Below are positions 1 to 64,000 of a DNA stretch of 64,000 bases, one piece after another (position 1 is the first letter of the stretch; each line of letters starts with the position of its first letter). Source of the stretch: Glaciihabitans sp. (lineage in GTDB: Bacteria > Actinomycetota > Actinomycetes > Actinomycetales > Microbacteriaceae); NCBI GenBank assembly GCA_025464095.1, contig JAODMF010000021.1, positions 1-64,000 of the forward strand, given 5' to 3'. Below the pieces are notes generated by a model. The model made no database searches, had not been told where the DNA came from, and worked only from the letters and a program-made list of their open reading frames with translations. A program made the translations under genes and the position numbers.

Positions 1-836
1 TCCTCGAGCGAGTGACGCAGGTGCGTCGCCATCGCATTGGAGTGGTGCGCCGACCGCAGCCAGAGGTCGTCGGTCAACAGCGCGATCAGCTGCGCGGAGA
101 CGAAGCGCATCTTGCTCGAGAGCTGCATGTTCAGCTTGCGCAGGTAGAGGAGACCATCGGATGCATCGGGATTCAGCACCACGACCGCCTCGCCGTACAG
201 CAGGCCGTTCTTGGTGCCGCCGAAGCTCAGGATGTCGACCCCGGCATCCGTCGTGAACTCGCGCAGGCTCACCCGCAGTGCGGCCGCGGCGTTCGAGATG
301 CGCGCGCCATCCAGGTGCAGCACCATGCCCCTCGCGTGCACGTGGTCGGCGATCGCGCGAATCTCGTCGACGGAGTAGAGCGTGCCGAGTTCCGTGGTCT
401 GCGTGATGCTCACGGCGAGCGGCTGTGCGCGGTGTTCGTCGCCCCATCCCCACGCCTCCTCGTCGATGAGGTCGGGGGTGAGCTTGCCATCCGGGGTTGC
501 GACGGTGAGCAGCTTCAGGCCGCTGATGCGCTCGGGCGCGCCATTCTCATCCGTGTGGATGTGCGCCGTTTTCGTTGCGATGACGGCACCCCAGCGCGGC
601 AGCAGGCTGGTGAGCGCGGTCACGTTTGCGCCGGTGCCGTTGAACACCGGGAAGGTCTCGGCCTGCTCACCGAAGTGCCCGCGGAACACTTCCTGGAGGT
701 GTTCGGTGTAGACATCCTCCCCGTAGGAGATCTGGTGCCCCTGGTTCGCGTCTGCGATCGCGGCGAGAATCTCGGGGTGCGCGCCCGCGTAGTTGTCGGA
801 GGCGAAGCCGCGCAGGTTCGGATCGTGCAGTCTCAT
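1..836 (-). CDS. ltaE: Low-specificity L-threonine aldolase, C-terminus cut by window edge
   Basis: Minus-strand translation from ATG at 836: MRLHDPNLRGFASDNYAGAHPEILAAIADANQGHQISYGEDVYTEHLQ...FNGTGANV...; beta-eliminating lyase/threonine aldolase pattern; no stop before base 1. Confidence 0.85.
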   Translation of the reverse strand, partial: MRLHDPNLRGFASDNYAGAHPEILAAIADANQGHQISYGEDVYTEHLQEVFRGHFGEQAETFPVFNGTGANVTALTSLLPRWGAVIATKTAHIHTDENGAPERISGLKLLTVATPDGKLTPDLIDEEAWGWGDEHRAQPLAVSITQTTELGTLYSVDEIRAIADHVHARGMVLHLDGARISNAAAALRVSLREFTTDAGVDILSFGGTKNGLLYGEAVVVLNPDASDGLLYLRKLNMQLSSKMRFVSAQLIALLTDDLWLRSAHHSNAMATHLRHSLE

Positions 837-875
837 GCCTTGATTCTCCCGCACGCGGTCGGCCCAACCCGTCTC

Positions 876-966
876 CCCTTTGCAAATTCAGGAGATCGCG
901 CGGCACTGTCGGCGTGTTGGGCTCGACACGCCGGGGGTGTGCTCACATCTCCTGAATTTGCGAAGG
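876..966. repeat. Palindromic intergenic element, copy 1
   Basis: Arms gcaaattcaggagat (882-896) / atctcctgaatttgc (947-961), inner stem CGGCGTGT/ACACGCCG. Confidence 0.8.
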
Positions 967-1095
967 GCCAGGGGTTGAGCAAGGGCATCGCGCATGAGCC
1001 GTGTCGCGCCCGCGGCCGGCGCCGCGCGCCGCTCACGCCCCCGACCCGGCGTCTCACCCACTCGCGCCGCCCGGCGCCCCGGCGCCCGGCACTCG

Positions 1096-1177
1096 CGCAA
1101 ATTCAGGAGATTGCGGCGAGGCCCCGGCGCGTCGGGCCCCACACGCCGACAGTGCCTCGCAATCTCCTGAATTTGCG
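1096..1177. repeat. Palindromic intergenic element, copy 2, inverted relative to copy 1
   Basis: cgcaaattcaggagat...atctcctgaatttgcg; its reverse complement aligns with copy 1 through the interior (GGCACTGTCGGCGTGT.GGGC.CGAC.CGCCGGGG). Confidence 0.8.
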
Positions 1178-1209
1178 ATGGAGAAGCAGCGGTTGCGGGC
1201 GCGCGGCTG

Positions 1210-1614
1210 TCAGGACGCCCAGTCGATGCGAACGGATGCCGGCTCCGACGGATCGATGCTGACAGCCAGGCGGGTGCCCGGCTGCACCTTCGTCAGGTTC
1301 AGCTGGCTGACCACGACGGTCGTCGAGACCGGCATCGGAGCGCCGCTCGGGAGCATGACGAGCAGGTCGATCTCGACGGACGGCTGAAAGTTCACCATCA
1401 GTCCGGTCGGTCGCGCGGCGCTGACGGTGGCCGTAGCCAGAACCCGACGCGCTTCGCTGGCGGGGTCAACCGCCTGCGGAACACTGGCAGCCATCGAGGC
1501 GTTCAGGGCATCCATTTTTGTCTGCATTTCGCTCATGCGAGCCTTGACGTCGGTCTTGTCGCGCATCTCCTCGCCCATCGCAGTGAGCTTGACGAGGTTT
1601 CCGATGAAGCCCAT
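1210..1614 (-). CDS. Conserved hypothetical protein
   Basis: ORF from MGFIGNLVKLTAMGEEMRDK; 2 bp gap to the upstream gene; no domain recognised. Confidence 0.7.
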   Translation of the reverse strand: MGFIGNLVKLTAMGEEMRDKTDVKARMSEMQTKMDALNASMAASVPQAVDPASEARRVLATATVSAARPTGLMVNFQPSVEIDLLVMLPSGAPMPVSTTVVVSQLNLTKVQPGTRLAVSIDPSEPASVRIDWAS

Positions 1615-1616
1615 GG

Positions 1617-2018
1617 CTACGCGGTGTACAGCGCGTTGAAGCGGGAGCCGACGGCGCGGTCCGCTTGGATGCGGGCACCCCACCCGGTGAGCGCCTCGGC
1701 CCAGCGCTCGCCGCTCACGCCGTGTGCCAGCGCGAGTCCGGTGAGGGCATTCGTGTCGGCGGCGTTCGCCGCATTGGACTTGATGATCGTGGTGTACAGC
1801 TCGAGGCTCACACCCGCGATCGGGTCGAGGTTGCCTGGAAGCGGCTCGCCCGCGCTCGCGATGTTGGCCGCGTTGAGGCCCGCCTGCGCGCCGCCCTGCT
1901 GCTCATACATGGCCTGCTGCGCCTTCGCGTTGGCGGCCATCTGGTTCGCGGAGTCAAGCAGGTCGGGCGCGGCGTTGACCATGTCGACCATGTCTTTCAT
2001 GCCTTTGAACAATCCCAT
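1617..2018 (-). CDS. Conserved hypothetical protein
   Basis: ORF from MGLFKGMKDMVDMVNAAPDLLDSANQM; close spacing with the 1210-1614 gene. Confidence 0.7.
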   Translation of the reverse strand: MGLFKGMKDMVDMVNAAPDLLDSANQMAANAKAQQAMYEQQGGAQAGLNAANIASAGEPLPGNLDPIAGVSLELYTTIIKSNAANAADTNALTGLALAHGVSGERWAEALTGWGARIQADRAVGSRFNALYTA

Positions 2019-2295
2019 TGTCGTAATCCTTCGTTTTCGTCGTGACAGAACTGTGCGGGTGATGCAGCAAGTCTCGTGAGTGCGACCGGCCCTGCCATGG
2101 GTAGCCATTGCTCACTTCCTGCGAGTGGGATACCCGACCGGATACCCGACTCCACACCCGCCCGGGCACCCTTGTCGGCACTTTGGGGGACCACCCCAAT
2201 GGGGGCGAGACAATGTCCGCTTTATGGGGGACACTCAATAACGGTACTGAGAAAAGCACGGCTTAGCTGTCGCTTTGCACACCACTGGGGGATTC

Positions 2296-4977
2296 ATGTT
2301 TTCGGTCGGCAACGGTCATCGCGCGCTCGTAGCGCTCGCTCTCGCAGCGCTGACCGGTGCCGCGATTGCGGTTGGCCCGTTGAGCGTCGCCGCGCCGGCG
2401 CAGGCCGCGCAGTCGCCGGCTGCCTGCAACGCCAGCGTCGCGCTCCTCAATGGTGGGTTCGAGAATCCGGTGGTCGCCGGCAACGCGCAGCTTCCTGACG
2501 CAAGTGTTCCCGGATGGGCGACCACGGCCAGCGACAAAGCCATCGAGATCTGGCGCACTCCGTTCGGGGGCGTCACTGCCGGGTCCGAGTTCCAGTTCGC
2601 CGAGTTGAACGCGACCCAGGCATCCACCCTCTACCAGGACATCGCGACGTCGCCGGGACAGTCGCTCCGCTGGGAGCTGCAGCACCGGGGTCGCGCCGGC
2701 ACGGACGTCATGGCCGTTCTCATCGGCACCCCGTCGGGTCCGCTCGTCACCCAACAGACGCTGAGTGATGGCACGAGCGGCTGGGGCACCTACGCCGGCC
2801 TGTACACGGTGCCCGCCGGCCAAACCACGACCCGGTTCGCCTTTCAGGCCGTGTCGACGGCGACGGGCAATGCATCCATCGGCAACTTTCTCGACAGCAT
2901 CTCGTTCGGCACGAGCGCCTGCGTCGTGGTCACGAAAAGCGTGGTCAACACCTCCGGATCCGCCACAACCCACATCGGCGATGTGCTCACGTACACGGTC
3001 GCCGCCAGCAACAATGGCGGCAACCCGGCCAACCTGACCGAGCTGGTGGATGCCCTTCCCGCCGGTCTCGCGTTCGTCCCCGGCTCTATCACCACGACCA
3101 GCCCGTCGGGAACCGTGGCGGTAACGGATGCCTCTGCCGACGACGTGGGAGAGTTCGGCGGCGGCGCGGTGCACGTTCGCATCGGTACCGGCGCCAGCCA
3201 GACCACCGGAGGCAGCGTTGCCGCCGGCGAAACTCACAGCATGTCCTTCCAGGCCCGAGTGACGACCGCTGCCGCGCTGACCAGTCTCTCGAACACGGCG
3301 ACGGCCACCTACCATGACGACCTCGCAAAGCAGGACCGCACCTCCACCTCCAACACGGTTGTTACGCCGGTGGCAGCCGCCGCGGACCTCTCGGTGACCC
3401 AGTCCCTTGACACCCCTCTTCTTGCGGGAACGACGGCGAGCTACTCGATCGTCGTCGCCAACGACGGTCCGCAGGCCGGCAGCGGGGTCACGCTCACCTC
3501 GACACTGCCGCCATTGACCGGGGTGACCGCTCCCGGCTGCACGGTCACCCTTGACCAGCTGGTGTGTGACGTCGGCACCTTGGCCAGCGGCGCGTCAACG
3601 ACGTTCGTCGTAACGGGCACCGTTCCGGCGGCGGTGCCGGTCGGCACCGACTACACGCTGTCGTCGAAGGTGACGGGCCAGCTGGATGACCCGACCCCGG
3701 GCAACAACGCGGCGTCGCGCACCGACTCGACGACGGCATCCGCCGATCTGTCGCTCAAGCTCTCCAGCACACCCACGACTCCAACGGGCGGGGGAACCGT
3801 CGACTATGCCGTTGTGGTGACCAACTCGGGTCCGTCGACCGCACACAAAATCGTCATCACCAATCCGATCGCGCCATCCGATACCGTGGTGGATGCGAGC
3901 ATTCCCGGTGGAACCTGCGACGTGGCTGGCGGGTCAGTCGTCTGCACGATCGATGACCTGGCGCCCGGTTCGAGCGTGACGGCGACGATCACGGTCACGG
4001 TCGCGGCGGGTGCCACCAGCGTTACCAACTCGGCACAGGTCGACTCGTCGACACCGGACCCGGATCCCTCCAACAACAGCGACTCCATCACGCTCGCCAG
4101 CGTGAACCCGGCGCTGACGATCGTCACCCAGGGCGCGGTCGCTCCCGCGTCCCACCAGCTTGCCGCCGAGCTCGGCGACAGCATCCAGTGGACCTATTCG
4201 GTGACGAACACGGGTGACGTGGCGGTCGGATCCATTGCGATCACCGACCCGGAGGGCGGCGTCGCGACCTGCGTACCGACCCTGCTGCAGCCGGGCGAGA
4301 CGGCACTGTGCACCGGGCCGCTGGCGAGGTCGGTGAGCGAGGCCGACATCCTCGCCGGATCGATCAGCAATGGCGCCACCGCGTCGGGCGTGCCCGTCGC
4401 CGGACCAGCGACGGTTGAATCTGCCAGCTCGACGGCGACCATCGCCACGCAACCGGTGGCGGCCGCCATCCGCCTCCAGACCACTATCGCGAACCTGACG
4501 TCCCTCGTGCCGGGCGCCAGGATCATGCCCGGAAATTCCCTCGGCGCGACCTACCTCGTGACCAACACCGGCGTGGTCACGCTGCATGGGATTGTCGTCA
4601 GCGACCCGCTGTTTGGTCCCGTCGACTGCCCCGTCGCGACTCTCGCGCCGGGCGAGTCGACCACCTGCACGGCGGTCGCGCCGTACACGGTGACCCGGAC
4701 GGATGGCACGGCCGGTGTCATTTCAGCATCGACGACGGTCACCGGCGCACCTCCGCGCGGCTCCGGAGTGAGCGACGTCACGGCTGCGGACCTCGACCTG
4801 GTCGCGGTCACCAACCCGGCCGTGCCGGGAGACCCGCCGGTTACCCCGAGCGGGCTCGCGAGCACCGGTGCAGACATCGCTTCTGCCGCAACGGTCGCTG
4901 CGCTGTTGTTCGGCTTCGGGCTGTTCGCCCTGGCTGCCGGACGGCTCGCGAGGCGGCGTCCGCGCCACCGCAACTAA
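2296..4977 (+). CDS. Secreted surface protein with DUF11-type repeats and LASTG sorting signal
   Basis: Signal peptide, multiple repeats of DUF11/TIGR01451 type (ADLSVTQSLDTPLLAGTTASYSIVVANDGPQAGSGVTLTSTLP...), C-terminus LASTG-hydrophobic-RRRPRH; gggggattcATG at 2296. Confidence 0.85.
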   Translation: MFSVGNGHRALVALALAALTGAAIAVGPLSVAAPAQAAQSPAACNASVALLNGGFENPVVAGNAQLPDASVPGWATTASDKAIEIWRTPFGGVTAGSEFQFAELNATQASTLYQDIATSPGQSLRWELQHRGRAGTDVMAVLIGTPSGPLVTQQTLSDGTSGWGTYAGLYTVPAGQTTTRFAFQAVSTATGNASIGNFLDSISFGTSACVVVTKSVVNTSGSATTHIGDVLTYTVAASNNGGNPANLTELVDALPAGLAFVPGSITTTSPSGTVAVTDASADDVGEFGGGAVHVRIGTGASQTTGGSVAAGETHSMSFQARVTTAAALTSLSNTATATYHDDLAKQDRTSTSNTVVTPVAAAADLSVTQSLDTPLLAGTTASYSIVVANDGPQAGSGVTLTSTLPPLTGVTAPGCTVTLDQLVCDVGTLASGASTTFVVTGTVPAAVPVGTDYTLSSKVTGQLDDPTPGNNAASRTDSTTASADLSLKLSSTPTTPTGGGTVDYAVVVTNSGPSTAHKIVITNPIAPSDTVVDASIPGGTCDVAGGSVVCTIDDLAPGSSVTATITVTVAAGATSVTNSAQVDSSTPDPDPSNNSDSITLASVNPALTIVTQGAVAPASHQLAAELGDSIQWTYSVTNTGDVAVGSIAITDPEGGVATCVPTLLQPGETALCTGPLARSVSEADILAGSISNGATASGVPVAGPATVESASSTATIATQPVAAAIRLQTTIANLTSLVPGARIMPGNSLGATYLVTNTGVVTLHGIVVSDPLFGPVDCPVATLAPGESTTCTAVAPYTVTRTDGTAGVISASTTVTGAPPRGSGVSDVTAADLDLVAVTNPAVPGDPPVTPSGLASTGADIASAATVAALLFGFGLFALAAGRLARRRPRHRN

Positions 4978-5007
4978 GCGCTCAGCAGCTCGCTGGGTGC
5001 CGGTTCG

Positions 5008-5631
5008 TTACGGCTCGATGGGGATGCGCGCGCCATTGAGTTCGGACGCGGGGCTGTCCCACACGGTGGCGATCGCGCGTGCAAGGCGATCGGGTGCGAC
5101 GCCGCCATCGCCGATGGATGAGACGGCGAACGTCACCGCAGCGGCCGTTCCGGCCTTCCGCCAGCCCGAAGCGAGTGCTGTCGTCCAGGCGTCCGCCGCC
5201 GTCTTCAGAGCGACATAGTTGGCGTTGCTCCACGTCGGCTTCTGCGCGGAGATCGAGCCGACGGTGACGAGGCGGCCGGCATCCGAAGCGCTGAGGGACT
5301 CGCGGAAAGCCAGGGTGACCGCCCGCAGGCTGCCGAGCAGCCGCGGCTCCAGCCATGCCCAATCCTCCGCCGAGGATCCGGCACGCCAGCCGCCGACGAG
5401 GTGCACGACGCCATCGACGCGACCGTGATCCGCGATCACTGTGGCGGCGAGATCGGTGACGGCCGCGGCATCCGTCAGGTCGCAGACGGTGCGTTGGGTC
5501 GCCTGCACTGCCGCCAGCCGTGCGGCATCCCTGCCCGCGGCGACCACAATGTCGCCGCGTGACGCCAGGAGCGCGCACAGGGCGGCTCCCGCCGCACCGG
5601 TCGCGCCAGGCACGACGACGACGCGGCTCAT
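5008..5631 (-). CDS. SDR family oxidoreductase
   Basis: MSRVVVVPGATGAAGAALCALLASRG; Rossmann GxxGxxG-like start; YVALKTAADAW. Confidence 0.8.
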   Translation of the reverse strand: MSRVVVVPGATGAAGAALCALLASRGDIVVAAGRDAARLAAVQATQRTVCDLTDAAAVTDLAATVIADHGRVDGVVHLVGGWRAGSSAEDWAWLEPRLLGSLRAVTLAFRESLSASDAGRLVTVGSISAQKPTWSNANYVALKTAADAWTTALASGWRKAGTAAAVTFAVSSIGDGGVAPDRLARAIATVWDSPASELNGARIPIEP

Positions 5632-6995
5632 GCCGTGGCGGCGGTGATACCGGCTGTGGATTCGATGACCGTCGTCATCTTCTTCGACAGCGCCTCGTAG
5701 AACATCGACAACGGAAATTCGTCATCCAGTACCGCGTCGGTGAGACCCCTCGGCGGCCCATCGAGGGGAAGGTCACGAACCGCCCACCGCGATGCTGGGT
5801 TCGGGGTCAGCGTCGCGGCGACGAGGTCGTACGCGGCGAGCCAGTGCGCCATCTTCGGCCGGTCGATGGAGCGCCAGTAGAGCTCGTTGATCGCATCCGA
5901 AAGGGCGACGACCACTTCGGGCAGTTCGTTCCAGTCGATGGTGAGCCGGGTGTCGGTCCAGTGCAGCACGTGGTGCTGGTGCAGCCAGGCGAACAGGAGT
6001 TGGCCACCCAGCCCGTCGTAGTTGCGAACGCGCGTGCCGGTAATCGCGAAACGGAAGATCCGGTCGAAGATCACCGCGTACTGCACCAGCTGGGCGTGGT
6101 CCCGAACGTCAGCGGGCGAATCTTCGTCGCGCCCGAGCCGCAGCGACTCGCGGAAGGCGGTCAGGTCGCAGCGCAACTCCTCGAGGGAGTAGAGAAAGTA
6201 GGGCATCCGCTGCTTGATCATGAACGGGTCGAATGGCAGGTCGCCACGCATGTGGGTGCGGTCGTGGATGAGGTCCCACATGACGAACGTCTGCTCCGCC
6301 AGGGACTGGCTGTCGAGGAGGCGTGCGGCGCCGGCGGGTAGATCGAGTTTCGTGATCTCGGCAGCCGCACGCACGACTCGACGGAACCGTGCAGCTTCAC
6401 GGTCGGCGAAGATGGCGCCCCAGGTAAACGTGGGGATGGATCTCATGGCGACGGTCTCGGGAAAGAGAACCGCCGCGTTCGTGTTGTAGCCGGCGGTGAA
6501 GTCCAGGAACCGGATCGGCACGAACAGCTTGTTCGAATAGTTGCCCGATTCGAGCTCGGCGATGAATTCCGGCCAGATCACCTCGATCAGGACGGCTTCG
6601 ACGAGACGGTCGGTTGATCCGTTCTGGGTGTACATCGGAAAAACGACGAGATGACGCAGGCCGTCCCGGCGAAGCAGCTGGGGCTGAAAAGCGAGCAGCG
6701 AGTCGAGGAAGTCCGGGATGCCGAAGCCCTCGGCCGACCAGCGGTCGAAGTCGGCCGCGGCGGCCGTGAGGTAGGCGTCATCGTGCGGGAGCACGTCGCG
6801 AAAGTTCAGCAGCTCTCGCGAGAGGGTCGCGACCAAGTCGCGCGCCGTCGCCTGATCGGATTTATCCGGGATGCTGCCGTCCTGGACCTGCAGCGGTCGG
6901 ATCCCCTCCGCAGCGGCTTTGACCGCGAGCCAGCCGTCTTCTAGGACCTCGGGTTCCCCAATGATTGCCGTTGCGGTGCTGGCGTTCTCAGACAT
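5628..6995 (-). CDS. DUF6421-like family protein
   Basis: 455 aa ORF MSENASTATAIIGEPEVLEDGWLAVK...; stop overlaps SDR start by 4 bp; family name from memory of actinobacterial annotations. Confidence 0.6.
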   Translation of the reverse strand: MSENASTATAIIGEPEVLEDGWLAVKAAAEGIRPLQVQDGSIPDKSDQATARDLVATLSRELLNFRDVLPHDDAYLTAAAADFDRWSAEGFGIPDFLDSLLAFQPQLLRRDGLRHLVVFPMYTQNGSTDRLVEAVLIEVIWPEFIAELESGNYSNKLFVPIRFLDFTAGYNTNAAVLFPETVAMRSIPTFTWGAIFADREAARFRRVVRAAAEITKLDLPAGAARLLDSQSLAEQTFVMWDLIHDRTHMRGDLPFDPFMIKQRMPYFLYSLEELRCDLTAFRESLRLGRDEDSPADVRDHAQLVQYAVIFDRIFRFAITGTRVRNYDGLGGQLLFAWLHQHHVLHWTDTRLTIDWNELPEVVVALSDAINELYWRSIDRPKMAHWLAAYDLVAATLTPNPASRWAVRDLPLDGPPRGLTDAVLDDEFPLSMFYEALSKKMTTVIESTAGITAATA

Positions 6996-7144
6996 GGTGG
7001 ACCTCCGATCCGTCGCTCGATGGGCGTTTCTTCGAGCCTATTCGCGCGATCCCGGCGTTTGGTTGTGACCGGCGCTCGTTTCCTGCGCGGAAGGGCGGCC
7101 CCCGCGCAAAACATCCGCGTCGGTGCTGGTCGACCGCGCCGGAT

Positions 7145-8353
7145 CTACGGGAAGGAGAGAAACCAGAGCACGACGATCGCCACAGCCTGTGCGAGCACGC
7201 AGCAGGTGACGATAGCGACGCGCGATCGCCGCGATCGTCGGAGGGCAGGGTCGCCGAGCAGGGGCGCGAGCGGGAGCATCAGCCGGAAAATGCTCTGCTG
7301 GGGCAGAAATACCGCAAACAGGTACAGCGCATAGCTGGCGGAGAAGGCGATGATCTCCGGTCCCAGCATCCGGAGCCGTCGACGGGTCAGGTACCAGGCA
7401 GTGACGCCCGCCACGGCCAGGACGAGAATGACCCCGATCCAGCCCAGGTACCGGGATGCGAGCAGGAACCATGGCGCGAACGGCACGAACGCCTGGTGGC
7501 CGACCAGCGCCGACCAGTACGCGAGTTCCGAGGCCAGGTAGGCGTCACTGCGACCGGTGACCGCAGCGGCAATGCCGGTCCAGGCCAGGCCCGCTGCCGC
7601 CACGAGCGCCGCTGCGGCAGCCATTCGGACGCGCTCGGCCACAGGGAACGGTTCGGCCTCCGGCTTTCGGGATTCCCGCCAGCGCAGAACGAAAAGGATG
7701 CCCAGGGCCAGCGGAATGGCGAGCGCGCCCGGCCGGGTGAAGGCGGCCAGCACCCCCAGCGCCGCGACGACGAGATAGCGGCGCCGCACCATGGCCCACA
7801 GGGCGCCAAAGAGCAGGAAGAGGAACATGCTCTCCGCGTATGCCACCTGAAGCAGGAACGCGAAGGGACCCACAGTGAACAGGGTCACCGCCCAGAGCGC
7901 CCCCGCACGGTCTATGCGGCTGGCGAGCAACGCATACAGGGCGATGGATGCGAGTGCGCCGAAGATCGTGGAGACGAGGGTGCCGACGAGGTAAAAGTCG
8001 AGCCCCGTCGCCGCTGCGATCGAGGCGACCAGCCGTGGATAGAGCGGCAGGAATGCCCACACCGTGTGCGCAACGTGGCCGGCGCCATCCACGGGCAGGT
8101 CGACCGGGTAGCCCTGCTCGCCGATGATGCGGTAGGCCGAGCCATCCCACGACCCCGAAAAGGTGAAGAAGTTCGCGTTGCGGCGGTAACTCGCGAACCG
8201 CCAGCCGTTGCCGGTGGCTACCGCGAACAGGATGCCGAGCAACGCCGTCGAGATCAGGCGCGATGCGCCGAAAATGAGGAGGGCGGCGGCCCAGCCGGGC
8301 AGGGAATTCCACCGGGTCGCGACTCGGTCGCGTGCGCGGAGAGTCGTCGGCAC
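7145..8353 (-). CDS. PIG-V-like mannosyltransferase / membrane glycosyltransferase
   Basis: Polytopic protein with WDGSAYRIIGEQGYP near the first TM loop, FLPLYPRLV. Confidence 0.7.
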   Translation of the reverse strand: MPTTLRARDRVATRWNSLPGWAAALLIFGASRLISTALLGILFAVATGNGWRFASYRRNANFFTFSGSWDGSAYRIIGEQGYPVDLPVDGAGHVAHTVWAFLPLYPRLVASIAAATGLDFYLVGTLVSTIFGALASIALYALLASRIDRAGALWAVTLFTVGPFAFLLQVAYAESMFLFLLFGALWAMVRRRYLVVAALGVLAAFTRPGALAIPLALGILFVLRWRESRKPEAEPFPVAERVRMAAAAALVAAAGLAWTGIAAAVTGRSDAYLASELAYWSALVGHQAFVPFAPWFLLASRYLGWIGVILVLAVAGVTAWYLTRRRLRMLGPEIIAFSASYALYLFAVFLPQQSIFRLMLPLAPLLGDPALRRSRRSRVAIVTCCVLAQAVAIVVLWFLSFP

Positions 8354-8391
8354 CGGTCAAGGGTAGTGGCCGACTGCGTCAGACTGGGAGC

Positions 8392-9312
8392 GTGCTAGGA
8401 GTGCTGACCGGTTTCGCCATCATCGGGTTCGTTATCGCCATCGGCTATCTGGTCGGCCGACTGCACCTGCTCGGAGGCGACGCGCGCTACGTGCTCAGCC
8501 GCCTCGTGTTCTTCGTCCTCTCCCCGTGCCTGCTGTTCACGGTGCTCGCCGAGGCCAACGTGCACGTGCTTTTTTCGCAGCTCCTGGTCGTCTCAGCCAT
8601 CACCGCAGTGATCGCCTGCCTGCTATTCGCGCTGGTTGCCCGGCTCGTCTGGAAGCGCACCATTACCGATGTCGTGATCGGTTCTGCCGCCTCCGGTTAC
8701 GTCAACGCGAACAATATCGGCATCCCGGTGGCCGTTTACGTGCTGCACAACGCGGCGATCTCCGCGCCGGTCATCCTGCTGCAGCTGCTGGTGCTTGCGC
8801 CGATCATCCTCACGATCCTCGATGTGTCGACGAGCGGCTCCGCGTCGGTGCGGCGGATCCTGCTGCAGCCCGTACGCAATCCCCTCATCATCGCCTCCGC
8901 GCTTGGCGTGCTCGTTTCGGTCAGCGGCATCACCCTTCCGGCGCCGGTGCTCGCGCCATTCCAGCTGATCGGAGCCGCAGCGGTGCCCGTGGTGCTGATC
9001 TCGTTCGGCATGTCGTTGAGTGGCCAGCGGATCCTGCAGCCCGGCAGCAAGCGGGTGGATGTGCTGCTCGCGTCCGCCATCAAGCTGGTCGTCATGCCGG
9101 TGGTCGCCTGGCTGTTCGGCGCCCTCGTTTTCCACCTGCAGGGCGCGCACCTGTTCGGTGTCGTGATGCTGGCCGCGCTGCCCACCGCGCAGAACGTGCT
9201 GAACTACGCCCAGCGGTACGAGCGTGCCGAGGTGATCGCGCGCGACACCGTGTTGATCACCACCGTGGGGTCGATCCCGGTGCTCGTGATTGCCGCGCTT
9301 CTGCTGGGATAG
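8392..9312 (+). CDS. AEC family (auxin efflux carrier-like) transporter
   Basis: MLGVLTGFAIIGFVIAIGYLVGRL...ANNIGIPVAVYVL...LPTAQNVLNYAQRYE; GTG start. Confidence 0.8.
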   Translation: MLGVLTGFAIIGFVIAIGYLVGRLHLLGGDARYVLSRLVFFVLSPCLLFTVLAEANVHVLFSQLLVVSAITAVIACLLFALVARLVWKRTITDVVIGSAASGYVNANNIGIPVAVYVLHNAAISAPVILLQLLVLAPIILTILDVSTSGSASVRRILLQPVRNPLIIASALGVLVSVSGITLPAPVLAPFQLIGAAAVPVVLISFGMSLSGQRILQPGSKRVDVLLASAIKLVVMPVVAWLFGALVFHLQGAHLFGVVMLAALPTAQNVLNYAQRYERAEVIARDTVLITTVGSIPVLVIAALLLG

Positions 9313-9318
9313 CTCCGG

Positions 9319-10155
9319 TCAGAAGATCATCGGACGGTCGTCGTCGTCCACGGGATCGATGTCGAGATCGACGACCAGTGGAACGTGGTCGCTGGGGGCG
9401 GCGCCCTTGCGCTCGTTGCGGTCGATGCGTGCGCCGATGACCGCATCGTCGAACGCCTTGCTCCCGAGAATGAAGTCGATGCGCATGCCCTCGTTGCGCG
9501 GGAATCGCAGCTGCTGGTAGTCCCAGTAGGTGTAACCCTCGACGCCACGGCTGCGGAGTGCATCGACCAGGCCCGCCTCTTCGAGCGCGTGAAACGCATC
9601 CCGCTCCGGCTGGCTGACGTGGGTGCGACCCTCGAACGCGGCGATGTCCCAGACATCGATGTCGAGCGGCGCGATATTGAAATCGCCCATCAACGCGAGC
9701 GGGAGGTCGGGATTCTGGGCGAGCCACCCGCGGGTCTCCGCGGCGAGGTTCTTCAGCCACTCGAGCTTGTACGGGTAGTGCGGGTTGTCGAGTTCGCGTC
9801 CGTTGGGCACGTAGAGGCTCCACAGCCGCAGGCCGTCGACGGTTACGCCGAGGGCACGGGCCTCCTGGGGAAGATCGCCGGCGTCATCCACTTTGCCGAA
9901 GCCGGGCGCGGATGCGAAACCGACCGCCACGTCCGACATCGGCAGCCGGCTGGCGAAGGCGACGCCGTTCCACTGGTTCAGGCCGTGAAGCTCGACTTCG
10001 TACCCAGCCGCGGTGAATGGCTCATACGGAAATTGGCCCTCCTTGCACTTGATCTCCTGCAGGGCGACAACATCCACGTCTTCCCGCACCAGCCAGTCGA
10101 CGACGCGGCCGACGCGGGTACGGATCGAGTTCACATTCCAGGTGCCTATGCGCAT
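9319..10155 (-). CDS. xthA: Exodeoxyribonuclease III
   Basis: MRIGTWNVNSIRTRVGRVVDWL...VVALQEIKCKEGQFP...SDHVPLVVDL. Confidence 0.92.
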   Translation of the reverse strand: MRIGTWNVNSIRTRVGRVVDWLVREDVDVVALQEIKCKEGQFPYEPFTAAGYEVELHGLNQWNGVAFASRLPMSDVAVGFASAPGFGKVDDAGDLPQEARALGVTVDGLRLWSLYVPNGRELDNPHYPYKLEWLKNLAAETRGWLAQNPDLPLALMGDFNIAPLDIDVWDIAAFEGRTHVSQPERDAFHALEEAGLVDALRSRGVEGYTYWDYQQLRFPRNEGMRIDFILGSKAFDDAVIGARIDRNERKGAAPSDHVPLVVDLDIDPVDDDDRPMIF

Positions 10156-10214
10156 GTTCCAACGCTACAAGCTGGCACGGACGCTGCCGCCGCCATGGGG
10201 GTGGAATGCGTTGT

Positions 10215-10231
10215 ACCCCCTTTACGGGGGT
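10215..10231. promoter_or_regulatory. Palindromic candidate operator ACCCCC-TTTAC-GGGGGT
   Basis: Perfect 6 bp arms just upstream of an extended -10-like TGCTTATAGT at 10241. Confidence 0.45.
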
Positions 10232-10259
10232 CAAAATGCGTGCTTATAGTGCACCTGTG

Positions 10260-11171
10260 ATGCCCGATCACAAAAGATTTTCACCCGATCCGAAGCAGGC
10301 ACCGTCCCGGAATGACCTCGACTGGTTCCTCTCATCACCGCGCATCTCCGCAACCGGGGGAGCAGCGGGAGAGCCTCGGGCGGAAGCGGATGGGGCCGCG
10401 ACGCCCGATACCGGGGAGCCGAAGGCGGCGACCCCGCCGCCAGCCGTGGTTCCCCGGTCCAAGGCGGCCCCCCGAGTGGTTGCGGACCTTTCGGTCCGGC
10501 CCATTCCCGGGCTCGTACCCACCGGTGTCTGGCTGCCTGCCGTCGCGCGGGTCGACGCCGCACCAGGCACCGGTGCGTCGGCTGAGGCGGGTTCGAACCG
10601 CCGCGGCATCCTCGTCTCCGCCGTGGCGGCGATCATCCTCATCGTCGCCGGATCGGTCTACGCCGGCGGCCAGCTCGCGCCAGCCCCCGGAGGCGGCGAG
10701 TACGCGAGCAATGGCGGATCGACTCCGGTGGAACGTCCGCCTGCCCAGCAGCCGCCGACCTATGCCGTTGTGTCGTCGGACCGCGGCGGGTCGGCCCACC
10801 AGCACGGCCACGCTGCGCCGCTCGTTCCCTATGGCGGTGCGGGATCCGGCCGGTACGGATCGAGCGTCGGCTCGGGTGGATCGACCGCTGGGGTACAGGG
10901 ATCGGGTGGTGGTGGACCGTCCTCCGACCCGACAGGCACCCCGACCAGCATCCCCACGCCTGACCCGACTCCGGTGGATCCTCCGGTCGATCCGCCGGTC
11001 GACCCGCCCGCGGACCCACCGGCAGACCCACCCGCAGACCCACCTGCAGACCCGCCTGCAGACCCGCCGGCCGATCCCCCCATCGACCTGCCGCCCTCGG
11101 ACATCCCGCCTGCCGGGGACGGCTCGCAAGTCCCGCCGTCGGGCTGCCCGGCGTTCGTCTGCATCCCCTGA
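10260..11171 (+). CDS. Single-pass membrane protein with extracellular DPPA/DPPV repeat stalk
   Basis: TM segment GILVSAVAAIILIVAGSVYAGG; tandem PVDPPVDPPADPPADPPADPP. Confidence 0.75.
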   Translation: MPDHKRFSPDPKQAPSRNDLDWFLSSPRISATGGAAGEPRAEADGAATPDTGEPKAATPPPAVVPRSKAAPRVVADLSVRPIPGLVPTGVWLPAVARVDAAPGTGASAEAGSNRRGILVSAVAAIILIVAGSVYAGGQLAPAPGGGEYASNGGSTPVERPPAQQPPTYAVVSSDRGGSAHQHGHAAPLVPYGGAGSGRYGSSVGSGGSTAGVQGSGGGGPSSDPTGTPTSIPTPDPTPVDPPVDPPVDPPADPPADPPADPPADPPADPPADPPIDLPPSDIPPAGDGSQVPPSGCPAFVCIP

Positions 11172-11248
11172 CCGCGCGGTGAATGGCCGGTCCACCCCCG
11201 GAAGGGGAAGTGGTGCCGCGCACGCTTGCCGCTTACGGTGTGCATGTG

Positions 11249-11536
11249 ATGGAACCCGACGATCCCCAGGGCGAAGAAGCCGCGGAGCGTCGAGATAACC
11301 ACCGGTCGCTCGTAGTCGTCGCGGTCGGAGTGCTCGTCATCGTCGCGGCGAGCGCGCTTGTCGTCGGCACCGAACGGCCCCCGCAGGTCTCCGCGCCGAA
11401 GCCCGCGCCGACCTCGACCTTGACGGTCACCGGCGGGCAACTACCCACCGCCGTGTACCACGAGGATGGCGATGGGGAGCACGGCGATAACACGCCGCTC
11501 TACTATCCAACGCAGTCGCCGACGCCAAAACGGTAG
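11249..11536 (+). CDS. Small membrane protein, hypothetical
   Basis: MEPDDPQGEEAAERRDNHRSLVVVAVGVLVIVAASALVV; single TM. Confidence 0.6.
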   Translation: MEPDDPQGEEAAERRDNHRSLVVVAVGVLVIVAASALVVGTERPPQVSAPKPAPTSTLTVTGGQLPTAVYHEDGDGEHGDNTPLYYPTQSPTPKR

Positions 11537-11612
11537 CCTCGAACTCCTGCCGCCGCACCGGCGGAACAGGCGCAGGATGGTTCGCCCAGCGATGGCTCAC
11601 TATTCTGGCTAT

Positions 11613-12164
11613 GTGACTACGCCCAAGCAGCAGCTCATCAACCACATCTCGGCCGATGCGGTGTTCCATGGCGACTTCACACTGACGAGCGGCAAGAAGG
11701 CCAGCTACTACGTCGACATGCGCAGGGTGAGCCTCGATTACCGGGTTGCTCCGCTCATCGGCCAGATCATGGTCGAGCTGATTGACGGCATCCCGGACGT
11801 CTACGCGGTGGGCGGCATGACCATGGGAGCCGATCCGATTGCGGCTGCGATCCTGCACCAGGGTGCCGCGGTCGGCAGGAACTACCACGCATTCGTGGTG
11901 CGCAAGGAACCGAAGGACCACGGCCGCGGCCGCCAGGTCGAGGGACCCGACCTCGCGGGCAAGCGAGTCATCGTGCTGGAAGACACGTCCACGACCGGCG
12001 GATCCCCGCTCGCTGCCATCGCCGCGCTGGAAAAGGTCGGTGCCGAGGTCGTTGCCGTCGCGGTCGTCGTTGACCGCAACACGGGTGCGAAGGAGCGGAT
12101 TGAGGCCGCCGGGTATCCCTACCACTCCGCGATCGGCCTCTCCGATTTGGGACTCAGCGGATGA
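11613..12164 (+). CDS. pyrE: Orotate phosphoribosyltransferase
   Basis: GDFTLTSGKKASYYVDMR, PRPP motif VIVLEDTSTTGGS; GTG at 11613 (alternative ATG 11592). Confidence 0.92.
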   Translation: MTTPKQQLINHISADAVFHGDFTLTSGKKASYYVDMRRVSLDYRVAPLIGQIMVELIDGIPDVYAVGGMTMGADPIAAAILHQGAAVGRNYHAFVVRKEPKDHGRGRQVEGPDLAGKRVIVLEDTSTTGGSPLAAIAALEKVGAEVVAVAVVVDRNTGAKERIEAAGYPYHSAIGLSDLGLSG

Positions 12165-13459
12165 GCGACGACAAAGACGACACGACCGACGGGAGCGACT
12201 GGCTGGCCGGCCAGTTCGACCCGACCGCGCCCCTGCCCAGGATTCCGGCCTCACCGCAGGTTCAGCCACCCGTGCCGCCGCCAGCGGCAACCACACCGCC
12301 CGTCGTAACCCCACCGCCACTGGTGCAGCCGCCGGCCTACACGCCGCCGCCGCTGGTCCCTCCTCCTGCGGCTCCCCGTGCGGCCGCGCCGCCGCCCTCC
12401 ACCGCGCCTCCTGCTGCTGGCGGGTTCACCTGGGGGCTCAGGCCCGGCAGCCCTGCACCGGATGACGCGGGTGCGGCATCCCTGCTGCCGGTCGTGCCCC
12501 CGTCGCCCGCTCCGCCAACGGCGCGGCTGCCATGGGAGCCCACCGACCCGCCCGTCGTCGGAAGCGCGCCGACCCAGGCCATGTCATGGCAGGACGTCGC
12601 GGATACGCAGGCCCCGGTGACTCCGACGCCCATCGCGGCGGTCCCGGTCTACAACCCGCCGCCCGCGCCATTCGACCCGAGTGGCACGGTCGACCCGAAC
12701 GTCCCGAACATCCCGTTCGGATTGCCACCGGATGCTGTCAAGCGCCCCCACGACCCGACCTCAGCGATCGATTCCCTGTTTGGCGCCAGCGAGTTCAAGG
12801 AGTACGAGGAGCAGGGTGTACTGCAGTCGATCACGACCGCTCCGCCCGACGGTTTTGTCTCCGCTCCGGCGGCGCCGCACTCGCCTCGCGCTCCAATTTC
12901 GAAGACACAGAAGATCCTGCTGATCATCGCGGGCGCTCTCGTCGCCGCGCTCATCCTCGTCGCCCTCTACGCAGCCGGGGTGCGCGCTGGCGCGGCACAG
13001 GCCCAGGCGCCAACCCCCGGCAGCACCGGGGTTGGTCCGACGACGGCCCCGACCACCGCGGCCGGCTCGCTCGGACCCGGGACGTACGCGTGGAACAGGC
13101 TGCTCGGTGGTGAGTGCCTGCAGCCGTTCAAGACCGCCTGGCAAGGGACCTACACGGTGGTCGACTGTGCCACCCCGCACGCCGGCCAGCTGATCCTCAA
13201 GGGGACGCTGCCGGATGCCGCAGGCTCCGCCTACCCGGGTTCGGATGCCCTGGTCGCCGAGATCACGCCGCTGTGCACCGACCCCAAGGTCTTCAATTAC
13301 GCGGTCGCGGGCAAGGCGAGCGACGTGCAGTTGAACACCAGCTACCCGCCGAACGAGGCGGACTGGCAGGGCGGCAACCGCACCTTCTACTGCTTCATCG
13401 CCCGCAGCGCCGGGGGTGCGCTGCCCGGCGACATCGCCGTGCACGGCAGCTCGAACTAG
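12161..13459 (+). CDS. Proline-rich membrane protein with septum-formation-like (DUF4190/Septum_form type) C-terminal domain
   Basis: Pro-rich cytoplasmic N-terminus, TM ILLIIAGALVAALILVALYAAGV, C-terminal LLGGECLQPFKTAWQGTYTVVDCATPHAGQL; 4 bp overlap with pyrE. Confidence 0.7.
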   Translation: MSDDKDDTTDGSDWLAGQFDPTAPLPRIPASPQVQPPVPPPAATTPPVVTPPPLVQPPAYTPPPLVPPPAAPRAAAPPPSTAPPAAGGFTWGLRPGSPAPDDAGAASLLPVVPPSPAPPTARLPWEPTDPPVVGSAPTQAMSWQDVADTQAPVTPTPIAAVPVYNPPPAPFDPSGTVDPNVPNIPFGLPPDAVKRPHDPTSAIDSLFGASEFKEYEEQGVLQSITTAPPDGFVSAPAAPHSPRAPISKTQKILLIIAGALVAALILVALYAAGVRAGAAQAQAPTPGSTGVGPTTAPTTAAGSLGPGTYAWNRLLGGECLQPFKTAWQGTYTVVDCATPHAGQLILKGTLPDAAGSAYPGSDALVAEITPLCTDPKVFNYAVAGKASDVQLNTSYPPNEADWQGGNRTFYCFIARSAGGALPGDIAVHGSSN

Positions 13460-14253
13460 AGGTCGCTCTCCACCGGTTCGGGCTCGAGCAGGTCGGCGAC
13501 ACTGTTGAGCACCTCGTCGGGCCGGAATGGGTACCGCTCGATCTCGGCCCGATCGCTGATGCCGGTAAGAACGAGCACCGTGTGCAGCCCGGCCTCGATT
13601 CCGGCCACGATGTCGGTGTCCATGCGGTCGCCGATCATGGCGGTGTTCTCTGAGTGGGCGCCGATCTTGTTCATTGCCGACCGGAACATCATCGGGTTCG
13701 GCTTGCCTACGACGTAGGGTTCCTTTCCGGTCGCCTTCGAGATGAGGGCGGCGACCGCGCCGGTGGCGGGCATCGGTCCCTCGGCGCTCGGGCCGGTGGC
13801 ATCCGGGTTGGTGACGATGAAGCGCGATCCGTCCCCGATCAGCCGGATGGCCTTGGTGATGGCCTCGAACGAGTAGTTGCGCGTCTCACCGATCACCACG
13901 TAGTCGGGGCTCGACTCGGTCATCACGAAGCCGGCCTCGTGGAGTGCTGTCGTCATCCCCGCCTCGCCGATCACAAAGGCAGAGCCGCCGGGGATCTGGC
14001 TCGCGCAGAAGTCGGCGGTGGCCAGGGCGGAGGTCCAGATCGATTCCTCGGGCACGATGAGACCGGATGCCCTGAGGCGTGCGCTCAGGTCGCGTGGTGT
14101 GAAGATCGAGTTGTTCGTGAGCACCAGGTACGGCTTGCCCTGGTCACGCCACTGCTGCAGAAGCTCGGATGCGCCGGGCACGGGACGGTTCTCGTGCACG
14201 AGAACGCCGTCCATGTCGGTCAGCCAGCACTCGATGTCGCTGCGATCGCTCAT
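13456..14253 (-). CDS. HAD-IIA family hydrolase (NagD-like)
   Basis: CWLTDMDGVLVHENRPVPGA...VLTNNS...GDRMDTDIVAGIEAGLHTVLVLTG. Confidence 0.88.
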   Translation of the reverse strand: MSDRSDIECWLTDMDGVLVHENRPVPGASELLQQWRDQGKPYLVLTNNSIFTPRDLSARLRASGLIVPEESIWTSALATADFCASQIPGGSAFVIGEAGMTTALHEAGFVMTESSPDYVVIGETRNYSFEAITKAIRLIGDGSRFIVTNPDATGPSAEGPMPATGAVAALISKATGKEPYVVGKPNPMMFRSAMNKIGAHSENTAMIGDRMDTDIVAGIEAGLHTVLVLTGISDRAEIERYPFRPDEVLNSVADLLEPEPVESDL

Positions 14254-14276
14254 TCGGACATCGTAGCGATGACGAG

Positions 14277-15143
14277 TTACGGGGAAGCTGCGGGCGCGTA
14301 ACGCACTATTTCGCCCAGGCGCGCCCGCATGACGGCGACGGCATCCGGATTTTCATCCACCACGACGAACCGTCGGCCGAGGGCCGCGGCGACGGCGCCG
14401 GTAGTGCCGCTGCCGGCGAAGAAGTCGAGCACCCAGTCGCCGGGCTGGCTGGAGGCCTGCACGATGCGCCGCAGGACGCCCTCCGGCTTCTGTGTCGCGT
14501 ACCCGGTCTTCTCCTTCCCGGTCGGCGAGACGATGGTGTGCCACCAGACGTCGGTCGGCAGCTTGCCGCGTGCCGCCTTCTCTGCCGTGACAAGCCCAGG
14601 TGCCATGTAGGGCTCGCGGTCGACGCTCTCGTTGTCGAAAAAGTAGGTCGCCGGGTTCTTCACGTAAACGAGGATCGTGTCGTGCTTCGCCGGCCAGCGC
14701 CTGGTGGCGCGGGCGCCGTAGTCGTAGGCCCAGATGATTTCGTTGAGAAAGTTGGCGCGACCGAAGAGGGCGTCGAGCACGACCTTCGCGTAGTGCACCT
14801 CGCGATAGTCGAGGTGCAGGTAGAGGGTTCCGCGGTCGTCCAGCAGGCGCCACGCCTCCTCCAGCCGCGGTTCGAGAAAGTCCCAGTAGTCGGCGAAATC
14901 GTCGTCGTAGGAGTAGAGCAGTCCCTTGATGGTCTCGTAGGTCTGCCCCTTGAACCCGACCCGGGTGCCCGTGGCTGACCTTGTTGTGGAGATCGTGTGG
15001 CGCTTTTGCGTACGGCCCGTGTTGAACGGCGGATCGATGTAGATCAGGCGGAAGGATGCATCCGGCAGCTGGGCGAGCGCGTCGAGATTATTGCCCTCGA
15101 CCAGCAGGTTGGGGCCGGTCGGTGTCCAGCCCAGGTCATCCAT
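14277..15143 (-). CDS. Site-specific DNA methyltransferase (N4/N6 type, beta-class motif order)
   Basis: IYIDPPFNTG (motif IV) precedes DWVLDFFAGSGTTGAVA (motif I). Confidence 0.85.
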   Translation of the reverse strand: MDDLGWTPTGPNLLVEGNNLDALAQLPDASFRLIYIDPPFNTGRTQKRHTISTTRSATGTRVGFKGQTYETIKGLLYSYDDDFADYWDFLEPRLEEAWRLLDDRGTLYLHLDYREVHYAKVVLDALFGRANFLNEIIWAYDYGARATRRWPAKHDTILVYVKNPATYFFDNESVDREPYMAPGLVTAEKAARGKLPTDVWWHTIVSPTGKEKTGYATQKPEGVLRRIVQASSQPGDWVLDFFAGSGTTGAVAAALGRRFVVVDENPDAVAVMRARLGEIVRYAPAASP

Positions 15144-15201
15144 GTTCAGAGGTTAACAGGCGCGCCGACGCTGCAACGGTTCCACCGGATGTCGCACTCC
15201 G

Positions 15202-15273
15202 GTTCGGAGGGGCTCGGGCTTTACCGTTCGCGCGGGCGCGGGCTTTCGCGTTCGGAGGGGTGGGCGCTTTCGC
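15202..15273. repeat. Three tandem 24 bp units
   Basis: gttcggaggggctcgggctttacc / gttcgcgcgggcgcgggctttcgc / gttcggaggggtgggcgctttcgc. Confidence 0.8.
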
Positions 15274-15287
15274 GCGAGAATTGACGG

Positions 15288-15932
15288 GTGACCGAGATCC
15301 CGCCCGCCAACCCGACGCACGAGCTGTCCACGGCGGGCGTCGGTCCCTGGGTCGGCGAGTGGCCGACGGACGAGCGGTACGACCCCGAGCTGCTGGAGCG
15401 CGGGGATACCCGCAATGTGATCGACCGGTTCCGATACTGGACCATGGATGCGATCGTGGCCGACCTCGACGCCACCCGCTTCCCGTTCTCCGTCGCAATC
15501 GAGAACTGGCAGCACGACATGAATATCGGCTCGATCGTGCGCAGCGCCAACGCGTTCGCGGCCCAGACCGTGCACATCATCGGCCGACGGCGCTGGAACA
15601 AGCGAGGCGCGATGGTGACCGATCGTTACCAGCACGTTCTGCACCACGACACGATCGCCGAGTTCGCCGCGTGGGCGCACGGCGAGAAACTGCCGATCAT
15701 CGCGATCGACAACGTGCCGGGAAGCGTCATCATCGAGACCTTCGCGTTCCCGGCATCCTGCGTGCTGCTGTTCGGGCAGGAGGGGCCGGGGCTCAGCGAC
15801 GAGGCGGTCGAAGCGGCGGATGCCGTGGTCGAGATCAGCCAGTTCGGGTCCACCCGGAGCATCAACGCGTCGGCCGCGGCGGCGGTGGCGATGCACGCCT
15901 GGGTGACGCAGCACGGCACTTTCGCCGGTTGA
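15288..15932 (+). CDS. TrmH/SpoU family RNA methyltransferase
   Basis: NIGSIVRSANAFAAQTVHIIG...LLFGQEGPGLSDEAV...ISQFGSTRSINASAAAAVAMHAW. Confidence 0.88.
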   Translation: MTEIPPANPTHELSTAGVGPWVGEWPTDERYDPELLERGDTRNVIDRFRYWTMDAIVADLDATRFPFSVAIENWQHDMNIGSIVRSANAFAAQTVHIIGRRRWNKRGAMVTDRYQHVLHHDTIAEFAAWAHGEKLPIIAIDNVPGSVIIETFAFPASCVLLFGQEGPGLSDEAVEAADAVVEISQFGSTRSINASAAAAVAMHAWVTQHGTFAG

Positions 15933-15939
15933 GGGGTCT

Positions 15940-16555
15940 GGCGGCGTCTGGCGCCGTCGACTGCGGCCCTGCTAAGGATGGATGCGGGCGACACGCCCAG
16001 GGGTTCCTTCGCAGGGTGAGGTCCCGCCAACTTCTCCTTCGCAGGCAGTGCGGGGCAGGCGGGGCATGCATGCAGGCAGGCAGGGTGCGCAGGCAGGCAG
16101 CCAGTGAGGCAGGCAGGCTGCGGCCGGGCTCAGCGACGAGGGGTCTGGCGCCGCAACCTGCGACTGTGGCCCTGCTAAGGATGGATGGAGGCGACACGCC
16201 CAGGGGTTCCTTCGCACGGTGAGTTCGCGCCACATTCTCCTTCGCAGGGAGAGTGGCGGGACATGCAGGTAGGCGGGTAGGGGTGCGCAGACGGCATGCA
16301 GGCTGGAGTGGTCGGGCGCGGCCGCTCTCGACGGTGGCCCTGCTAAGGATGGATGCCGGCGACACGCCGAGGTGTTCCTTCGCAGGGTGAGTTCGCGCCA
16401 CATTCTCCTTCGCGGGCGCGGGCGCGGGCGCAGGCAGGCAGGGCGGGGTGCGGGCAGGCGGGCAGGCAGGCAAGGCGTGCAGGGGTCGGCAGGCGAGGGA
16501 ATGGGTGCAGGCGGGCGAGGGGTGCAGGCAGGCGGGGGAGGGCAAGCAGCCCGGC
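15940..16555. repeat. Repeat tract: three ~81 bp direct repeats (cores 15965-16045, 16168-16248, 16336-16416) separated by GGCA-rich low-complexity sequence
   Basis: Cores share ggccctgctaaggatggatg..ggcgacacgcc.aggggttccttcgcagggtgag.tc.cgcca.cttctccttcgc; spacers rich in ggcaggcagg. Confidence 0.85.
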
Positions 16556-16558
16556 GCC

Positions 16559-18457
16559 CTACCCGCCGATCGGCGACGGCCGCAGCTCGCGCAGGGTGCG
16601 GAACCGTCCCTGCTTGCGAGCGCCAGCCGTGGCAATCGCCAGCGATGCGACCAGCCATCCGACCAGCCACAGGATAGGACCGGCCACGTCGTTCGTGGAC
16701 CCGCTATACATCAGCTGGCGCACGCCCTCCACCGCGTGGCTCATGGGCAGGGCCTGGTGAATGAAGGCGAGCGGGGCGGGCAGCGTCTGCCACGGGAACG
16801 TTCCGCCGGCGGTGACCAGCTGCACCACCATGAGCAGCAGCCCGAGAAACTGGCCGACACTTCCGAATAGCACGTTGAGGGCGAGGATGATCGCCGCGAA
16901 GGTGATGGACGCGAGCGCCATGAATCCGAGCAGCCCGAGCGGATTGGCGATCTGCAGGTGCAGCCCGAGGGTTATCAGCGCGAAGAGGGCGGCCATCTGC
17001 AGCACGCCGAGCGTCGCCGGCGTCGCCCATCCGGCGAGCACGGTGCGGAGCGGCCGGCGCACCGCGGTCAGCGCCCGGCGCGAAATCGGCCGCACCAGCA
17101 GGAACAGCGCGTAGATGCCGATCCAGCCGGCGAGGGAGATGAAGAAGGGGGCGAGCCCTGCCCCATAGTTCTGGGCGGACGTGAGGGCGACCTGGTTCAC
17201 GTTCACCGGGTCCGCGATGGTCGCGGCGGCCAGCGCGCGTTCGCTCGCCGTGGTCGCCGGCACCTGGGCGACTCCCCGATCGAGCGAGGTCTTCAGGGTG
17301 CCCGCGCCGTCGTCGAGCTTCGTGAGGCCAGTCGAGAGCGATGACGCACCCGTCGCCGCCGAACGGATGCCCGACGCGAGCGCCGGGGTCGCGCCCGCGA
17401 GCTCCTTCGCCCCGCTGGCGACCTGCGACGCGCCGGACGCGAGCCTCGACGCGGAGCCCGGCAGCGCACTGAGCTTGCCGGAGAGGGTCGAGAGTCCGCC
17501 GGCAAGGGATGCCGCGCCGGACCTCGACGCGGAGACACCGCCGCTGACCGCGTCGAATTCGCCAACCAGCCGCTGCTGGTCGGCCCCGCTGAGGTTGGAG
17601 CTGGCGAGAGTTGCGACGAGATCCTGCCGAATTCCGGGCGTGGATGCCGCCAGCTGCGACAGGCCGGCGTTCAATGACTTCGCACCTGCGGCGGCCGACT
17701 TCGCACCCGAGGCTGCAGCGGGAGCGGCCGCGCTGAGCTGTTTCGCGCCGACGGCCACCTGCGATGCGCCGGACGACAGCCGCGCCGTCGCCCCGGGAAG
17801 GGTCGCTGCGCCGGAGTCGAGCTGCGCGAGCCCACGCGCCAGGCTGGCCGCGCCCGAAGCCGCGGAAGTAGCGCCGTCTGCCAGTTGGGCGGCACCGTCG
17901 CGGGCATCCACGAGTCCCGAGCGCAGACTGGCGACGGCGCCCAGCAGGGCCTGCGACGCGGCCGCTCCGACCTTCTGTGCAAGCGCGACTCGCACGGCCT
18001 CGGCGCCCTGCTTGGCGATGGTCGTGCTGAGGTAGCTGTTCGTGTCATTGGTGATCAGGCCGATGTGCGCAGCCACGGGTGAAGTGCTCGCGGCAGAACT
18101 GAGGTTCTTCGAGAAGGATGCCGGGAAGGTAACGGCGAAATCGAACGTGCCGTTGCGTACGCCGGCCTGCGCCTGGGCCTCCGTCGTGCGCACCCAGCCG
18201 AATTTCTCGTCGTCGAGCAGCTGTTTCGCGGTGTCGGCGCCGTAGTTCACGGGCTTGCCGTCGACGGTGGTGCCGGCGTCCTCCACCACGAGCGCTGCGG
18301 GCACGTTGTCGAGGTTGCTGTACGGGTCCTGGTTTCCCCACAGGTACAGGCCGCCGTAGATGACCGGCACGATCATGAGCGCGATGAGAGCCGCGATGCT
18401 GAGGCGGCTCGAGGTGAGCCGCGCCAGCTCGACGCGGACGAGGGGAAGGATCTTCAT
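16559..18457 (-). CDS. YhgE/Pip family membrane protein
   Basis: MKILPLVRVELARLTSSRLSIAALIALMIVPVIYGGLYLWGNQDPYSNLDNVPAALVVED; central SGAxxLAxGAxxLAxG coil; C-terminal TM bundle. Confidence 0.88.
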   Translation of the reverse strand: MKILPLVRVELARLTSSRLSIAALIALMIVPVIYGGLYLWGNQDPYSNLDNVPAALVVEDAGTTVDGKPVNYGADTAKQLLDDEKFGWVRTTEAQAQAGVRNGTFDFAVTFPASFSKNLSSAASTSPVAAHIGLITNDTNSYLSTTIAKQGAEAVRVALAQKVGAAASQALLGAVASLRSGLVDARDGAAQLADGATSAASGAASLARGLAQLDSGAATLPGATARLSSGASQVAVGAKQLSAAAPAAASGAKSAAAGAKSLNAGLSQLAASTPGIRQDLVATLASSNLSGADQQRLVGEFDAVSGGVSASRSGAASLAGGLSTLSGKLSALPGSASRLASGASQVASGAKELAGATPALASGIRSAATGASSLSTGLTKLDDGAGTLKTSLDRGVAQVPATTASERALAAATIADPVNVNQVALTSAQNYGAGLAPFFISLAGWIGIYALFLLVRPISRRALTAVRRPLRTVLAGWATPATLGVLQMAALFALITLGLHLQIANPLGLLGFMALASITFAAIILALNVLFGSVGQFLGLLLMVVQLVTAGGTFPWQTLPAPLAFIHQALPMSHAVEGVRQLMYSGSTNDVAGPILWLVGWLVASLAIATAGARKQGRFRTLRELRPSPIGG

Positions 18458-18462
18458 GGCGA

Positions 18463-19116
18463 TCAGCTTTCGGGGGGAACGGGCGCGCCGCTGTCGCGAG
18501 CGCCGAGGGAAACCAGGATGTCGGCGGTGGCCGCGTCGCTGACGATCGCGACCGAGGTGCCCCTGGCCGCGATTGCGGCGAGCGCCCCGTACCAGTCGGC
18601 CGGACGGCCGCCGTGCCGCTCCGGCGAGGTGACGATGATCGCCTCGACCGATGGACGCAGCAGCGCAAGTTCGCTGAACAGGCGCACTCGATCGGTCGGC
18701 GGCAGGGCACGCACCGGCAGGGCCGCGTAGTCGGAGAGGCCGTGGCGCGCGAGAAAACGGTCGACCGCGCGGCGCGAGGTTGACAGGCCGCCATAGGAGA
18801 ACTCTTCGGCCACAACGAGCGCGAGGGAGACGCCGGCGGGAGGTTCGGCGACAAAGGGGGTGTCGATCAACGCGGTGCGACGGCGCAACTCGTCGGCAGC
18901 ATCGGCGCCGTCCAGTATGGGAGCGGAGTTCAAAAAGACGCGCCCGGAATCGGGCCGGATGCGTCCGCCGAGAAGCATCGAGACGAGCAGGGGTCGCTCG
19001 TCCGTTTCCACGGCAATGGCGGTGGGCAGGCCGGGGGTGACCGCCAACGAGAGCGGGGGAACAGCGGCGCCGAGACCGGAGCCGATCGCTGCATCCTCGA
19101 GCCTGATCTCGATCAT
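18463..19116 (-). CDS. Degenerate ABC ATPase-like protein
   Basis: ABC-like layout (LLGGRIRPDSGRVFLNSAPI; VSLALVVAEEF; GTSVAIVSDAATAD), but no Walker A GxxGxGKS/T, no LSGGQ, no Walker B LLLDEP. Confidence 0.6.
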   Translation of the reverse strand: MIEIRLEDAAIGSGLGAAVPPLSLAVTPGLPTAIAVETDERPLLVSMLLGGRIRPDSGRVFLNSAPILDGADAADELRRRTALIDTPFVAEPPAGVSLALVVAEEFSYGGLSTSRRAVDRFLARHGLSDYAALPVRALPPTDRVRLFSELALLRPSVEAIIVTSPERHGGRPADWYGALAAIAARGTSVAIVSDAATADILVSLGARDSGAPVPPES

Positions 19117-19745
19117 GAGGCGGCGTCCAATCCGTTGTCGGTGATGAACTGCGCGGCTTCTCGCCAGCCGAAGCCGATCGTCGCCAGCGCCATGAGAATC
19201 ACGAGGGAGTGACCCTCATGGGCGTCCATGGGATGCTCGGCCGATTCCTCGAGCACGGCCAGCGCCGCGGCCTCGACCAGGTGAGCAAGTCGCCGTGCGG
19301 GGATGTCGGTGCGGATCTGGCCGGATGCCTGCGCCTCGCGGATCGCCCGGAACACGCTCGTGCGCAGTGGTTCCAGCGCGGCCGCTGTGTGCACCCGCAG
19401 CGGACCGCGCACCGCGAAGAGCGCCATGACGCGCACGTCTTCAACCTCCTGCCAGAGGTGCGAGGCGATGAGGGCGAGGCGGACGACGGGATCGGGATGG
19501 GTCACACCGGCCATCGCACCGGCGACCCGCTCGGCGCCGGATGCGAGCAGCTCGCGCAGCAGGTCGTCCCGGTTGGCGAAGTGGCCGTACACCGACCGGC
19601 GGCTGAGTCCGGCCGCAGTCGCGATCGCCTCGAGCGACGCATCCGGGTCTTGGTTCAACAGGGTTCGTGCCGCTTCCAGCAGCGCGGCGCGGTTGTCGGC
19701 GGCGTCGCGGCGGGGGGCGCGCGCGGTGGAGGAAGAGGAGACCAT
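19113..19745 (-). CDS. TetR/AcrR family transcriptional regulator
   Basis: [47 protein letters not shown]. Confidence 0.85.
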
Positions 19746-19759
19746 GCCCTCATCGTAAT

Positions 19760-19783
19760 ATCTTGCACAGCGTTGTGCAAGAT
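19760..19783. promoter_or_regulatory. Candidate TetR operator ATCTTGCACA-GCGT-TGTGCAAGAT
   Basis: Perfect 10 bp arms, 15 bp upstream of the TetR start codon, in the TetR/purA intergenic region. Confidence 0.7.
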
Positions 19784-19861
19784 AAGGCTCACCCGCGACG
19801 GAGCCGGTCATCGACTTCGATAGACTGGGGTGTAATCCCCAGCCAATCGAAGGGATGTCCC

Positions 19862-21148
19862 GTGCCAGCAATCGTGATCGTCGGAGCCCAGTGGGGTGAC
19901 GAGGGCAAGGGTAAAGCGACCGATCTGCTCGGCAGCCGTATCGACTACGTCGTCAAATTCAACGGCGGCAACAACGCCGGCCACACCGTTGTCATCGGCG
20001 ATGAGAAGTACGCGCTGCACCTGCTGCCGTCCGGCATCCTCACCGACGGGGTCGTGCCGGTCATCGCCAACGGGGTCGTCATCGACATCGAGGTGCTGTT
20101 CCACGAGCTTGCGGCCCTCACTGCGCGCGGGGTCGATGTCTCCAAGCTGGTCGTCAGCGCGAACGCCCACGTGATCACGCAGTACCACCGCACCCTCGAC
20201 AAGGTGACCGAGCGATTCCTGGGCAAGCGGCAGATCGGAACGACCGGTCGGGGCATCGGACCGTCGTACGCCGACAAGATCAATCGCGTCGGCATCCGCA
20301 TCCAGGACCTCTTTGACGAGAACATCCTGCGCCAGAAGGTCGAGGGAGCGCTGCACCAGAAGAACCAGCTGCTCGTGAAGCTCTACAACCGCCGCGCGAT
20401 CTCCGTCGATGAGATCGTCGCCGACCTGCTCAGCTACACCGAGCGGCTGCGTCCATTGGTTGCCGACACCGGACTGCTGCTGAACCAGGCACTCGATGCG
20501 GGCAAGACCGTGCTGTTCGAGGGCGGCCAGGCGACGATGCTCGACGTCGATCACGGCACCTACCCTTTCGTGACCTCCTCCAGCTCGACCGCCGGCGGAG
20601 CATCCACCGGTTCCGGCATCGGACCGGGCCGCATCGAGCGCGTAATCGGAATCGTCAAGGCGTACACGACCCGCGTGGGCTCGGGCCCGTTTCCCACGGA
20701 GCTGCTGGACGAGTCGGGCGAGTACCTGCGCGCGAAGGGCTTTGAATTCGGCACGACGACGGGCCGCCCACGCCGCACCGGCTGGTACGACGCGCCCGTT
20801 GCCCGCTACTCTGCCCGGGTGAACGGGGTTACCGACTTCGTCATGACGAAGCTCGACGTGCTCTCCGGCCTCGAGAAGATCCCGGTCTGCGTCGCCTACG
20901 AGGTCGACGGTGTGCGGGTCGAGGAGGTTCCCGTTTCGCAGTCGGACTTCCACCACGCCGTGCCGATCTACGAGGAGTTCCCCGGCTGGCAGGAAGACAT
21001 CTCAGCCGCACGCAGCTTCGACGACCTGCCCAGGAACGCGCAGGACTACGTGCTCGCGATCGAGGCGATCAGCGGATGCCGGATCTCAGCGATCGGGGTC
21101 GGCCCGGAGCGCGACGCGATCGTCGTTCGGCACGACCTGCTGAACTAG
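19862..21148 (+). CDS. purA: Adenylosuccinate synthetase
   Basis: [24 protein letters not shown]...[16 protein letters not shown] start. Confidence 0.95.
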
Positions 21149-21816
21149 AGCGCGCCGGCCGAAATCGGCCACAGGGCGCCCGGCGTTCCAAAGAACCACA
21201 GGTTGGCAACGACGAAGCCGGCCCAGATGGCGACCGCGAGCAGGCCAACGGTCGCGAGCCAGTTTGCTGCGGTCGGACGCAAGGCACCCTCGGGATTCGG
21301 CGCGCCGCGCACCATCATCGAGCGCTGGGCCCGTGCGTTCTCGGTAAACCGCACTCCGCTCGCGTTGTTGGTTCCGAGAAAGACCCTTTGGGCGCTGCCC
21401 CGCAGCTCGAGCACCAGCGGAACGGCCCCCATGATCTCGAACAGGGATCCGATGATCCATCCGACCGGATCGCCCGCGATGATGCCCTCGAGCAGGAACA
21501 CGGCACCCAGTCCGCAGAACAGGATGGGCCAGGCCCAGATGAGCAGCGGAAAGCCGAAACCACGCGCGAGGGTGGCGCCGAGAAAGACCGCGAACAACCC
21601 GCCGAAAACGCTGCCGGGTGCGAACAGGTCCACATTGGCCGGGCAATGCACGGCGACCACGTACGGGCCGCCGTTCGCACACGAGCCACCGAGGCTCATC
21701 ACCGTCGTCGCCACGAAGTAGAGCAGCGTGAAGTTCAGCGCGAACAGGAACCACGAGGCGAAGGCGCCGAGAATGCGTGCGGCGGGCGTGGCGTACAGGG
21801 CGGCGAGGGTCGTCAT
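21145..21816 (-). CDS. Polytopic membrane protein, hypothetical
   Basis: [36 protein letters not shown]; multiple TM segments. Confidence 0.65.
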
Positions 21817-21892
21817 GTCGGCAACCCTATTGGCGCCGCATCCGGCGTGGTTACTCGGTTTATCGGCCGTATTACTTAGATCGGAGGCTGGC

Positions 21893-22501
21893 TCAGAGGA
21901 TGCTGAACCGCGGCGGAAGCGTGCCGCGTCCGGTCAGCGCGAACAGCAGTTCGGTACCGTGGCCGGCTCGAACAGCGACCCGGGCAGCCAGTTCGGCCGC
22001 ATTCGCAACGACCTCTTCCGGGATGCCGTGGGCGACGTCGGCGGCCCGCGCGATGTCCATTCCGTGGACAACCAGCTCGAACACGCGAGTGCGCAGGTAC
22101 TCCCCGAGCGGGATGCCCATGCTGCCGATCGCGACCAGGCGATCCGGGCCATCCGCTGTAATGAGCCGCAGTGCGCGGTCGAGCGTGGCCTCGAACTCCG
22201 CACCCGAGTCGGCGGTCAGCGCTTTGCCCGCCTCAACGCCGCGGAGCGCGATCGCATCGTTGTCGGTGTACTTCGCGAAGACCTCGGAGTAGTAGTCCTC
22301 TGCCGTCGGCACGGTGATAGCCCGCGCGGGTTCGGCGAGGAGGTACTGCTCGACGACCAGGATGGCGCGGGAGGTGTGACCCACCAGGCTGCGAACGTTC
22401 CATGAGCCGAGGGCGGGACCCTGCCACTGCTCCGGTCGAACCTCGCCAACCATGTCGATGAAGGCTCGCGCCGCGGTCTCGAAATCCGTCGTACTCGTCA
22501 T
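21893..22501 (-). CDS. Maleylpyruvate isomerase N-terminal / DinB-like family protein
   Basis: ARAFIDMVGEVRPEQWQGPALGSWNVRSLVGHTSRAILVVEQYL...LRTRVFELVVHGMDIA. Confidence 0.7.
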   Translation of the reverse strand: MTSTTDFETAARAFIDMVGEVRPEQWQGPALGSWNVRSLVGHTSRAILVVEQYLLAEPARAITVPTAEDYYSEVFAKYTDNDAIALRGVEAGKALTADSGAEFEATLDRALRLITADGPDRLVAIGSMGIPLGEYLRTRVFELVVHGMDIARAADVAHGIPEEVVANAAELAARVAVRAGHGTELLFALTGRGTLPPRFSIL

Positions 22502-22541
22502 ACGTTCTATCGTGGCACTCCGGCGCTGGCAGGATGGTGCC

Positions 22542-23183
22542 GTGACCGCAACTCGTCCCGCACCCACCACGCTCATCGGCCGCTTCGTTCGGCTCGATCC
22601 GTTGAAGCGGGAAGACTTGCCCGCCCTCTTCGCGGCGATCGGGCATCCCATCGTCTTCGCCGGAGGCTACGGCGGGGGACCCTCGGGCTACCGGGACAAC
22701 GTCGATGACTTCGTGGCGTGGGCAGAGACCTATTACGCCTGGGACACGGGCAACCCGATGGCCGTTCGCGTTGTCGGCGGCCCGCTCGACGGCACCCTCG
22801 TGGGAACCTCCACGCTGGGCGATTTCGAAGCGCGCTTCGAGGCGGCCCACCTCGGCTGGACCGCGTACGATCCGCGGGTCTGGGGCACGCAGGTGAACCC
22901 GGAGACGAAAATCCTCATGCTCGGCCATGCCTTCGACTCCGGCTACGGGCGGGTCAAGATCCAGGCGGATGTGCTCAACCTGCGCTCGCGGGCCGCCATT
23001 GCCGGCATCGGCGCGACCTTCGAAGGTATCGTCCGGCGCGACCGGCTGCGTGCCGACGGGACCTGGCGCGACTCCGCGGTGTTCTCCGTGATCGTGGATG
23101 AGTGGCCGGAGGTGCGGGCGCGGCTCCAGGCGCGCCTGGAGCGCTACGGCGATACGCCGGTCGAGTACCGGGAACGCGGGTAG
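22542..23183 (+). CDS. GNAT family N-acetyltransferase (RimJ/RimL-like)
   Basis: TLIGRFVRLDPLKREDLPALFAAIG...GTSTLGDFEARFEAAHLGWTAYDPRVWGTQVNPETKILMLGHAFD; GTG start. Confidence 0.75.
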   Translation: MTATRPAPTTLIGRFVRLDPLKREDLPALFAAIGHPIVFAGGYGGGPSGYRDNVDDFVAWAETYYAWDTGNPMAVRVVGGPLDGTLVGTSTLGDFEARFEAAHLGWTAYDPRVWGTQVNPETKILMLGHAFDSGYGRVKIQADVLNLRSRAAIAGIGATFEGIVRRDRLRADGTWRDSAVFSVIVDEWPEVRARLQARLERYGDTPVEYRERG

Positions 23184-23192
23184 ATTCGTCCC

Positions 23193-23525
23193 ATGTCCAA
23201 CACCCACTCCCCGGATGCCGACAACCTGATGGCGGAACTGACCGCCATCCGACAGAGCATTGACAACATAGATGCGGCCGTTGTGCACATGCTCGCCGAG
23301 CGCTTCAAGTTCACGCAACAGGTCGGGCGCCTGAAGGCGGCGGCAGGCATGCCGCCGTCAGATCCGGAGCGCGAGCGCGTGCAGATCGGGCGGTTGCGTG
23401 ACATCGCCGAGGAGTCGCGGCTCGACCCGGAATTCGCGGAGAAGTTTCTCAACTTCCTGGTGGCGGAGGTCATTCACCACCACGAGCAAATTGCGTCGAC
23501 CGGTTCGATCGAGGCCCAGGGCTAG
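23193..23525 (+). CDS. Chorismate mutase
   Basis: AELTAIRQSIDNIDAAVVHMLAERFKFTQQVGRLKAAAGMPPSDPERE. Confidence 0.85.
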   Translation: MSNTHSPDADNLMAELTAIRQSIDNIDAAVVHMLAERFKFTQQVGRLKAAAGMPPSDPERERVQIGRLRDIAEESRLDPEFAEKFLNFLVAEVIHHHEQIASTGSIEAQG

Positions 23526-25099
23526 TTTCCGTCGACCGTCACTGTCACGCTCGCCGAGGTCGCGGTGACGCTGTTCACCGTGACGTGCACCGCGCCGGTC
23601 ATGCTCGTGAATGTGCCGCCGGTTGTGCGGGCGAGACTGTGCCAGCGTGCGTTGCTGGCTGACGGCGTGCCGACCGCGACCGTTTCATTCGGCGAGGCGG
23701 AGCTGTTCAGTTTGAGCACCCGAACTCCGGCACCGTAAAGCGAGGTGTACTCGGCCGAGGCGGCGGCGCTGCAGTTGGACTTGCAGACCGAGAATCCGTT
23801 CCGGTAGGCGGCCAGCGAGCTGTCCTGGCCGACGGGCGCGCGGTACTCGATCCAGTAGGTGGTCGTGGGGTCCTTCGGGTCGATCACCTTCAGGCCGCGC
23901 AGGCCGCTGGTCAGCGAGACGGCGTTGATGGTGGTTGTGACCGTCGAGCCCGCGCCCACCGTGGTGAGGCCCGTCACGAAGCCGAGGCGATCCTTTTGCG
24001 GCAGCGAGAGCGATGGAATGCCGCTCTGGCCGTACATGGATGCGCCCATCACGTCGTAGTAGTCCTCGTACGGCGAGGTCGTGCAGGGCGGGGTCGACGC
24101 ATCCGTTGCCGATGCCTCCGCCTGCGTCTCGCTCGCGCAGAACTGCACGTCAGCGTGGGCGAGGCTGATGTTGTGCCCAAACTCGTGGGCGAGGCTCGGA
24201 GTCCCGATGCTGGAGCCGACGATCACCTGGATGAAGCCGCCGGAGGTCGACCCGGAACCGACGCTCGCGAGGCCCACAAAGTGCAGCTTTGCCGCGCAGG
24301 GACCCGCGCTCGTGCCGTCAGGAACAAGCACCACGAGGTGCCTGCCGGTGCCTGCGGCGAAGAATGAGCTCGGGTGGCCGAGGTGTTTGGCGGCGGCGCT
24401 CCACCACTTGCTGACGGATGCCTGCCCGCCCGAGCACGATGTCGACGAGGAGTAGTGCACAACCTGCTTCACTGTGATGGAGCTGACTGCGCCGCCGGAC
24501 TGCGCCTTCCAGTAGTCAGAGACGCGCTTCGTGAGCGTCTTCACCGAGGTGGTGCTGTACGACGACGACTTGTACCTGCTGCCATATGCGCCGACGACGG
24601 CCACGTAGAAGGTGTGTGCCATCGGTGTCGGGGCGACGGTCTCGGCCTGCACCACGATCGTGGCGTCTGCGATGGCGAGCGGTGTCTGGTTGCTGGTAGC
24701 CGCATCCACGGTTGCCTGCGTGCTTGCTGCCTGCCGCGCAACGGCAAGTGTGCCGTCGAAGGTGGCGCCGCTGTGCACGCCGGTCGGCAGGCTTCCGGCC
24801 AGGCGAATGCGGCCGGTCTCGCCGACCAGCAGGTAGGCGGCATCCGCGACCTCGGGTGTCGCCACGCCCGATGCACTGACGGATGACGTCGCATCCACGA
24901 TCTGGATAACTCCCCGAACATGCACCCTGCCGTCGACAGCGAGGTTGCGCGAGGTCACATGGTACGTGCCCGGTGCCGGCGTCGGGCTGGGCACCACAGC
25001 AACGGCGGGAAGGGGTCCGGGCGGTGTCGCCTGTGCCGGCGCGCTGAGCGCTCCGGTGAGTACGGCGGCAACAGCCATCGCCGCGAATATCGTGCGCAT
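23522..25099 (-). CDS. Secreted zinc metalloprotease-like protein (metzincin-type)
   Basis: Signal peptide MRTIFAAMAVAAVLTGALSAPAQA; HEFGHNISLAHADVQ followed by YDVMGASMYG. Confidence 0.75.
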   Translation of the reverse strand: MRTIFAAMAVAAVLTGALSAPAQATPPGPLPAVAVVPSPTPAPGTYHVTSRNLAVDGRVHVRGVIQIVDATSSVSASGVATPEVADAAYLLVGETGRIRLAGSLPTGVHSGATFDGTLAVARQAASTQATVDAATSNQTPLAIADATIVVQAETVAPTPMAHTFYVAVVGAYGSRYKSSSYSTTSVKTLTKRVSDYWKAQSGGAVSSITVKQVVHYSSSTSCSGGQASVSKWWSAAAKHLGHPSSFFAAGTGRHLVVLVPDGTSAGPCAAKLHFVGLASVGSGSTSGGFIQVIVGSSIGTPSLAHEFGHNISLAHADVQFCASETQAEASATDASTPPCTTSPYEDYYDVMGASMYGQSGIPSLSLPQKDRLGFVTGLTTVGAGSTVTTTINAVSLTSGLRGLKVIDPKDPTTTYWIEYRAPVGQDSSLAAYRNGFSVCKSNCSAAASAEYTSLYGAGVRVLKLNSSASPNETVAVGTPSASNARWHSLARTTGGTFTSMTGAVHVTVNSVTATSASVTVTVDGN

Positions 25100-25222
25100 C
25101 GTTCCCCCACTGCGATCGTGCAGATCGCACGATTCCCCCACGAACAGGTTACGGTGCCGAGCCCGCGCGGGCACGCCCCCCTCGGGGGGACGCCATTAGG
25201 CTCATCGGATGGAGAAAATCGC

Positions 25223-26140
25223 GTGACCTGGAACCCGCTCGAGCTTCCCCGACAGGACGGCCGGACCTTCGTGGTCACCGGTGGTGCGCGCGGAATCGGC
25301 TACTTCGTTGCCGAACAGCTCGCCTCTACCGGCGCGCGCGTCGTTATCGCCGCCCGGTCGAGGGAGCGCACGGATGCCGCCATCGCCTCGGTGCAGCGAT
25401 TCGTGCCCGGCGCCCGGGTCGAATTCCTGCAGTTGGACCTCGCATCACTGGCGTCGGTAAAGAAAGCGGCAGAGACCATCCACACGCTCGGGGGGATTGA
25501 CGGCCTCGTGCTGAACGCGGGCCTCACCTCGGGGTCACGAACCCGTACGGAGACCGAAGACGGCCTCGAACTGCTGTTCGGCACCAACTACCTCGGCCAC
25601 TTCGCCCTCACCGCGCAGTCGTTCGACGCCCTGCAGCCCAGGTCCCGCGTGGTCTCTCTCGGCAGCATGAGCACGCGACTCGCGAAAGCGCGGCCGGACG
25701 ACCTGATGGGCGAGGAGAAATACAGCCTGTCCCTCGCCTACGCCACCTCAAAGCACGGAATGCAGACCTTTGGTTTCGAGCTCGACCGGCGGCTGCGCGG
25801 TGCGGGGCTTCCGGTTGCGTCGTTGGTCGCGCATCCGGGATTCGCGCTCGATGGCCCCGCGGCGCGACGACCCGGCATCAACGACGTGTCGAGGGCGGCC
25901 AGGTTCGGACAGACGCTGAGCCGGTTCATGACCCAGGGTAAGGACCGCGGAGCGTGGCCGGTGGTGCGCGCGCTGATCGACCCGGATGCGCGCGGCGGTG
26001 AGTTCTACGGCCCGTCGCGTTCCGTGACCGGGCCTCCGGTCGCGATCCAGGCGGTCGCGCAGGACTACGACCTCGCCTTCGGTCGCGACCTGTGGGCGCG
26101 CAGCGAGGCCTGGACCGGCGTCACTTTCGACGTGAGCTAG
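25223..26140 (+). CDS. SDR family NAD(P)-dependent oxidoreductase
   Basis: RTFVVTGGARGIGYFVAEQLASTGARVVIAAR...YATSKHGMQTFGFEL; GTG start. Confidence 0.85.
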   Translation: MTWNPLELPRQDGRTFVVTGGARGIGYFVAEQLASTGARVVIAARSRERTDAAIASVQRFVPGARVEFLQLDLASLASVKKAAETIHTLGGIDGLVLNAGLTSGSRTRTETEDGLELLFGTNYLGHFALTAQSFDALQPRSRVVSLGSMSTRLAKARPDDLMGEEKYSLSLAYATSKHGMQTFGFELDRRLRGAGLPVASLVAHPGFALDGPAARRPGINDVSRAARFGQTLSRFMTQGKDRGAWPVVRALIDPDARGGEFYGPSRSVTGPPVAIQAVAQDYDLAFGRDLWARSEAWTGVTFDVS

Positions 26141-26174
26141 CCGTACCGGCTACAGCGGGGATCGGGCCGGGCGG

Positions 26175-28481
26175 CTACTGCCCGATGACCGGGCCGAACG
26201 CGTCGCTCAGGGTCGAACGGTGCACGCGGCGCAGTTCGTCGAGCTCCACGGTGAACTGGTCCTGGATCTCGAGCGCGCCACCGGCATCCGTCACACCGAT
26301 GCGCAGCACCGGGTAGCCGCGCCCCTCGCACAGTCCCTGGAACTTCACGTCGTCCTCGCGCGGCACGCTCACGATGACGCGGCCGGTCGATTCGCTGAAC
26401 AGGGCGGTAGCGGCATCCACGCCGTCACGCTGCATGATCTCGGTGATCCAGATGCGCGCGCCGACGCCGAAGCGCAGGGTCGCCTCGGCGAGTGCCTGCA
26501 CGAGGCCGCCATCGGCGAGGTCGTGCGCGCTGCCGATGAGGCTCTGGTCGCTGCCGGCGGCGATCAGAGCGGCGAGCTGCAGTTCCGCATCCAGATCGAC
26601 GACCGGCGGCCGACCGCCGAGGTGGTCATGGATTACGCCGGCCCAGGCCGAGCCGTCAAGCTCCAGCCCGGTCGTACCGAGCAGGTAGATGTTGTCGCCC
26701 TCGTCCTGCCACCCCGCCGGGATGCGCTTGGCGACATCGTCGATAACGCCCAGCACCGCGATGACCGGGGTCGGGTGGATCGGCACGTCGCCGGTCTGGT
26801 TGTAGAAACTGACGTTGCCGCCGGTGACCGGGATCTCCATCGCGAGGCAGCCGTCGGAGATGCCGGCGATCGCCTGGGAGAACTGCCACATCACCTCGGG
26901 GTTCTCCGGTGAGCCGAAGTTCAGGCAGTCGCTGACGGCGACCGGGGTGGCGCCGGTGACGGCGACGTTGCGGAAGGCCTCGGCGAGAGCGAGCTGCGCG
27001 CCCGCGTAGGGGTCGAGCTGGCAGAAACGGCCGTTGGCATCCGTCGCGACGGCGAAACCAAGGCCGCTCTCCTCGTCGACGCGCACCATGCCGCCGTCAT
27101 CCGGAAAGCTCAGGGCGGTGTTGCCCAGCACGTAGGTGTCGTACTGGTTGGTGATCCAGCTCTTGTCGGCGAGGTTCGCGCTGCCCAGCAGGCGGAGGGC
27201 CTGTTCGCGCAGCTCGTCGCCACTCGTCGGGCGCGAAAGCTTCGACGCCGAGTCGGCCTGCAGCGCGTCGATCCAGGCCGGGTACGCGACGGGGCGCTCG
27301 TACACGGGGCCATCGACGGCAACCGTGCGCGGCTCGACATTGACGATCTCCTCGCCGTGCCAGTTGATGATGAGGCGGCCGGTGTCGGTGACCTCGCCCA
27401 GGACGCTGGTCTCAACATCCCACTTGGCGGTCGCCGCGAGAAAGCCCTCGAGCTTCTCAGGCGTGACGATCGCCATCATGCGCTCCTGGCTCTCCGACAT
27501 GAGGATCTCCTCCGCCGTGAGGGTCGGGTCGCGCAACAGAACGCGCTCCAATTCGATGAACATGCCGCCGTCGCCATTCGACGCCAGCTCGCTGGTCGCG
27601 CAACTGATGCCGGCCGCACCGAGGTCCTGGATGCCCTCGACGAGCTCCTGCTGGAACAGCTCGAGGCAGCACTCGATCAGCACCTTCTCGGCGAACGGGT
27701 CGCCGACCTGCACGGCGGGCCGCTTGGTCGGGCCACCGGCACTGAAGCTGTCGCTGGCGAGAATGGATGCCCCGCCAATGCCGTCGCCACCGGTGCGGGC
27801 CCCGAACAGAACAACCTTGTTACCGACGCCCCGGGCGTTGGCGAGGTGCAGGTCTTCGTGCCGCAGAACGCCGACGGCCAGTGCGTTAACGAGCGGGTTG
27901 GCCTGGTACACGGAGTCGAAGTACGTCTCGCCGCCGATGTTCGGCAAGCCGAGGCAGTTGCCGTAGAAGCTGATGCCGCTGACCACGCCGTGCACGACGC
28001 GGGCGGTGTCCGGGTCGTCGATGCGTCCGAAGCGCAGCGCATCCATTACCGCAACCGGGCGCGCGCCCATGGAGATGATGTCGCGAACGATGCCGCCGAC
28101 CCCCGTTGCGGCACCCTGGAACGGCTCGATGTAGCTCGGGTGGTTGTGCGATTCGATCTTGAAGGTGACCGCCCAGCCGTTGCCGACATCCACTACGCCG
28201 GCGTTCTCGCCCATGCCGACCATGAGGTTCTTCTTCATCTTCTCGGAGACCTTCTGCCCGAACTGGCGCAGGTAGATCTTCGACGACTTGTACGAGCAGT
28301 GCTCGCTCCACATCACGGAATACATGGCGAGCTCGCCACTCGTGGGGCGCCGGCCGAGAATTTCGCGGATCTTCGCGTACTCGTCTTCCTTGAGGCCGAG
28401 GGCAGCCCACGGCTGCTCCCGCTCGGGCGTCGCCGCCGCGTTCGAAACGGAGTCAACGGTGACGACAGAGGGGGAATTGCT
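26175..28481 (-). CDS. purL: Phosphoribosylformylglycinamidine synthase subunit PurL
   Basis: [16 protein letters not shown]...[50 protein letters not shown] at 28481 with upstream GGAG (ORF extends to 28523). Confidence 0.95.
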
Positions 28482-28555
28482 CACGACGGTGAAGGCTCCT
28501 GAATTGAGGGCGTGCCGGTCCATCCAATTCTATCCGGAGCTGTCCACCAGCCGTC

Positions 28556-29095
28556 GTCGCGGGGGTTGGTGAGGGGGTGGGTGTTGGGTGGCGGGTGCTG
28601 GTGGCGGGTGCTGGGTGCTCGTGGCGGGGGAAACGTGCTCCTGGCGGGAGAAACGTGCCGCTGGCGAGCGAAAACGTGCTCCTGGTGAGATGTCGTGGTG
28701 GGGGAAAAGTCGTGCTGGCGGGGGAAAGTTACCGTTTACCCGTGCTGGGCCCGGCTGCGTGACCTCGTGGCGGGAGCAATGTGCTGGTGGCGGGAGCCTA
28801 GGCTCCCGCCACCTCGCAAGAACTCCCGCCGAGGGCGCCACAACCCCCGCCGCGCGGATGTTTCCCCCGCCGAGCCACGCCGGCGCCGCGCAATAACCCC
28901 CGCCGCGCGCGCTTTTAGCCCACACAACTCTCGCAAGTGCGCCACATCCCCCGCCATCCCGCCGCATCCCCCGCCACGAGCACGTTTCCCCCGCGAGCAG
29001 CGCACGCCAACCAGCACGGCCCACAACCCCACCGCCACCAGCACCCCCCCCACCAGCACCCCCCCACCAGCACCCCACCACCCCCACCGGCTTGG
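28556..29095. repeat. Imperfect inverted array of GGCGGGRGAAACGTGCT-like units centred on a perfect palindrome
   Basis: Left half has + orientation units (ggcgggggaaacgtgctcctggcgggagaaacgtg), right half the reverse complement (cacgagcacgtttcccccgc); outer ends are ggtgctggtggc... and ...ccaccagcacccc. Confidence 0.8.
28786..28813. repeat. Perfect 28 bp palindrome at the centre of the array
   Basis: ggtggcgggagcctaggctcccgccacc equals its own reverse complement. Confidence 0.9.
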
Positions 29096-29149
29096 CGCTC
29101 GGCGGCCACATCCGTAGCGTGGATGGTTGGCGCACGAGGAGGAGATGAC

Positions 29150-30427
29150 GTGTTCGAGTGGAAATCCTGGGTCGGCCTGGCCGTCGGAGTCGGAATCGGC
29201 CTGATCGCGGCCCTGCTGGTGATGGCGCTGACCGCGCTGATCGTGCGGGCGGCGTCGCGGCGCAGGGAGTGGGGCCGCGTCCTCAGCAGCACCGCGCGGC
29301 ATCCGTATCGCCTGCTGCTGGCGGTCGGCGCCGTGTGGACGGCCGTGAACGCGACTCTCCCCGACAACACCTATCGCGGCCAAATCAACCACATCTTCCT
29401 GATCGCGATCATCGCCATGGCGACCTGGTTTGCGGCCGCACTGGTGAGCTTCCTGCTCGGCCTGGCAATGGGCCGGTACCACATAGACGTGCCCGACAAC
29501 CGCCTGCGTCGACGGGTGCAAACGCAGCTGATCATTGTCCGCCGGCTCGCCGGTGTGATTATCGTCATTGTTGGGATCGCGTCGATCCTGCTCACCTTCC
29601 CCGGCGTGCAGGCCGTCGGCGCGAGTGTGCTCGCATCGGCGGGGGTAATCAGCGTCATCGGCGGCATCGCGGCGCAGTCAACCCTCGCCAACATCTTCGC
29701 CGGGGTGCAGCTGGCATTCAATGACGCCTTGCGAGTGGATGACGTGGTCGTGGTCCAGGAGCAGTGGGGACGCATCGAAGAGATCACCCTCACCTACGTC
29801 GTCATGCACATCTGGGACGACCGCCGCCTCGTGCTGCCCTCCACCTACTTCACGACCACGCCGTTTGAGAACTGGACGCGCCACTCGAGCGAGCTGCTCG
29901 GCTCGGTCGAGTTCGACCTCGACTGGCGCGTGAGCCCGGCGCGGATGCGCACGCAGCTGGATGACATCCTCAGTCGCACGAAGCTTTGGGACGGACGAAC
30001 CGCGGTGCTACAGGTCACGGATGCCGTTGCCGGCTACGTGCGCGTGCGCGTTCTCGTGACCGCGTCGGATGCGCCAACGCTGTTCGATCTTCGCTGCTAC
30101 GTGAGGGAGGCGGTGGTGGAGTGGCTCCACGAGCAGGAGCCTGGTGGCATCCCCCGCGCCAGGATCCAACTGATGGACGACGACGGCCGCAAGGCGGAGG
30201 TCGGCAAGCGCGAGGTCGGCAAGGCTGACGGCGACAAGCGGGAGGCAGGCAAGCGGGACGCCGGCAAGGCCGACGGCGACAAGCGGGACGCCGGCAAGGC
30301 GAAACCGGTCGAGACGAACACCGACTCCGCCGGACTGTTTACCGGCACGGCAGACGCGGAGCAGCGCGCGAGCCACTTCACATCCAATATCCCGATCGTG
30401 GGTGAGCAGCCCAACCGCGACGCCTGA
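29150..30427 (+). CDS. Mechanosensitive ion channel (MscS family) with repetitive charged C-terminal tail
   Basis: GVISVIGGIAAQSTLANIFAGVQLAFNDALRVDDVVVVQEQWGRIEEITLTYVVMHIWDDRRLVLPSTYF; RBS gaggaggag, GTG start; tail KADGDKREAGKRDAGKADGDKRDAGKAK. Confidence 0.88.
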   Translation: MFEWKSWVGLAVGVGIGLIAALLVMALTALIVRAASRRREWGRVLSSTARHPYRLLLAVGAVWTAVNATLPDNTYRGQINHIFLIAIIAMATWFAAALVSFLLGLAMGRYHIDVPDNRLRRRVQTQLIIVRRLAGVIIVIVGIASILLTFPGVQAVGASVLASAGVISVIGGIAAQSTLANIFAGVQLAFNDALRVDDVVVVQEQWGRIEEITLTYVVMHIWDDRRLVLPSTYFTTTPFENWTRHSSELLGSVEFDLDWRVSPARMRTQLDDILSRTKLWDGRTAVLQVTDAVAGYVRVRVLVTASDAPTLFDLRCYVREAVVEWLHEQEPGGIPRARIQLMDDDGRKAEVGKREVGKADGDKREAGKRDAGKADGDKRDAGKAKPVETNTDSAGLFTGTADAEQRASHFTSNIPIVGEQPNRDA

Positions 30428-30449
30428 CTTGCCCGACGCCTGACTTGAC

Positions 30450-30545
30450 TCGCGGCGGGGGAAACGGCCGTGGCGGGGGAAACGTCGTGCTGGCGGGAGA
30501 ACCGCTGTGGCGGGAGAAACGCGCGTGGCCGGAGAAACGGCTGTG
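30450..30545. repeat. Further GGCGGGRGAAACG-type repeat units
   Basis: gcggcgggggaaacggccgtggcgggggaaacgtcgtgctggcgggagaaccgctgtggcgggagaaacgcgcgtggccggagaaacgg. Confidence 0.75.
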
Positions 30546-30712
30546 TCTGCGCTCGCGACGTTGAGCCGCACTCGCGCGGCCTGGCGGCCGACCTCGCGGT
30601 CTCGCAGGCGAACTGGCGACCCGCGCGGCCTGGCGGCCAACCCCGGCGCGCGCAGCCGACCGCGGCCGAGCCGGGCAGCCGACCCCCGCCGACCCCCGCA
30701 CTCGCAACAGAA

Positions 30713-31411
30713 CTAAACGGCCTGCAACGCCCGTATCGCGCTGGTGAAGAAGGCGATCCCGTCGGTTCCCGATGCCATCGCTTCGGGCATGTCCGGGCCA
30801 AACCCGGCCTCGGTTGCGTGCTCCGGGTGCGGCATGAGGCCGACGACGTTGCCCCGCTCGTTCGAGACGCCGGCGATCTCATTGATCGACCCGTTCGGGT
30901 TGACGTCGAGGTAGCGGAACACGACCTGACCGTTGCCTTCGACGCGGGCGATGGTCTCGGCGTCGGCGACGTAGCGGCCGTCCGCGTTCTTCATCGGGAT
31001 GATGATCTCGGCGCCGGCGGCGAACTCGTTGGTCCACGCGGTGTCCGAGTTCTCGACGCGCATCTTCTGGTCACGGCGGATGAACTGCTGGTGAGCGTTC
31101 CGTGTGTGCGCACCGGGCACGAGCCGCGCCTCGGCGAGCATCTGGAAGCCGTTGCAGATTCCGAGCACGGGAACGCCTTTGTTCGCGGCATCGATGACCT
31201 CGGACATGATGGGCGCGAAGCTCGCGATCGCACCCGCACGGAGGTAGTCGCCGTAGGCGAATCCGCCGGGCAGGATGACCGCATCCACACCCTGCAGGTC
31301 GTGGTCCCCGTGCCAGAGCGCAACCGGCGTCGCTCCCGCGATTCGCACGGCGCGCTGCGCGTCCCGGTCGTCGAGCGACCCGGGAAAGGTGATGACGCCG
31401 ATACGGGTCAC
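30713..31411 (-). CDS. purQ: Phosphoribosylformylglycinamidine synthase subunit PurQ
   Basis: [20 protein letters not shown]...[19 protein letters not shown]; class I glutamine amidotransferase. Confidence 0.95.
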
Positions 31412-31656
31412 TCGGTGACCTCGATGCTCACGACATCCTCGATGACCGAGTTCGAGAACATGTCTGCGGCCAGTTCGCGCACGTCGGCGAGGATCGCGTC
31501 ATCCACCGGTCCGTCGACGGTGACCTCGAAGCGCTTGCCGATACGCACCGAGGTGTACGCGGTCTTGCCGAGGCGGCTGAGGGCGCCGACGACGGCTTTG
31601 CCCTGGGGGTCGAGCAGTTCAGCCTTCGGCATGACTTCGACGACGATTGTGGGCAC
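31408..31656 (-). CDS. purS: Phosphoribosylformylglycinamidine synthase subunit PurS
   Basis: [29 protein letters not shown]...[13 protein letters not shown]; 4 bp overlap with purQ; GTG start. Confidence 0.93.
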
Positions 31657-31734
31657 CAGTAACTCCGTTAGCTTCGCCTGCGGTGGATGCTGCAAGCCTA
31701 CCCGAGGCCAGGTACCGCGATCGGTGACAGGCCC

Positions 31735-32475
31735 TCACGCTCGGACCGGAACCAGACCCGCTTCTGCAAGGGCGAACTGCACCCAGTCGCGATAGCCGGT
31801 GACACTTGGATGAAACTGGTCGCTGGCGAAGAAGTCGGCCGTGTACTGCGGGGCCGGTGGCGACATTGTTACACCGGGTTCGCCCTGCACGAAGGCACGG
31901 GCCGCGGCTTCGAGGCTCCGCGAATGCAGCCAGAGCGTCCAGCGCAGCGGATTGGGCAGCGCCTCGAAATACTGGAACGCGGGAAGGCTCGACACCAGGA
32001 TCGTGGCGGCGGGACTCACCGAACGAAGCCTCCGCACGATCGTGCGCACGTCCCGCCGAAACGCGGTGCGCGAGCGCAGGCCGAGGGCGTCGTTCGCTCC
32101 GACGCTGAGAAAGACGACGTCGTACTGCTGCTCGCTCGCGTCGCCGAGAAAGCGCTCGATGATGTCGCGGGACGTCGCGCCGTTCTCGCCGATGGCTCGC
32201 CAGGTCGCGCCGCAGCCGAGTTGCGCGGACAGTGCTCGGGCAAGGTGGCCGGGCAGCGCATCATCCTGCGTCTCGGCGCCAACACCCGCTGCGGTCGAAT
32301 CGCCGAGCACGAGAATGGAGATCGGGTCTGGTCCTTCGACGGAGCCGGACCACGGCAGAGCGGCATCCGGAAGCCGGGGGATGACACGTCGCGCGCGACG
32401 CCCCTGCGGCAGCAGCACGGGCCCGAGCGCGATCGCGATCAGTCGGCTCGCAAGGACGGTCACGGGAACCTTCAC
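31735..32475 (-). CDS. SGNH/GDSL family hydrolase
   Basis: ISILVLGDSTAAGVGAETQDDALPG...DVVFLSVGANDALG...SDQFHPSVTGYRDW; GTG at 32475 proposed. Confidence 0.8.
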   Translation of the reverse strand: MKVPVTVLASRLIAIALGPVLLPQGRRARRVIPRLPDAALPWSGSVEGPDPISILVLGDSTAAGVGAETQDDALPGHLARALSAQLGCGATWRAIGENGATSRDIIERFLGDASEQQYDVVFLSVGANDALGLRSRTAFRRDVRTIVRRLRSVSPAATILVSSLPAFQYFEALPNPLRWTLWLHSRSLEAAARAFVQGEPGVTMSPPAPQYTADFFASDQFHPSVTGYRDWVQFALAEAGLVPVRA

Positions 32476-32524
32476 GCGAGCGGCCTTCTGCACGGAGGGA
32501 AGTATATGCCGGGCATCCTGAGCC

Positions 32525-33394
32525 TTAGCGTGGCGTCGTGACGGTGATGAGGTTGGCCCACGGGTCGTCAAACGAGACGGTTTGGCCATCGTCGCGGGTG
32601 GGCACGCCGTAGTGCTTCATGCGTTCGCCCAGTGCTCCGATGTCGTCGGATGTCGGTACGACGATGTCTACCCGGCCGAGCCCAAGGGTTCTCGCCCGCC
32701 GGCCTGCGCCCCGCGAGTTCCACACGTTCATAGCCATGTGGTGGTGGTAGCCGCCGGCGCTGACAAACACCGCCTGGCCGGGAATCTCGATGGTCTGGTC
32801 AAAGCCGAGGCGCGTCACGTAGAACTCCTGCGCGCTCGCGGTGTCGCCAACGGAGAGGTGCACGTGGCCGACGACCGCACCGCCATCCACCGGGTTGTCG
32901 ATGACCTCGTCGGTGAGGTTCTCCTGCAAAAATGCGTTGGGGTCGAGATAAACGGTCCCCATTTCGAGCGAGCCGTGCGTCCAGCTCCAGAGAGAGCGGT
33001 CGCGGTCCCAGTAGAGCTCCACGCCGTTGCCCTCCGGGTCGGTGAAGTAGAAGGCCTTGCTCACCAGGTGGTCGGAACTGCCGGTGAAGGAGTGCGGATA
33101 CTTCTGCGCAACCGAGTAGACGGCAGCGGCAAGCGCACGCTCCGTGTCGAAGAGGATCGCGGTGTGGAAGAGGCCCGCCTCGTGCGGCGCCGCATGCTTC
33201 AGTTCCGGGGAGTGCTCGAGGATCATGACGGCCGACGCCCCGCGACCGAGCGTCACGGTGCCGTTCGATTCCGTGAGCACCTGCAGTGCGACGGCGTCAC
33301 GGTAGAACCGGGTCTCGGCGTCGAGGTCGGCGACGAGCAGGGTCACCGGCCCCATGGCCGTGTCGGCGGCAAGCTGGTCCATTCGCGCATCCAT
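32525..33394 (-). CDS. VOC/glyoxalase family protein (extradiol-dioxygenase-like, two VOC modules)
   Basis: PVTLLVADLDAETRFYRDAVALQVL...FYFTDPEGNGVELYWDR...VGHVHLSVGDTASAQEFYVTRLGFD; alternative start 33382. Confidence 0.85.
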   Translation of the reverse strand: MDARMDQLAADTAMGPVTLLVADLDAETRFYRDAVALQVLTESNGTVTLGRGASAVMILEHSPELKHAAPHEAGLFHTAILFDTERALAAAVYSVAQKYPHSFTGSSDHLVSKAFYFTDPEGNGVELYWDRDRSLWSWTHGSLEMGTVYLDPNAFLQENLTDEVIDNPVDGGAVVGHVHLSVGDTASAQEFYVTRLGFDQTIEIPGQAVFVSAGGYHHHMAMNVWNSRGAGRRARTLGLGRVDIVVPTSDDIGALGERMKHYGVPTRDDGQTVSFDDPWANLITVTTPR

Positions 33395-33413
33395 TAGTTG
33401 ATGCTACAACTAA
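33394..33413. promoter_or_regulatory. Candidate MarR-type operator TTAGTTG-ATGCTA-CAACTAA
   Basis: Perfect 7 bp arms at the VOC start. Confidence 0.55.
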
Positions 33414-33449
33414 ATGCGGTTCAGGATGCCTGTCCGGACCGCTCCGAGA

Positions 33450-34295
33450 TCACGCGCCGGTGAGTCGCTCGATCAGTTCCCGATAGCGGGCCGCGGTGCG
33501 CTCGACGATGTCCGCCGGGAGGACGGGTGGTTCGCCCGACCTGTCCCAGTTGGCCAACAGCCAGTTGCGGACGATCTGCTTGTCGAAACTGGCCGTGCGG
33601 TCGCCCGAGGCGTACACCGCGGCATCCCAGTACCGGCTGCTGTCCGAGGTGAGTACCTCGTCCGCGAGGGTAATGGTGTCGTCGTCGTTCCCGAACTCGA
33701 ACTTGGTATCCGCCAGGATGACGCCACGCGATTCGGCAATAGCGGATGCGCGCGAGAACACCTCGAGCGACAGTTCGCGCAGCCGGCTCGCGACGCCGGC
33801 GCCCACCAGCTCGACCGTGCGGTCGAACGTGATGTTCTCGTCGTGCTGGCCCATCGGGGCCTTCCAGGCCGGCGTATAAATGGGCTCGGGCAACTGGTCG
33901 CCATCCCGAAGCCCCGCGGGGAGCGGCACCCCGCACACGCTCTGGCTCTGCTGGTACTCGACCCACCCGCTGCCGGAGAGGTAGCCGCGCACCACGCACT
34001 CGATGGGGAACATGTCCAGCGACTTGACGACCATCGAGCGCCCGGCGACGTCAGCCGGCAGGGCAACAGCCCCGGGGGCCGCGAGGTGGTTCGGAATGCC
34101 GTCGAGCTGGTCGAACCACCACAGGCTCAGTTGGGTCAGCAGTTCGCCCTTGCCCGGGATGGGCGGCTCGAGCAGGTGATCGAACGCGCTGACCCGGTCG
34201 CTCGCCACCATCAGAACACGGTCGGGATGCGCATCCGACGCATAGAGGTCGCGCACCTTGCCGGAGTAGGTGTGGGTCCACCCGGGGATCTCCAT
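33450..34295 (-). CDS. purC: Phosphoribosylaminoimidazole-succinocarboxamide synthase
   Basis: GWTHTYSGKVRDLYASDAHPDRVLMVASDRVSAFDHLL. Confidence 0.95.
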   Translation of the reverse strand: MEIPGWTHTYSGKVRDLYASDAHPDRVLMVASDRVSAFDHLLEPPIPGKGELLTQLSLWWFDQLDGIPNHLAAPGAVALPADVAGRSMVVKSLDMFPIECVVRGYLSGSGWVEYQQSQSVCGVPLPAGLRDGDQLPEPIYTPAWKAPMGQHDENITFDRTVELVGAGVASRLRELSLEVFSRASAIAESRGVILADTKFEFGNDDDTITLADEVLTSDSSRYWDAAVYASGDRTASFDKQIVRNWLLANWDRSGEPPVLPADIVERTAARYRELIERLTGA

Positions 34296-35551
34296 CAGGC
34301 GACCCGCTCGGCGATGTCGGTTCGGAAGTGTGACCCCTCGAGGTGGATGTGCTCCAGCGCCGCGTACGCCTTCGCGCGCGCGTCGGCGAACGTGTCGCCC
34401 GTTGCGACGACGCTGAGCACGCGTCCGCCGGTGGCAACGAAGCCGCCGTCGATAGTCGCCGTCGCGGCGTGGGCGATGGTGACGTCCGTCACATCCTGGA
34501 GGCCCGTGATCGGTCGGCCGGTGATCGGATTCTCCGGGTATCCCTCGCTCGCTAGCACGACGGTAACGGCGACCTCATCCGAGAACTCCGGATGCGGCAG
34601 GCCGCCGAGGCCGCCCGTCGCCGCAGCGAACAGCAGCCCGCTCAGCGGGGTGACGAGTCGCGGCAGAACCACCTGCGTCTCCGGGTCACCGAAGCGGGCA
34701 TTGAACTCGATCACCCGGACCGAGTTGTCGGGGGCCACGATCAAGCCGCAGTAAAGCAGGCCGATGAAGGGCTTCTGCTCGTCAGCCAGCGCGTGGATCG
34801 TGGGCAGCGCAATGCGCTCGATCACGTCATCCACGAACCCCGCCGGCAGCCAGGGCAGCGGCGAGTACGCGCCCATGCCCCCGGTGTTCGGGCCGGCGTC
34901 GCGGTCGTACGCGCGCTTGTAGTCCTGGGCGGGGGAGAGCGGAAGAACGGTGTGCCCATCGCTCAACAGGAAGAGCGACACCTCCTGCCCCGCGAGGAAC
35001 TCCTCCACCAGCACAGCCCCGTGCTGCAACCAGTACTCGGCGTGTTCGAGGGCGGCGGTTCGATCGCCGGTGACCAGGACGCCCTTACCGGCGGCCAGCC
35101 CGTCGGCCTTGATCACGTACGGTGCGCCGTAGGCGTCGATCGCGCTCTCTGCCTCGTCGAGATTGCCCGCGCGGGTTGCCCTGCCGGTCGGTACGCCGGC
35201 GGCATCCATGATCCGCTTGGCAAACGTCTTACTGCCTTCGAGGGCCGCGGCGGCCTTGCTCGGGCCGAAGACGGCGATGCCGCGGGTGCGGAGCTTGTCT
35301 GCGACACCCGCGACCAGGGGCGCCTCCGGGCCGATGATGACGAGTTCGATCTCGTTGTCGATGGCGTACTCGGCGACGATGTCGCCGTTGGTGGGGTCGA
35401 GGGCCACGACTGGAACGTCGAGCGCGATTCCGGCATTACCGGGTGCGGCGGTGATCTCGTGCGGCGCCGCGTCTTCCGGCACCGTCTCACGCAGCAGCGC
35501 GGTGATGATGGCGTGCTCGCGGGCACCGGAACCGAGAACGAGAATTCGCAC
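34295..35551 (-). CDS. purD: Phosphoribosylamine-glycine ligase
   Basis: MRILVLGSGAREHAII...GPEAPLVAGVADKLR...GGMGAYSPLPWLP...NARFGDPETQVVLPRL. Confidence 0.95.
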   Translation of the reverse strand: MRILVLGSGAREHAIITALLRETVPEDAAPHEITAAPGNAGIALDVPVVALDPTNGDIVAEYAIDNEIELVIIGPEAPLVAGVADKLRTRGIAVFGPSKAAAALEGSKTFAKRIMDAAGVPTGRATRAGNLDEAESAIDAYGAPYVIKADGLAAGKGVLVTGDRTAALEHAEYWLQHGAVLVEEFLAGQEVSLFLLSDGHTVLPLSPAQDYKRAYDRDAGPNTGGMGAYSPLPWLPAGFVDDVIERIALPTIHALADEQKPFIGLLYCGLIVAPDNSVRVIEFNARFGDPETQVVLPRLVTPLSGLLFAAATGGLGGLPHPEFSDEVAVTVVLASEGYPENPITGRPITGLQDVTDVTIAHAATATIDGGFVATGGRVLSVVATGDTFADARAKAYAALEHIHLEGSHFRTDIAERVA

Positions 35552-35601
35552 CTAGCCAGAGTACCGGCCCGGGTCGGGCCCGGAGTCGGTACCGTTGACG
35601 G

Positions 35602-35964
35602 ATGGCACGGGCACGCATCGCAGACGGCGTTGGCTCCGCCGCGGTCACCGCCGCGCTCGCCGGTGCAACCGGGCGGGACACCATCGCGATGGCCGTTCGC
35701 TACACGCTGCAGCTGCTCGCCGAGCGGGCAGAGGGAAACACGGTGGAGGTTCGCGTGCCGCCCTACGGTGCGGTGCAGGCGATTGAGGGTCCGCGCCACA
35801 CGCGCGGCACGCCACCCAATGTGATCGAAATGGATGCCGCCACCTGGCTCGCGCTGGCGGGCGGTTCCCTGGACTGGTCGGCTGCGATCGCGACCGGCCG
35901 GGTCGCGGCATCCGGCTCCCGCGCTGACCTCACGGACTACCTGCCGATAGTGCCTGCCTCCTGA
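35602..35964 (+). CDS. Sterol carrier family-like protein
   Basis: MAVRYTLQLLAERAEGNTVEVRVPPYGAVQAIEGPRHTRGTPPNVIEMDAATWLALAGG. Confidence 0.75.
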   Translation: MARARIADGVGSAAVTAALAGATGRDTIAMAVRYTLQLLAERAEGNTVEVRVPPYGAVQAIEGPRHTRGTPPNVIEMDAATWLALAGGSLDWSAAIATGRVAASGSRADLTDYLPIVPAS

Positions 35965-35983
35965 CGGATGCGACAATGGGTGC

Positions 35984-36298
35984 GTGAGTGAACCCGAAGA
36001 GACGCGCGAGCAGGTCAGCATCCGTCGGGCACCTCGGCTGACGCGCTTCCTCGTCCTCGGCGGCGTCCTCGGGATCGTCGTCACGTTCATCCTGACGGCC
36101 TCGTTCCCGGCAGACCCGTCGATCGGCTTCGGCCCGATCTTCGGCTACTTCGCGATCTATGGCGTGATCGGCGGCCTTCTGCTCGGTGCGGTCGTCGGCC
36201 TCATCTTCGAGCGGATCTCCATCCGTCGGGCGCGCACGCTCGAGGCCGAGGTCAGCTCAGCTGGTTCGCCTCAACCCAGGCAAGATATTCCGGAGTAA
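35984..36298 (+). CDS. Small two-TM membrane protein, hypothetical
   Basis: RFLVLGGVLGIVVTFILTASFPADPSIGFGPIFGYFAIYGVIGGLLLGAVVGLIFERIS; GTG start. Confidence 0.7.
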   Translation: MSEPEETREQVSIRRAPRLTRFLVLGGVLGIVVTFILTASFPADPSIGFGPIFGYFAIYGVIGGLLLGAVVGLIFERISIRRARTLEAEVSSAGSPQPRQDIPE

Positions 36299-37709
36299 CC
36301 GTTCCGGTCACATACTCACCGGTGAAACAGCTCATCTCGAGTGCGGTGATGTCGGAGCCCTCCAGGATGGCGGCCTGCATGTCTGCGACCTCTTGGAAGA
36401 TCAGGTAGTCGCTCCCGAGCTCCGTGTTGATCTCCGGGATGCGCCGGCCGTGGGCGACGAGCTCCTGCCGTGACGGCATGTTGATGCCGTACACGTGCGG
36501 GTAGCGCACGGGCGGTGCCGCCGAGGTGAAGGTGACCTTGTTCGCGCCGGCCTCGCGGGCCATCTGCACGATCTCCTTCGAGGTGGTGCCGCGCACGATC
36601 GAGTCGTCCACGATCAGGATGTTCTTGCCCTTGAACTCGCTGGACATCGCGTTCAGCTTCTGCTTCACGCTCTTCTTGCGCTCCGCCTGTCCCGGCATGA
36701 TGAACGTTCGACCCACGTAGCGGTTCTTGTAGAAGCCCTCGCGGTACTCGACGCCGAGCTTCTGTGCGACCTGCATGGCGGCGGGACGTGACGAGTCCGG
36801 GATGGGCATGACGACGTCGATATCCCCCATCGGCGTGTATTTGGCGATGGTGTCTGCGAGTCGGTTGCCGAGACGCAGGCGGGCCTCGTACACGGAGATG
36901 CCGTTCATCACGGAGTCGGGGCGGGCGAGATAGACGTACTCGAACGAGCAGGGGATGAGTCGCGGATTCGCCGCGCACTGCTGCGAGACCATCTCGCCGT
37001 TGGAGGCGATGAAGATGGCCTCGCCCGGAGCGACGTCGCGCACGAAGTCGTAGCCGGCGCTCTCGAGGACGAGCGATTCGGATGCGACGATCCAGTCCTC
37101 ACCGGTGAACCCGGTCTGGCGGCGGCCGAGAACCAGCGGGCGGATGCCGAACGGGTCGCGGAAGGCGAGCAGGCCATGACCGGCGATGAGGGCGATCGCG
37201 GCGTAGGAGCCCTCCACGCGCTCGTGCAGGCGGGAGATGGCCTTGAACACCTGGTCGGGATCGAGGTCGGTGCCGGAGACCTGCGCCTGCAGTTCGTTGG
37301 CGAGAACATTGACGAGCAGCTCGGTGTCGCTGGACGTGTTGAGGTGGCGGCGGTCGATGTGGAACAGCTCTTCGGTGAGCTCACGCGTGTTCGTCAGGTT
37401 GCCGTTGTGGATGAGGGTAATGCCGTAGGGCGCGTTCACGTAGAACGGCTGCGCCTCCTGCTCGTCGGCGGCGTTGCCTTTGGTCGCGTAGCGCACGTGA
37501 CCGAGCCCCATGTTGCCGAGGAGGTTGCGCATGTCGCGCGTGCGGTACGCCTCGCGAACCTGGCCGCGGGCCTTCTGCATGTGCAGGGTGCTGCCCTCGG
37601 CGGTGGCGATGCCCGTCGAATCCTGGCCGCGGTGCTGCAGCAGTAGCAGGGCGTCATAGACCTGCTGGTTGACCGGTTGTGATGAAACGATTCCGACGAT
37701 GCCGCACAT
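36252..37709 (-). CDS. purF: Amidophosphoribosyltransferase
   Basis: MCGIVGIVSSQPVNQQVYDALLLLQHRGQDSTGIA...NILIVDDSIVRGTTSKEIV. Confidence 0.95.
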   Translation of the reverse strand: MCGIVGIVSSQPVNQQVYDALLLLQHRGQDSTGIATAEGSTLHMQKARGQVREAYRTRDMRNLLGNMGLGHVRYATKGNAADEQEAQPFYVNAPYGITLIHNGNLTNTRELTEELFHIDRRHLNTSSDTELLVNVLANELQAQVSGTDLDPDQVFKAISRLHERVEGSYAAIALIAGHGLLAFRDPFGIRPLVLGRRQTGFTGEDWIVASESLVLESAGYDFVRDVAPGEAIFIASNGEMVSQQCAANPRLIPCSFEYVYLARPDSVMNGISVYEARLRLGNRLADTIAKYTPMGDIDVVMPIPDSSRPAAMQVAQKLGVEYREGFYKNRYVGRTFIMPGQAERKKSVKQKLNAMSSEFKGKNILIVDDSIVRGTTSKEIVQMAREAGANKVTFTSAAPPVRYPHVYGINMPSRQELVAHGRRIPEINTELGSDYLIFQEVADMQAAILEGSDITALEMSCFTGEYVTGTVTPEYLAWVEANQLS

Positions 37710-37826
37710 GCGTAGGCGTGGCTCCCGAGGTGGAGGGGAAGTACCCATCCGGGTACGGTCTAGTTTCTCACACTCGCTCGACCGTCGGCTGCGAGCAGAC
37801 CGCGCGACGCCGGTACGCTGGTTGGC

Positions 37827-38936
37827 GTGACAGAGGACTCCTCCACCAGTTATCGGCAAGCCGGCGTCGACACCGCTGCGGGCGACCTCGCTGTCGAGTT
37901 GATGAAGTCGGCGGTCACCCGGACCCATGGTCCCGAAGTTCTCGGTGGGGTCGGCGGGTTCGCCGGTCTCTTCGACGTCTCGTTTCTCAAGGCCTACACG
38001 AAGCCGCTGCTGGCGACATCGACGGATGGGGTCGGCACCAAGGTCGCGATCGCCCAGGCTCTCGACAAACACGACACGATCGGCCAGGACCTCGTGGGCA
38101 TGGTTGTCGATGACATCGTCGTCGTCGGTGCCAGGCCGCTCTTCATGACCGACTACATCGCCTGCGGTCGTGTCGTGCCGGAGCGCATCGCCGACATCGT
38201 CGCAGGCATCGCCCGCGCGTGCTCCGAAACGCGAACCGCCCTTGTCGGTGGCGAGACGGCCGAGCATCCGGGGCTTCTCGGCCCCGACGATTACGACGTC
38301 GCGGGGGCGGCGGTCGGCGCCGTCGAGTCGGACGCGCTGCTCGGCCCGCACCTCGTTGCCGAGGGCGACGCCGTCATCGCGATCGGGTCATCCGGACTGC
38401 ACTCGAATGGCTTTTCACTGGTGCGGCACATTCTCGCCGGCAACCGGGTCGGCTACCTCGACCGGTCAGACGACCTGGGCGGCATCGTGGGTGAGGTGCT
38501 GCTCGAGCCGACCCGCTTGTACACGGCGCCACTGCTGCGGCTGATCTCCGATCCGCGGGTGGGCCTCTCCGTGCACGCGCTGAGCCACGTGACCGGGGGA
38601 GGCATCGCCGCAAACCTCGCGCGCGTGCTGCCGGTCGGCGCCTGGGCGGAGCTCGATCGCTCCAGCTGGTCGCCTCCGCCGGTGTTCCGCGTGCTTGCTG
38701 ACATGGGCGGCATTTCGCTGCGGGAGACCGAGGGGACCTGGAACCTCGGCATCGGAATGATCGCCGTCGTTGCCGAGTCGGCTGTTGAGAGCGTGCTGGA
38801 GCGGCTCGCGACGGATGGCCTGCCGGCATGGGTGGTCGGCTCCGTGTCGACAACCGTGCGCGATTTCGCCGGTTTCGAGCAGGGAGCGAAGGGTGTCAAC
38901 GGGGGCGCCGTGCGCCTCGCGGGGCAGTTCGCCTAG
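37827..38936 (+). CDS. purM: Phosphoribosylformylglycinamidine cyclo-ligase
   Basis: LLATSTDGVGTKVAIAQALDKHDTIGQDLVGMVVDDIVVVGARPLFMTDYIACG. Confidence 0.95.
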   Translation: MTEDSSTSYRQAGVDTAAGDLAVELMKSAVTRTHGPEVLGGVGGFAGLFDVSFLKAYTKPLLATSTDGVGTKVAIAQALDKHDTIGQDLVGMVVDDIVVVGARPLFMTDYIACGRVVPERIADIVAGIARACSETRTALVGGETAEHPGLLGPDDYDVAGAAVGAVESDALLGPHLVAEGDAVIAIGSSGLHSNGFSLVRHILAGNRVGYLDRSDDLGGIVGEVLLEPTRLYTAPLLRLISDPRVGLSVHALSHVTGGGIAANLARVLPVGAWAELDRSSWSPPPVFRVLADMGGISLRETEGTWNLGIGMIAVVAESAVESVLERLATDGLPAWVVGSVSTTVRDFAGFEQGAKGVNGGAVRLAGQFA

Positions 38937-39142
38937 GCAGACTTGCTGGCGTCGCCGGCATCCTCGGATGCGCCATCATCGAGGTATTCGGCCCACTTGT
39001 CGAGTTCTGGTGAGACCTCGAAAGAAGGGTGTGGACCACTGTGCAGTTCGTTGGCAAGCGCGCCGTAGTTAGTGTCCGGGCTGTAGTACTTCAGGTCCCG
39101 GGCGACTTTGGTGTGTTTTGCTTTTTGACGGCCGCGCCCCAT
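38933..39142 (-). CDS. DUF3073 family protein
   Basis: MGRGRQKAKHTKVARDLKYYSPDTNYGALANEL. Confidence 0.85.
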   Translation of the reverse strand: MGRGRQKAKHTKVARDLKYYSPDTNYGALANELHSGPHPSFEVSPELDKWAEYLDDGASEDAGDASKSA

Positions 39143-39282
39143 GCGTGACCCCCTCATCTAAAAACGTGCGACTGACAGGTGAAAATCTAGCGTTCACTTT
39201 ATCATGCGCCCCCTGTTCGAATTGCGCTGTGTCAACAGTCCGATCACTGACCCGCGCGTCGCCTTGACGGTAACGTTGACGG

Positions 39283-40377
39283 GTGGCATCCCCTGAAACC
39301 GACACGTCTGTAGTCGTGATCGGCGCTGGGCAGGCGGGTCTGTCCGTTTCGTTCTATCTGAAGCGGCTCGGCCTCGACCCCGGCAACGACTTCGTGGTCT
39401 TCGACCGCGGCCCGGTGACCGGCGGCGCGTGGCAGCACCGGTGGGAGGCCCTGCGGCTCGGCACCGCGCACAGGGTCAACGACCTGCCGGGTATGGATGA
39501 GCTCGGCCTCAGCTTCGAGACAGCGGACCGCACGCTGCCCGCGAAGCAGGTGATCGCCGACTACTACCGCCAGTACGAGGATCACTACGGGTTCCAGGTC
39601 GTGCGCCCGGCGGTCGTCACCCGTGTCGTCAACCGGGGAGTGAACCTGGCGGTCACCTTCGATGCCCCGGGCGGTGAGCAGGAGCTGACGACCCAGGTCA
39701 TCGTCAACGCGACGGGCACCTGGCGCTCCCCGTTCATCCCCTGGTACCCGGGTCGGGACTCATTCCTGGGCAAGCACGTCCACACCAACGACTACTCCAG
39801 CGCGCAGGATTTCGCGGGCAAGAGCGTGGTCGTTGTCGGCGGCGGCACTTCGGCGATCGGATTCCTCCTGGAACTGGAACATTCGGCATCCCACCTCACC
39901 TGGGTGAGTCGCCGCCCGGTCGAGTTTCTCGACGAGGGCGTGCTCGACATGGAGGCCGGCATCAGCGCGGTGAACAAGCAGGATGAGGCCGCCCGTGCCG
40001 GCCGCGCCCTGCCGAGCATCGTCAGCGGCACCGGGGTGCCGCGCACCCGCCGCATCCAGGCCGGCATCGAACGCGGCGTGCTCGTTGCGAAGCCGATGTT
40101 CTCCGCGATCGAACCGGACGGCGTGCGGTGGGCGGACGGCACGTTCCAACAGGCGGACGTCATCCTCTGGGCAACCGGTTTCCGCCCGGAACTGCGTCAC
40201 CTCTCGCCGCTGCGGCTCCGCGAGAAAGCGGGCGGCATCACCGTCGCGCAGGGATCCTCGTGGAAGGACCCTCGCATCTTCTTCGCGGGCTACGGCCCGC
40301 AGGCGAGCACCATTGGCGCCAACCGCGCGGGGCGCACGATCGCGCGCCAGGTCGTAGCGAACCTGAGCAGCCGCTAA
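39283..40377 (+). CDS. Flavin-dependent oxidoreductase (FAD/NAD(P)-binding, monooxygenase-like)
   Basis: VVVIGAGQAGLSVSFYLKRLG...GKSVVVVGGGTSAIGFLLEL...VILWATGFRPELRHLSPL; GTG start. Confidence 0.85.
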   Translation: MASPETDTSVVVIGAGQAGLSVSFYLKRLGLDPGNDFVVFDRGPVTGGAWQHRWEALRLGTAHRVNDLPGMDELGLSFETADRTLPAKQVIADYYRQYEDHYGFQVVRPAVVTRVVNRGVNLAVTFDAPGGEQELTTQVIVNATGTWRSPFIPWYPGRDSFLGKHVHTNDYSSAQDFAGKSVVVVGGGTSAIGFLLELEHSASHLTWVSRRPVEFLDEGVLDMEAGISAVNKQDEAARAGRALPSIVSGTGVPRTRRIQAGIERGVLVAKPMFSAIEPDGVRWADGTFQQADVILWATGFRPELRHLSPLRLREKAGGITVAQGSSWKDPRIFFAGYGPQASTIGANRAGRTIARQVVANLSSR

Positions 40378-40380
40378 CCC

Positions 40381-40454
40381 CCTGAACACGAGTTACCCAC
40401 TTTGGCCGCTATCTGAGGCGAAATAGCGACAAAAGTGGGCAACTCGTGTTCAGG
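40381..40454. terminator. Long hairpin between convergent genes, family B copy 1
   Basis: cctgaacacgagttacccacttt...aaagtgggcaactcgtgttcagg with inner stem cgctat/atagcg. Confidence 0.75.
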
Positions 40455-40464
40455 AGTTCAGGGG

Positions 40465-42339
40465 TCAGGGGGCGAGGATGCTGGCGAGCACCGAGATGGC
40501 CGCGGCGGCACTCCAGGCCTGCGGCCGACAGGCGGCCGGGTAGGGGACCGGACGGCCCGCCGCGGTCGCCGGGTCACCCGAGTGCAGTTCCGGCATCCGA
40601 TAGTCGAAGGCGGATGCCGCAGCGAGCAGCCCCTCGATGAGCGGAGCGGCCTGCTCGCGGAAACCCGCCCTGGTCAGGCCGGCAATTGCGATGGCGGTGT
40701 CATGGGTCCACACGCTTCCGCCGTGGTAGCTGAGCGGCCAGTACCCGGCTGAACTGGTTGCCATCGTGCGAAGTCCGTAGCCGCTGTTCAGTTCGGGCGA
40801 ACTGAGCCGATCGGCAACGAGCTTCGACTCGGCCTCGTCGAGGATGCCCGTGCCGAGCAGGTGGCCGATATTGCTGGTGAGGCTGTCGACCGCGCGCTTG
40901 TCGGCATCCAGTGCAATGGCGGGGTACGCGCCGTCGGGATCGTCGATCCAGAAGCTGGCGCGGAAGCGTTCCTGCAGTGCCCCGGCCCAGCTGCGCCACT
41001 CATCACCGTGTTCGCCGAAGTGCTCCAGCAGGTCCGCGCCGTGCATCGCAGCTTCGTAGGCGTAGGCCTGCACCTCGCAGAGCGCGATCGGCCCGGTGGC
41101 GAGCCGGCCGTCCTTCCACTGCACGGAGTCGCCGGAATCTTTCCAGCCCTGGTTTGCCAGCCCTCGACCCGACTCGTCGATGTACTCGAGCAGGCCATCG
41201 CCGTCCGCATCGCCGTAGTCGCGCATCCAGGCCAGCGCCGCGGTCAGGTTGGGCAGCAGCGCGCGAACCTCGGAGTCCGGCAGGCCGGCCCGCCAGGCGT
41301 CGTGCAGCAGGCAGATCCACAGGGCCGTCGCATCCACCGTCCCGTAGTACAGCGGCGGCAGCTCGATGTCGTTCTCGATCGAGAGGGTGCCGCGCCGCAG
41401 CTCGTGCATGATCTTGCCTGGCTGCTCGGCGGTGTTCGGGTCGCTTTTGGTGCCCTGCAGCGCCGCGAGCACCCGCAGCGTGCCACCCGCCGTTCCCGTG
41501 CCGAGGGGGAGCAGGAACCGCGCGGCCCAGAGCGCATCACGCCCGAACAGCGTGAAGAACCACGGGGCTCCCGCCCCAAGAAAACTGGATGCCGGATCGG
41601 CCACGGTGGTCATCCGAAGCGCCCGCAGGTCGTCGACCGCGCGCTCGACCCACCGCCCGACGCGCTCGTCTGTCGCGGGAAGCTGCGGCAGGACCCAGTC
41701 CGGCTCCGTCGTGGACGCGGCGACGACCGCGTGCACGTCGGTCGCGTCGACACTCCAGCCGACGCTCACCTCGCCGCCGGCTGGAATGGTGACGTCCCAG
41801 CGCAGCTCGAGGTTGGTCCGGCCGGCGAGCTTCGCGCCCGGCGCGGTGAGGGATGCCGACACGGCTCCGCCGCTCCACGTCGCCCCGCCTGTCGTCGTCT
41901 CGATCTCGGCACCGGGACCCGGTCGCCCGGCCTTCACGGCATCCATCCCGGCCAGGTCGCTGGCTAGCCGAACGAGCACTGAGGTCTCGATCGGCGTGGC
42001 AACCGCGGATTGCAGCGTGAGCGTTTCCGAGGCACCCGACGCGGTGACCACCCGTCGGTGCAGAAGGCGCACCCGCGGGTCGGCGCCAGCGCCATCCAGG
42101 TGCCGCAGGAGCGAGACGAACGACACCGCGCTCGCCCCCTCCGGGAGCGTCGCGATGGGCTCGCCGGCCGCGCCGCCGACCTCTACGGAGAGCTCGGAAA
42201 TCACCCTGACGTCGGACACGAACAGCCCGTGGATCGCCCGTGCACCCATGGACCCGTCAGCGGCTGACCACGCCTGGGCCGGCGCCCGAAGCACAACCGT
42301 CTCGTCGTGCAGGAGCGGCTGGCGATACGCGTCCGTCAC
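40465..42339 (-). CDS. Glycogen debranching enzyme-like protein (amylo-alpha-1,6-glucosidase type)
   Basis: Glycogen-debranching N-terminal-like domain; LFGRDALWAARFLLPLGTGTAGGTLRVLAALQG; YIDESGRGLANQGWKDSGDSVQWKDGRLATGPIALCEVQAYAYEA. Confidence 0.85.
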   Translation of the reverse strand: MTDAYRQPLLHDETVVLRAPAQAWSAADGSMGARAIHGLFVSDVRVISELSVEVGGAAGEPIATLPEGASAVSFVSLLRHLDGAGADPRVRLLHRRVVTASGASETLTLQSAVATPIETSVLVRLASDLAGMDAVKAGRPGPGAEIETTTGGATWSGGAVSASLTAPGAKLAGRTNLELRWDVTIPAGGEVSVGWSVDATDVHAVVAASTTEPDWVLPQLPATDERVGRWVERAVDDLRALRMTTVADPASSFLGAGAPWFFTLFGRDALWAARFLLPLGTGTAGGTLRVLAALQGTKSDPNTAEQPGKIMHELRRGTLSIENDIELPPLYYGTVDATALWICLLHDAWRAGLPDSEVRALLPNLTAALAWMRDYGDADGDGLLEYIDESGRGLANQGWKDSGDSVQWKDGRLATGPIALCEVQAYAYEAAMHGADLLEHFGEHGDEWRSWAGALQERFRASFWIDDPDGAYPAIALDADKRAVDSLTSNIGHLLGTGILDEAESKLVADRLSSPELNSGYGLRTMATSSAGYWPLSYHGGSVWTHDTAIAIAGLTRAGFREQAAPLIEGLLAAASAFDYRMPELHSGDPATAAGRPVPYPAACRPQAWSAAAAISVLASILAP

Positions 42340-43217
42340 TCCTTGACCGCCGCATCACTCGCGTTGAGGATGCGCTTCTGGAAGAAGAAGAACACAAGCG
42401 CGACCGGGATGGTCATCACCGCGGCTGCCGCGAGCTTGAGCGGGAACTGCGTGCCCTGGCTGAGTTGGCCGGAGGCGAGGGATGCGACGCCCTTCGTGAG
42501 CGTCGTGAGTTCGGGCGACTGCGTCGAGACGATGAAGTGCGCGAGCTCGTTCCACGAACCCTGGAACGACAGGATGATGATGGTGATCAGGGCGGGCCGC
42601 GCCATCGGCAGGACGACGGACCAGAATGTGCGGAACGGGCCGGCTCCGTCGATGCGCGCCTGCTCTTCGACGCTTATCGGAATCGACTCGAAGAAGTTCT
42701 TCATGATGAAGATGCCTGCCGCATCGGTCAGGAGCGGCACGATCATGCCGCTGAACGAGTCGTACATGCCGAGTTGGTTGATCACGAGGAACTTCGGGAT
42801 CAGCAGGACGATGCTCGGCACGGCCATGATCGCAACGAGCCCGGCGAAGAGGACATTGCGGCCCCGGAAATGCAGGCGCGAGAGTGCGTAGCCCGCGAGC
42901 GAGTTGAAGAATACGCGGCCGAGCGTCACGACGATCGTCACGATGGCCGAGTTGCGAAACCACAGTGGGAAGTCGGAGTTGAGGAACAGCTTCTGGTACG
43001 CCGCGGTCGTGAAGGTGGCCGGGATGAGCGAGAGCGGGTCGCTCGCGGCATCCGGCTCGGTCTTGAACGAGGTGGCGATGTCGATGAGGAACGGGAAGAT
43101 GTACCCGATCGCGATGATGATGAGCACCGCGTAGAGCACCGACCTGCCGAGGATCTGCGGCCCGGTCAGACGATCGCGGCGAATCGCCGGGCGGATGTCC
43201 GCCGCCGGCGCGCTCAT
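42336..43217 (-). CDS. Carbohydrate ABC transporter permease (MalG-like)
   Basis: ILGRSVLYAVLIIIAIGYIFPFLIDIATSFK...EQARIDGAGPFRTFWSVVLPMARPALITI. Confidence 0.9.
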   Translation of the reverse strand: MSAPAADIRPAIRRDRLTGPQILGRSVLYAVLIIIAIGYIFPFLIDIATSFKTEPDAASDPLSLIPATFTTAAYQKLFLNSDFPLWFRNSAIVTIVVTLGRVFFNSLAGYALSRLHFRGRNVLFAGLVAIMAVPSIVLLIPKFLVINQLGMYDSFSGMIVPLLTDAAGIFIMKNFFESIPISVEEQARIDGAGPFRTFWSVVLPMARPALITIIILSFQGSWNELAHFIVSTQSPELTTLTKGVASLASGQLSQGTQFPLKLAAAAVMTIPVALVFFFFQKRILNASDAAVKE

Positions 43218-44359
43218 CGGTCGTCCCTCGCGACACCGCGGGCGGCGAGCAGCACGGCCCCATCGACGCTGGCGCCCTGCCCCGGTCCGGTGCCACTGGA
43301 TGGCGGGATGTTGTACATGCGCATGCGTCGCCTCGAGACTTTGCGTTCGGCGAGAACCCAGCGCTGCAACAGCGTGAACGCCACGATGATCACGAATAGG
43401 AGAAACGCGATTGCCGCGCCCTGTCCCCACTCCTGGTTCTTGAATGCCGCCTGGTAGGACAGGAACGCCGGCGTGAGCGTGGTCTTGCCCGGGGAACCCT
43501 GCGTGCCCGCGTAGATCTGGTCGAACACCTGCCAGCACCCGATAAGTCCGAGCGTAAGGACGGTGAAGAGCGTCGGCCGAAGCTGCGGGAGCGTGACCCG
43601 CCAGAAGCGCTGCCAGCCGTTGGCGCCATCCATCATCGCCGCCTCCTGCACGTCACCGCCGAGGTTCTGCAACGCCGCAATGAACAGCAGCATGAACGTG
43701 CCGCTTGTGGTGAAGATGGCGAGCAGGATGTACCCGACCATGGCCACGGACGGCCCGCCGACCCAGTCCCAGAGTGATACCCCCAGCACGGTTGGCCCGG
43801 TGAGGTATCCGGGCCCGCTGGTCGCCCCGAAGTGCAGGACGCCCCGTGGGTCGTTGAACCAGTTCGGTCCGGCGATGCCGACATAGGTCAGCAGCTTGTT
43901 GACCGCTCCGGTCGAGCTGAACAGGAAGAGCCAGAGCACGGTGATGGCGACCGAACTCGTGACCGACGGAAAGTAGAACGCGGTGCGGAAGAAGCCGCGT
44001 CCCCTGAGGATCTGCCGATTGACCATGACCGCAAGGAACAGCGCGACCACCGTCTGCAGCGGCACCACGAAGATCACGTACCACGCGTTGTTCTTCAGGG
44101 CGGTGCCGAAGTCCTGCTCGGCAAGACCGCCGCCGCTGAGTAGCGTGGAGTAGTTCTTCAGCCCGATGAAGTTGACGGTGCTCGAGAAGGGGCTGCCCCG
44201 GCCTCCCCAGTCCGAGAAGCTGACCCACAGGGCCATCAGCACCGGAATCACCAGGAAGACACCGAGAAGCACGATCATCGGTGCCGTGAACAGCCACCCG
44301 GAGGCAGCCTCGCCGCGCCGAATGCCCGAGCGGCGGGGCTGCCTCATGGTCGTCGACAT
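43214..44359 (-). CDS. Sugar ABC transporter permease (MalF-like)
   Basis: GWLFTAPMIVLLGVFLVIPVLMALWVSFSDW...QEAAMMDGANGWQRFWRVTLPQLRPTLF. Confidence 0.9.
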   Translation of the reverse strand: MSTTMRQPRRSGIRRGEAASGWLFTAPMIVLLGVFLVIPVLMALWVSFSDWGGRGSPFSSTVNFIGLKNYSTLLSGGGLAEQDFGTALKNNAWYVIFVVPLQTVVALFLAVMVNRQILRGRGFFRTAFYFPSVTSSVAITVLWLFLFSSTGAVNKLLTYVGIAGPNWFNDPRGVLHFGATSGPGYLTGPTVLGVSLWDWVGGPSVAMVGYILLAIFTTSGTFMLLFIAALQNLGGDVQEAAMMDGANGWQRFWRVTLPQLRPTLFTVLTLGLIGCWQVFDQIYAGTQGSPGKTTLTPAFLSYQAAFKNQEWGQGAAIAFLLFVIIVAFTLLQRWVLAERKVSRRRMRMYNIPPSSGTGPGQGASVDGAVLLAARGVARDDR

Positions 44360-44364
44360 CGCTG

Positions 44365-45615
44365 CTACTTCACCAGCGCTTCGAGATTCTTCTGTTCGGC
44401 ATCCAGGATCGCCTTGATATCAGCCGTCTTCAGGTTCTCGATCTTCGAGTTGAAGTCGGTCACGACATCCGCCGCCCCCTTCGCGGTGGGCACATTGTGC
44501 GCGTATGCCGCGGCATCCAGGAACGGCACGAGGGCCGGGTTCGCCGACTTCCAGTCGCCCGCAGCCGACTGGATGGACGGCATCGGGCCGAAGGCCTTGG
44601 AGAACGCGAGCTGGTCGCCTGCGCTCGTGAGCTTCTCGACCAGCTTGAGCGCGGCGGTCTGGTTGGGGCTGTCCGCGGCGATGCCCCAGCAGTTGGTGAA
44701 CTGCAGCGTGCCCTTGCCGGCGGGACCCGCGGGCAGCTCGTGGATCGAGTACTTGAGGTTGGGGTAGTCGGCCTGCATTCCACCGGTGATCCAGTTGCCC
44801 TCGATGGTCATCGCGGCGAGGCCCTTACCGAACGCCTCGCCACCCCATCCGGCGCCGAGATCCTTGGCGTACTTGAGCACGCCATCCTTCGCGAGCTTCT
44901 GCGCATAGGTGAGGCCGGTGACGTTGGCAGCGCTGTTCGCAGTCGCCTTCGTGCTGTCGTCGTTCATGAGGTTGCCGCCCGCCTGAGTCATGAATGCTCC
45001 AACCCGAGCGTATTCACCGCCGATGCCGAGGCCAACGTGCTTCGACGTCGTCAGCTTCTTCGCGACGGCCTCGAGCTGGTCCCAGGTGGTGGGAACGTCG
45101 GCGTCCGTGAGGCCCGCCGCCTTCCACATGTCGTCGTTGATCTCGAGAGCGAGGGTCGAGAAGTCTTTTGGAGCGCAGTAGAACTTGCCGTTGTACGTGA
45201 ACGACTTCACCAGCGTCGGGTAGAAGTCGCTCTTGTTCTTCAGCTGGTCGCCATAAGCGAGAAGGGAGCCGTTGGCTGCGTAGCCCGCGACCGCGTCAGC
45301 GGAAAGGTAGAAGACATCCGCCGGCTTGTTTGCGGCAAACCCCTGGGAGAGCTGCTGTGCGAGATTGTTTGCCGCGGTGACGGTGGCCTTGGTGCCGGAT
45401 GTCGACGACCAGTCAGCGACGGCGCTTTTCACGGCGGCGGTCTCGGCGTCGCCGCTCGAGCCGATGAGAACGGTGAGGGCCTTTTTCGACGAGGTGAGCC
45501 CGCTCGAAGTGCCGCCCGAGCTTGAGTTGAAGCCGGATCCGCAGGCGGTGAGCGCGAGAGCGCCGACGGCGGCCAGCGCGCCGGCCACGAGCCAGCGGGG
45601 AGTGCGTCTTTGCAT
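44365..45615 (-). CDS. Extracellular solute-binding lipoprotein
   Basis: MQRRTPRWLVAGALAAVGALALTACGSG lipobox; SBP family 1-like sequence. Confidence 0.9.
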   Translation of the reverse strand: MQRRTPRWLVAGALAAVGALALTACGSGFNSSSGGTSSGLTSSKKALTVLIGSSGDAETAAVKSAVADWSSTSGTKATVTAANNLAQQLSQGFAANKPADVFYLSADAVAGYAANGSLLAYGDQLKNKSDFYPTLVKSFTYNGKFYCAPKDFSTLALEINDDMWKAAGLTDADVPTTWDQLEAVAKKLTTSKHVGLGIGGEYARVGAFMTQAGGNLMNDDSTKATANSAANVTGLTYAQKLAKDGVLKYAKDLGAGWGGEAFGKGLAAMTIEGNWITGGMQADYPNLKYSIHELPAGPAGKGTLQFTNCWGIAADSPNQTAALKLVEKLTSAGDQLAFSKAFGPMPSIQSAAGDWKSANPALVPFLDAAAYAHNVPTAKGAADVVTDFNSKIENLKTADIKAILDAEQKNLEALVK

Positions 45616-45668
45616 GAGTTTCTCCTTGGTTGGGGGTGCCCGAGGGACACCTGCCCTCCCTTGGGTCA

Positions 45669-45720
45669 TCATTGATCGCGCAAATCCCGAAGTGTAGGGT
45701 GGGCATTTGATCGATCAAAT
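45669..45720. promoter_or_regulatory. LacI-type operators: ATTTGATCGATCAAAT (45705-45720) and a partial match attgatcgcgcaaat (near 45671)
   Basis: Perfect 16 bp palindrome in the intergenic region between the SBP and LacI genes. Confidence 0.75.
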
Positions 45721-45840
45721 AACACTTTGACTCTAGGCACGCCGCGCTGCCGCTGTCAACAGGCTGCGCTCGCGGGGGTAGCCTTCCTGAACCAGAACAG
45801 CGGGAATCCTGCTGAAACCAGCCGCACCGAAGGGAGAGCA

Positions 45841-46884
45841 ATGGCAAACCTGCCCACCGTTCTCGACGTCGGTCGCGTTGCCGGTGTCTCCCGCCAGACC
45901 GTCTCGAATGTCCTGAACTCCCCGGATGTGGTGCGGCCGGAGACGCGCGAGCGCGTGGAGGCAGCGATCGCCCAGCTCGGCTACCGACCACACGCCTCCG
46001 CCCGGCGGCTTCGCACCCAGAAGAGCTCGACCCTCGGCATCCGGCTCGACCCGATGACGAACGGCATCTCGGGATCGGTGCTCGACCGCTTCCTGCACGC
46101 GCTCACCGAGCAGGCCGATCGTCGCGGCCTGCGCATCATGCTCTTCACCGCGACCGACCCGGATGACGAGATCCGCCAGTTCACCGCCATGCGCGACGGC
46201 GCGGATGTCGATGCCTTCGTGCTCACGTCCACCTTCTACGGCGACCCGCGCACCGAATGGCTCATCGAGAACGCCATGCCCTTCGTCACCTTCGGTCGCC
46301 CATGGGGCATCGACGACATGAATGACCCGCAGCACCTGTGGGTAGACGTCGACGGCAGCAGCGGAGTGGCCCAGGCCACCGAGCACCTGCTCGCCGAGGG
46401 CGCGAAGCGAGTCGCGTACCTGGGCTGGCCGAGTCCGTCGGGCACCGGCGACGACCGCCGTCGCGGGTGGCGGCAGGCGATGGAGAACGGCACGTCGCTG
46501 ACGCCGACCGACCTTGACGCGCTCGACATCGCATCCGACGATGGGGTCAGCATTGGCCGGGACGCGATTCGCCGCGCGATCACCTCGGGTCTCGCGGTCG
46601 ACGCCGTGGTGTGTGCGAGCGACTCCCTTGCCCTCGGCGCGCTCCTCGCGCTCGGCCCCGATGTGCCCGTGATCGGCTACGACAACACCCCGGTCGCCGA
46701 GGCGATCGGCCTCTCCAGCGTCGAGCAACCGCTGGACGAGGTGGCATCCGGCGCCCTCGAACTGCTCATGGGGGGCTCGGGTTCAACGCTGGTGGACCGG
46801 ACCAGCGTTGCGGACGGCCCGCGCCATCGCCTGGTCACGCCACGCCTGGTCGTGCGGCACCGCACCGATCTCGCCACCCGCTGA
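45841..46884 (+). CDS. LacI family transcriptional regulator
   Basis: MANLPTVLDVGRVAGVSRQTVSNVLNSPDVVRPETRERVEAAIAQLGYRPHASARRLR. Confidence 0.92.
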   Translation: MANLPTVLDVGRVAGVSRQTVSNVLNSPDVVRPETRERVEAAIAQLGYRPHASARRLRTQKSSTLGIRLDPMTNGISGSVLDRFLHALTEQADRRGLRIMLFTATDPDDEIRQFTAMRDGADVDAFVLTSTFYGDPRTEWLIENAMPFVTFGRPWGIDDMNDPQHLWVDVDGSSGVAQATEHLLAEGAKRVAYLGWPSPSGTGDDRRRGWRQAMENGTSLTPTDLDALDIASDDGVSIGRDAIRRAITSGLAVDAVVCASDSLALGALLALGPDVPVIGYDNTPVAEAIGLSSVEQPLDEVASGALELLMGGSGSTLVDRTSVADGPRHRLVTPRLVVRHRTDLATR

Positions 46885-46891
46885 CTCGGGT

Positions 46892-47257
46892 TCAGGCCGT
46901 AAGCAGGTAGCCCCCGGTCGCCGCGAGGATGCCGAAAAGCAGGTTCGCGACCACGTTGAGCACCGCCGCCAGCACGTGCCCCGCCCGCGCCAGCTGCATC
47001 GTCTCGGTGCTGAAGGTGCTGAAAGTCGTGAGGCCGCCAGCGAGTCCGCCGAGGATGATCAGGCGCGTGTCCGTGCCGATCGCCCCGGACGCGGAGAGTC
47101 CGAGCACCGCGCCACCGATGCCCGAGCCGACCACGTTCACGACCAGGACCGCCCACGGGAGTCCGCGGCGCTGCGCGAACGCCAGCGTGACGAGGTAGCG
47201 CACGACGGAGGCGATGCCGCCGGTCACAATCGCAGCGGCAACGGCCAGGGCGCTCAC
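46892..47257 (-). CDS. crcB: Fluoride efflux transporter CrcB
   Basis: ASVVRYLVTLAFAQRRGLPWAVLVVNVVGSGIGGAVLG...GLTTFSTFSTETMQL; GTG start. Confidence 0.9.
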   Translation of the reverse strand: MSALAVAAAIVTGGIASVVRYLVTLAFAQRRGLPWAVLVVNVVGSGIGGAVLGLSASGAIGTDTRLIILGGLAGGLTTFSTFSTETMQLARAGHVLAAVLNVVANLLFGILAATGGYLLTA

Positions 47258-47655
47258 TCGTCGGTTCCAATCGGGATGCTGCGGCTGCCGAGCGCGAGCC
47301 CGCCGGCGGCCGCGACCAGGCCAGCGATCATCGTCATCGCCAGGTAGGCGACGGCGAGCCCGGGCTGACTGGATGCCGTCAGCGAGACCAGGGAGACCAT
47401 TACCGCCGAGAACGTCGTGAAGCCGCCGAGCAGCCCGGTTCCGAGGCCTGCCCGCAGTACGGGGGACGCCGATCGCCAGACCCGGGCGACAAGCGCCGCG
47501 AGCGCGAACGACCCGAGCACGTTGATCACGAGCGTGTCGAACGGAAATTGAGTATCGGTGTGGGGCACCAGCACATCGCAACCGAGACGAAGAGCGGTGC
47601 CCAGCATGCCGCCGACGAAGACGGCGACAACTGCTTTCGCGAGGTCGGGTTTCAC
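47254..47655 (-). CDS. crcB: Fluoride efflux transporter CrcB, second copy
   Basis: GGMLGTALRLGCDVLVPHTDTQFPFDTLVINVLGSFALAALV...GLLGGFTTFSAVMVSL; 4 bp overlap. Confidence 0.9.
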   Translation of the reverse strand: MKPDLAKAVVAVFVGGMLGTALRLGCDVLVPHTDTQFPFDTLVINVLGSFALAALVARVWRSASPVLRAGLGTGLLGGFTTFSAVMVSLVSLTASSQPGLAVAYLAMTMIAGLVAAAGGLALGSRSIPIGTDE

Positions 47656-47672
47656 ACAGACGAAACTACCGG

Positions 47673-49832
47673 CTACTTGGTCGGCTGCTTTCCGGATTCC
47701 TTGTCCGTGGCTGCGGGCGTGCCGGTTCCGCCCCCGGTCATTGCCGGTGCCTTCGCGCCCGACTTGCTGGCGGCATCCGCCACGCGCTGGCGCTTCGCTC
47801 GCGCGCGAGCCGCGGCGACCTTCGCCGGCGGCATCGCCGCGCGCTGCACGGGGCGCATGGGTTCACCCCGTCGATCCTGCCCGGGGATCGGTCGCGAGCG
47901 GCGCCCGTAGATCAGCTCGGACGAGTCGAGCAGCCACGGCACCAGGGCGAGCACGACGCCGTGCACGAGCATCAGCTTGTGGCGGATTCGCCTCGCCTTG
48001 TGGTTGTGCAGCAGGTTCTCCCACCAGTGGCCGACGATGAACTGCGGCGTGTAGATCGTGACGACCTCAGAGCCGTGCTCGGCCCGGCGGCTCTTGATGT
48101 ACTTGATGACCGGCATGCTGATGTCGCGGTAGGGCGACTCGACGATGCGCAGCGGGATCTTGATGTTCTGTTCGTCCCACTGCTTCTTCAGCTTCGCCGT
48201 CTCGGCGTCGTCGATCGACGCGTGCACGGCCTCGATGCTGTCGTGCCGGGCGGCAATGGCGTAGTCGAGCGCCTTCAACACGGGCTTCTGCAGCCGTCCG
48301 ACGAGCACGATCGCGTGGTCGCCGCTCGCGCCGAACGTGGTCGTGGGGTCGGCCTCGATCTCTTTCTCGACGTCCCGGTAATACCGGTTCACGCCCATCA
48401 TGAGCAGGAACAGGATGGGCATGATGATGAACACCAGGTACGCGCCGTGGGCCCACTTGGTATACGTGACGACGAGCAGCACGACGAAGGTGAAGCTCGC
48501 ACCGGTGGCGTTGATCATGCGGCTGCGGTAGACCTGCCCGCGGTTGACGTCAGGGCCGCCATTGCGCAGCAGCTTCGTCCAGTGGACGACCATTCCAGTC
48601 TGGCCGAGAGTGAACGAAACGAATACGCCGATGATGTAGAGCTGGATCAGCGACGTCACGTTCGCCCGGAACAGCACGAGGATGACGATGGCCGCGAGCG
48701 ACAGGATGATAACGCCGTTGGAGTAGATCAGCCGGTCGCCGCGGGTGCTGAGCGCCTTCGGTGCGTACTTGTCCTGGGCGAGCACCGAGCCGAGAAGCGG
48801 GAAGCCGTTGAACGCGGTGTTCGCCGCGAGCAGCAGCACCGCCGCCGTCGCGGCCTGGATGATGAAGAACAGGATGGTGTTGTTGCCGAAGACCGATGAC
48901 GCGATCTGCGCGATCAGCGAGCGCTGCGGCTGGTCCGCGCAGTGTTGCAACCCGATCAGGTCACAGGGATTCTCCGCGTAGTGCACGCCGGAGATGAGCG
49001 CGACGGTCGTGAGCCCGGCAAACAGGATGATGGCGATGAGCCCCATCGCGACGAGGGTCTTCTGCGCGTTCTTCACCTTGGGCAGGCGGAAGGCGGGCAC
49101 GCCGTTGGCGATCGCCTCGACACCGGTGAGCGCGCTGCATCCACTGGCAAATGCGCGCAGCAGCAACAAGATGATGCCCGCCTGCGCGAGAGATTCGCCG
49201 TGCACCGTGTACTGGGCCGACTCGGCCACGGGCGCATCGCCCGCGATCGTCCGCACGAGCGCGGCGACGACCATGACGAAAATGCTGGCGATGAACAGGT
49301 AGGTCGGCACGGCGAACGCCTTGCTCGACTCGCGCACGCCGCGCAGGTTCACCGCGGCCAGGATGACGACGAACGCGACAGCGAGCTCGACCCGGAAGTT
49401 GTTCAGGGCCGGCAGCGCCGAAATGATGTTGTCCACACCGGATGCGACCGAAACCGCCACGGTCATGATGTAGTCGACGAGCAGGGCCGAACCGACGATC
49501 AGGCCGGGAATCTCGCCCAGGTTCTTTCGAGCGACCTCGTAGTCGCCGCCGCCGCTGGGGTACGCCTTGATCAATTGTCGGTACGACAGCACCACGACCG
49601 TCAGAAGCAGGATGACCGCGGCCGCGACCCAGGGGGCGAAGGAGAGGAACGCGAGCCCGCCGATCAGCAGGATCATCAGCAGTTCCTGCGGAGCGTAGGC
49701 GACGGATGACAGCGGGTCGCTCGCGAAAATGGGCAGCGCAAGGTGCTTGGGGAGCAGTTGTCCCTCGAGCTTGTCCGACGGGAGCGGATCGCCGATCAGC
49801 CACTTCTTGGGCGACCGAACTTCGTTAGTCAC
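47673..49832 (-). CDS. APC family permease with long cytoplasmic C-terminus
   Basis: HLALPIFASDPLSSVAYAPQELLMILLIGG...AYPSGGGDYEVARKNLG; GTG start. Confidence 0.88.
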   Translation of the reverse strand: MTNEVRSPKKWLIGDPLPSDKLEGQLLPKHLALPIFASDPLSSVAYAPQELLMILLIGGLAFLSFAPWVAAAVILLLTVVVLSYRQLIKAYPSGGGDYEVARKNLGEIPGLIVGSALLVDYIMTVAVSVASGVDNIISALPALNNFRVELAVAFVVILAAVNLRGVRESSKAFAVPTYLFIASIFVMVVAALVRTIAGDAPVAESAQYTVHGESLAQAGIILLLLRAFASGCSALTGVEAIANGVPAFRLPKVKNAQKTLVAMGLIAIILFAGLTTVALISGVHYAENPCDLIGLQHCADQPQRSLIAQIASSVFGNNTILFFIIQAATAAVLLLAANTAFNGFPLLGSVLAQDKYAPKALSTRGDRLIYSNGVIILSLAAIVILVLFRANVTSLIQLYIIGVFVSFTLGQTGMVVHWTKLLRNGGPDVNRGQVYRSRMINATGASFTFVVLLVVTYTKWAHGAYLVFIIMPILFLLMMGVNRYYRDVEKEIEADPTTTFGASGDHAIVLVGRLQKPVLKALDYAIAARHDSIEAVHASIDDAETAKLKKQWDEQNIKIPLRIVESPYRDISMPVIKYIKSRRAEHGSEVVTIYTPQFIVGHWWENLLHNHKARRIRHKLMLVHGVVLALVPWLLDSSELIYGRRSRPIPGQDRRGEPMRPVQRAAMPPAKVAAARARAKRQRVADAASKSGAKAPAMTGGGTGTPAATDKESGKQPTK

Positions 49833-49887
49833 GAGGGGCGAGCCTACTCCACCGGCGTGCCGAGTCAAGCGGGTGTGATAGGTGCTG

Positions 49888-50517
49888 TTAGGCGTTCGTG
49901 CCCCGGAGCGATGCCTGCACGGCGCGGCGCACTTCCTCCAGCCCGGAGCGCAGAACCGCGACCGTCGCCTCCGTCAGTTCGGCACCGACGACCTGCGTGC
50001 GGAGGTCGGACCGCAGTTGCGAGCGGAACTCGCTGAGCGCGGCCTCGGCATCCTGCAGCTGGCGACGGCTTTCTACGCGCGTCTCGGTGATGTCGGCCCG
50101 CCAGGCGCCGCCAGCGCGTTTCGCTTCCTGCCGGGCGTCCCTGGTCGCCGAAGCGAGGTCCGCGCGCAGCGTCTTCATGGCCGAATGAACGGATGTGCGC
50201 ACCTCGTCCGCGAGGCGGCGAACCGAGTCCGTCAACTCGTCTTCGATGCCGTCCAGCTCGCTGCGCCGCGCCTCCAGCTCGGCCCTGCCCGCGTCGGTGA
50301 TCGAGTACACGGTCTTGCGACCCTCGGCGGACTTGGTGACGAGCCCCTCATCCTCGAGCTTGGCGAGCCGTGGGTAAATGGTGCCCGCGCTCGGCACATA
50401 GGTGCCGCCGAAGCTGTTGGCCAGTTCCTGGATCAGTTCGTAGCCGTGGCGCGGCGCTTCGGCGAGCAGCCCGAGCAGGTACAGGCGGAGGTGGCCGTGG
50501 CTGAAAACGGGAGTCAT
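49888..50517 (-). CDS. PadR family transcriptional regulator
   Basis: HLRLYLLGLLAEAPRHGYELIQELANSFGGTYVPSAGTIYPRLAKLEDEGLV. Confidence 0.9.
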   Translation of the reverse strand: MTPVFSHGHLRLYLLGLLAEAPRHGYELIQELANSFGGTYVPSAGTIYPRLAKLEDEGLVTKSAEGRKTVYSITDAGRAELEARRSELDGIEDELTDSVRRLADEVRTSVHSAMKTLRADLASATRDARQEAKRAGGAWRADITETRVESRRQLQDAEAALSEFRSQLRSDLRTQVVGAELTEATVAVLRSGLEEVRRAVQASLRGTNA

Positions 50518-51314
50518 ACGGTCACTGCGTGGAGCACGGAGATGTTGCCGCTCACGGTGTTCGCGCTGAAATCGAGCCAGTTGCGGTCGAGGGTTCCGTA
50601 CTTGCCGTTGTAGCTGCCGCGCACGCCGTTGATGGTGGCGTCATCCAGCTGCAGGGTGCCGCTGACCGTGCGCAGCTTGTACTGCGCCGGTACGCCGGCC
50701 GCCAGGCGAGTCGTGACGTTGCCGCTGATGGTGCTCACGCGAACCTCATCCGGTGTGCCGCTGAGGTCGAGGAACACGTCGCCGCTGACGCTGTCCGCGC
50801 CGAACTTCGTCACCTCACCGGAGGCGGTGACATCTCCGCTCACGGTGTGCGCACTGATGTTGCCGTGGTGGTTGCGCACCGCGATTTCGCCGTTGACCGA
50901 GTTCAGCTTGACGTCGCCGGAGATGTTGTCGAGCACGAGGTCACCGCTGACGGTGCTGACCGTTGCATCCTCGGTGAGGCCGCTGATCAGCGCGGTGGCC
51001 GTGACCACGCCGAACTTGAGCGCGACATCCCGCGGGACCATGATGCTGACATCTGCGCGGGCACTGCTGCGGAAGTTCTTGAAAACGTCGAGGAAATTGT
51101 CCCAGCCCAACTGGGGATGGTCGATTTCCAGGGTGTCACCGTCGACGGAGATCTTGAGGTCCTTGCCGCTGACCGAATGCACTTCGACGCGTGCGGTCGG
51201 CTCATCGTGGCCGACGATGTCGACCTGCCCCGCGATCAGGCTCACCTTGAGCGTGCGTACCGTTTCGATGTCGATGACCTTCGGCCCATCGACGATCCAC
51301 TTCTCCTGCGACAT
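50514..51314 (-). CDS. DUF4097 family beta-strand repeat protein
   Basis: Repeated VSGDV..SVNGEI..VSGDVTASG..SVSGDVFLDLSG..TISGNV motif. Confidence 0.85.
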   Translation of the reverse strand: MSQEKWIVDGPKVIDIETVRTLKVSLIAGQVDIVGHDEPTARVEVHSVSGKDLKISVDGDTLEIDHPQLGWDNFLDVFKNFRSSARADVSIMVPRDVALKFGVVTATALISGLTEDATVSTVSGDLVLDNISGDVKLNSVNGEIAVRNHHGNISAHTVSGDVTASGEVTKFGADSVSGDVFLDLSGTPDEVRVSTISGNVTTRLAAGVPAQYKLRTVSGTLQLDDATINGVRGSYNGKYGTLDRNWLDFSANTVSGNISVLHAVTV

Positions 51315-51348
51315 GGCTTCTCCTTCTGCGGGTTGTGTCCCGGGTAGA

Positions 51349-51391
51349 ACGCGATATATCGCGTCCGGTCGAAGTCACGATATATCGCGTG
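51349..51391. promoter_or_regulatory. Two palindromes, candidate PadR operators: ACGCGATATATCGCGT (51349-51364) and CGATATATCG (51378-51387)
   Basis: Perfect palindromes ~28 bp apart immediately upstream of the DUF4097-PadR operon. Confidence 0.75.
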
Positions 51392-51431
51392 TGCGCGCTC
51401 CGCAACAACTTTCCGGATTTTTCCCTTGACC

Positions 51432-51446
51432 TTGACGCTGCGTCAA
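51432..51446. promoter_or_regulatory. Candidate MerR-type operator TTGACGC-T-GCGTCAA
   Basis: Perfect 7+1+7 palindrome upstream of the MerR gene. Confidence 0.7.
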
Positions 51447-51485
51447 CTTTTAGGGTGGTGATTACACACGAACGAGGAGGAAGCA

Positions 51486-52241
51486 GTGGAGTGGTCGATC
51501 CAGGACATCTCCCGGCTCGCGGGCACAACATCCCGAACGCTTCGCCACTACGGCGACGTCGGGTTGCTGGCACCGAGCCGGGTCGGCAGCAACGGATACC
51601 GCTACTACGACGCGGCGGCCCTCACGCGGCTGCAACGCATCCTCCTTCTTCGTGAACTGGGGCTCAGCCTGCCCGCGATAGCGGACGTGCTCGCCGGCCA
51701 GCGCGACAACGCGCAGGCACTGGTCGCTCACCGCGACTGGCTGGTGCAGGAGAAGGACCGTCTCGACCGGCAGATTGCGTCGGTCGAGACCACGATTCGA
51801 AAATTGAAAGGAGGTGAACAACTCATGGCTGAAGAAGTTTTTGACGGATTCGACCACACCCAGTACCAGGATGAGGTCGTCGAGCGCTGGGGCAAGGCCG
51901 CGTACGAAAGCAGCGACCGTTGGTGGAGTTCCAAGACGGCTGCCGAGAAGAAGGAGTACGCGCAGCAGCAGCAGGCGCTCGCGGCGGACTGGATGACCGC
52001 TGCGGGCAGTGGCATCGCCGCGGACAGCGACGAGGCGCAGGCTCTCGCTCGGCGCCACGCCAAGTGGCTCTCGGGCATCCCGGGCCTACCGGGCGGGCCG
52101 GCCGGGCCCACGAAGGAATACCTCACGGGCCTCGGCGAGCTGTACGTGAACGACGAGCGGTTCGCAGCGAACTACGGCGGCACGGACGGTGCCCGCTTCG
52201 TTCGCGACGCGCTCGCGTACTACGCGGAGCACTCGCTGTAG
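51486..52241 (+). CDS. MerR family regulator with TipAS-like C-terminal domain
   Basis: WSIQDISRLAGTTSRTLRHYGDVGLLAPSRVGSNGYRYY; C-terminal TipAS-type helical domain. Confidence 0.88.
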   Translation: MEWSIQDISRLAGTTSRTLRHYGDVGLLAPSRVGSNGYRYYDAAALTRLQRILLLRELGLSLPAIADVLAGQRDNAQALVAHRDWLVQEKDRLDRQIASVETTIRKLKGGEQLMAEEVFDGFDHTQYQDEVVERWGKAAYESSDRWWSSKTAAEKKEYAQQQQALAADWMTAAGSGIAADSDEAQALARRHAKWLSGIPGLPGGPAGPTKEYLTGLGELYVNDERFAANYGGTDGARFVRDALAYYAEHSL

Positions 52242-52270
52242 TCGCAACGCAGCCGGGGTCGCTCCCGGGG

Positions 52271-52933
52271 TCACTCCACGGGGGCGGCCTCGGGGGCGAG
52301 CAGCGAGGCGAGGGACGGTCGCTCGGGCACGATAACGGGCACCGGAATTCTCAGCAGCGGCATCGTGATGTTCACCAGGGGACCGATCAGCACGGCGAAC
52401 GCGAGGGTGCCGACGCCGATGTTTCCGCCGAGCATCCACCCGACCAGAAGCACCGTGCCCTCGATGCCGGTGCGAACAATCCAGATCTTCCAGCCGGTGC
52501 GAGCGTGCAGGCCGGTCATGAGTCCGTCGCGAGGGCCCGGTCCGAGCCGCGCTCCTATATAGAGGCCGGATGCGACAGCCAGCAGGGCGAGGCCGCCGGC
52601 GAACAGGGCGACTTGCAGGATGAGATCGTGCTGCGGCGGGATGACCGCGAGGCCCAGTGCCGCGCTCGGCCCGATGAGGAGCACGTTCAGCAGCGTTCCG
52701 ATGCCCGGGCGCTGCCGGATGGGGATCCACAGCAGCAGTACCCCGACGCCGATGATGTTGGTCAGCAGTCCGAACGACAGCCCGGTGTGCAGCGCTATCC
52801 CCTGCGTCAGCACGTCCCACGGCGCGACCCCGATGCCGGCCTGCACCATCATCGAGATGGCGATGCCGTAGAGGAAGAGACCGACGAGGAGGGCTCCCAC
52901 TCGACGAGCCAGAAGGGGTTGGAAGGACGACAT
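52271..52933 (-). CDS. YczE/YitT-like integral membrane protein
   Basis: RVGALLVGLFLYGIAISMMVQAGIGVAPWDVLTQGIALHTGLSFG...GPGPRDGLMTGL. Confidence 0.8.
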   Translation of the reverse strand: MSSFQPLLARRVGALLVGLFLYGIAISMMVQAGIGVAPWDVLTQGIALHTGLSFGLLTNIIGVGVLLLWIPIRQRPGIGTLLNVLLIGPSAALGLAVIPPQHDLILQVALFAGGLALLAVASGLYIGARLGPGPRDGLMTGLHARTGWKIWIVRTGIEGTVLLVGWMLGGNIGVGTLAFAVLIGPLVNITMPLLRIPVPVIVPERPSLASLLAPEAAPVE

Positions 52934-52940
52934 GGTGCAA

Positions 52941-52992
52941 TCCAATTGCCTGATTGGACTTTCTACAAGAGGCCAATTTCGCTAAAGTGGCC
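52941..52992. promoter_or_regulatory. Inverted repeats in the YczE/MocR intergenic region: TCCAAT-N6-ATTGGA (52941-52958) and GGCCA-N12-TGGCC (52971-52992)
   Basis: Directly readable between divergent starts. Confidence 0.6.
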
Positions 52993-52994
52993 TG

Positions 52995-54425
52995 ATGGCA
53001 ATCCTTTCCGCCCGCTCCCTGGCCCTTCTTCTCGACGCCTGGCGCGACGACAGCGCCGGCCCGGCCTACGGAGCGCTCGCCGACCGCATCCGCCTGCTGG
53101 TGCTGGATGGGCGCATCCCGCTCGACACGCGACTGCCCGCCGAGCGCGACCTCGCCGGCCAGTTGAACGTCAGCCGCACGACGGTGACCGCTGCGTACTC
53201 CGAACTGCGCGACGCCGGCTACGTCACCAGCATCCGTGGCTCGGGAAGCGTGGCTCGACTGCCGCAGCCGTCGGTTCGGCTGCCGGACCCCGATACCGAG
53301 GGCTACCTCGACTTCAGCAAGGCGTCGCTCCCGGCGCACCCGGCCGTGGTGGATGCCGCAGCGCGGGCCGCCGAGCAGCTGCCCGCCTACCTGGCAACCG
53401 GCGCGTTCGATCCCATCGGCATGCCAGTGCTTCGACAGGCGATCGCCGACCACTACTCGGCGCGCGGCCTGCCGACCGAGGTGGACCAGGTGATGGTCAC
53501 CATCGGTGCGCAGCATGCCATCGCCCTTCTCGGCCGCACGCTCCTCGACAGGGGCGACCGCGCGCTCGTGGAGACGCCGAGCTATCCGCACGCGATCGAG
53601 GCGCTGCGGGAGGCGGGCGCGCGGCTGGTTCCGGTCAACGTGTCGACGGAGGCGGGGTGGGATGAGGCCGCTCTCGAACAGGCCATGCAGCGCACCAGCC
53701 CGACGGTGGCCTACCTGATGCCCGACTTCCACAACCCGACCGGTCAGTCGATGTCGCCGGAGCTGCGTGAGAAGACGGTCGCGCTTGCCGCCGCCTCGGG
53801 CACCACGCTCATCGCCGACGAGACAATGGCCGAGCTCGCGATCGACGACGTGCCCGTGGCGCCATCGCTCGCGACGTTCGCCGCTGACGCATCCACCCCG
53901 GTTCTCATCGGATCGGTCGGCAAGACGCTGTGGGGAGGGATCCGCATCGGCTGGATCCGCGCGGATCGCACGCTCATCCAGCGGTTGGTTCGCAATCGCG
54001 TCGCCGGCGATATGGGCACCCCGGTGCTAGAACAGCTGCTGGTCGCCGATCTGCTGCCGCGGTATCCGGAGATCCTCGAATCGCGGCGGCGACATCTGCG
54101 CGCCGGCCGCGACCACCTGGTGGCGCAGCTCGGGCGCCGCATCCCGGAATGGGAGGTGCCGGCACCAGCGGGCGGCCTCACGGCATGGGTGAACATTGGT
54201 GAACCGGTGAGCTCGCAGTTGACGCTGGCCTGCCGAACGGAGGGGCTCATTCTCGCGGCCGGTCCGCGCTTCGGCATCGATGGGGCATTCGAGCGATTCA
54301 TGCGCGTTCCCTTCTCCTACTCGATCGAGGAAATCGACCGGGCGGTGGGGGCGATGGAGCGGGCGTGGCGCGCGGTGGGGCGTCACCCCATCACGGACAC
54401 GGGGTACCTCGCCGCGGTCGTTTAA
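52995..54425 (+). CDS. MocR/PdxR-like GntR-aminotransferase fusion regulator (YczR-like)
   Basis: N-terminal wHTH LPAERDLAGQLNVSRTTVTAAYSELRDAGYVTS; C-terminal class I aminotransferase fold with SVGKTLWGGIRIGWI. Confidence 0.88.
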   Translation: MAILSARSLALLLDAWRDDSAGPAYGALADRIRLLVLDGRIPLDTRLPAERDLAGQLNVSRTTVTAAYSELRDAGYVTSIRGSGSVARLPQPSVRLPDPDTEGYLDFSKASLPAHPAVVDAAARAAEQLPAYLATGAFDPIGMPVLRQAIADHYSARGLPTEVDQVMVTIGAQHAIALLGRTLLDRGDRALVETPSYPHAIEALREAGARLVPVNVSTEAGWDEAALEQAMQRTSPTVAYLMPDFHNPTGQSMSPELREKTVALAAASGTTLIADETMAELAIDDVPVAPSLATFAADASTPVLIGSVGKTLWGGIRIGWIRADRTLIQRLVRNRVAGDMGTPVLEQLLVADLLPRYPEILESRRRHLRAGRDHLVAQLGRRIPEWEVPAPAGGLTAWVNIGEPVSSQLTLACRTEGLILAAGPRFGIDGAFERFMRVPFSYSIEEIDRAVGAMERAWRAVGRHPITDTGYLAAVV

Positions 54426-54499
54426 CCCCTGCCGATCCGGGCGCGGGTGCATCCGACGGGAGTACGCAGCCCCGGGTGGCCCGCTGCAATACTCAAGTA

Positions 54500-57400
54500 A
54501 TGCATCTCCTGTCCGTCTTCAGCCTGCGCAATCGCGCCCTCATTGCTCTCGTCACGATCGTTGTGGGGATCTTTGGCACCATCGCGCTGACGACCCTGAA
54601 GCAGGAGCTGTTCCCGTCCATCACCTCCCCACAGATGGCGATCGTCTCCACCTACGTTGGTGCCTCGCCCGCGGTCGTCGACCACGACGTCAGCACGCCG
54701 CTCGAGGCGGTCATCCAGGGTGTGGATGGCATCGACACGACGACCGCGACCTCGCGAGCCGGGTCATCCACCATTTCGGCCACGTTCAAGGACGGCACCG
54801 ACATCGTCAGCGCCGAGCAGCAGGTGCAGCTTGCTGTCGACCGGCTCTCGCTTCCCGATGGGGTCAACCCGCAGACCATCGTCGGCAGCATCGATGATCT
54901 CCCGGTCATCCAGCTCGCCGTTACCAGCGACCTCGACCCGCACGATCTCACCACGCAGCTGAACCGCTCGACCGTCGACGACCTGCAGGCGATCGCTGGC
55001 GTGCGCGAGGCGGCGCTGCTGGGAACGCTCGGCCAGCGCGTCACGATCACCCCGAACGCCTCGAAGCTGAAGGACAAGGGCTACACGGTCCAGAACATCA
55101 AAGACGCTCTGGCCGCGAGCGGCACCCTCCTCGCCTCCGGCGACATCACCGAGAACGGCAAGACCCTGGTGGTGCAGTCCGGCCAGAAGCTGACGTCGGT
55201 CAAGCAGCTGGAGACCATCCGCCTGTTGGGCACGAAGACCACCGTGACAACGACGCCGCTCGGCGTCACCCAGTCGCAAAAGGCCATCCAGACGCCGCTG
55301 TCGAGCGTTGCGCGGGTGCAGATCATCGACGACCCGAAGAGCGGAATCTCCCGCGTCAACGGCAAGCCCTCCCTCACCATCTCGATCACGAAGACTTCCG
55401 ACGGCAACACGGTTGCCGTGTCCAAGCTCGTTCGCAGCGACCTGCCCGCACTCGAGAAGTCACTGGGCAGCAACACGAAGTTCACGATCGTGTTCGACCA
55501 GGCACCCTACATCGAACAGTCGGTCAACGACCTTGCCACGGAGGGCACCCTGGGCCTCGCGGCGGCCGTGCTCATCATCCTGCTGTTCCTGCTGTCGGTG
55601 CGCACCACGATCGTCACCGCGATCTCGATTCCCGCATCCATCCTCATCGCCTTCATCGGCATGCTGGCAGCGGGCTACACGCTCAACATCATCACCCTCG
55701 GCGCAATCACCATCGCGATCGGCCGCGTGGTCGATGACTCCATCGTCGTCATCGAAAACATCAAGAGACACATCTCGAAGGGTGAGGACAAACTCGCCGC
55801 CATCACCGCGGGCGTGCGTGAGGTTGCCGGTGCGGTCACCGCATCCACGGTCACGACCGTTGCAGTGTTCCTGCCCCTCGCACTGGTCGGCGGCCAGATC
55901 GGCGAGATCTTCAAGCCCTTCGCGCTGACCGTGACGATCGCGCTCGCGGCATCCCTGTTCGTCGCGCTGACCATCGTGCCGGTGCTGGCCTACTGGTTTC
56001 TGAAGAGTCCGAAGAACGCGAGCGCCGCGGTCTCTGACACGGTAATTCCCGCCCCCGGGTCTCCCGCGGAGGAGGCGGAGAAGCCAACCCTCCTGCAGCG
56101 CGGGTACCTGCCGATCATTCGATGGACCGTATCCAGGGTCTGGCATGCCGTGATCATCGTGTGCGTCGCGGTGCTCGTGCTGGCCGGAACCGGCGTGCTC
56201 GCCGCGAGCGGGATCAAGACCGACTACCTCGGAAGCAGCGGCCAGAACACGCTCACGGTCAGCCAGACTCTTCCGTTCGGCACCAGCCTCGACGCCGAGG
56301 ATGCCGCAGCCCGCACGGTAGAAACCGCGCTGCGCAAGGTGACCGGCGTCGAGATCGTGCAGACCTCCATCGGATCGAGCGGCAGTTCGCTGCGCAGCAC
56401 CTTCGGCTCGGGCGGCGGCATCAGCTTCTCGCTCACCACCGCCGCGAAGGGTAACCAGGACGCGATTTCCGCAGACGTTCGCTCGGCAATCAAGGGTCTT
56501 ACGGATGTCGGGATCGTCGAGCTCCAGGGCGCATCCGGCGGGTTCACGTCGTCGGACATCACCATTACGGTGAAGGCCCGCAGCGAAGCCGACCTGCGCA
56601 CCGCTGCCACGTCTGTCAACGATGCCGTGAAGGATCTCCCGGTCACGGCGCAGGCATCCAACAACCTGTCGTCGGAGCAGCCCTACATCGCCGTCGCCGT
56701 GAACCGCCAGCAGGCAGCGAAGAAGGGTCTGAGCGAACTCGCCGTCGGCAGCCAGGTCGCCAATGCAATGAACCCGGGCGCCTCCGGCACCGTCGAAATC
56801 GGTGATACGAACCTCTCGATCTACATCGCGGACAGCAAGGAACCGCTGACGGTGCGGCAGCTGCAGAACTTCGACATCGTGACGGCCACGGGCAAGAAGG
56901 TAAACCTGTCTGCGCTCGCCACGGTGAAGGTATTGAACGGCCCCGCAAGCATCACGACGATCCGCGGCGTGCAGAGCGCGACCGTCACGGTTACACCGAA
57001 CGGCAATGACACGGGAACCGCGTCGTCGGTGGTCGCCAAGGCCGTTGCCGCCGCGCCGCTCCCGGCCGGCGCATCCGCAACGCTCGGTGGCGTGACGACG
57101 CAACAGAACGATGCGTTCATGCAGCTCGGCCTGGCGCTCCTCGCCGCCATCCTCATCGTCTACGTCGTCATGGTCGCCGCCTTCAAGAGCCTGCGCCAGC
57201 CGCTGCTGCTGCTGGTGTCCGTTCCGTTCGCGGCGACCGGTGCGATCATCCTGCAGAAGGTCGCAGACATCCCGCTCGGCGTTCCCTCGCTCATCGGCGT
57301 CATGATGCTCGTGGGAATCGTGGTCACCAACGCCATCGTGCTCGTCGACCTCATCAACCAGTACCGCGCCCGCGGCTACCGGGTCTTCGAGTCCATAGTG

Positions 57401-57718
57401 AATGGCACGTCCCGTCGACTGCGGCCGATCCTGATGACCGCCCTCGCGACGATCTTCGCGCTGGTGCCCATGGGCATCGGCCTGACCGGCGGCAGCGGCG
57501 GCTTCATCTCGCAGCGGCTGGCGATAGTCGTCATCGGCGGCCTGGTGTCATCGACTGCGCTCACGCTGATCGTGCTGCCGGTGCTGTACTTCCTCGTCGA
57601 GGGCGCGAAGGAGCGTCGCACGGATCGCCGCGCGCTGAAGGCGCAGCTGCCCGCGCACGGCCCAGCGCACCAGCGCGGTTGGGGTCCTAAGCGAGTGTTT
57701 TCTCGTAACAGACGCTAA
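54500..57718 (+). CDS. RND family efflux transporter permease (AcrB/HAE1-like)
   Basis: MHLLSVFSLRNRALIALVTIVVGIFGTIALTTLKQELFPSITSP...GRVVDDSIVVIENIKRHI. Confidence 0.92.
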   Translation: MHLLSVFSLRNRALIALVTIVVGIFGTIALTTLKQELFPSITSPQMAIVSTYVGASPAVVDHDVSTPLEAVIQGVDGIDTTTATSRAGSSTISATFKDGTDIVSAEQQVQLAVDRLSLPDGVNPQTIVGSIDDLPVIQLAVTSDLDPHDLTTQLNRSTVDDLQAIAGVREAALLGTLGQRVTITPNASKLKDKGYTVQNIKDALAASGTLLASGDITENGKTLVVQSGQKLTSVKQLETIRLLGTKTTVTTTPLGVTQSQKAIQTPLSSVARVQIIDDPKSGISRVNGKPSLTISITKTSDGNTVAVSKLVRSDLPALEKSLGSNTKFTIVFDQAPYIEQSVNDLATEGTLGLAAAVLIILLFLLSVRTTIVTAISIPASILIAFIGMLAAGYTLNIITLGAITIAIGRVVDDSIVVIENIKRHISKGEDKLAAITAGVREVAGAVTASTVTTVAVFLPLALVGGQIGEIFKPFALTVTIALAASLFVALTIVPVLAYWFLKSPKNASAAVSDTVIPAPGSPAEEAEKPTLLQRGYLPIIRWTVSRVWHAVIIVCVAVLVLAGTGVLAASGIKTDYLGSSGQNTLTVSQTLPFGTSLDAEDAAARTVETALRKVTGVEIVQTSIGSSGSSLRSTFGSGGGISFSLTTAAKGNQDAISADVRSAIKGLTDVGIVELQGASGGFTSSDITITVKARSEADLRTAATSVNDAVKDLPVTAQASNNLSSEQPYIAVAVNRQQAAKKGLSELAVGSQVANAMNPGASGTVEIGDTNLSIYIADSKEPLTVRQLQNFDIVTATGKKVNLSALATVKVLNGPASITTIRGVQSATVTVTPNGNDTGTASSVVAKAVAAAPLPAGASATLGGVTTQQNDAFMQLGLALLAAILIVYVVMVAAFKSLRQPLLLLVSVPFAATGAIILQKVADIPLGVPSLIGVMMLVGIVVTNAIVLVDLINQYRARGYRVFESIVNGTSRRLRPILMTALATIFALVPMGIGLTGGSGGFISQRLAIVVIGGLVSSTALTLIVLPVLYFLVEGAKERRTDRRALKAQLPAHGPAHQRGWGPKRVFSRNRR

Positions 57719-58151
57719 ACGGGTCGTTGACGTACTCACCGAAGTTCGGGATGAGCCGGTAACCGCTCCGCTCGTAGAGGGTGATCGCCGCAAGTTGCTT
57801 CGGCCCGGTCTCCAGTTGCAGCAGGCGGATGCCGCGCGCCGTGGCGCGGTCTTCGACCGATCGCAGCAGGATGCTACCGGCACCGAGGCCACGAGCGGCC
57901 GCAGTCACGAACATCCTTTTCAGTTCGGCGGTGCCATCTGCACGTTCCACGAGCGCGGCGGTTCCGATGGCCACGCCGTCGCGGCGGGCCACGAACACCT
58001 CGACGTCGTTCGCTTCCAGCTCGGCCACATCGAGCAGGTGGCAGCTCTCCGGCGGGTACAGCGCGAGAGTGAACTCGTCGGACTGCTGCAGCAGGTCGAG
58101 CACGTCGGGCTGGCGGGGCGCCTCGATTGCCGCGGCGACTGTCGCGGTCAT
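57687..58151 (-). CDS. GNAT family N-acetyltransferase
   Basis: VFVARRDGVAIGTAALVERADGTAELKRMFVTAAARGLGAGSILLRSVEDRATARGIRLLQLETG. Confidence 0.88.
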   Translation of the reverse strand: MTATVAAAIEAPRQPDVLDLLQQSDEFTLALYPPESCHLLDVAELEANDVEVFVARRDGVAIGTAALVERADGTAELKRMFVTAAARGLGAGSILLRSVEDRATARGIRLLQLETGPKQLAAITLYERSGYRLIPNFGEYVNDPFSVCYEKTLA

Positions 58152-58434
58152 GCGTGGATCCGTAAGCGGCACTGGGAGACAGACAGGAAAGGCATAATTC
58201 TGCGTATCCTATGCGGTTCCGGTCCGATGGAGTAATGTAGGCAGGTCGGCTCAAGACAGCGCGGATTAATCGCGTATGGGTTTGTAAGTCTTGCGGGCCG
58301 GATTACCAGTCAATTGTCTGGTGAAGATCACACGAATGTATGTGACGGCCTCGGTCAAAGACTGCCCGGGTTCAGTAGTGCGTTAGTTTCCTGTGCGCGC
58401 TTTTCCATGCACTGAATACAACCCGGAAAGATCC

Positions 58435-60714
58435 ATGCCCAATTTCAAGAAGCCAGCGCCCAAGCGCGCCGGCGCACCCTCCTCAACCGCCAAGTCGGGC
58501 AGCAAGCCAGCGGGTTCCCGCGGCTACCGCGCCGACGACGGCGCGGCACCCAAGCAGCGCTGGAACGCGGATGACCGCGCCCGCCGTGGCGCGCCTGCCG
58601 CGACATCCGACCGCAAGCCGTTCCGCGGCCGCGATGCCGATGGCGGGCGTCCCGCATCCACCGAGCGTCGCCCCAACTGGGAGCCGCGCGAGAAGCAGGG
58701 CTACCAGCCACGCGGGGAGCGCACCGAGCGTCCCGCGTACGGTGACCGTGCCAACCGTACCGAGCGTCCCGCGTCCGGTGACCGTGCCAACCGCACGGAG
58801 CGCCCGTCGTACAACAACGACCGTCCGGCTCGTCCCGCCTATGGTGACCGCACCGAGCGTCCGTCGTATGGCGACCGCCCGAACCGCACCGAGCGCCCCG
58901 CCTATGGTGACCGTGCCAACCGCACCGAGCGCCCGTCGTACAACAACGATCGTCCGGCCCGTCCGGCCTATGGTGACCGCACGGAGCGTCCCGCCTACGG
59001 TGACCGTGCGAACCGCACCGAGCGCCCGTCGTACAACAATGACCGTCCGGCTCGTCCGGCCTACGGTGACCGCACGGAGCGCCCCGCGTATGGTGACCGC
59101 CCGAACCGCACCGAGCGTCCCGCGTACGGTGACCGCCCGAACCGCACCGAGCGCCCGTCGTACAACAACGACCGCCCGGCGCGACCGTCCTACGGTGACC
59201 GCACGGAGCGTCCGTCGTACGGTGACCGTCCGGCCCGAACCGAGCGTCCCGCGTATGGTGACCGTCCGGCCCGAACCGAGCGTCCCGCATCCGGCGACCG
59301 CCCCTCTTACAGTGACCGCCCGGCTCGCACCGAGCGTCCCTCGTACGACCGTGCCGAGCGCAGCGACCGTCCGGCACGCCGTGACTTCAGCTCCGATCGC
59401 GCACCGCGCCGCGACTTCACCGCGGATCGCCCTGCTCGCCGGGAGAGCGACTTCTACCCGTCCGGTGACGGCAAGACCAAGTTCACGCCTGCCGACGATG
59501 TCGTGCTCGAGCGTCTCGAAGCGGAAGCGATCACCGCGGGCGAGGTCGAGGGCGTAACGTTCGCCGACCTGGGCCTCGGTGGCAACATCGTTCGCCAGCT
59601 TGCTGAGCTCGGTGCGGCATCCCCGTTCCCGATCCAGGCCGCGACGATTCCGGATGTGCTGGCTGGCCGCGACGTTCTTGGCCGCGGCAAGACCGGCTCC
59701 GGAAAGACGATCGCCTTCGGCGCGCCCCTCGTCGAGCGCCTGATGGAGAACAACGGCGGCAAGGACCGCCAGATGGGCCGCAAGCCGCGCGCGCTCATCC
59801 TTGCTCCGACGCGTGAGCTCGCCCTGCAGATCGACCGCACGGTGCAGCCGATTGCCCGCAGCGTTGGACTCTTCACCACCCAGATCTACGGCGGAGTTCC
59901 GCAGTACAAGCAGGTCACCGCCCTGCAGCGGGGCGTCGACATCATCATCGGGACGCCCGGCCGCATCGAGGACCTGATCGAGCAGGGCAAGCTCGACCTC
60001 TCCAACATCGTGATCACGGTGCTCGACGAGGCTGACCACATGTGCGACCTTGGCTTCCTCGAGCCGGTGCAGCGCATCCTGAACGAGACGAAGAAGGATG
60101 GCCAGCGCCTGCTCTTCTCCGCCACGCTCGACAAGGGTGTTGCGACGCTCGTCAAGCAGTTCCTGACGAACCCGTCGGTGCACGAGGTGGCCGGCGAAGA
60201 CCAGGCGTCGTCGACGATTGACCACCGCGTTCTGCTCATCGAGCAGCGCGACAAGCGCCAGATCATCGAGGAGCTGTCGCGCGGCGAGGGCAAGACGCTC
60301 GTCTTCACCCGCACGCGCGCGTTCGCCGAAGAGTTGTCGGACCAGCTGGAGGATGCCGGGATCCCGGCAACCAGCCTCCACGGCGACCTCAACCAGTCGC
60401 GTCGTACGCGTAACCTGCAGTTGCTCACGAGCGGCCGGGTGAACGTGCTGGTCGCGACGGATGTTGCGGCTCGCGGCATCCACGTCGATGACATCACCCT
60501 GGTCATCCAGGCGGATGCGCCGGAGGAGTACAAGACCTACCTGCACCGTTCGGGCCGTACCGGCCGCGCGGGCAAGCAGGGCACGGTCGTCACGCTCATC
60601 CCGAAGGCGCGTCGTCGTCGCATGGACGAGCTGCTCGGCCGCGCGGAGATCAAGGCATCGGTGGACTTCGCCGCCCCGGGCGACACGATCCTCGCGGACC
60701 TGGCCGCACTGTAA
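58435..60714 (+). CDS. DEAD/DEAH-box RNA helicase with N-terminal Arg/Tyr/Pro-rich repeat domain
   Basis: GRGKTGSGKT, PTRELALQI, GTPGR, VLDEADHM, SAT, HRSGRTGRAG; N-terminal RTERPxYxDR repeats. Confidence 0.93.
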   Translation: MPNFKKPAPKRAGAPSSTAKSGSKPAGSRGYRADDGAAPKQRWNADDRARRGAPAATSDRKPFRGRDADGGRPASTERRPNWEPREKQGYQPRGERTERPAYGDRANRTERPASGDRANRTERPSYNNDRPARPAYGDRTERPSYGDRPNRTERPAYGDRANRTERPSYNNDRPARPAYGDRTERPAYGDRANRTERPSYNNDRPARPAYGDRTERPAYGDRPNRTERPAYGDRPNRTERPSYNNDRPARPSYGDRTERPSYGDRPARTERPAYGDRPARTERPASGDRPSYSDRPARTERPSYDRAERSDRPARRDFSSDRAPRRDFTADRPARRESDFYPSGDGKTKFTPADDVVLERLEAEAITAGEVEGVTFADLGLGGNIVRQLAELGAASPFPIQAATIPDVLAGRDVLGRGKTGSGKTIAFGAPLVERLMENNGGKDRQMGRKPRALILAPTRELALQIDRTVQPIARSVGLFTTQIYGGVPQYKQVTALQRGVDIIIGTPGRIEDLIEQGKLDLSNIVITVLDEADHMCDLGFLEPVQRILNETKKDGQRLLFSATLDKGVATLVKQFLTNPSVHEVAGEDQASSTIDHRVLLIEQRDKRQIIEELSRGEGKTLVFTRTRAFAEELSDQLEDAGIPATSLHGDLNQSRRTRNLQLLTSGRVNVLVATDVAARGIHVDDITLVIQADAPEEYKTYLHRSGRTGRAGKQGTVVTLIPKARRRRMDELLGRAEIKASVDFAAPGDTILADLAAL
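58720..59370 (+). repeat. In-frame tandem repeat coding RTERPSYNNDRPARPAYGDRTERPAYGDRAN-type units
   Basis: Repeated caccgagcgcccgtcgtacaacaacgaccgtccggctcgtccggcctatggtgaccgc blocks. Confidence 0.9.
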
Positions 60715-60725
60715 CCCTGCCCCAT

Positions 60726-60793
60726 TCACACGAATTGCCCACTTCGGCCGCTATTCCGCCTCGGATAGCGACAAAAGTGGGCAATTCGTGTGA
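60726..60793. terminator. Long hairpin between convergent genes, family B copy 2
   Basis: tcacacgaattgcccactt...aagtgggcaattcgtgtga with inner stem cgctat/atagcg. Confidence 0.75.
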
Positions 60794-60806
60794 GGGGGAT
60801 GAGTTT

Positions 60807-61682
60807 TTAGGCGAGGGCTAGCAGAGCGGCGGCGCCGAGAGCCACCGCCAGCCCCAGCCACTGCACGATCGCGATGCGCTCACGCAGCACGATGGCGGCG
60901 AGGATGATTGTGCCCGCCGGAGACAGCGCGCTCAGTACGGAGACCACCGAGAGCTGGCCCGAGCGCAGGGCGAGCAGGAACAGCGTCGCGGCCACGGCAT
61001 CCGTCGCCCCGCACAGGATGGCGAACTGCAGGGGTCGACCGACCACGCCGTGCGCACCCGGCTCCCGCGTCTGCGAGCGCAGTGCCCGCCTCGCCCGCTG
61101 CAGCAGCAGGATCAACCCGACGATCACCCCCGTGACGGCGAAGGTCACGACGAGCGGCGCCGGTCCGCTCTGCACGGGCGTGAGGTCCATGAAGATGAGA
61201 TAGCCGCCGACGCCGATGCCAGCGCCCACCGCGAGGAGCACGCCGCGTCCCGAGGGGCGCACCACGCGGGCGCCCGGCACGAAGCAGATCAGCAGCACCG
61301 CGACGAGCCCCATCACGAGCCCGGCATACCCGAATCCGCTCAACCGCTCGCCCCGAGCGAAGCCGACCGCGATGGGGAACACCGCAGACACCAGCGCCAT
61401 GATGGGTGCGAGGATGCTCATCGGCCCGATCGCGAGGCACGCGTACAGCAGCACGAGTGCGAGCGTTCCGGCGGCGCCGGCCAGCGCGCCCCAGAACAGC
61501 GCGAGTGGCGACCACTGCGTCGGCACGAAGAGCGCAAAGATGCCGACGAGAACAACCCCGACGCAGGAGTTCACGGCGGTGACCCACAGCGCGCTCATCC
61601 TCCGCGCCGCGAGGCCCCCGAAGAAGTCGCTCGCGCCGTAGATGAGGGTGCCGGAGAGTGCGAGCAGGGCACTCAGCAGCAT
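60807..61682 (-). CDS. DMT/EamA family transporter
   Basis: LLSALLALSGTLIYGASDFFGGLAARRMSALWVTAVNS...LSALSPAGTIILAAIVLRERIAIVQWLGLAVALG. Confidence 0.85.
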   Translation of the reverse strand: MLLSALLALSGTLIYGASDFFGGLAARRMSALWVTAVNSCVGVVLVGIFALFVPTQWSPLALFWGALAGAAGTLALVLLYACLAIGPMSILAPIMALVSAVFPIAVGFARGERLSGFGYAGLVMGLVAVLLICFVPGARVVRPSGRGVLLAVGAGIGVGGYLIFMDLTPVQSGPAPLVVTFAVTGVIVGLILLLQRARRALRSQTREPGAHGVVGRPLQFAILCGATDAVAATLFLLALRSGQLSVVSVLSALSPAGTIILAAIVLRERIAIVQWLGLAVALGAAALLALA

Positions 61683-61771
61683 GGCGACATCATCGCCCTA
61701 GCTTGGCAGGTGCGACCGCGGCACTACGACTGCGCCTTCGCGGGCGCACAAGCGGGCAGCCCGCGCGAGCG

Positions 61772-62200
61772 TCAGCGGGCGAGCGCCTCCTCGAGCGCGG
61801 GGAGAGCCGCGGCGATGGCTGCCACCTGCGACTCGTCCAGGGACGAGAGCAACTCGGCCACGAGCGCGGCGCGGGCCGCCCGCGCACGCACCACGGCATC
61901 CATGCCCTTGGAGGTGACCTGGATGAGCGCGGCGCGCCCGTCCGCGGGGTCGACCGTGCGCGTTACCAGCAGCCGCGCCTCGAGTTCGGCGACGACGCGG
62001 GTCATGCTGGGCGCGGAAACGAGCTCGTGGTGAGCGAGATCGGCGGCACGGATCGGGCCGATCTTGCTCACGGTCGCGAGCGCGGAGAGCATGCCGTGGC
62101 TGAGCCCGCCGCCGGCCGACCGGATGCGCCGGTTGATGCTCCCCGCAATAACGGCCAGGCGCGCGGCGACATCGTTCCGTGCCGGGGTCGCGGCGGTCAT
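61772..62200 (-). CDS. MarR family transcriptional regulator
   Basis: [65 protein letters not shown]. Confidence 0.9.
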
Positions 62201-63927
62201 CGGGTGGCCGTGAGCTCGGACTCGGGCGCGGCGTGCGCCGGCTCATCCGGGTGGACGAACTTCTTGCCCCGGGCGAGTGACGCTGCAGCGCCGATGAACG
62301 ACATGACCGCCGCCGCAAGGAAAACGACCACCAGCCCGTCGTGGAAGGGACCCGAGATCAGCTGCGGGAAGAACTCCTTGCCGGTCAGCGCTGCAGCGTT
62401 CGCGGACGACAGGTGATCGAGCGCCCCCGTCGGCTTGAGCAGCGCCTCTATTGGGTTGTAGCCGAGGAAGGCGGCGAACAGGCTCCCGACCGGCGGCGTG
62501 TTCGCGACGCCGCTGGCGACGGCATCCGTCACCCCGTGCGCGGTGAGGCCGCTGCGCAGGGCCGCGGGCAGGTTTGCGGAGAGTCCGGCGACCATGAGCG
62601 AGAAGAAGATGCCGATCGAGAGCGAGCTGCCGGCGTTGAGCATGGTGCCAGCCATGCCGGATGCCGAGCCCCGCTGGTTCGCCGGAACACTGTTCATGAT
62701 CGCGGTGCGGTTCGGGGCGCTGAACAGGCCCGACCCGATCCCGTTCAGGCCGGTCAGCACCGCGAACTCCCAGTACTGGAAGTCCACCGGCAGGAACAGC
62801 AGCGCGATGAACGTGACACCGACGAGCACGAGGCCGGCCGTCGAGAACGCACGGGCACCGAAGCGGTCGGAGAGGGCGCCGGATATCGGCCCAGCCACGA
62901 GGAATCCGATCGTCAGCGGCAGCAGGTAGATGCCGGCCCAGAGCGGCGTGCTCTCGTAGCTGTACCCGTGCAGCGGCAGCCAGATTCCCTGCAGCCAGAT
63001 GATGAGCATGAACTGGAGGCCTCCCCGACCGATGGCCGCGAGCAGCCCGGAGAAGTTGCCGGTGGCGAACGCCCGGATGCGGAACAGCGAGACCGCGAAC
63101 ATGGGCTGCTCGGTGCGCATCTCGATGATCACGAACACGACCAGCAGCAGGATGCCGCCGATAATCCCGCCCAGAACCCACGGGTTGCCCCATCCGGTCG
63201 CACTTCCCCCGTAGGGCTGGATGCCGTAGGTGATGCCCGCGAGCAGGGCCGTCAGCCCGACGCCGAAGGTGATGTTGCCCGGCCAGTCCATTTTCGCCCG
63301 CGTGCGCTTGCCGTTGTCGTGCAGCGACGCGTAGCCCCAGACGGTGCCGATGACACCGATCGGGACGCTCACGATGAACACCGCGCGCCAGTCGATCCCG
63401 GCGAGCACTCCGCCGACGATCAGGCCGATGAAGCTGCCCGCGATGGCGGCGACCTGGTTGATGCCCAGCGCCATTCCCCGCTTGTTGGTGGGAAACGCAT
63501 CCGTCAGGATCGCAGTCGAAGTGGCCATCAGGGCCGCGCCGCCGACCCCCTGCACGAGGCGCCATGCAATGATCCACATCGCGCCGCCACCGCCATCGAA
63601 GGGGACGAAGACCAGCGCGATCGCCGCGATCGTGAAGATGGCGAAGCCGAGGTTGTAGACACGCACCCTGCCGAACATGTCGCCGAGCCGGCCGAAGCTC
63701 ACCACCAGAACCGCCGTGACGAGCGTGTATCCCATGATGATCCACAGCAGGTAGCTCACGTTGCCGGGCTGCAGCGGGTTGAGGTGGATGCCCGTGAAGA
63801 TGGCGGGGAGGGAGATCAGCACGATCGAGGAGTTGATCGTAGCGATCAGCATTCCGAGGGTGGTGTTGCTCAGGGCCACCCACTTGTAGTGCGGGCTGTC
63901 ACTGTGGAAAACGGCGGAGCGAGGCAT
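62197..63927 (-). CDS. MFS transporter, DHA2/EmrB-QacA-like
   Basis: [30 protein letters not shown]...[40 protein letters not shown]. Confidence 0.9.
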
Positions 63928-63945
63928 GGAAGCCTTTCTAGCTAA

Positions 63946-63963
63946 TTAGTTGTATACAACTAA
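63946..63963. promoter_or_regulatory. Candidate MarR operator TTAGTTGTATACAACTAA
   Basis: Perfect 18 bp palindrome 18 bp upstream of the MFS start. Confidence 0.75.
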
Positions 63964-64000
63964 CTATATCGCGAACGTCACGGTGATGTGAATAGGCTCT

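Follow-up and report, generated by a model that had tools for sequence, protein, structure and literature searches.

A mirrored repeat array beside purL belongs to a dispersed, REP-like family linked to a putative nuclease gene at guaB

The 64,000-nucleotide stretch of Glaciihabitans sp. DNA analysed here (the window) carries, between the divergent genes purL (26175–28523, minus strand) and an MscS-type mechanosensitive channel gene (29123–30427, plus strand), an array of short units at 28556–29095 whose orientation flips at a perfect 28-bp palindrome, GGTGGCGGGAGCCTAGGCTCCCGCCACC, lying exactly at 28786–28813, which bears out the mirrored arrangement described in the initial annotation. This is the window's longest perfect palindrome (about 0.001 expected from base composition), and its core is GGCGGGAG-CCTAGG-CTCCCGCC (28789–28810). 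Forward units (GGCGGGRG, some with one mismatch) lie at 28603, 28623, 28643, 28697, 28717, 28769 and 28789, and reverse-complement units (CYCCCGCC) at 28803, 28823, 28844, 28864, 28897, 28948, 28968 and 28988; their dominant step, at first put at about 18 bp, is 20 bp, an 8-mer plus 12. Unit positions and the pairing rule described below define an innermost left half-site pair (28769 and 28789; 28769–28796, plus strand) and an innermost right pair (28803 and 28823; 28803–28830, minus strand), each with its members 20 bp apart. A second left pair, GGTGGGGG at 28697 and GGCGGGGG at 28717 (28697–28724, plus strand), lies 52 bp or about five helical turns from the inner one, and a second right pair (28844 and 28864; 28844–28871, minus strand) lies 21 bp from its own inner pair. 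Farther out stand left units at 28603, 28623 and 28643 in 20-bp steps (28603–28650, plus strand) and right units at 28897, 28948, 28968 and 28988 (28897–28995, minus strand). The outermost flanks, with decayed units of GGTGGCGGGTGCT repeats on the left (28558–28614) and CCACCAGCACCCCC repeats on the right (29020–29088), mirror each other as first proposed, the arms 28563–28607 and 29032–29076 being 73% complementary.

The units also exceed what composition predicts, a point on which the initial annotation had made its reading depend: with up to two mismatches, GGCGGGRGAAACG occurs 16 times in the window against 7.2 expected, a count reached in 1 of 100 shuffles. A second array of GGCGGGRGAAACG units between the mscS-like gene and purQ (30454–30539, plus strand) is one-sided, with 17–20 bp steps and neither centre nor dyad, and its unit is similar to that of genus g79. 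The sequence GCTGGTGG, the E. coli Chi octamer, is found at 28595–28608, 28781–28794 and 29032–29073, in the array flanks and beside the centre, perhaps by chance of composition. Two further repeats in the window lie apart from the array: the tail of the mechanosensitive channel is charged and KADGDKREAGKRDAG-like, from 45-bp tandem repeats at 30181–30302, and 27–129 bp tandem repeats in codon register at 58720–59300 apparently encode a long low-complexity repeat protein. For the array, a coding repeat was rejected, as the step of 20 bp is not divisible by 3 and the window centre carries no gene call, and an Rfam search returned a single chance miRNA match far under threshold.

A genome-wide search for clusters of the unit, suggested at the outset, proved decisive, revealing the window array as one member of a dispersed family. 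Used as a query against its own genome, the array yields 112 matching pieces at more than 30 places, and the core pattern GGCGGGAG-C-N-Y-R-N-G-CTCCCGCC occurs in 42 exact copies, against 0 for a reversed control pattern. About 36 similarly built repeat clusters are scattered over the genome, all of them intergenic (the lone call inside a gene looks like a spurious open reading frame), with 14 between convergent, 14 between tandem and 5 between divergent genes and a few at contig edges. Their orientation is constant, the G-rich strand lying left of the centre and the C-rich strand right of it. The window array is a non-coding, dispersed REP-like element and not a one-off palindrome. No sign of the recombination hotspot that had also been proposed was seen, though tandem duplications of arrays occur at a number of loci (L015, L016, L029, L033, L035 and L040).

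The geometry of 520 exact units underscores the regularity of these elements. In 45 of 47 cases, facing units (forward, then reverse) are separated by a gap of exactly 6, and gaps between units of the same orientation are mostly 12, 13 or 14, then 23–25, 33–34, 43–45 and 53–55, with the series 12-13-12-14 running outward from the centre on both arms. The 8-mers thus form direct pairs 20 bp apart that always point toward the 6-bp centre, and from pair to pair the spacing changes in whole helical turns. Steps of at least 25 bp are phased at 10.1–10.5 bp with p~1e-18, a Rayleigh approximation in which steps from one duplicated place are not independent; decay of units can also yield steps from about 41 bp upward, but cannot yield those of about 31–33 bp (gaps of 23–25). 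Innermost spacers from the left and right arm resemble each other more closely when they come from one place (6.7 of 12 positions) than when they come from different places (5.8 of 12; p=0.0016). Whole-turn spacing of pairs that face a 6-bp centre supports a DNA-bound protein, of which it would be the signature: a phased complex on DNA requires the pitch of B-DNA, and RNA alone needs no such pitch.

Related arrays occur in other members of the family, with a centre hexamer that varies by lineage. The own-type centre appears in only one of 58 other relatives, as a single match; with the hexamer left open, GGCGGGAG-N6-CTCCCGCC is found 24 times in G203, 23 in G074, 18 in G358, 12 in G292 and 9 in G384, and also in some others. 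Unit pairs and helical phasing recur in these relatives; the printed sequence of G203 shows GGCTGGAG as the outer half-site, once more at a distance of 20 bp. In a wider contig scan, the centre retrieved mostly single terminator-like hairpins from unrelated phyla. Flanking genes are mostly unrelated between genera, the clearest shared positions being a gap in the rhamnose catabolism operon and the guaB region; the former holds an array both in our genome (L028) and in G074 (L171), possibly an old shared position or a joint transfer. A long run of cccagtg heptamers lies beside two elements at L203 in G292.

Comparison of neighbouring genes across genera singled out one gene, which encodes a 314-residue protein (C20:56621-57562), adjoins guaB and has arrays on both sides. 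Its orthologues in G074, G149, G203, G292, G410 and others likewise adjoin guaB, in most cases with a guaB-like gene on their other side, and among the best 30 matches most adjoin one or both of these. Arrays flank the gene on both sides in our genome, G074, G292 and G384, and weaker sites do so in G149, G203 and G410. Among eight aligned orthologues, Pfam reports AbiEi_4 in 8 of 8, DUF559 in 2 of 8 (weakly) and no Y1_Tnp; the AbiEi_4 match of our own protein and some of the other Pfam matches lie under the curated cut-offs. Invariant in the alignment are D236, E247-x-D249-G and K253, and D...E-x-D...K is the PD-(D/E)XK pattern of Vsr/DUF559 nucleases. The protein is likely an AbiEi-type winged helix-turn-helix (wHTH) fused to a DUF559/Vsr-like PD-(D/E)XK domain, and so a putative nuclease. 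A PDB sequence search with it gave nothing useful, and no AbiEii toxin gene was seen next to its gene, which is bordered by guaB and by a guaB-like or ABC-F gene. Many genomes of the family also carry, at other positions, more distant AbiEi/DUF559-like homologues (L278–L297, L244–L251), each enclosed by private repeats of its own: upstream and downstream flanks share 13–30 nt in 18 of 20 distant homologues, compared with 1 of 85 control genes from our own genome.

Several lines tie the arrays to this gene. Across 400 genomes of the family, with a homologue scored as a match of at least 390 bits and an array as at least two exact centres, arrays occur in 15 of the 22 genomes with a close homologue and in 2 of the 378 others (p=4e-20; kinship is not removed from this figure, which spans five genera, and members of one genus are not independent of each other); leaving out the eight seed genomes gives 9 of 14 (p=2e-13). 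Some genomes have an orthologue without exact centres (G391, G415, G206 and G029), and G017 and G398 have two exact centres each without a close orthologue. In g97 the gene-side repeats are CTCCGCG-like and the dispersed repeats are GGCGGGAG. G144 has the gene and no GGCGGGAG centres; there the gene is flanked by YGCGGTAG units of the same geometry, which predicted a dispersed repeat of that type. Six copies of GCGGTAG-N6-CTACCGC were found, one at the gene and five elsewhere, against none in nine other genomes, and these units form the same 20-bp pairs. The corresponding prediction for ATAGACATGTCTAT, which flanks the gene in G080, G251 and G070, passed more weakly, with 3, 4 and 1 genome copies, respectively (the copy in G070 being the gene-side one), one copy in G292, which lacks that flank, and none in eight others. 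In these two lineages, in which the gene is flanked by a different repeat, this different repeat is also the dispersed one, as had been predicted. Moreover, on the sequences compared, repeat type follows the protein tree: types assigned by eye before the tree was made (25 of 36 rows can be extracted automatically) need nine changes, the minimum for ten types, against 15.1 when shuffled. Co-occurrence, flanking on two sides, co-variation and two passed predictions together link the arrays to the gene beside guaB.

How such a link might work is suggested by two precedents. AbiEi proteins bind paired inverted repeats, which in two members are spaced by 3 or 13 bp, and AbiEi itself binds as two cooperating monomers and bends the DNA (PMC7319586); in REPIN/RAYT systems one immobile gene is accompanied by dispersed repeats that diversify alongside it (PMC3116915). 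The binding logic of AbiEi together with a nuclease-like tail would explain the paired, helically phased half-sites, and, joined to the REPIN/RAYT precedent, leads us to read the window array as probably a dispersed target site of the guaB-linked AbiEi-wHTH and DUF559/Vsr-like protein. We hypothesize that copies of the protein occupy GGCGGGAG half-sites spaced by two helical turns, and that pairs facing each other over the 6-bp centre would assemble into a nucleoprotein complex that is phase-locked and probably bent. The gene would stay at one chromosomal place, flanked by its own repeats, while copies of the repeat would have reached, or been retained at, dozens of sites between genes, in the manner of REPINs and RAYT genes; the nuclease may drive this spread, most likely through a cut at the dyad and copying during repair. 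Binding of the protein to the arrays is well supported, if indirectly, while cleavage and mobilisation of the repeats are what we infer beyond it. Two suggestions of the initial annotation thus each caught a part: a nucleoid-protein site, in that helical phasing supports a DNA-bound protein, and a mobile-repeat pair, in that the array belongs to a dispersed REP-like family tied to one nuclease-like gene.

The same phasing would suit chromosome-organising sites, at which a host protein (nucleoid-associated, nucleoid-occlusion or RacA-like) marks the origin side and the nuclease-like gene is a mere neighbour. In four single-contig relatives of one genus in which dnaA was located (G149, G203, G292 and G410; contig C1), element deserts of about 1 Mb include the point opposite dnaA in 4 of 4, and with elements merged within 5 kb only 2 of 65 lie beyond 0.75 of the origin–terminus distance (p=2e-6, pooled over these four genomes). 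A terminus rich in young genes, or with higher gene turnover, could also lack old elements, however, and the patchy presence of arrays inside a genus would be odd for a core chromosome function. Moreover, in several genera the repeats stand on either side of one particular gene and vary in concert with it, and we regard this explanation as unlikely, although a host role of the arrays in chromosome organisation, on top of their proposed role as nuclease target, is possible. An ordinary AbiEi-like repressor that controls itself and a regulon of dozens of genes through operator arrays would account for the repeats upstream of the guaB-linked gene, and AbiEi proteins do autoregulate via paired inverted repeats (PMC7319586); but the gene has repeats downstream as well, about 14 of our 33 loci sit between convergent gene ends, and no common function was seen among neighbours as far as these were annotated, so that we give this reading a low probability.

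Transcription terminators or RNA hairpins at gene ends appear less probable still. The window array folds strongly as RNA, 7 standard deviations below shuffles (z −7), and convergent places outnumber divergent ones 14:5, yet that ratio gives p=0.06, some arrays, that of the window included, stand between divergent genes where there is no gene end, no U-tract is present (no T-run follows the window palindrome), and spacing at B-DNA pitch extends over hundreds of base pairs. Arrays do lie at several contig ends of the draft assembly (C3, C25 and C28), as an assembly artefact or a simple GC-rich minisatellite might, but the same architecture is found inside contigs, with a fixed 6-bp centre and phase pattern. 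Misassembly, which the initial annotation had named among the findings that would refute its claim, is unlikely given that the architecture recurs in single-contig relatives, and we attach almost no weight to an artefact.

Should the target-site reading hold, it would add a second, unrelated nuclease lineage with a REP-like life-style and many natural specificities, and it would offer a ready-made set of protein–site pairs and a likely role for the abundant 'AbiEi/DUF559' genes of unknown function. A repeat code readable from the flanks of a gene would also provide a test of what keeps such repeats in bacterial genomes. More tentatively, and with somewhat less than even confidence, we propose that the AbiEi–DUF559/Vsr-like genes of the family, each with private flanking palindromes, form a class of independent REP-like systems, in which a domesticated PD-(D/E)XK nuclease and not an HUH transposase maintains and spreads phase-locked arrays that may mark the origin side. 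In the open-licence literature searched, we found no such nuclease-linked repeat system, which is no proof of novelty, and no paper that brings together DUF559 and inverted repeats, or RAYT and REPIN with Actinobacteria; matches to the 8-mer there were eukaryotic promoters, primers and similar.

Among known systems, nucleoid occlusion and origin-marking sites such as those of Noc, SlmA and RacA are dispersed, palindromic and missing from the terminus region. The arrays resemble them in their exclusion from the terminus, in four relatives of one genus, and differ in their length and phasing, their patchy phylogeny and their link to a nuclease-like gene. Intrinsic terminators differ from the window array, which lies in a divergent context and has no T-run after its palindrome. 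With Vsr/DUF559 PD-(D/E)XK nucleases the guaB-linked protein shares the D...E-x-D...K motif, the Pfam model matching 2 of 8 members. With AbiEi of type IV AbiE systems (PMC7319586) it shares N-terminal wHTH similarity and paired inverted sites with spacings one helical turn apart (3 vs 13 bp there); it departs from them in its nuclease-like C-terminal domain, in forming no bicistron with an AbiEii nucleotidyltransferase toxin gene, none of which was seen next to it, and in sites that lie on both sides of the gene and are dispersed over the chromosome.

The classic case of short repeats between genes that persist thanks to a domesticated endonuclease is that of REP elements with their RAYTs. 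As in REPIN–RAYT systems (PMC3116915), a single-copy gene is flanked by its own repeats, many non-autonomous, inverted copies are dispersed between genes in each genome, and the repeat diversifies with the gene and differs between genomes. In contrast, the linked protein here is AbiEi-like and weakly DUF559/Vsr-like instead of a Y1 HUH transposase (Pfam, eight orthologues), the element is a phased array of 8-mer pairs round a 6-bp centre where a REP is a 20–40 bp hairpin doublet, and the unit GGCGGGAG lacks a GTAG or CGTC end tag. Because two defining features, the HUH transposase and the tag, are missing, we do not file the family as REP/RAYT. It would represent a selfish-DNA-like type of system, apparently undescribed in the open-licence literature, that works like REPIN–RAYT but with an unrelated nuclease.
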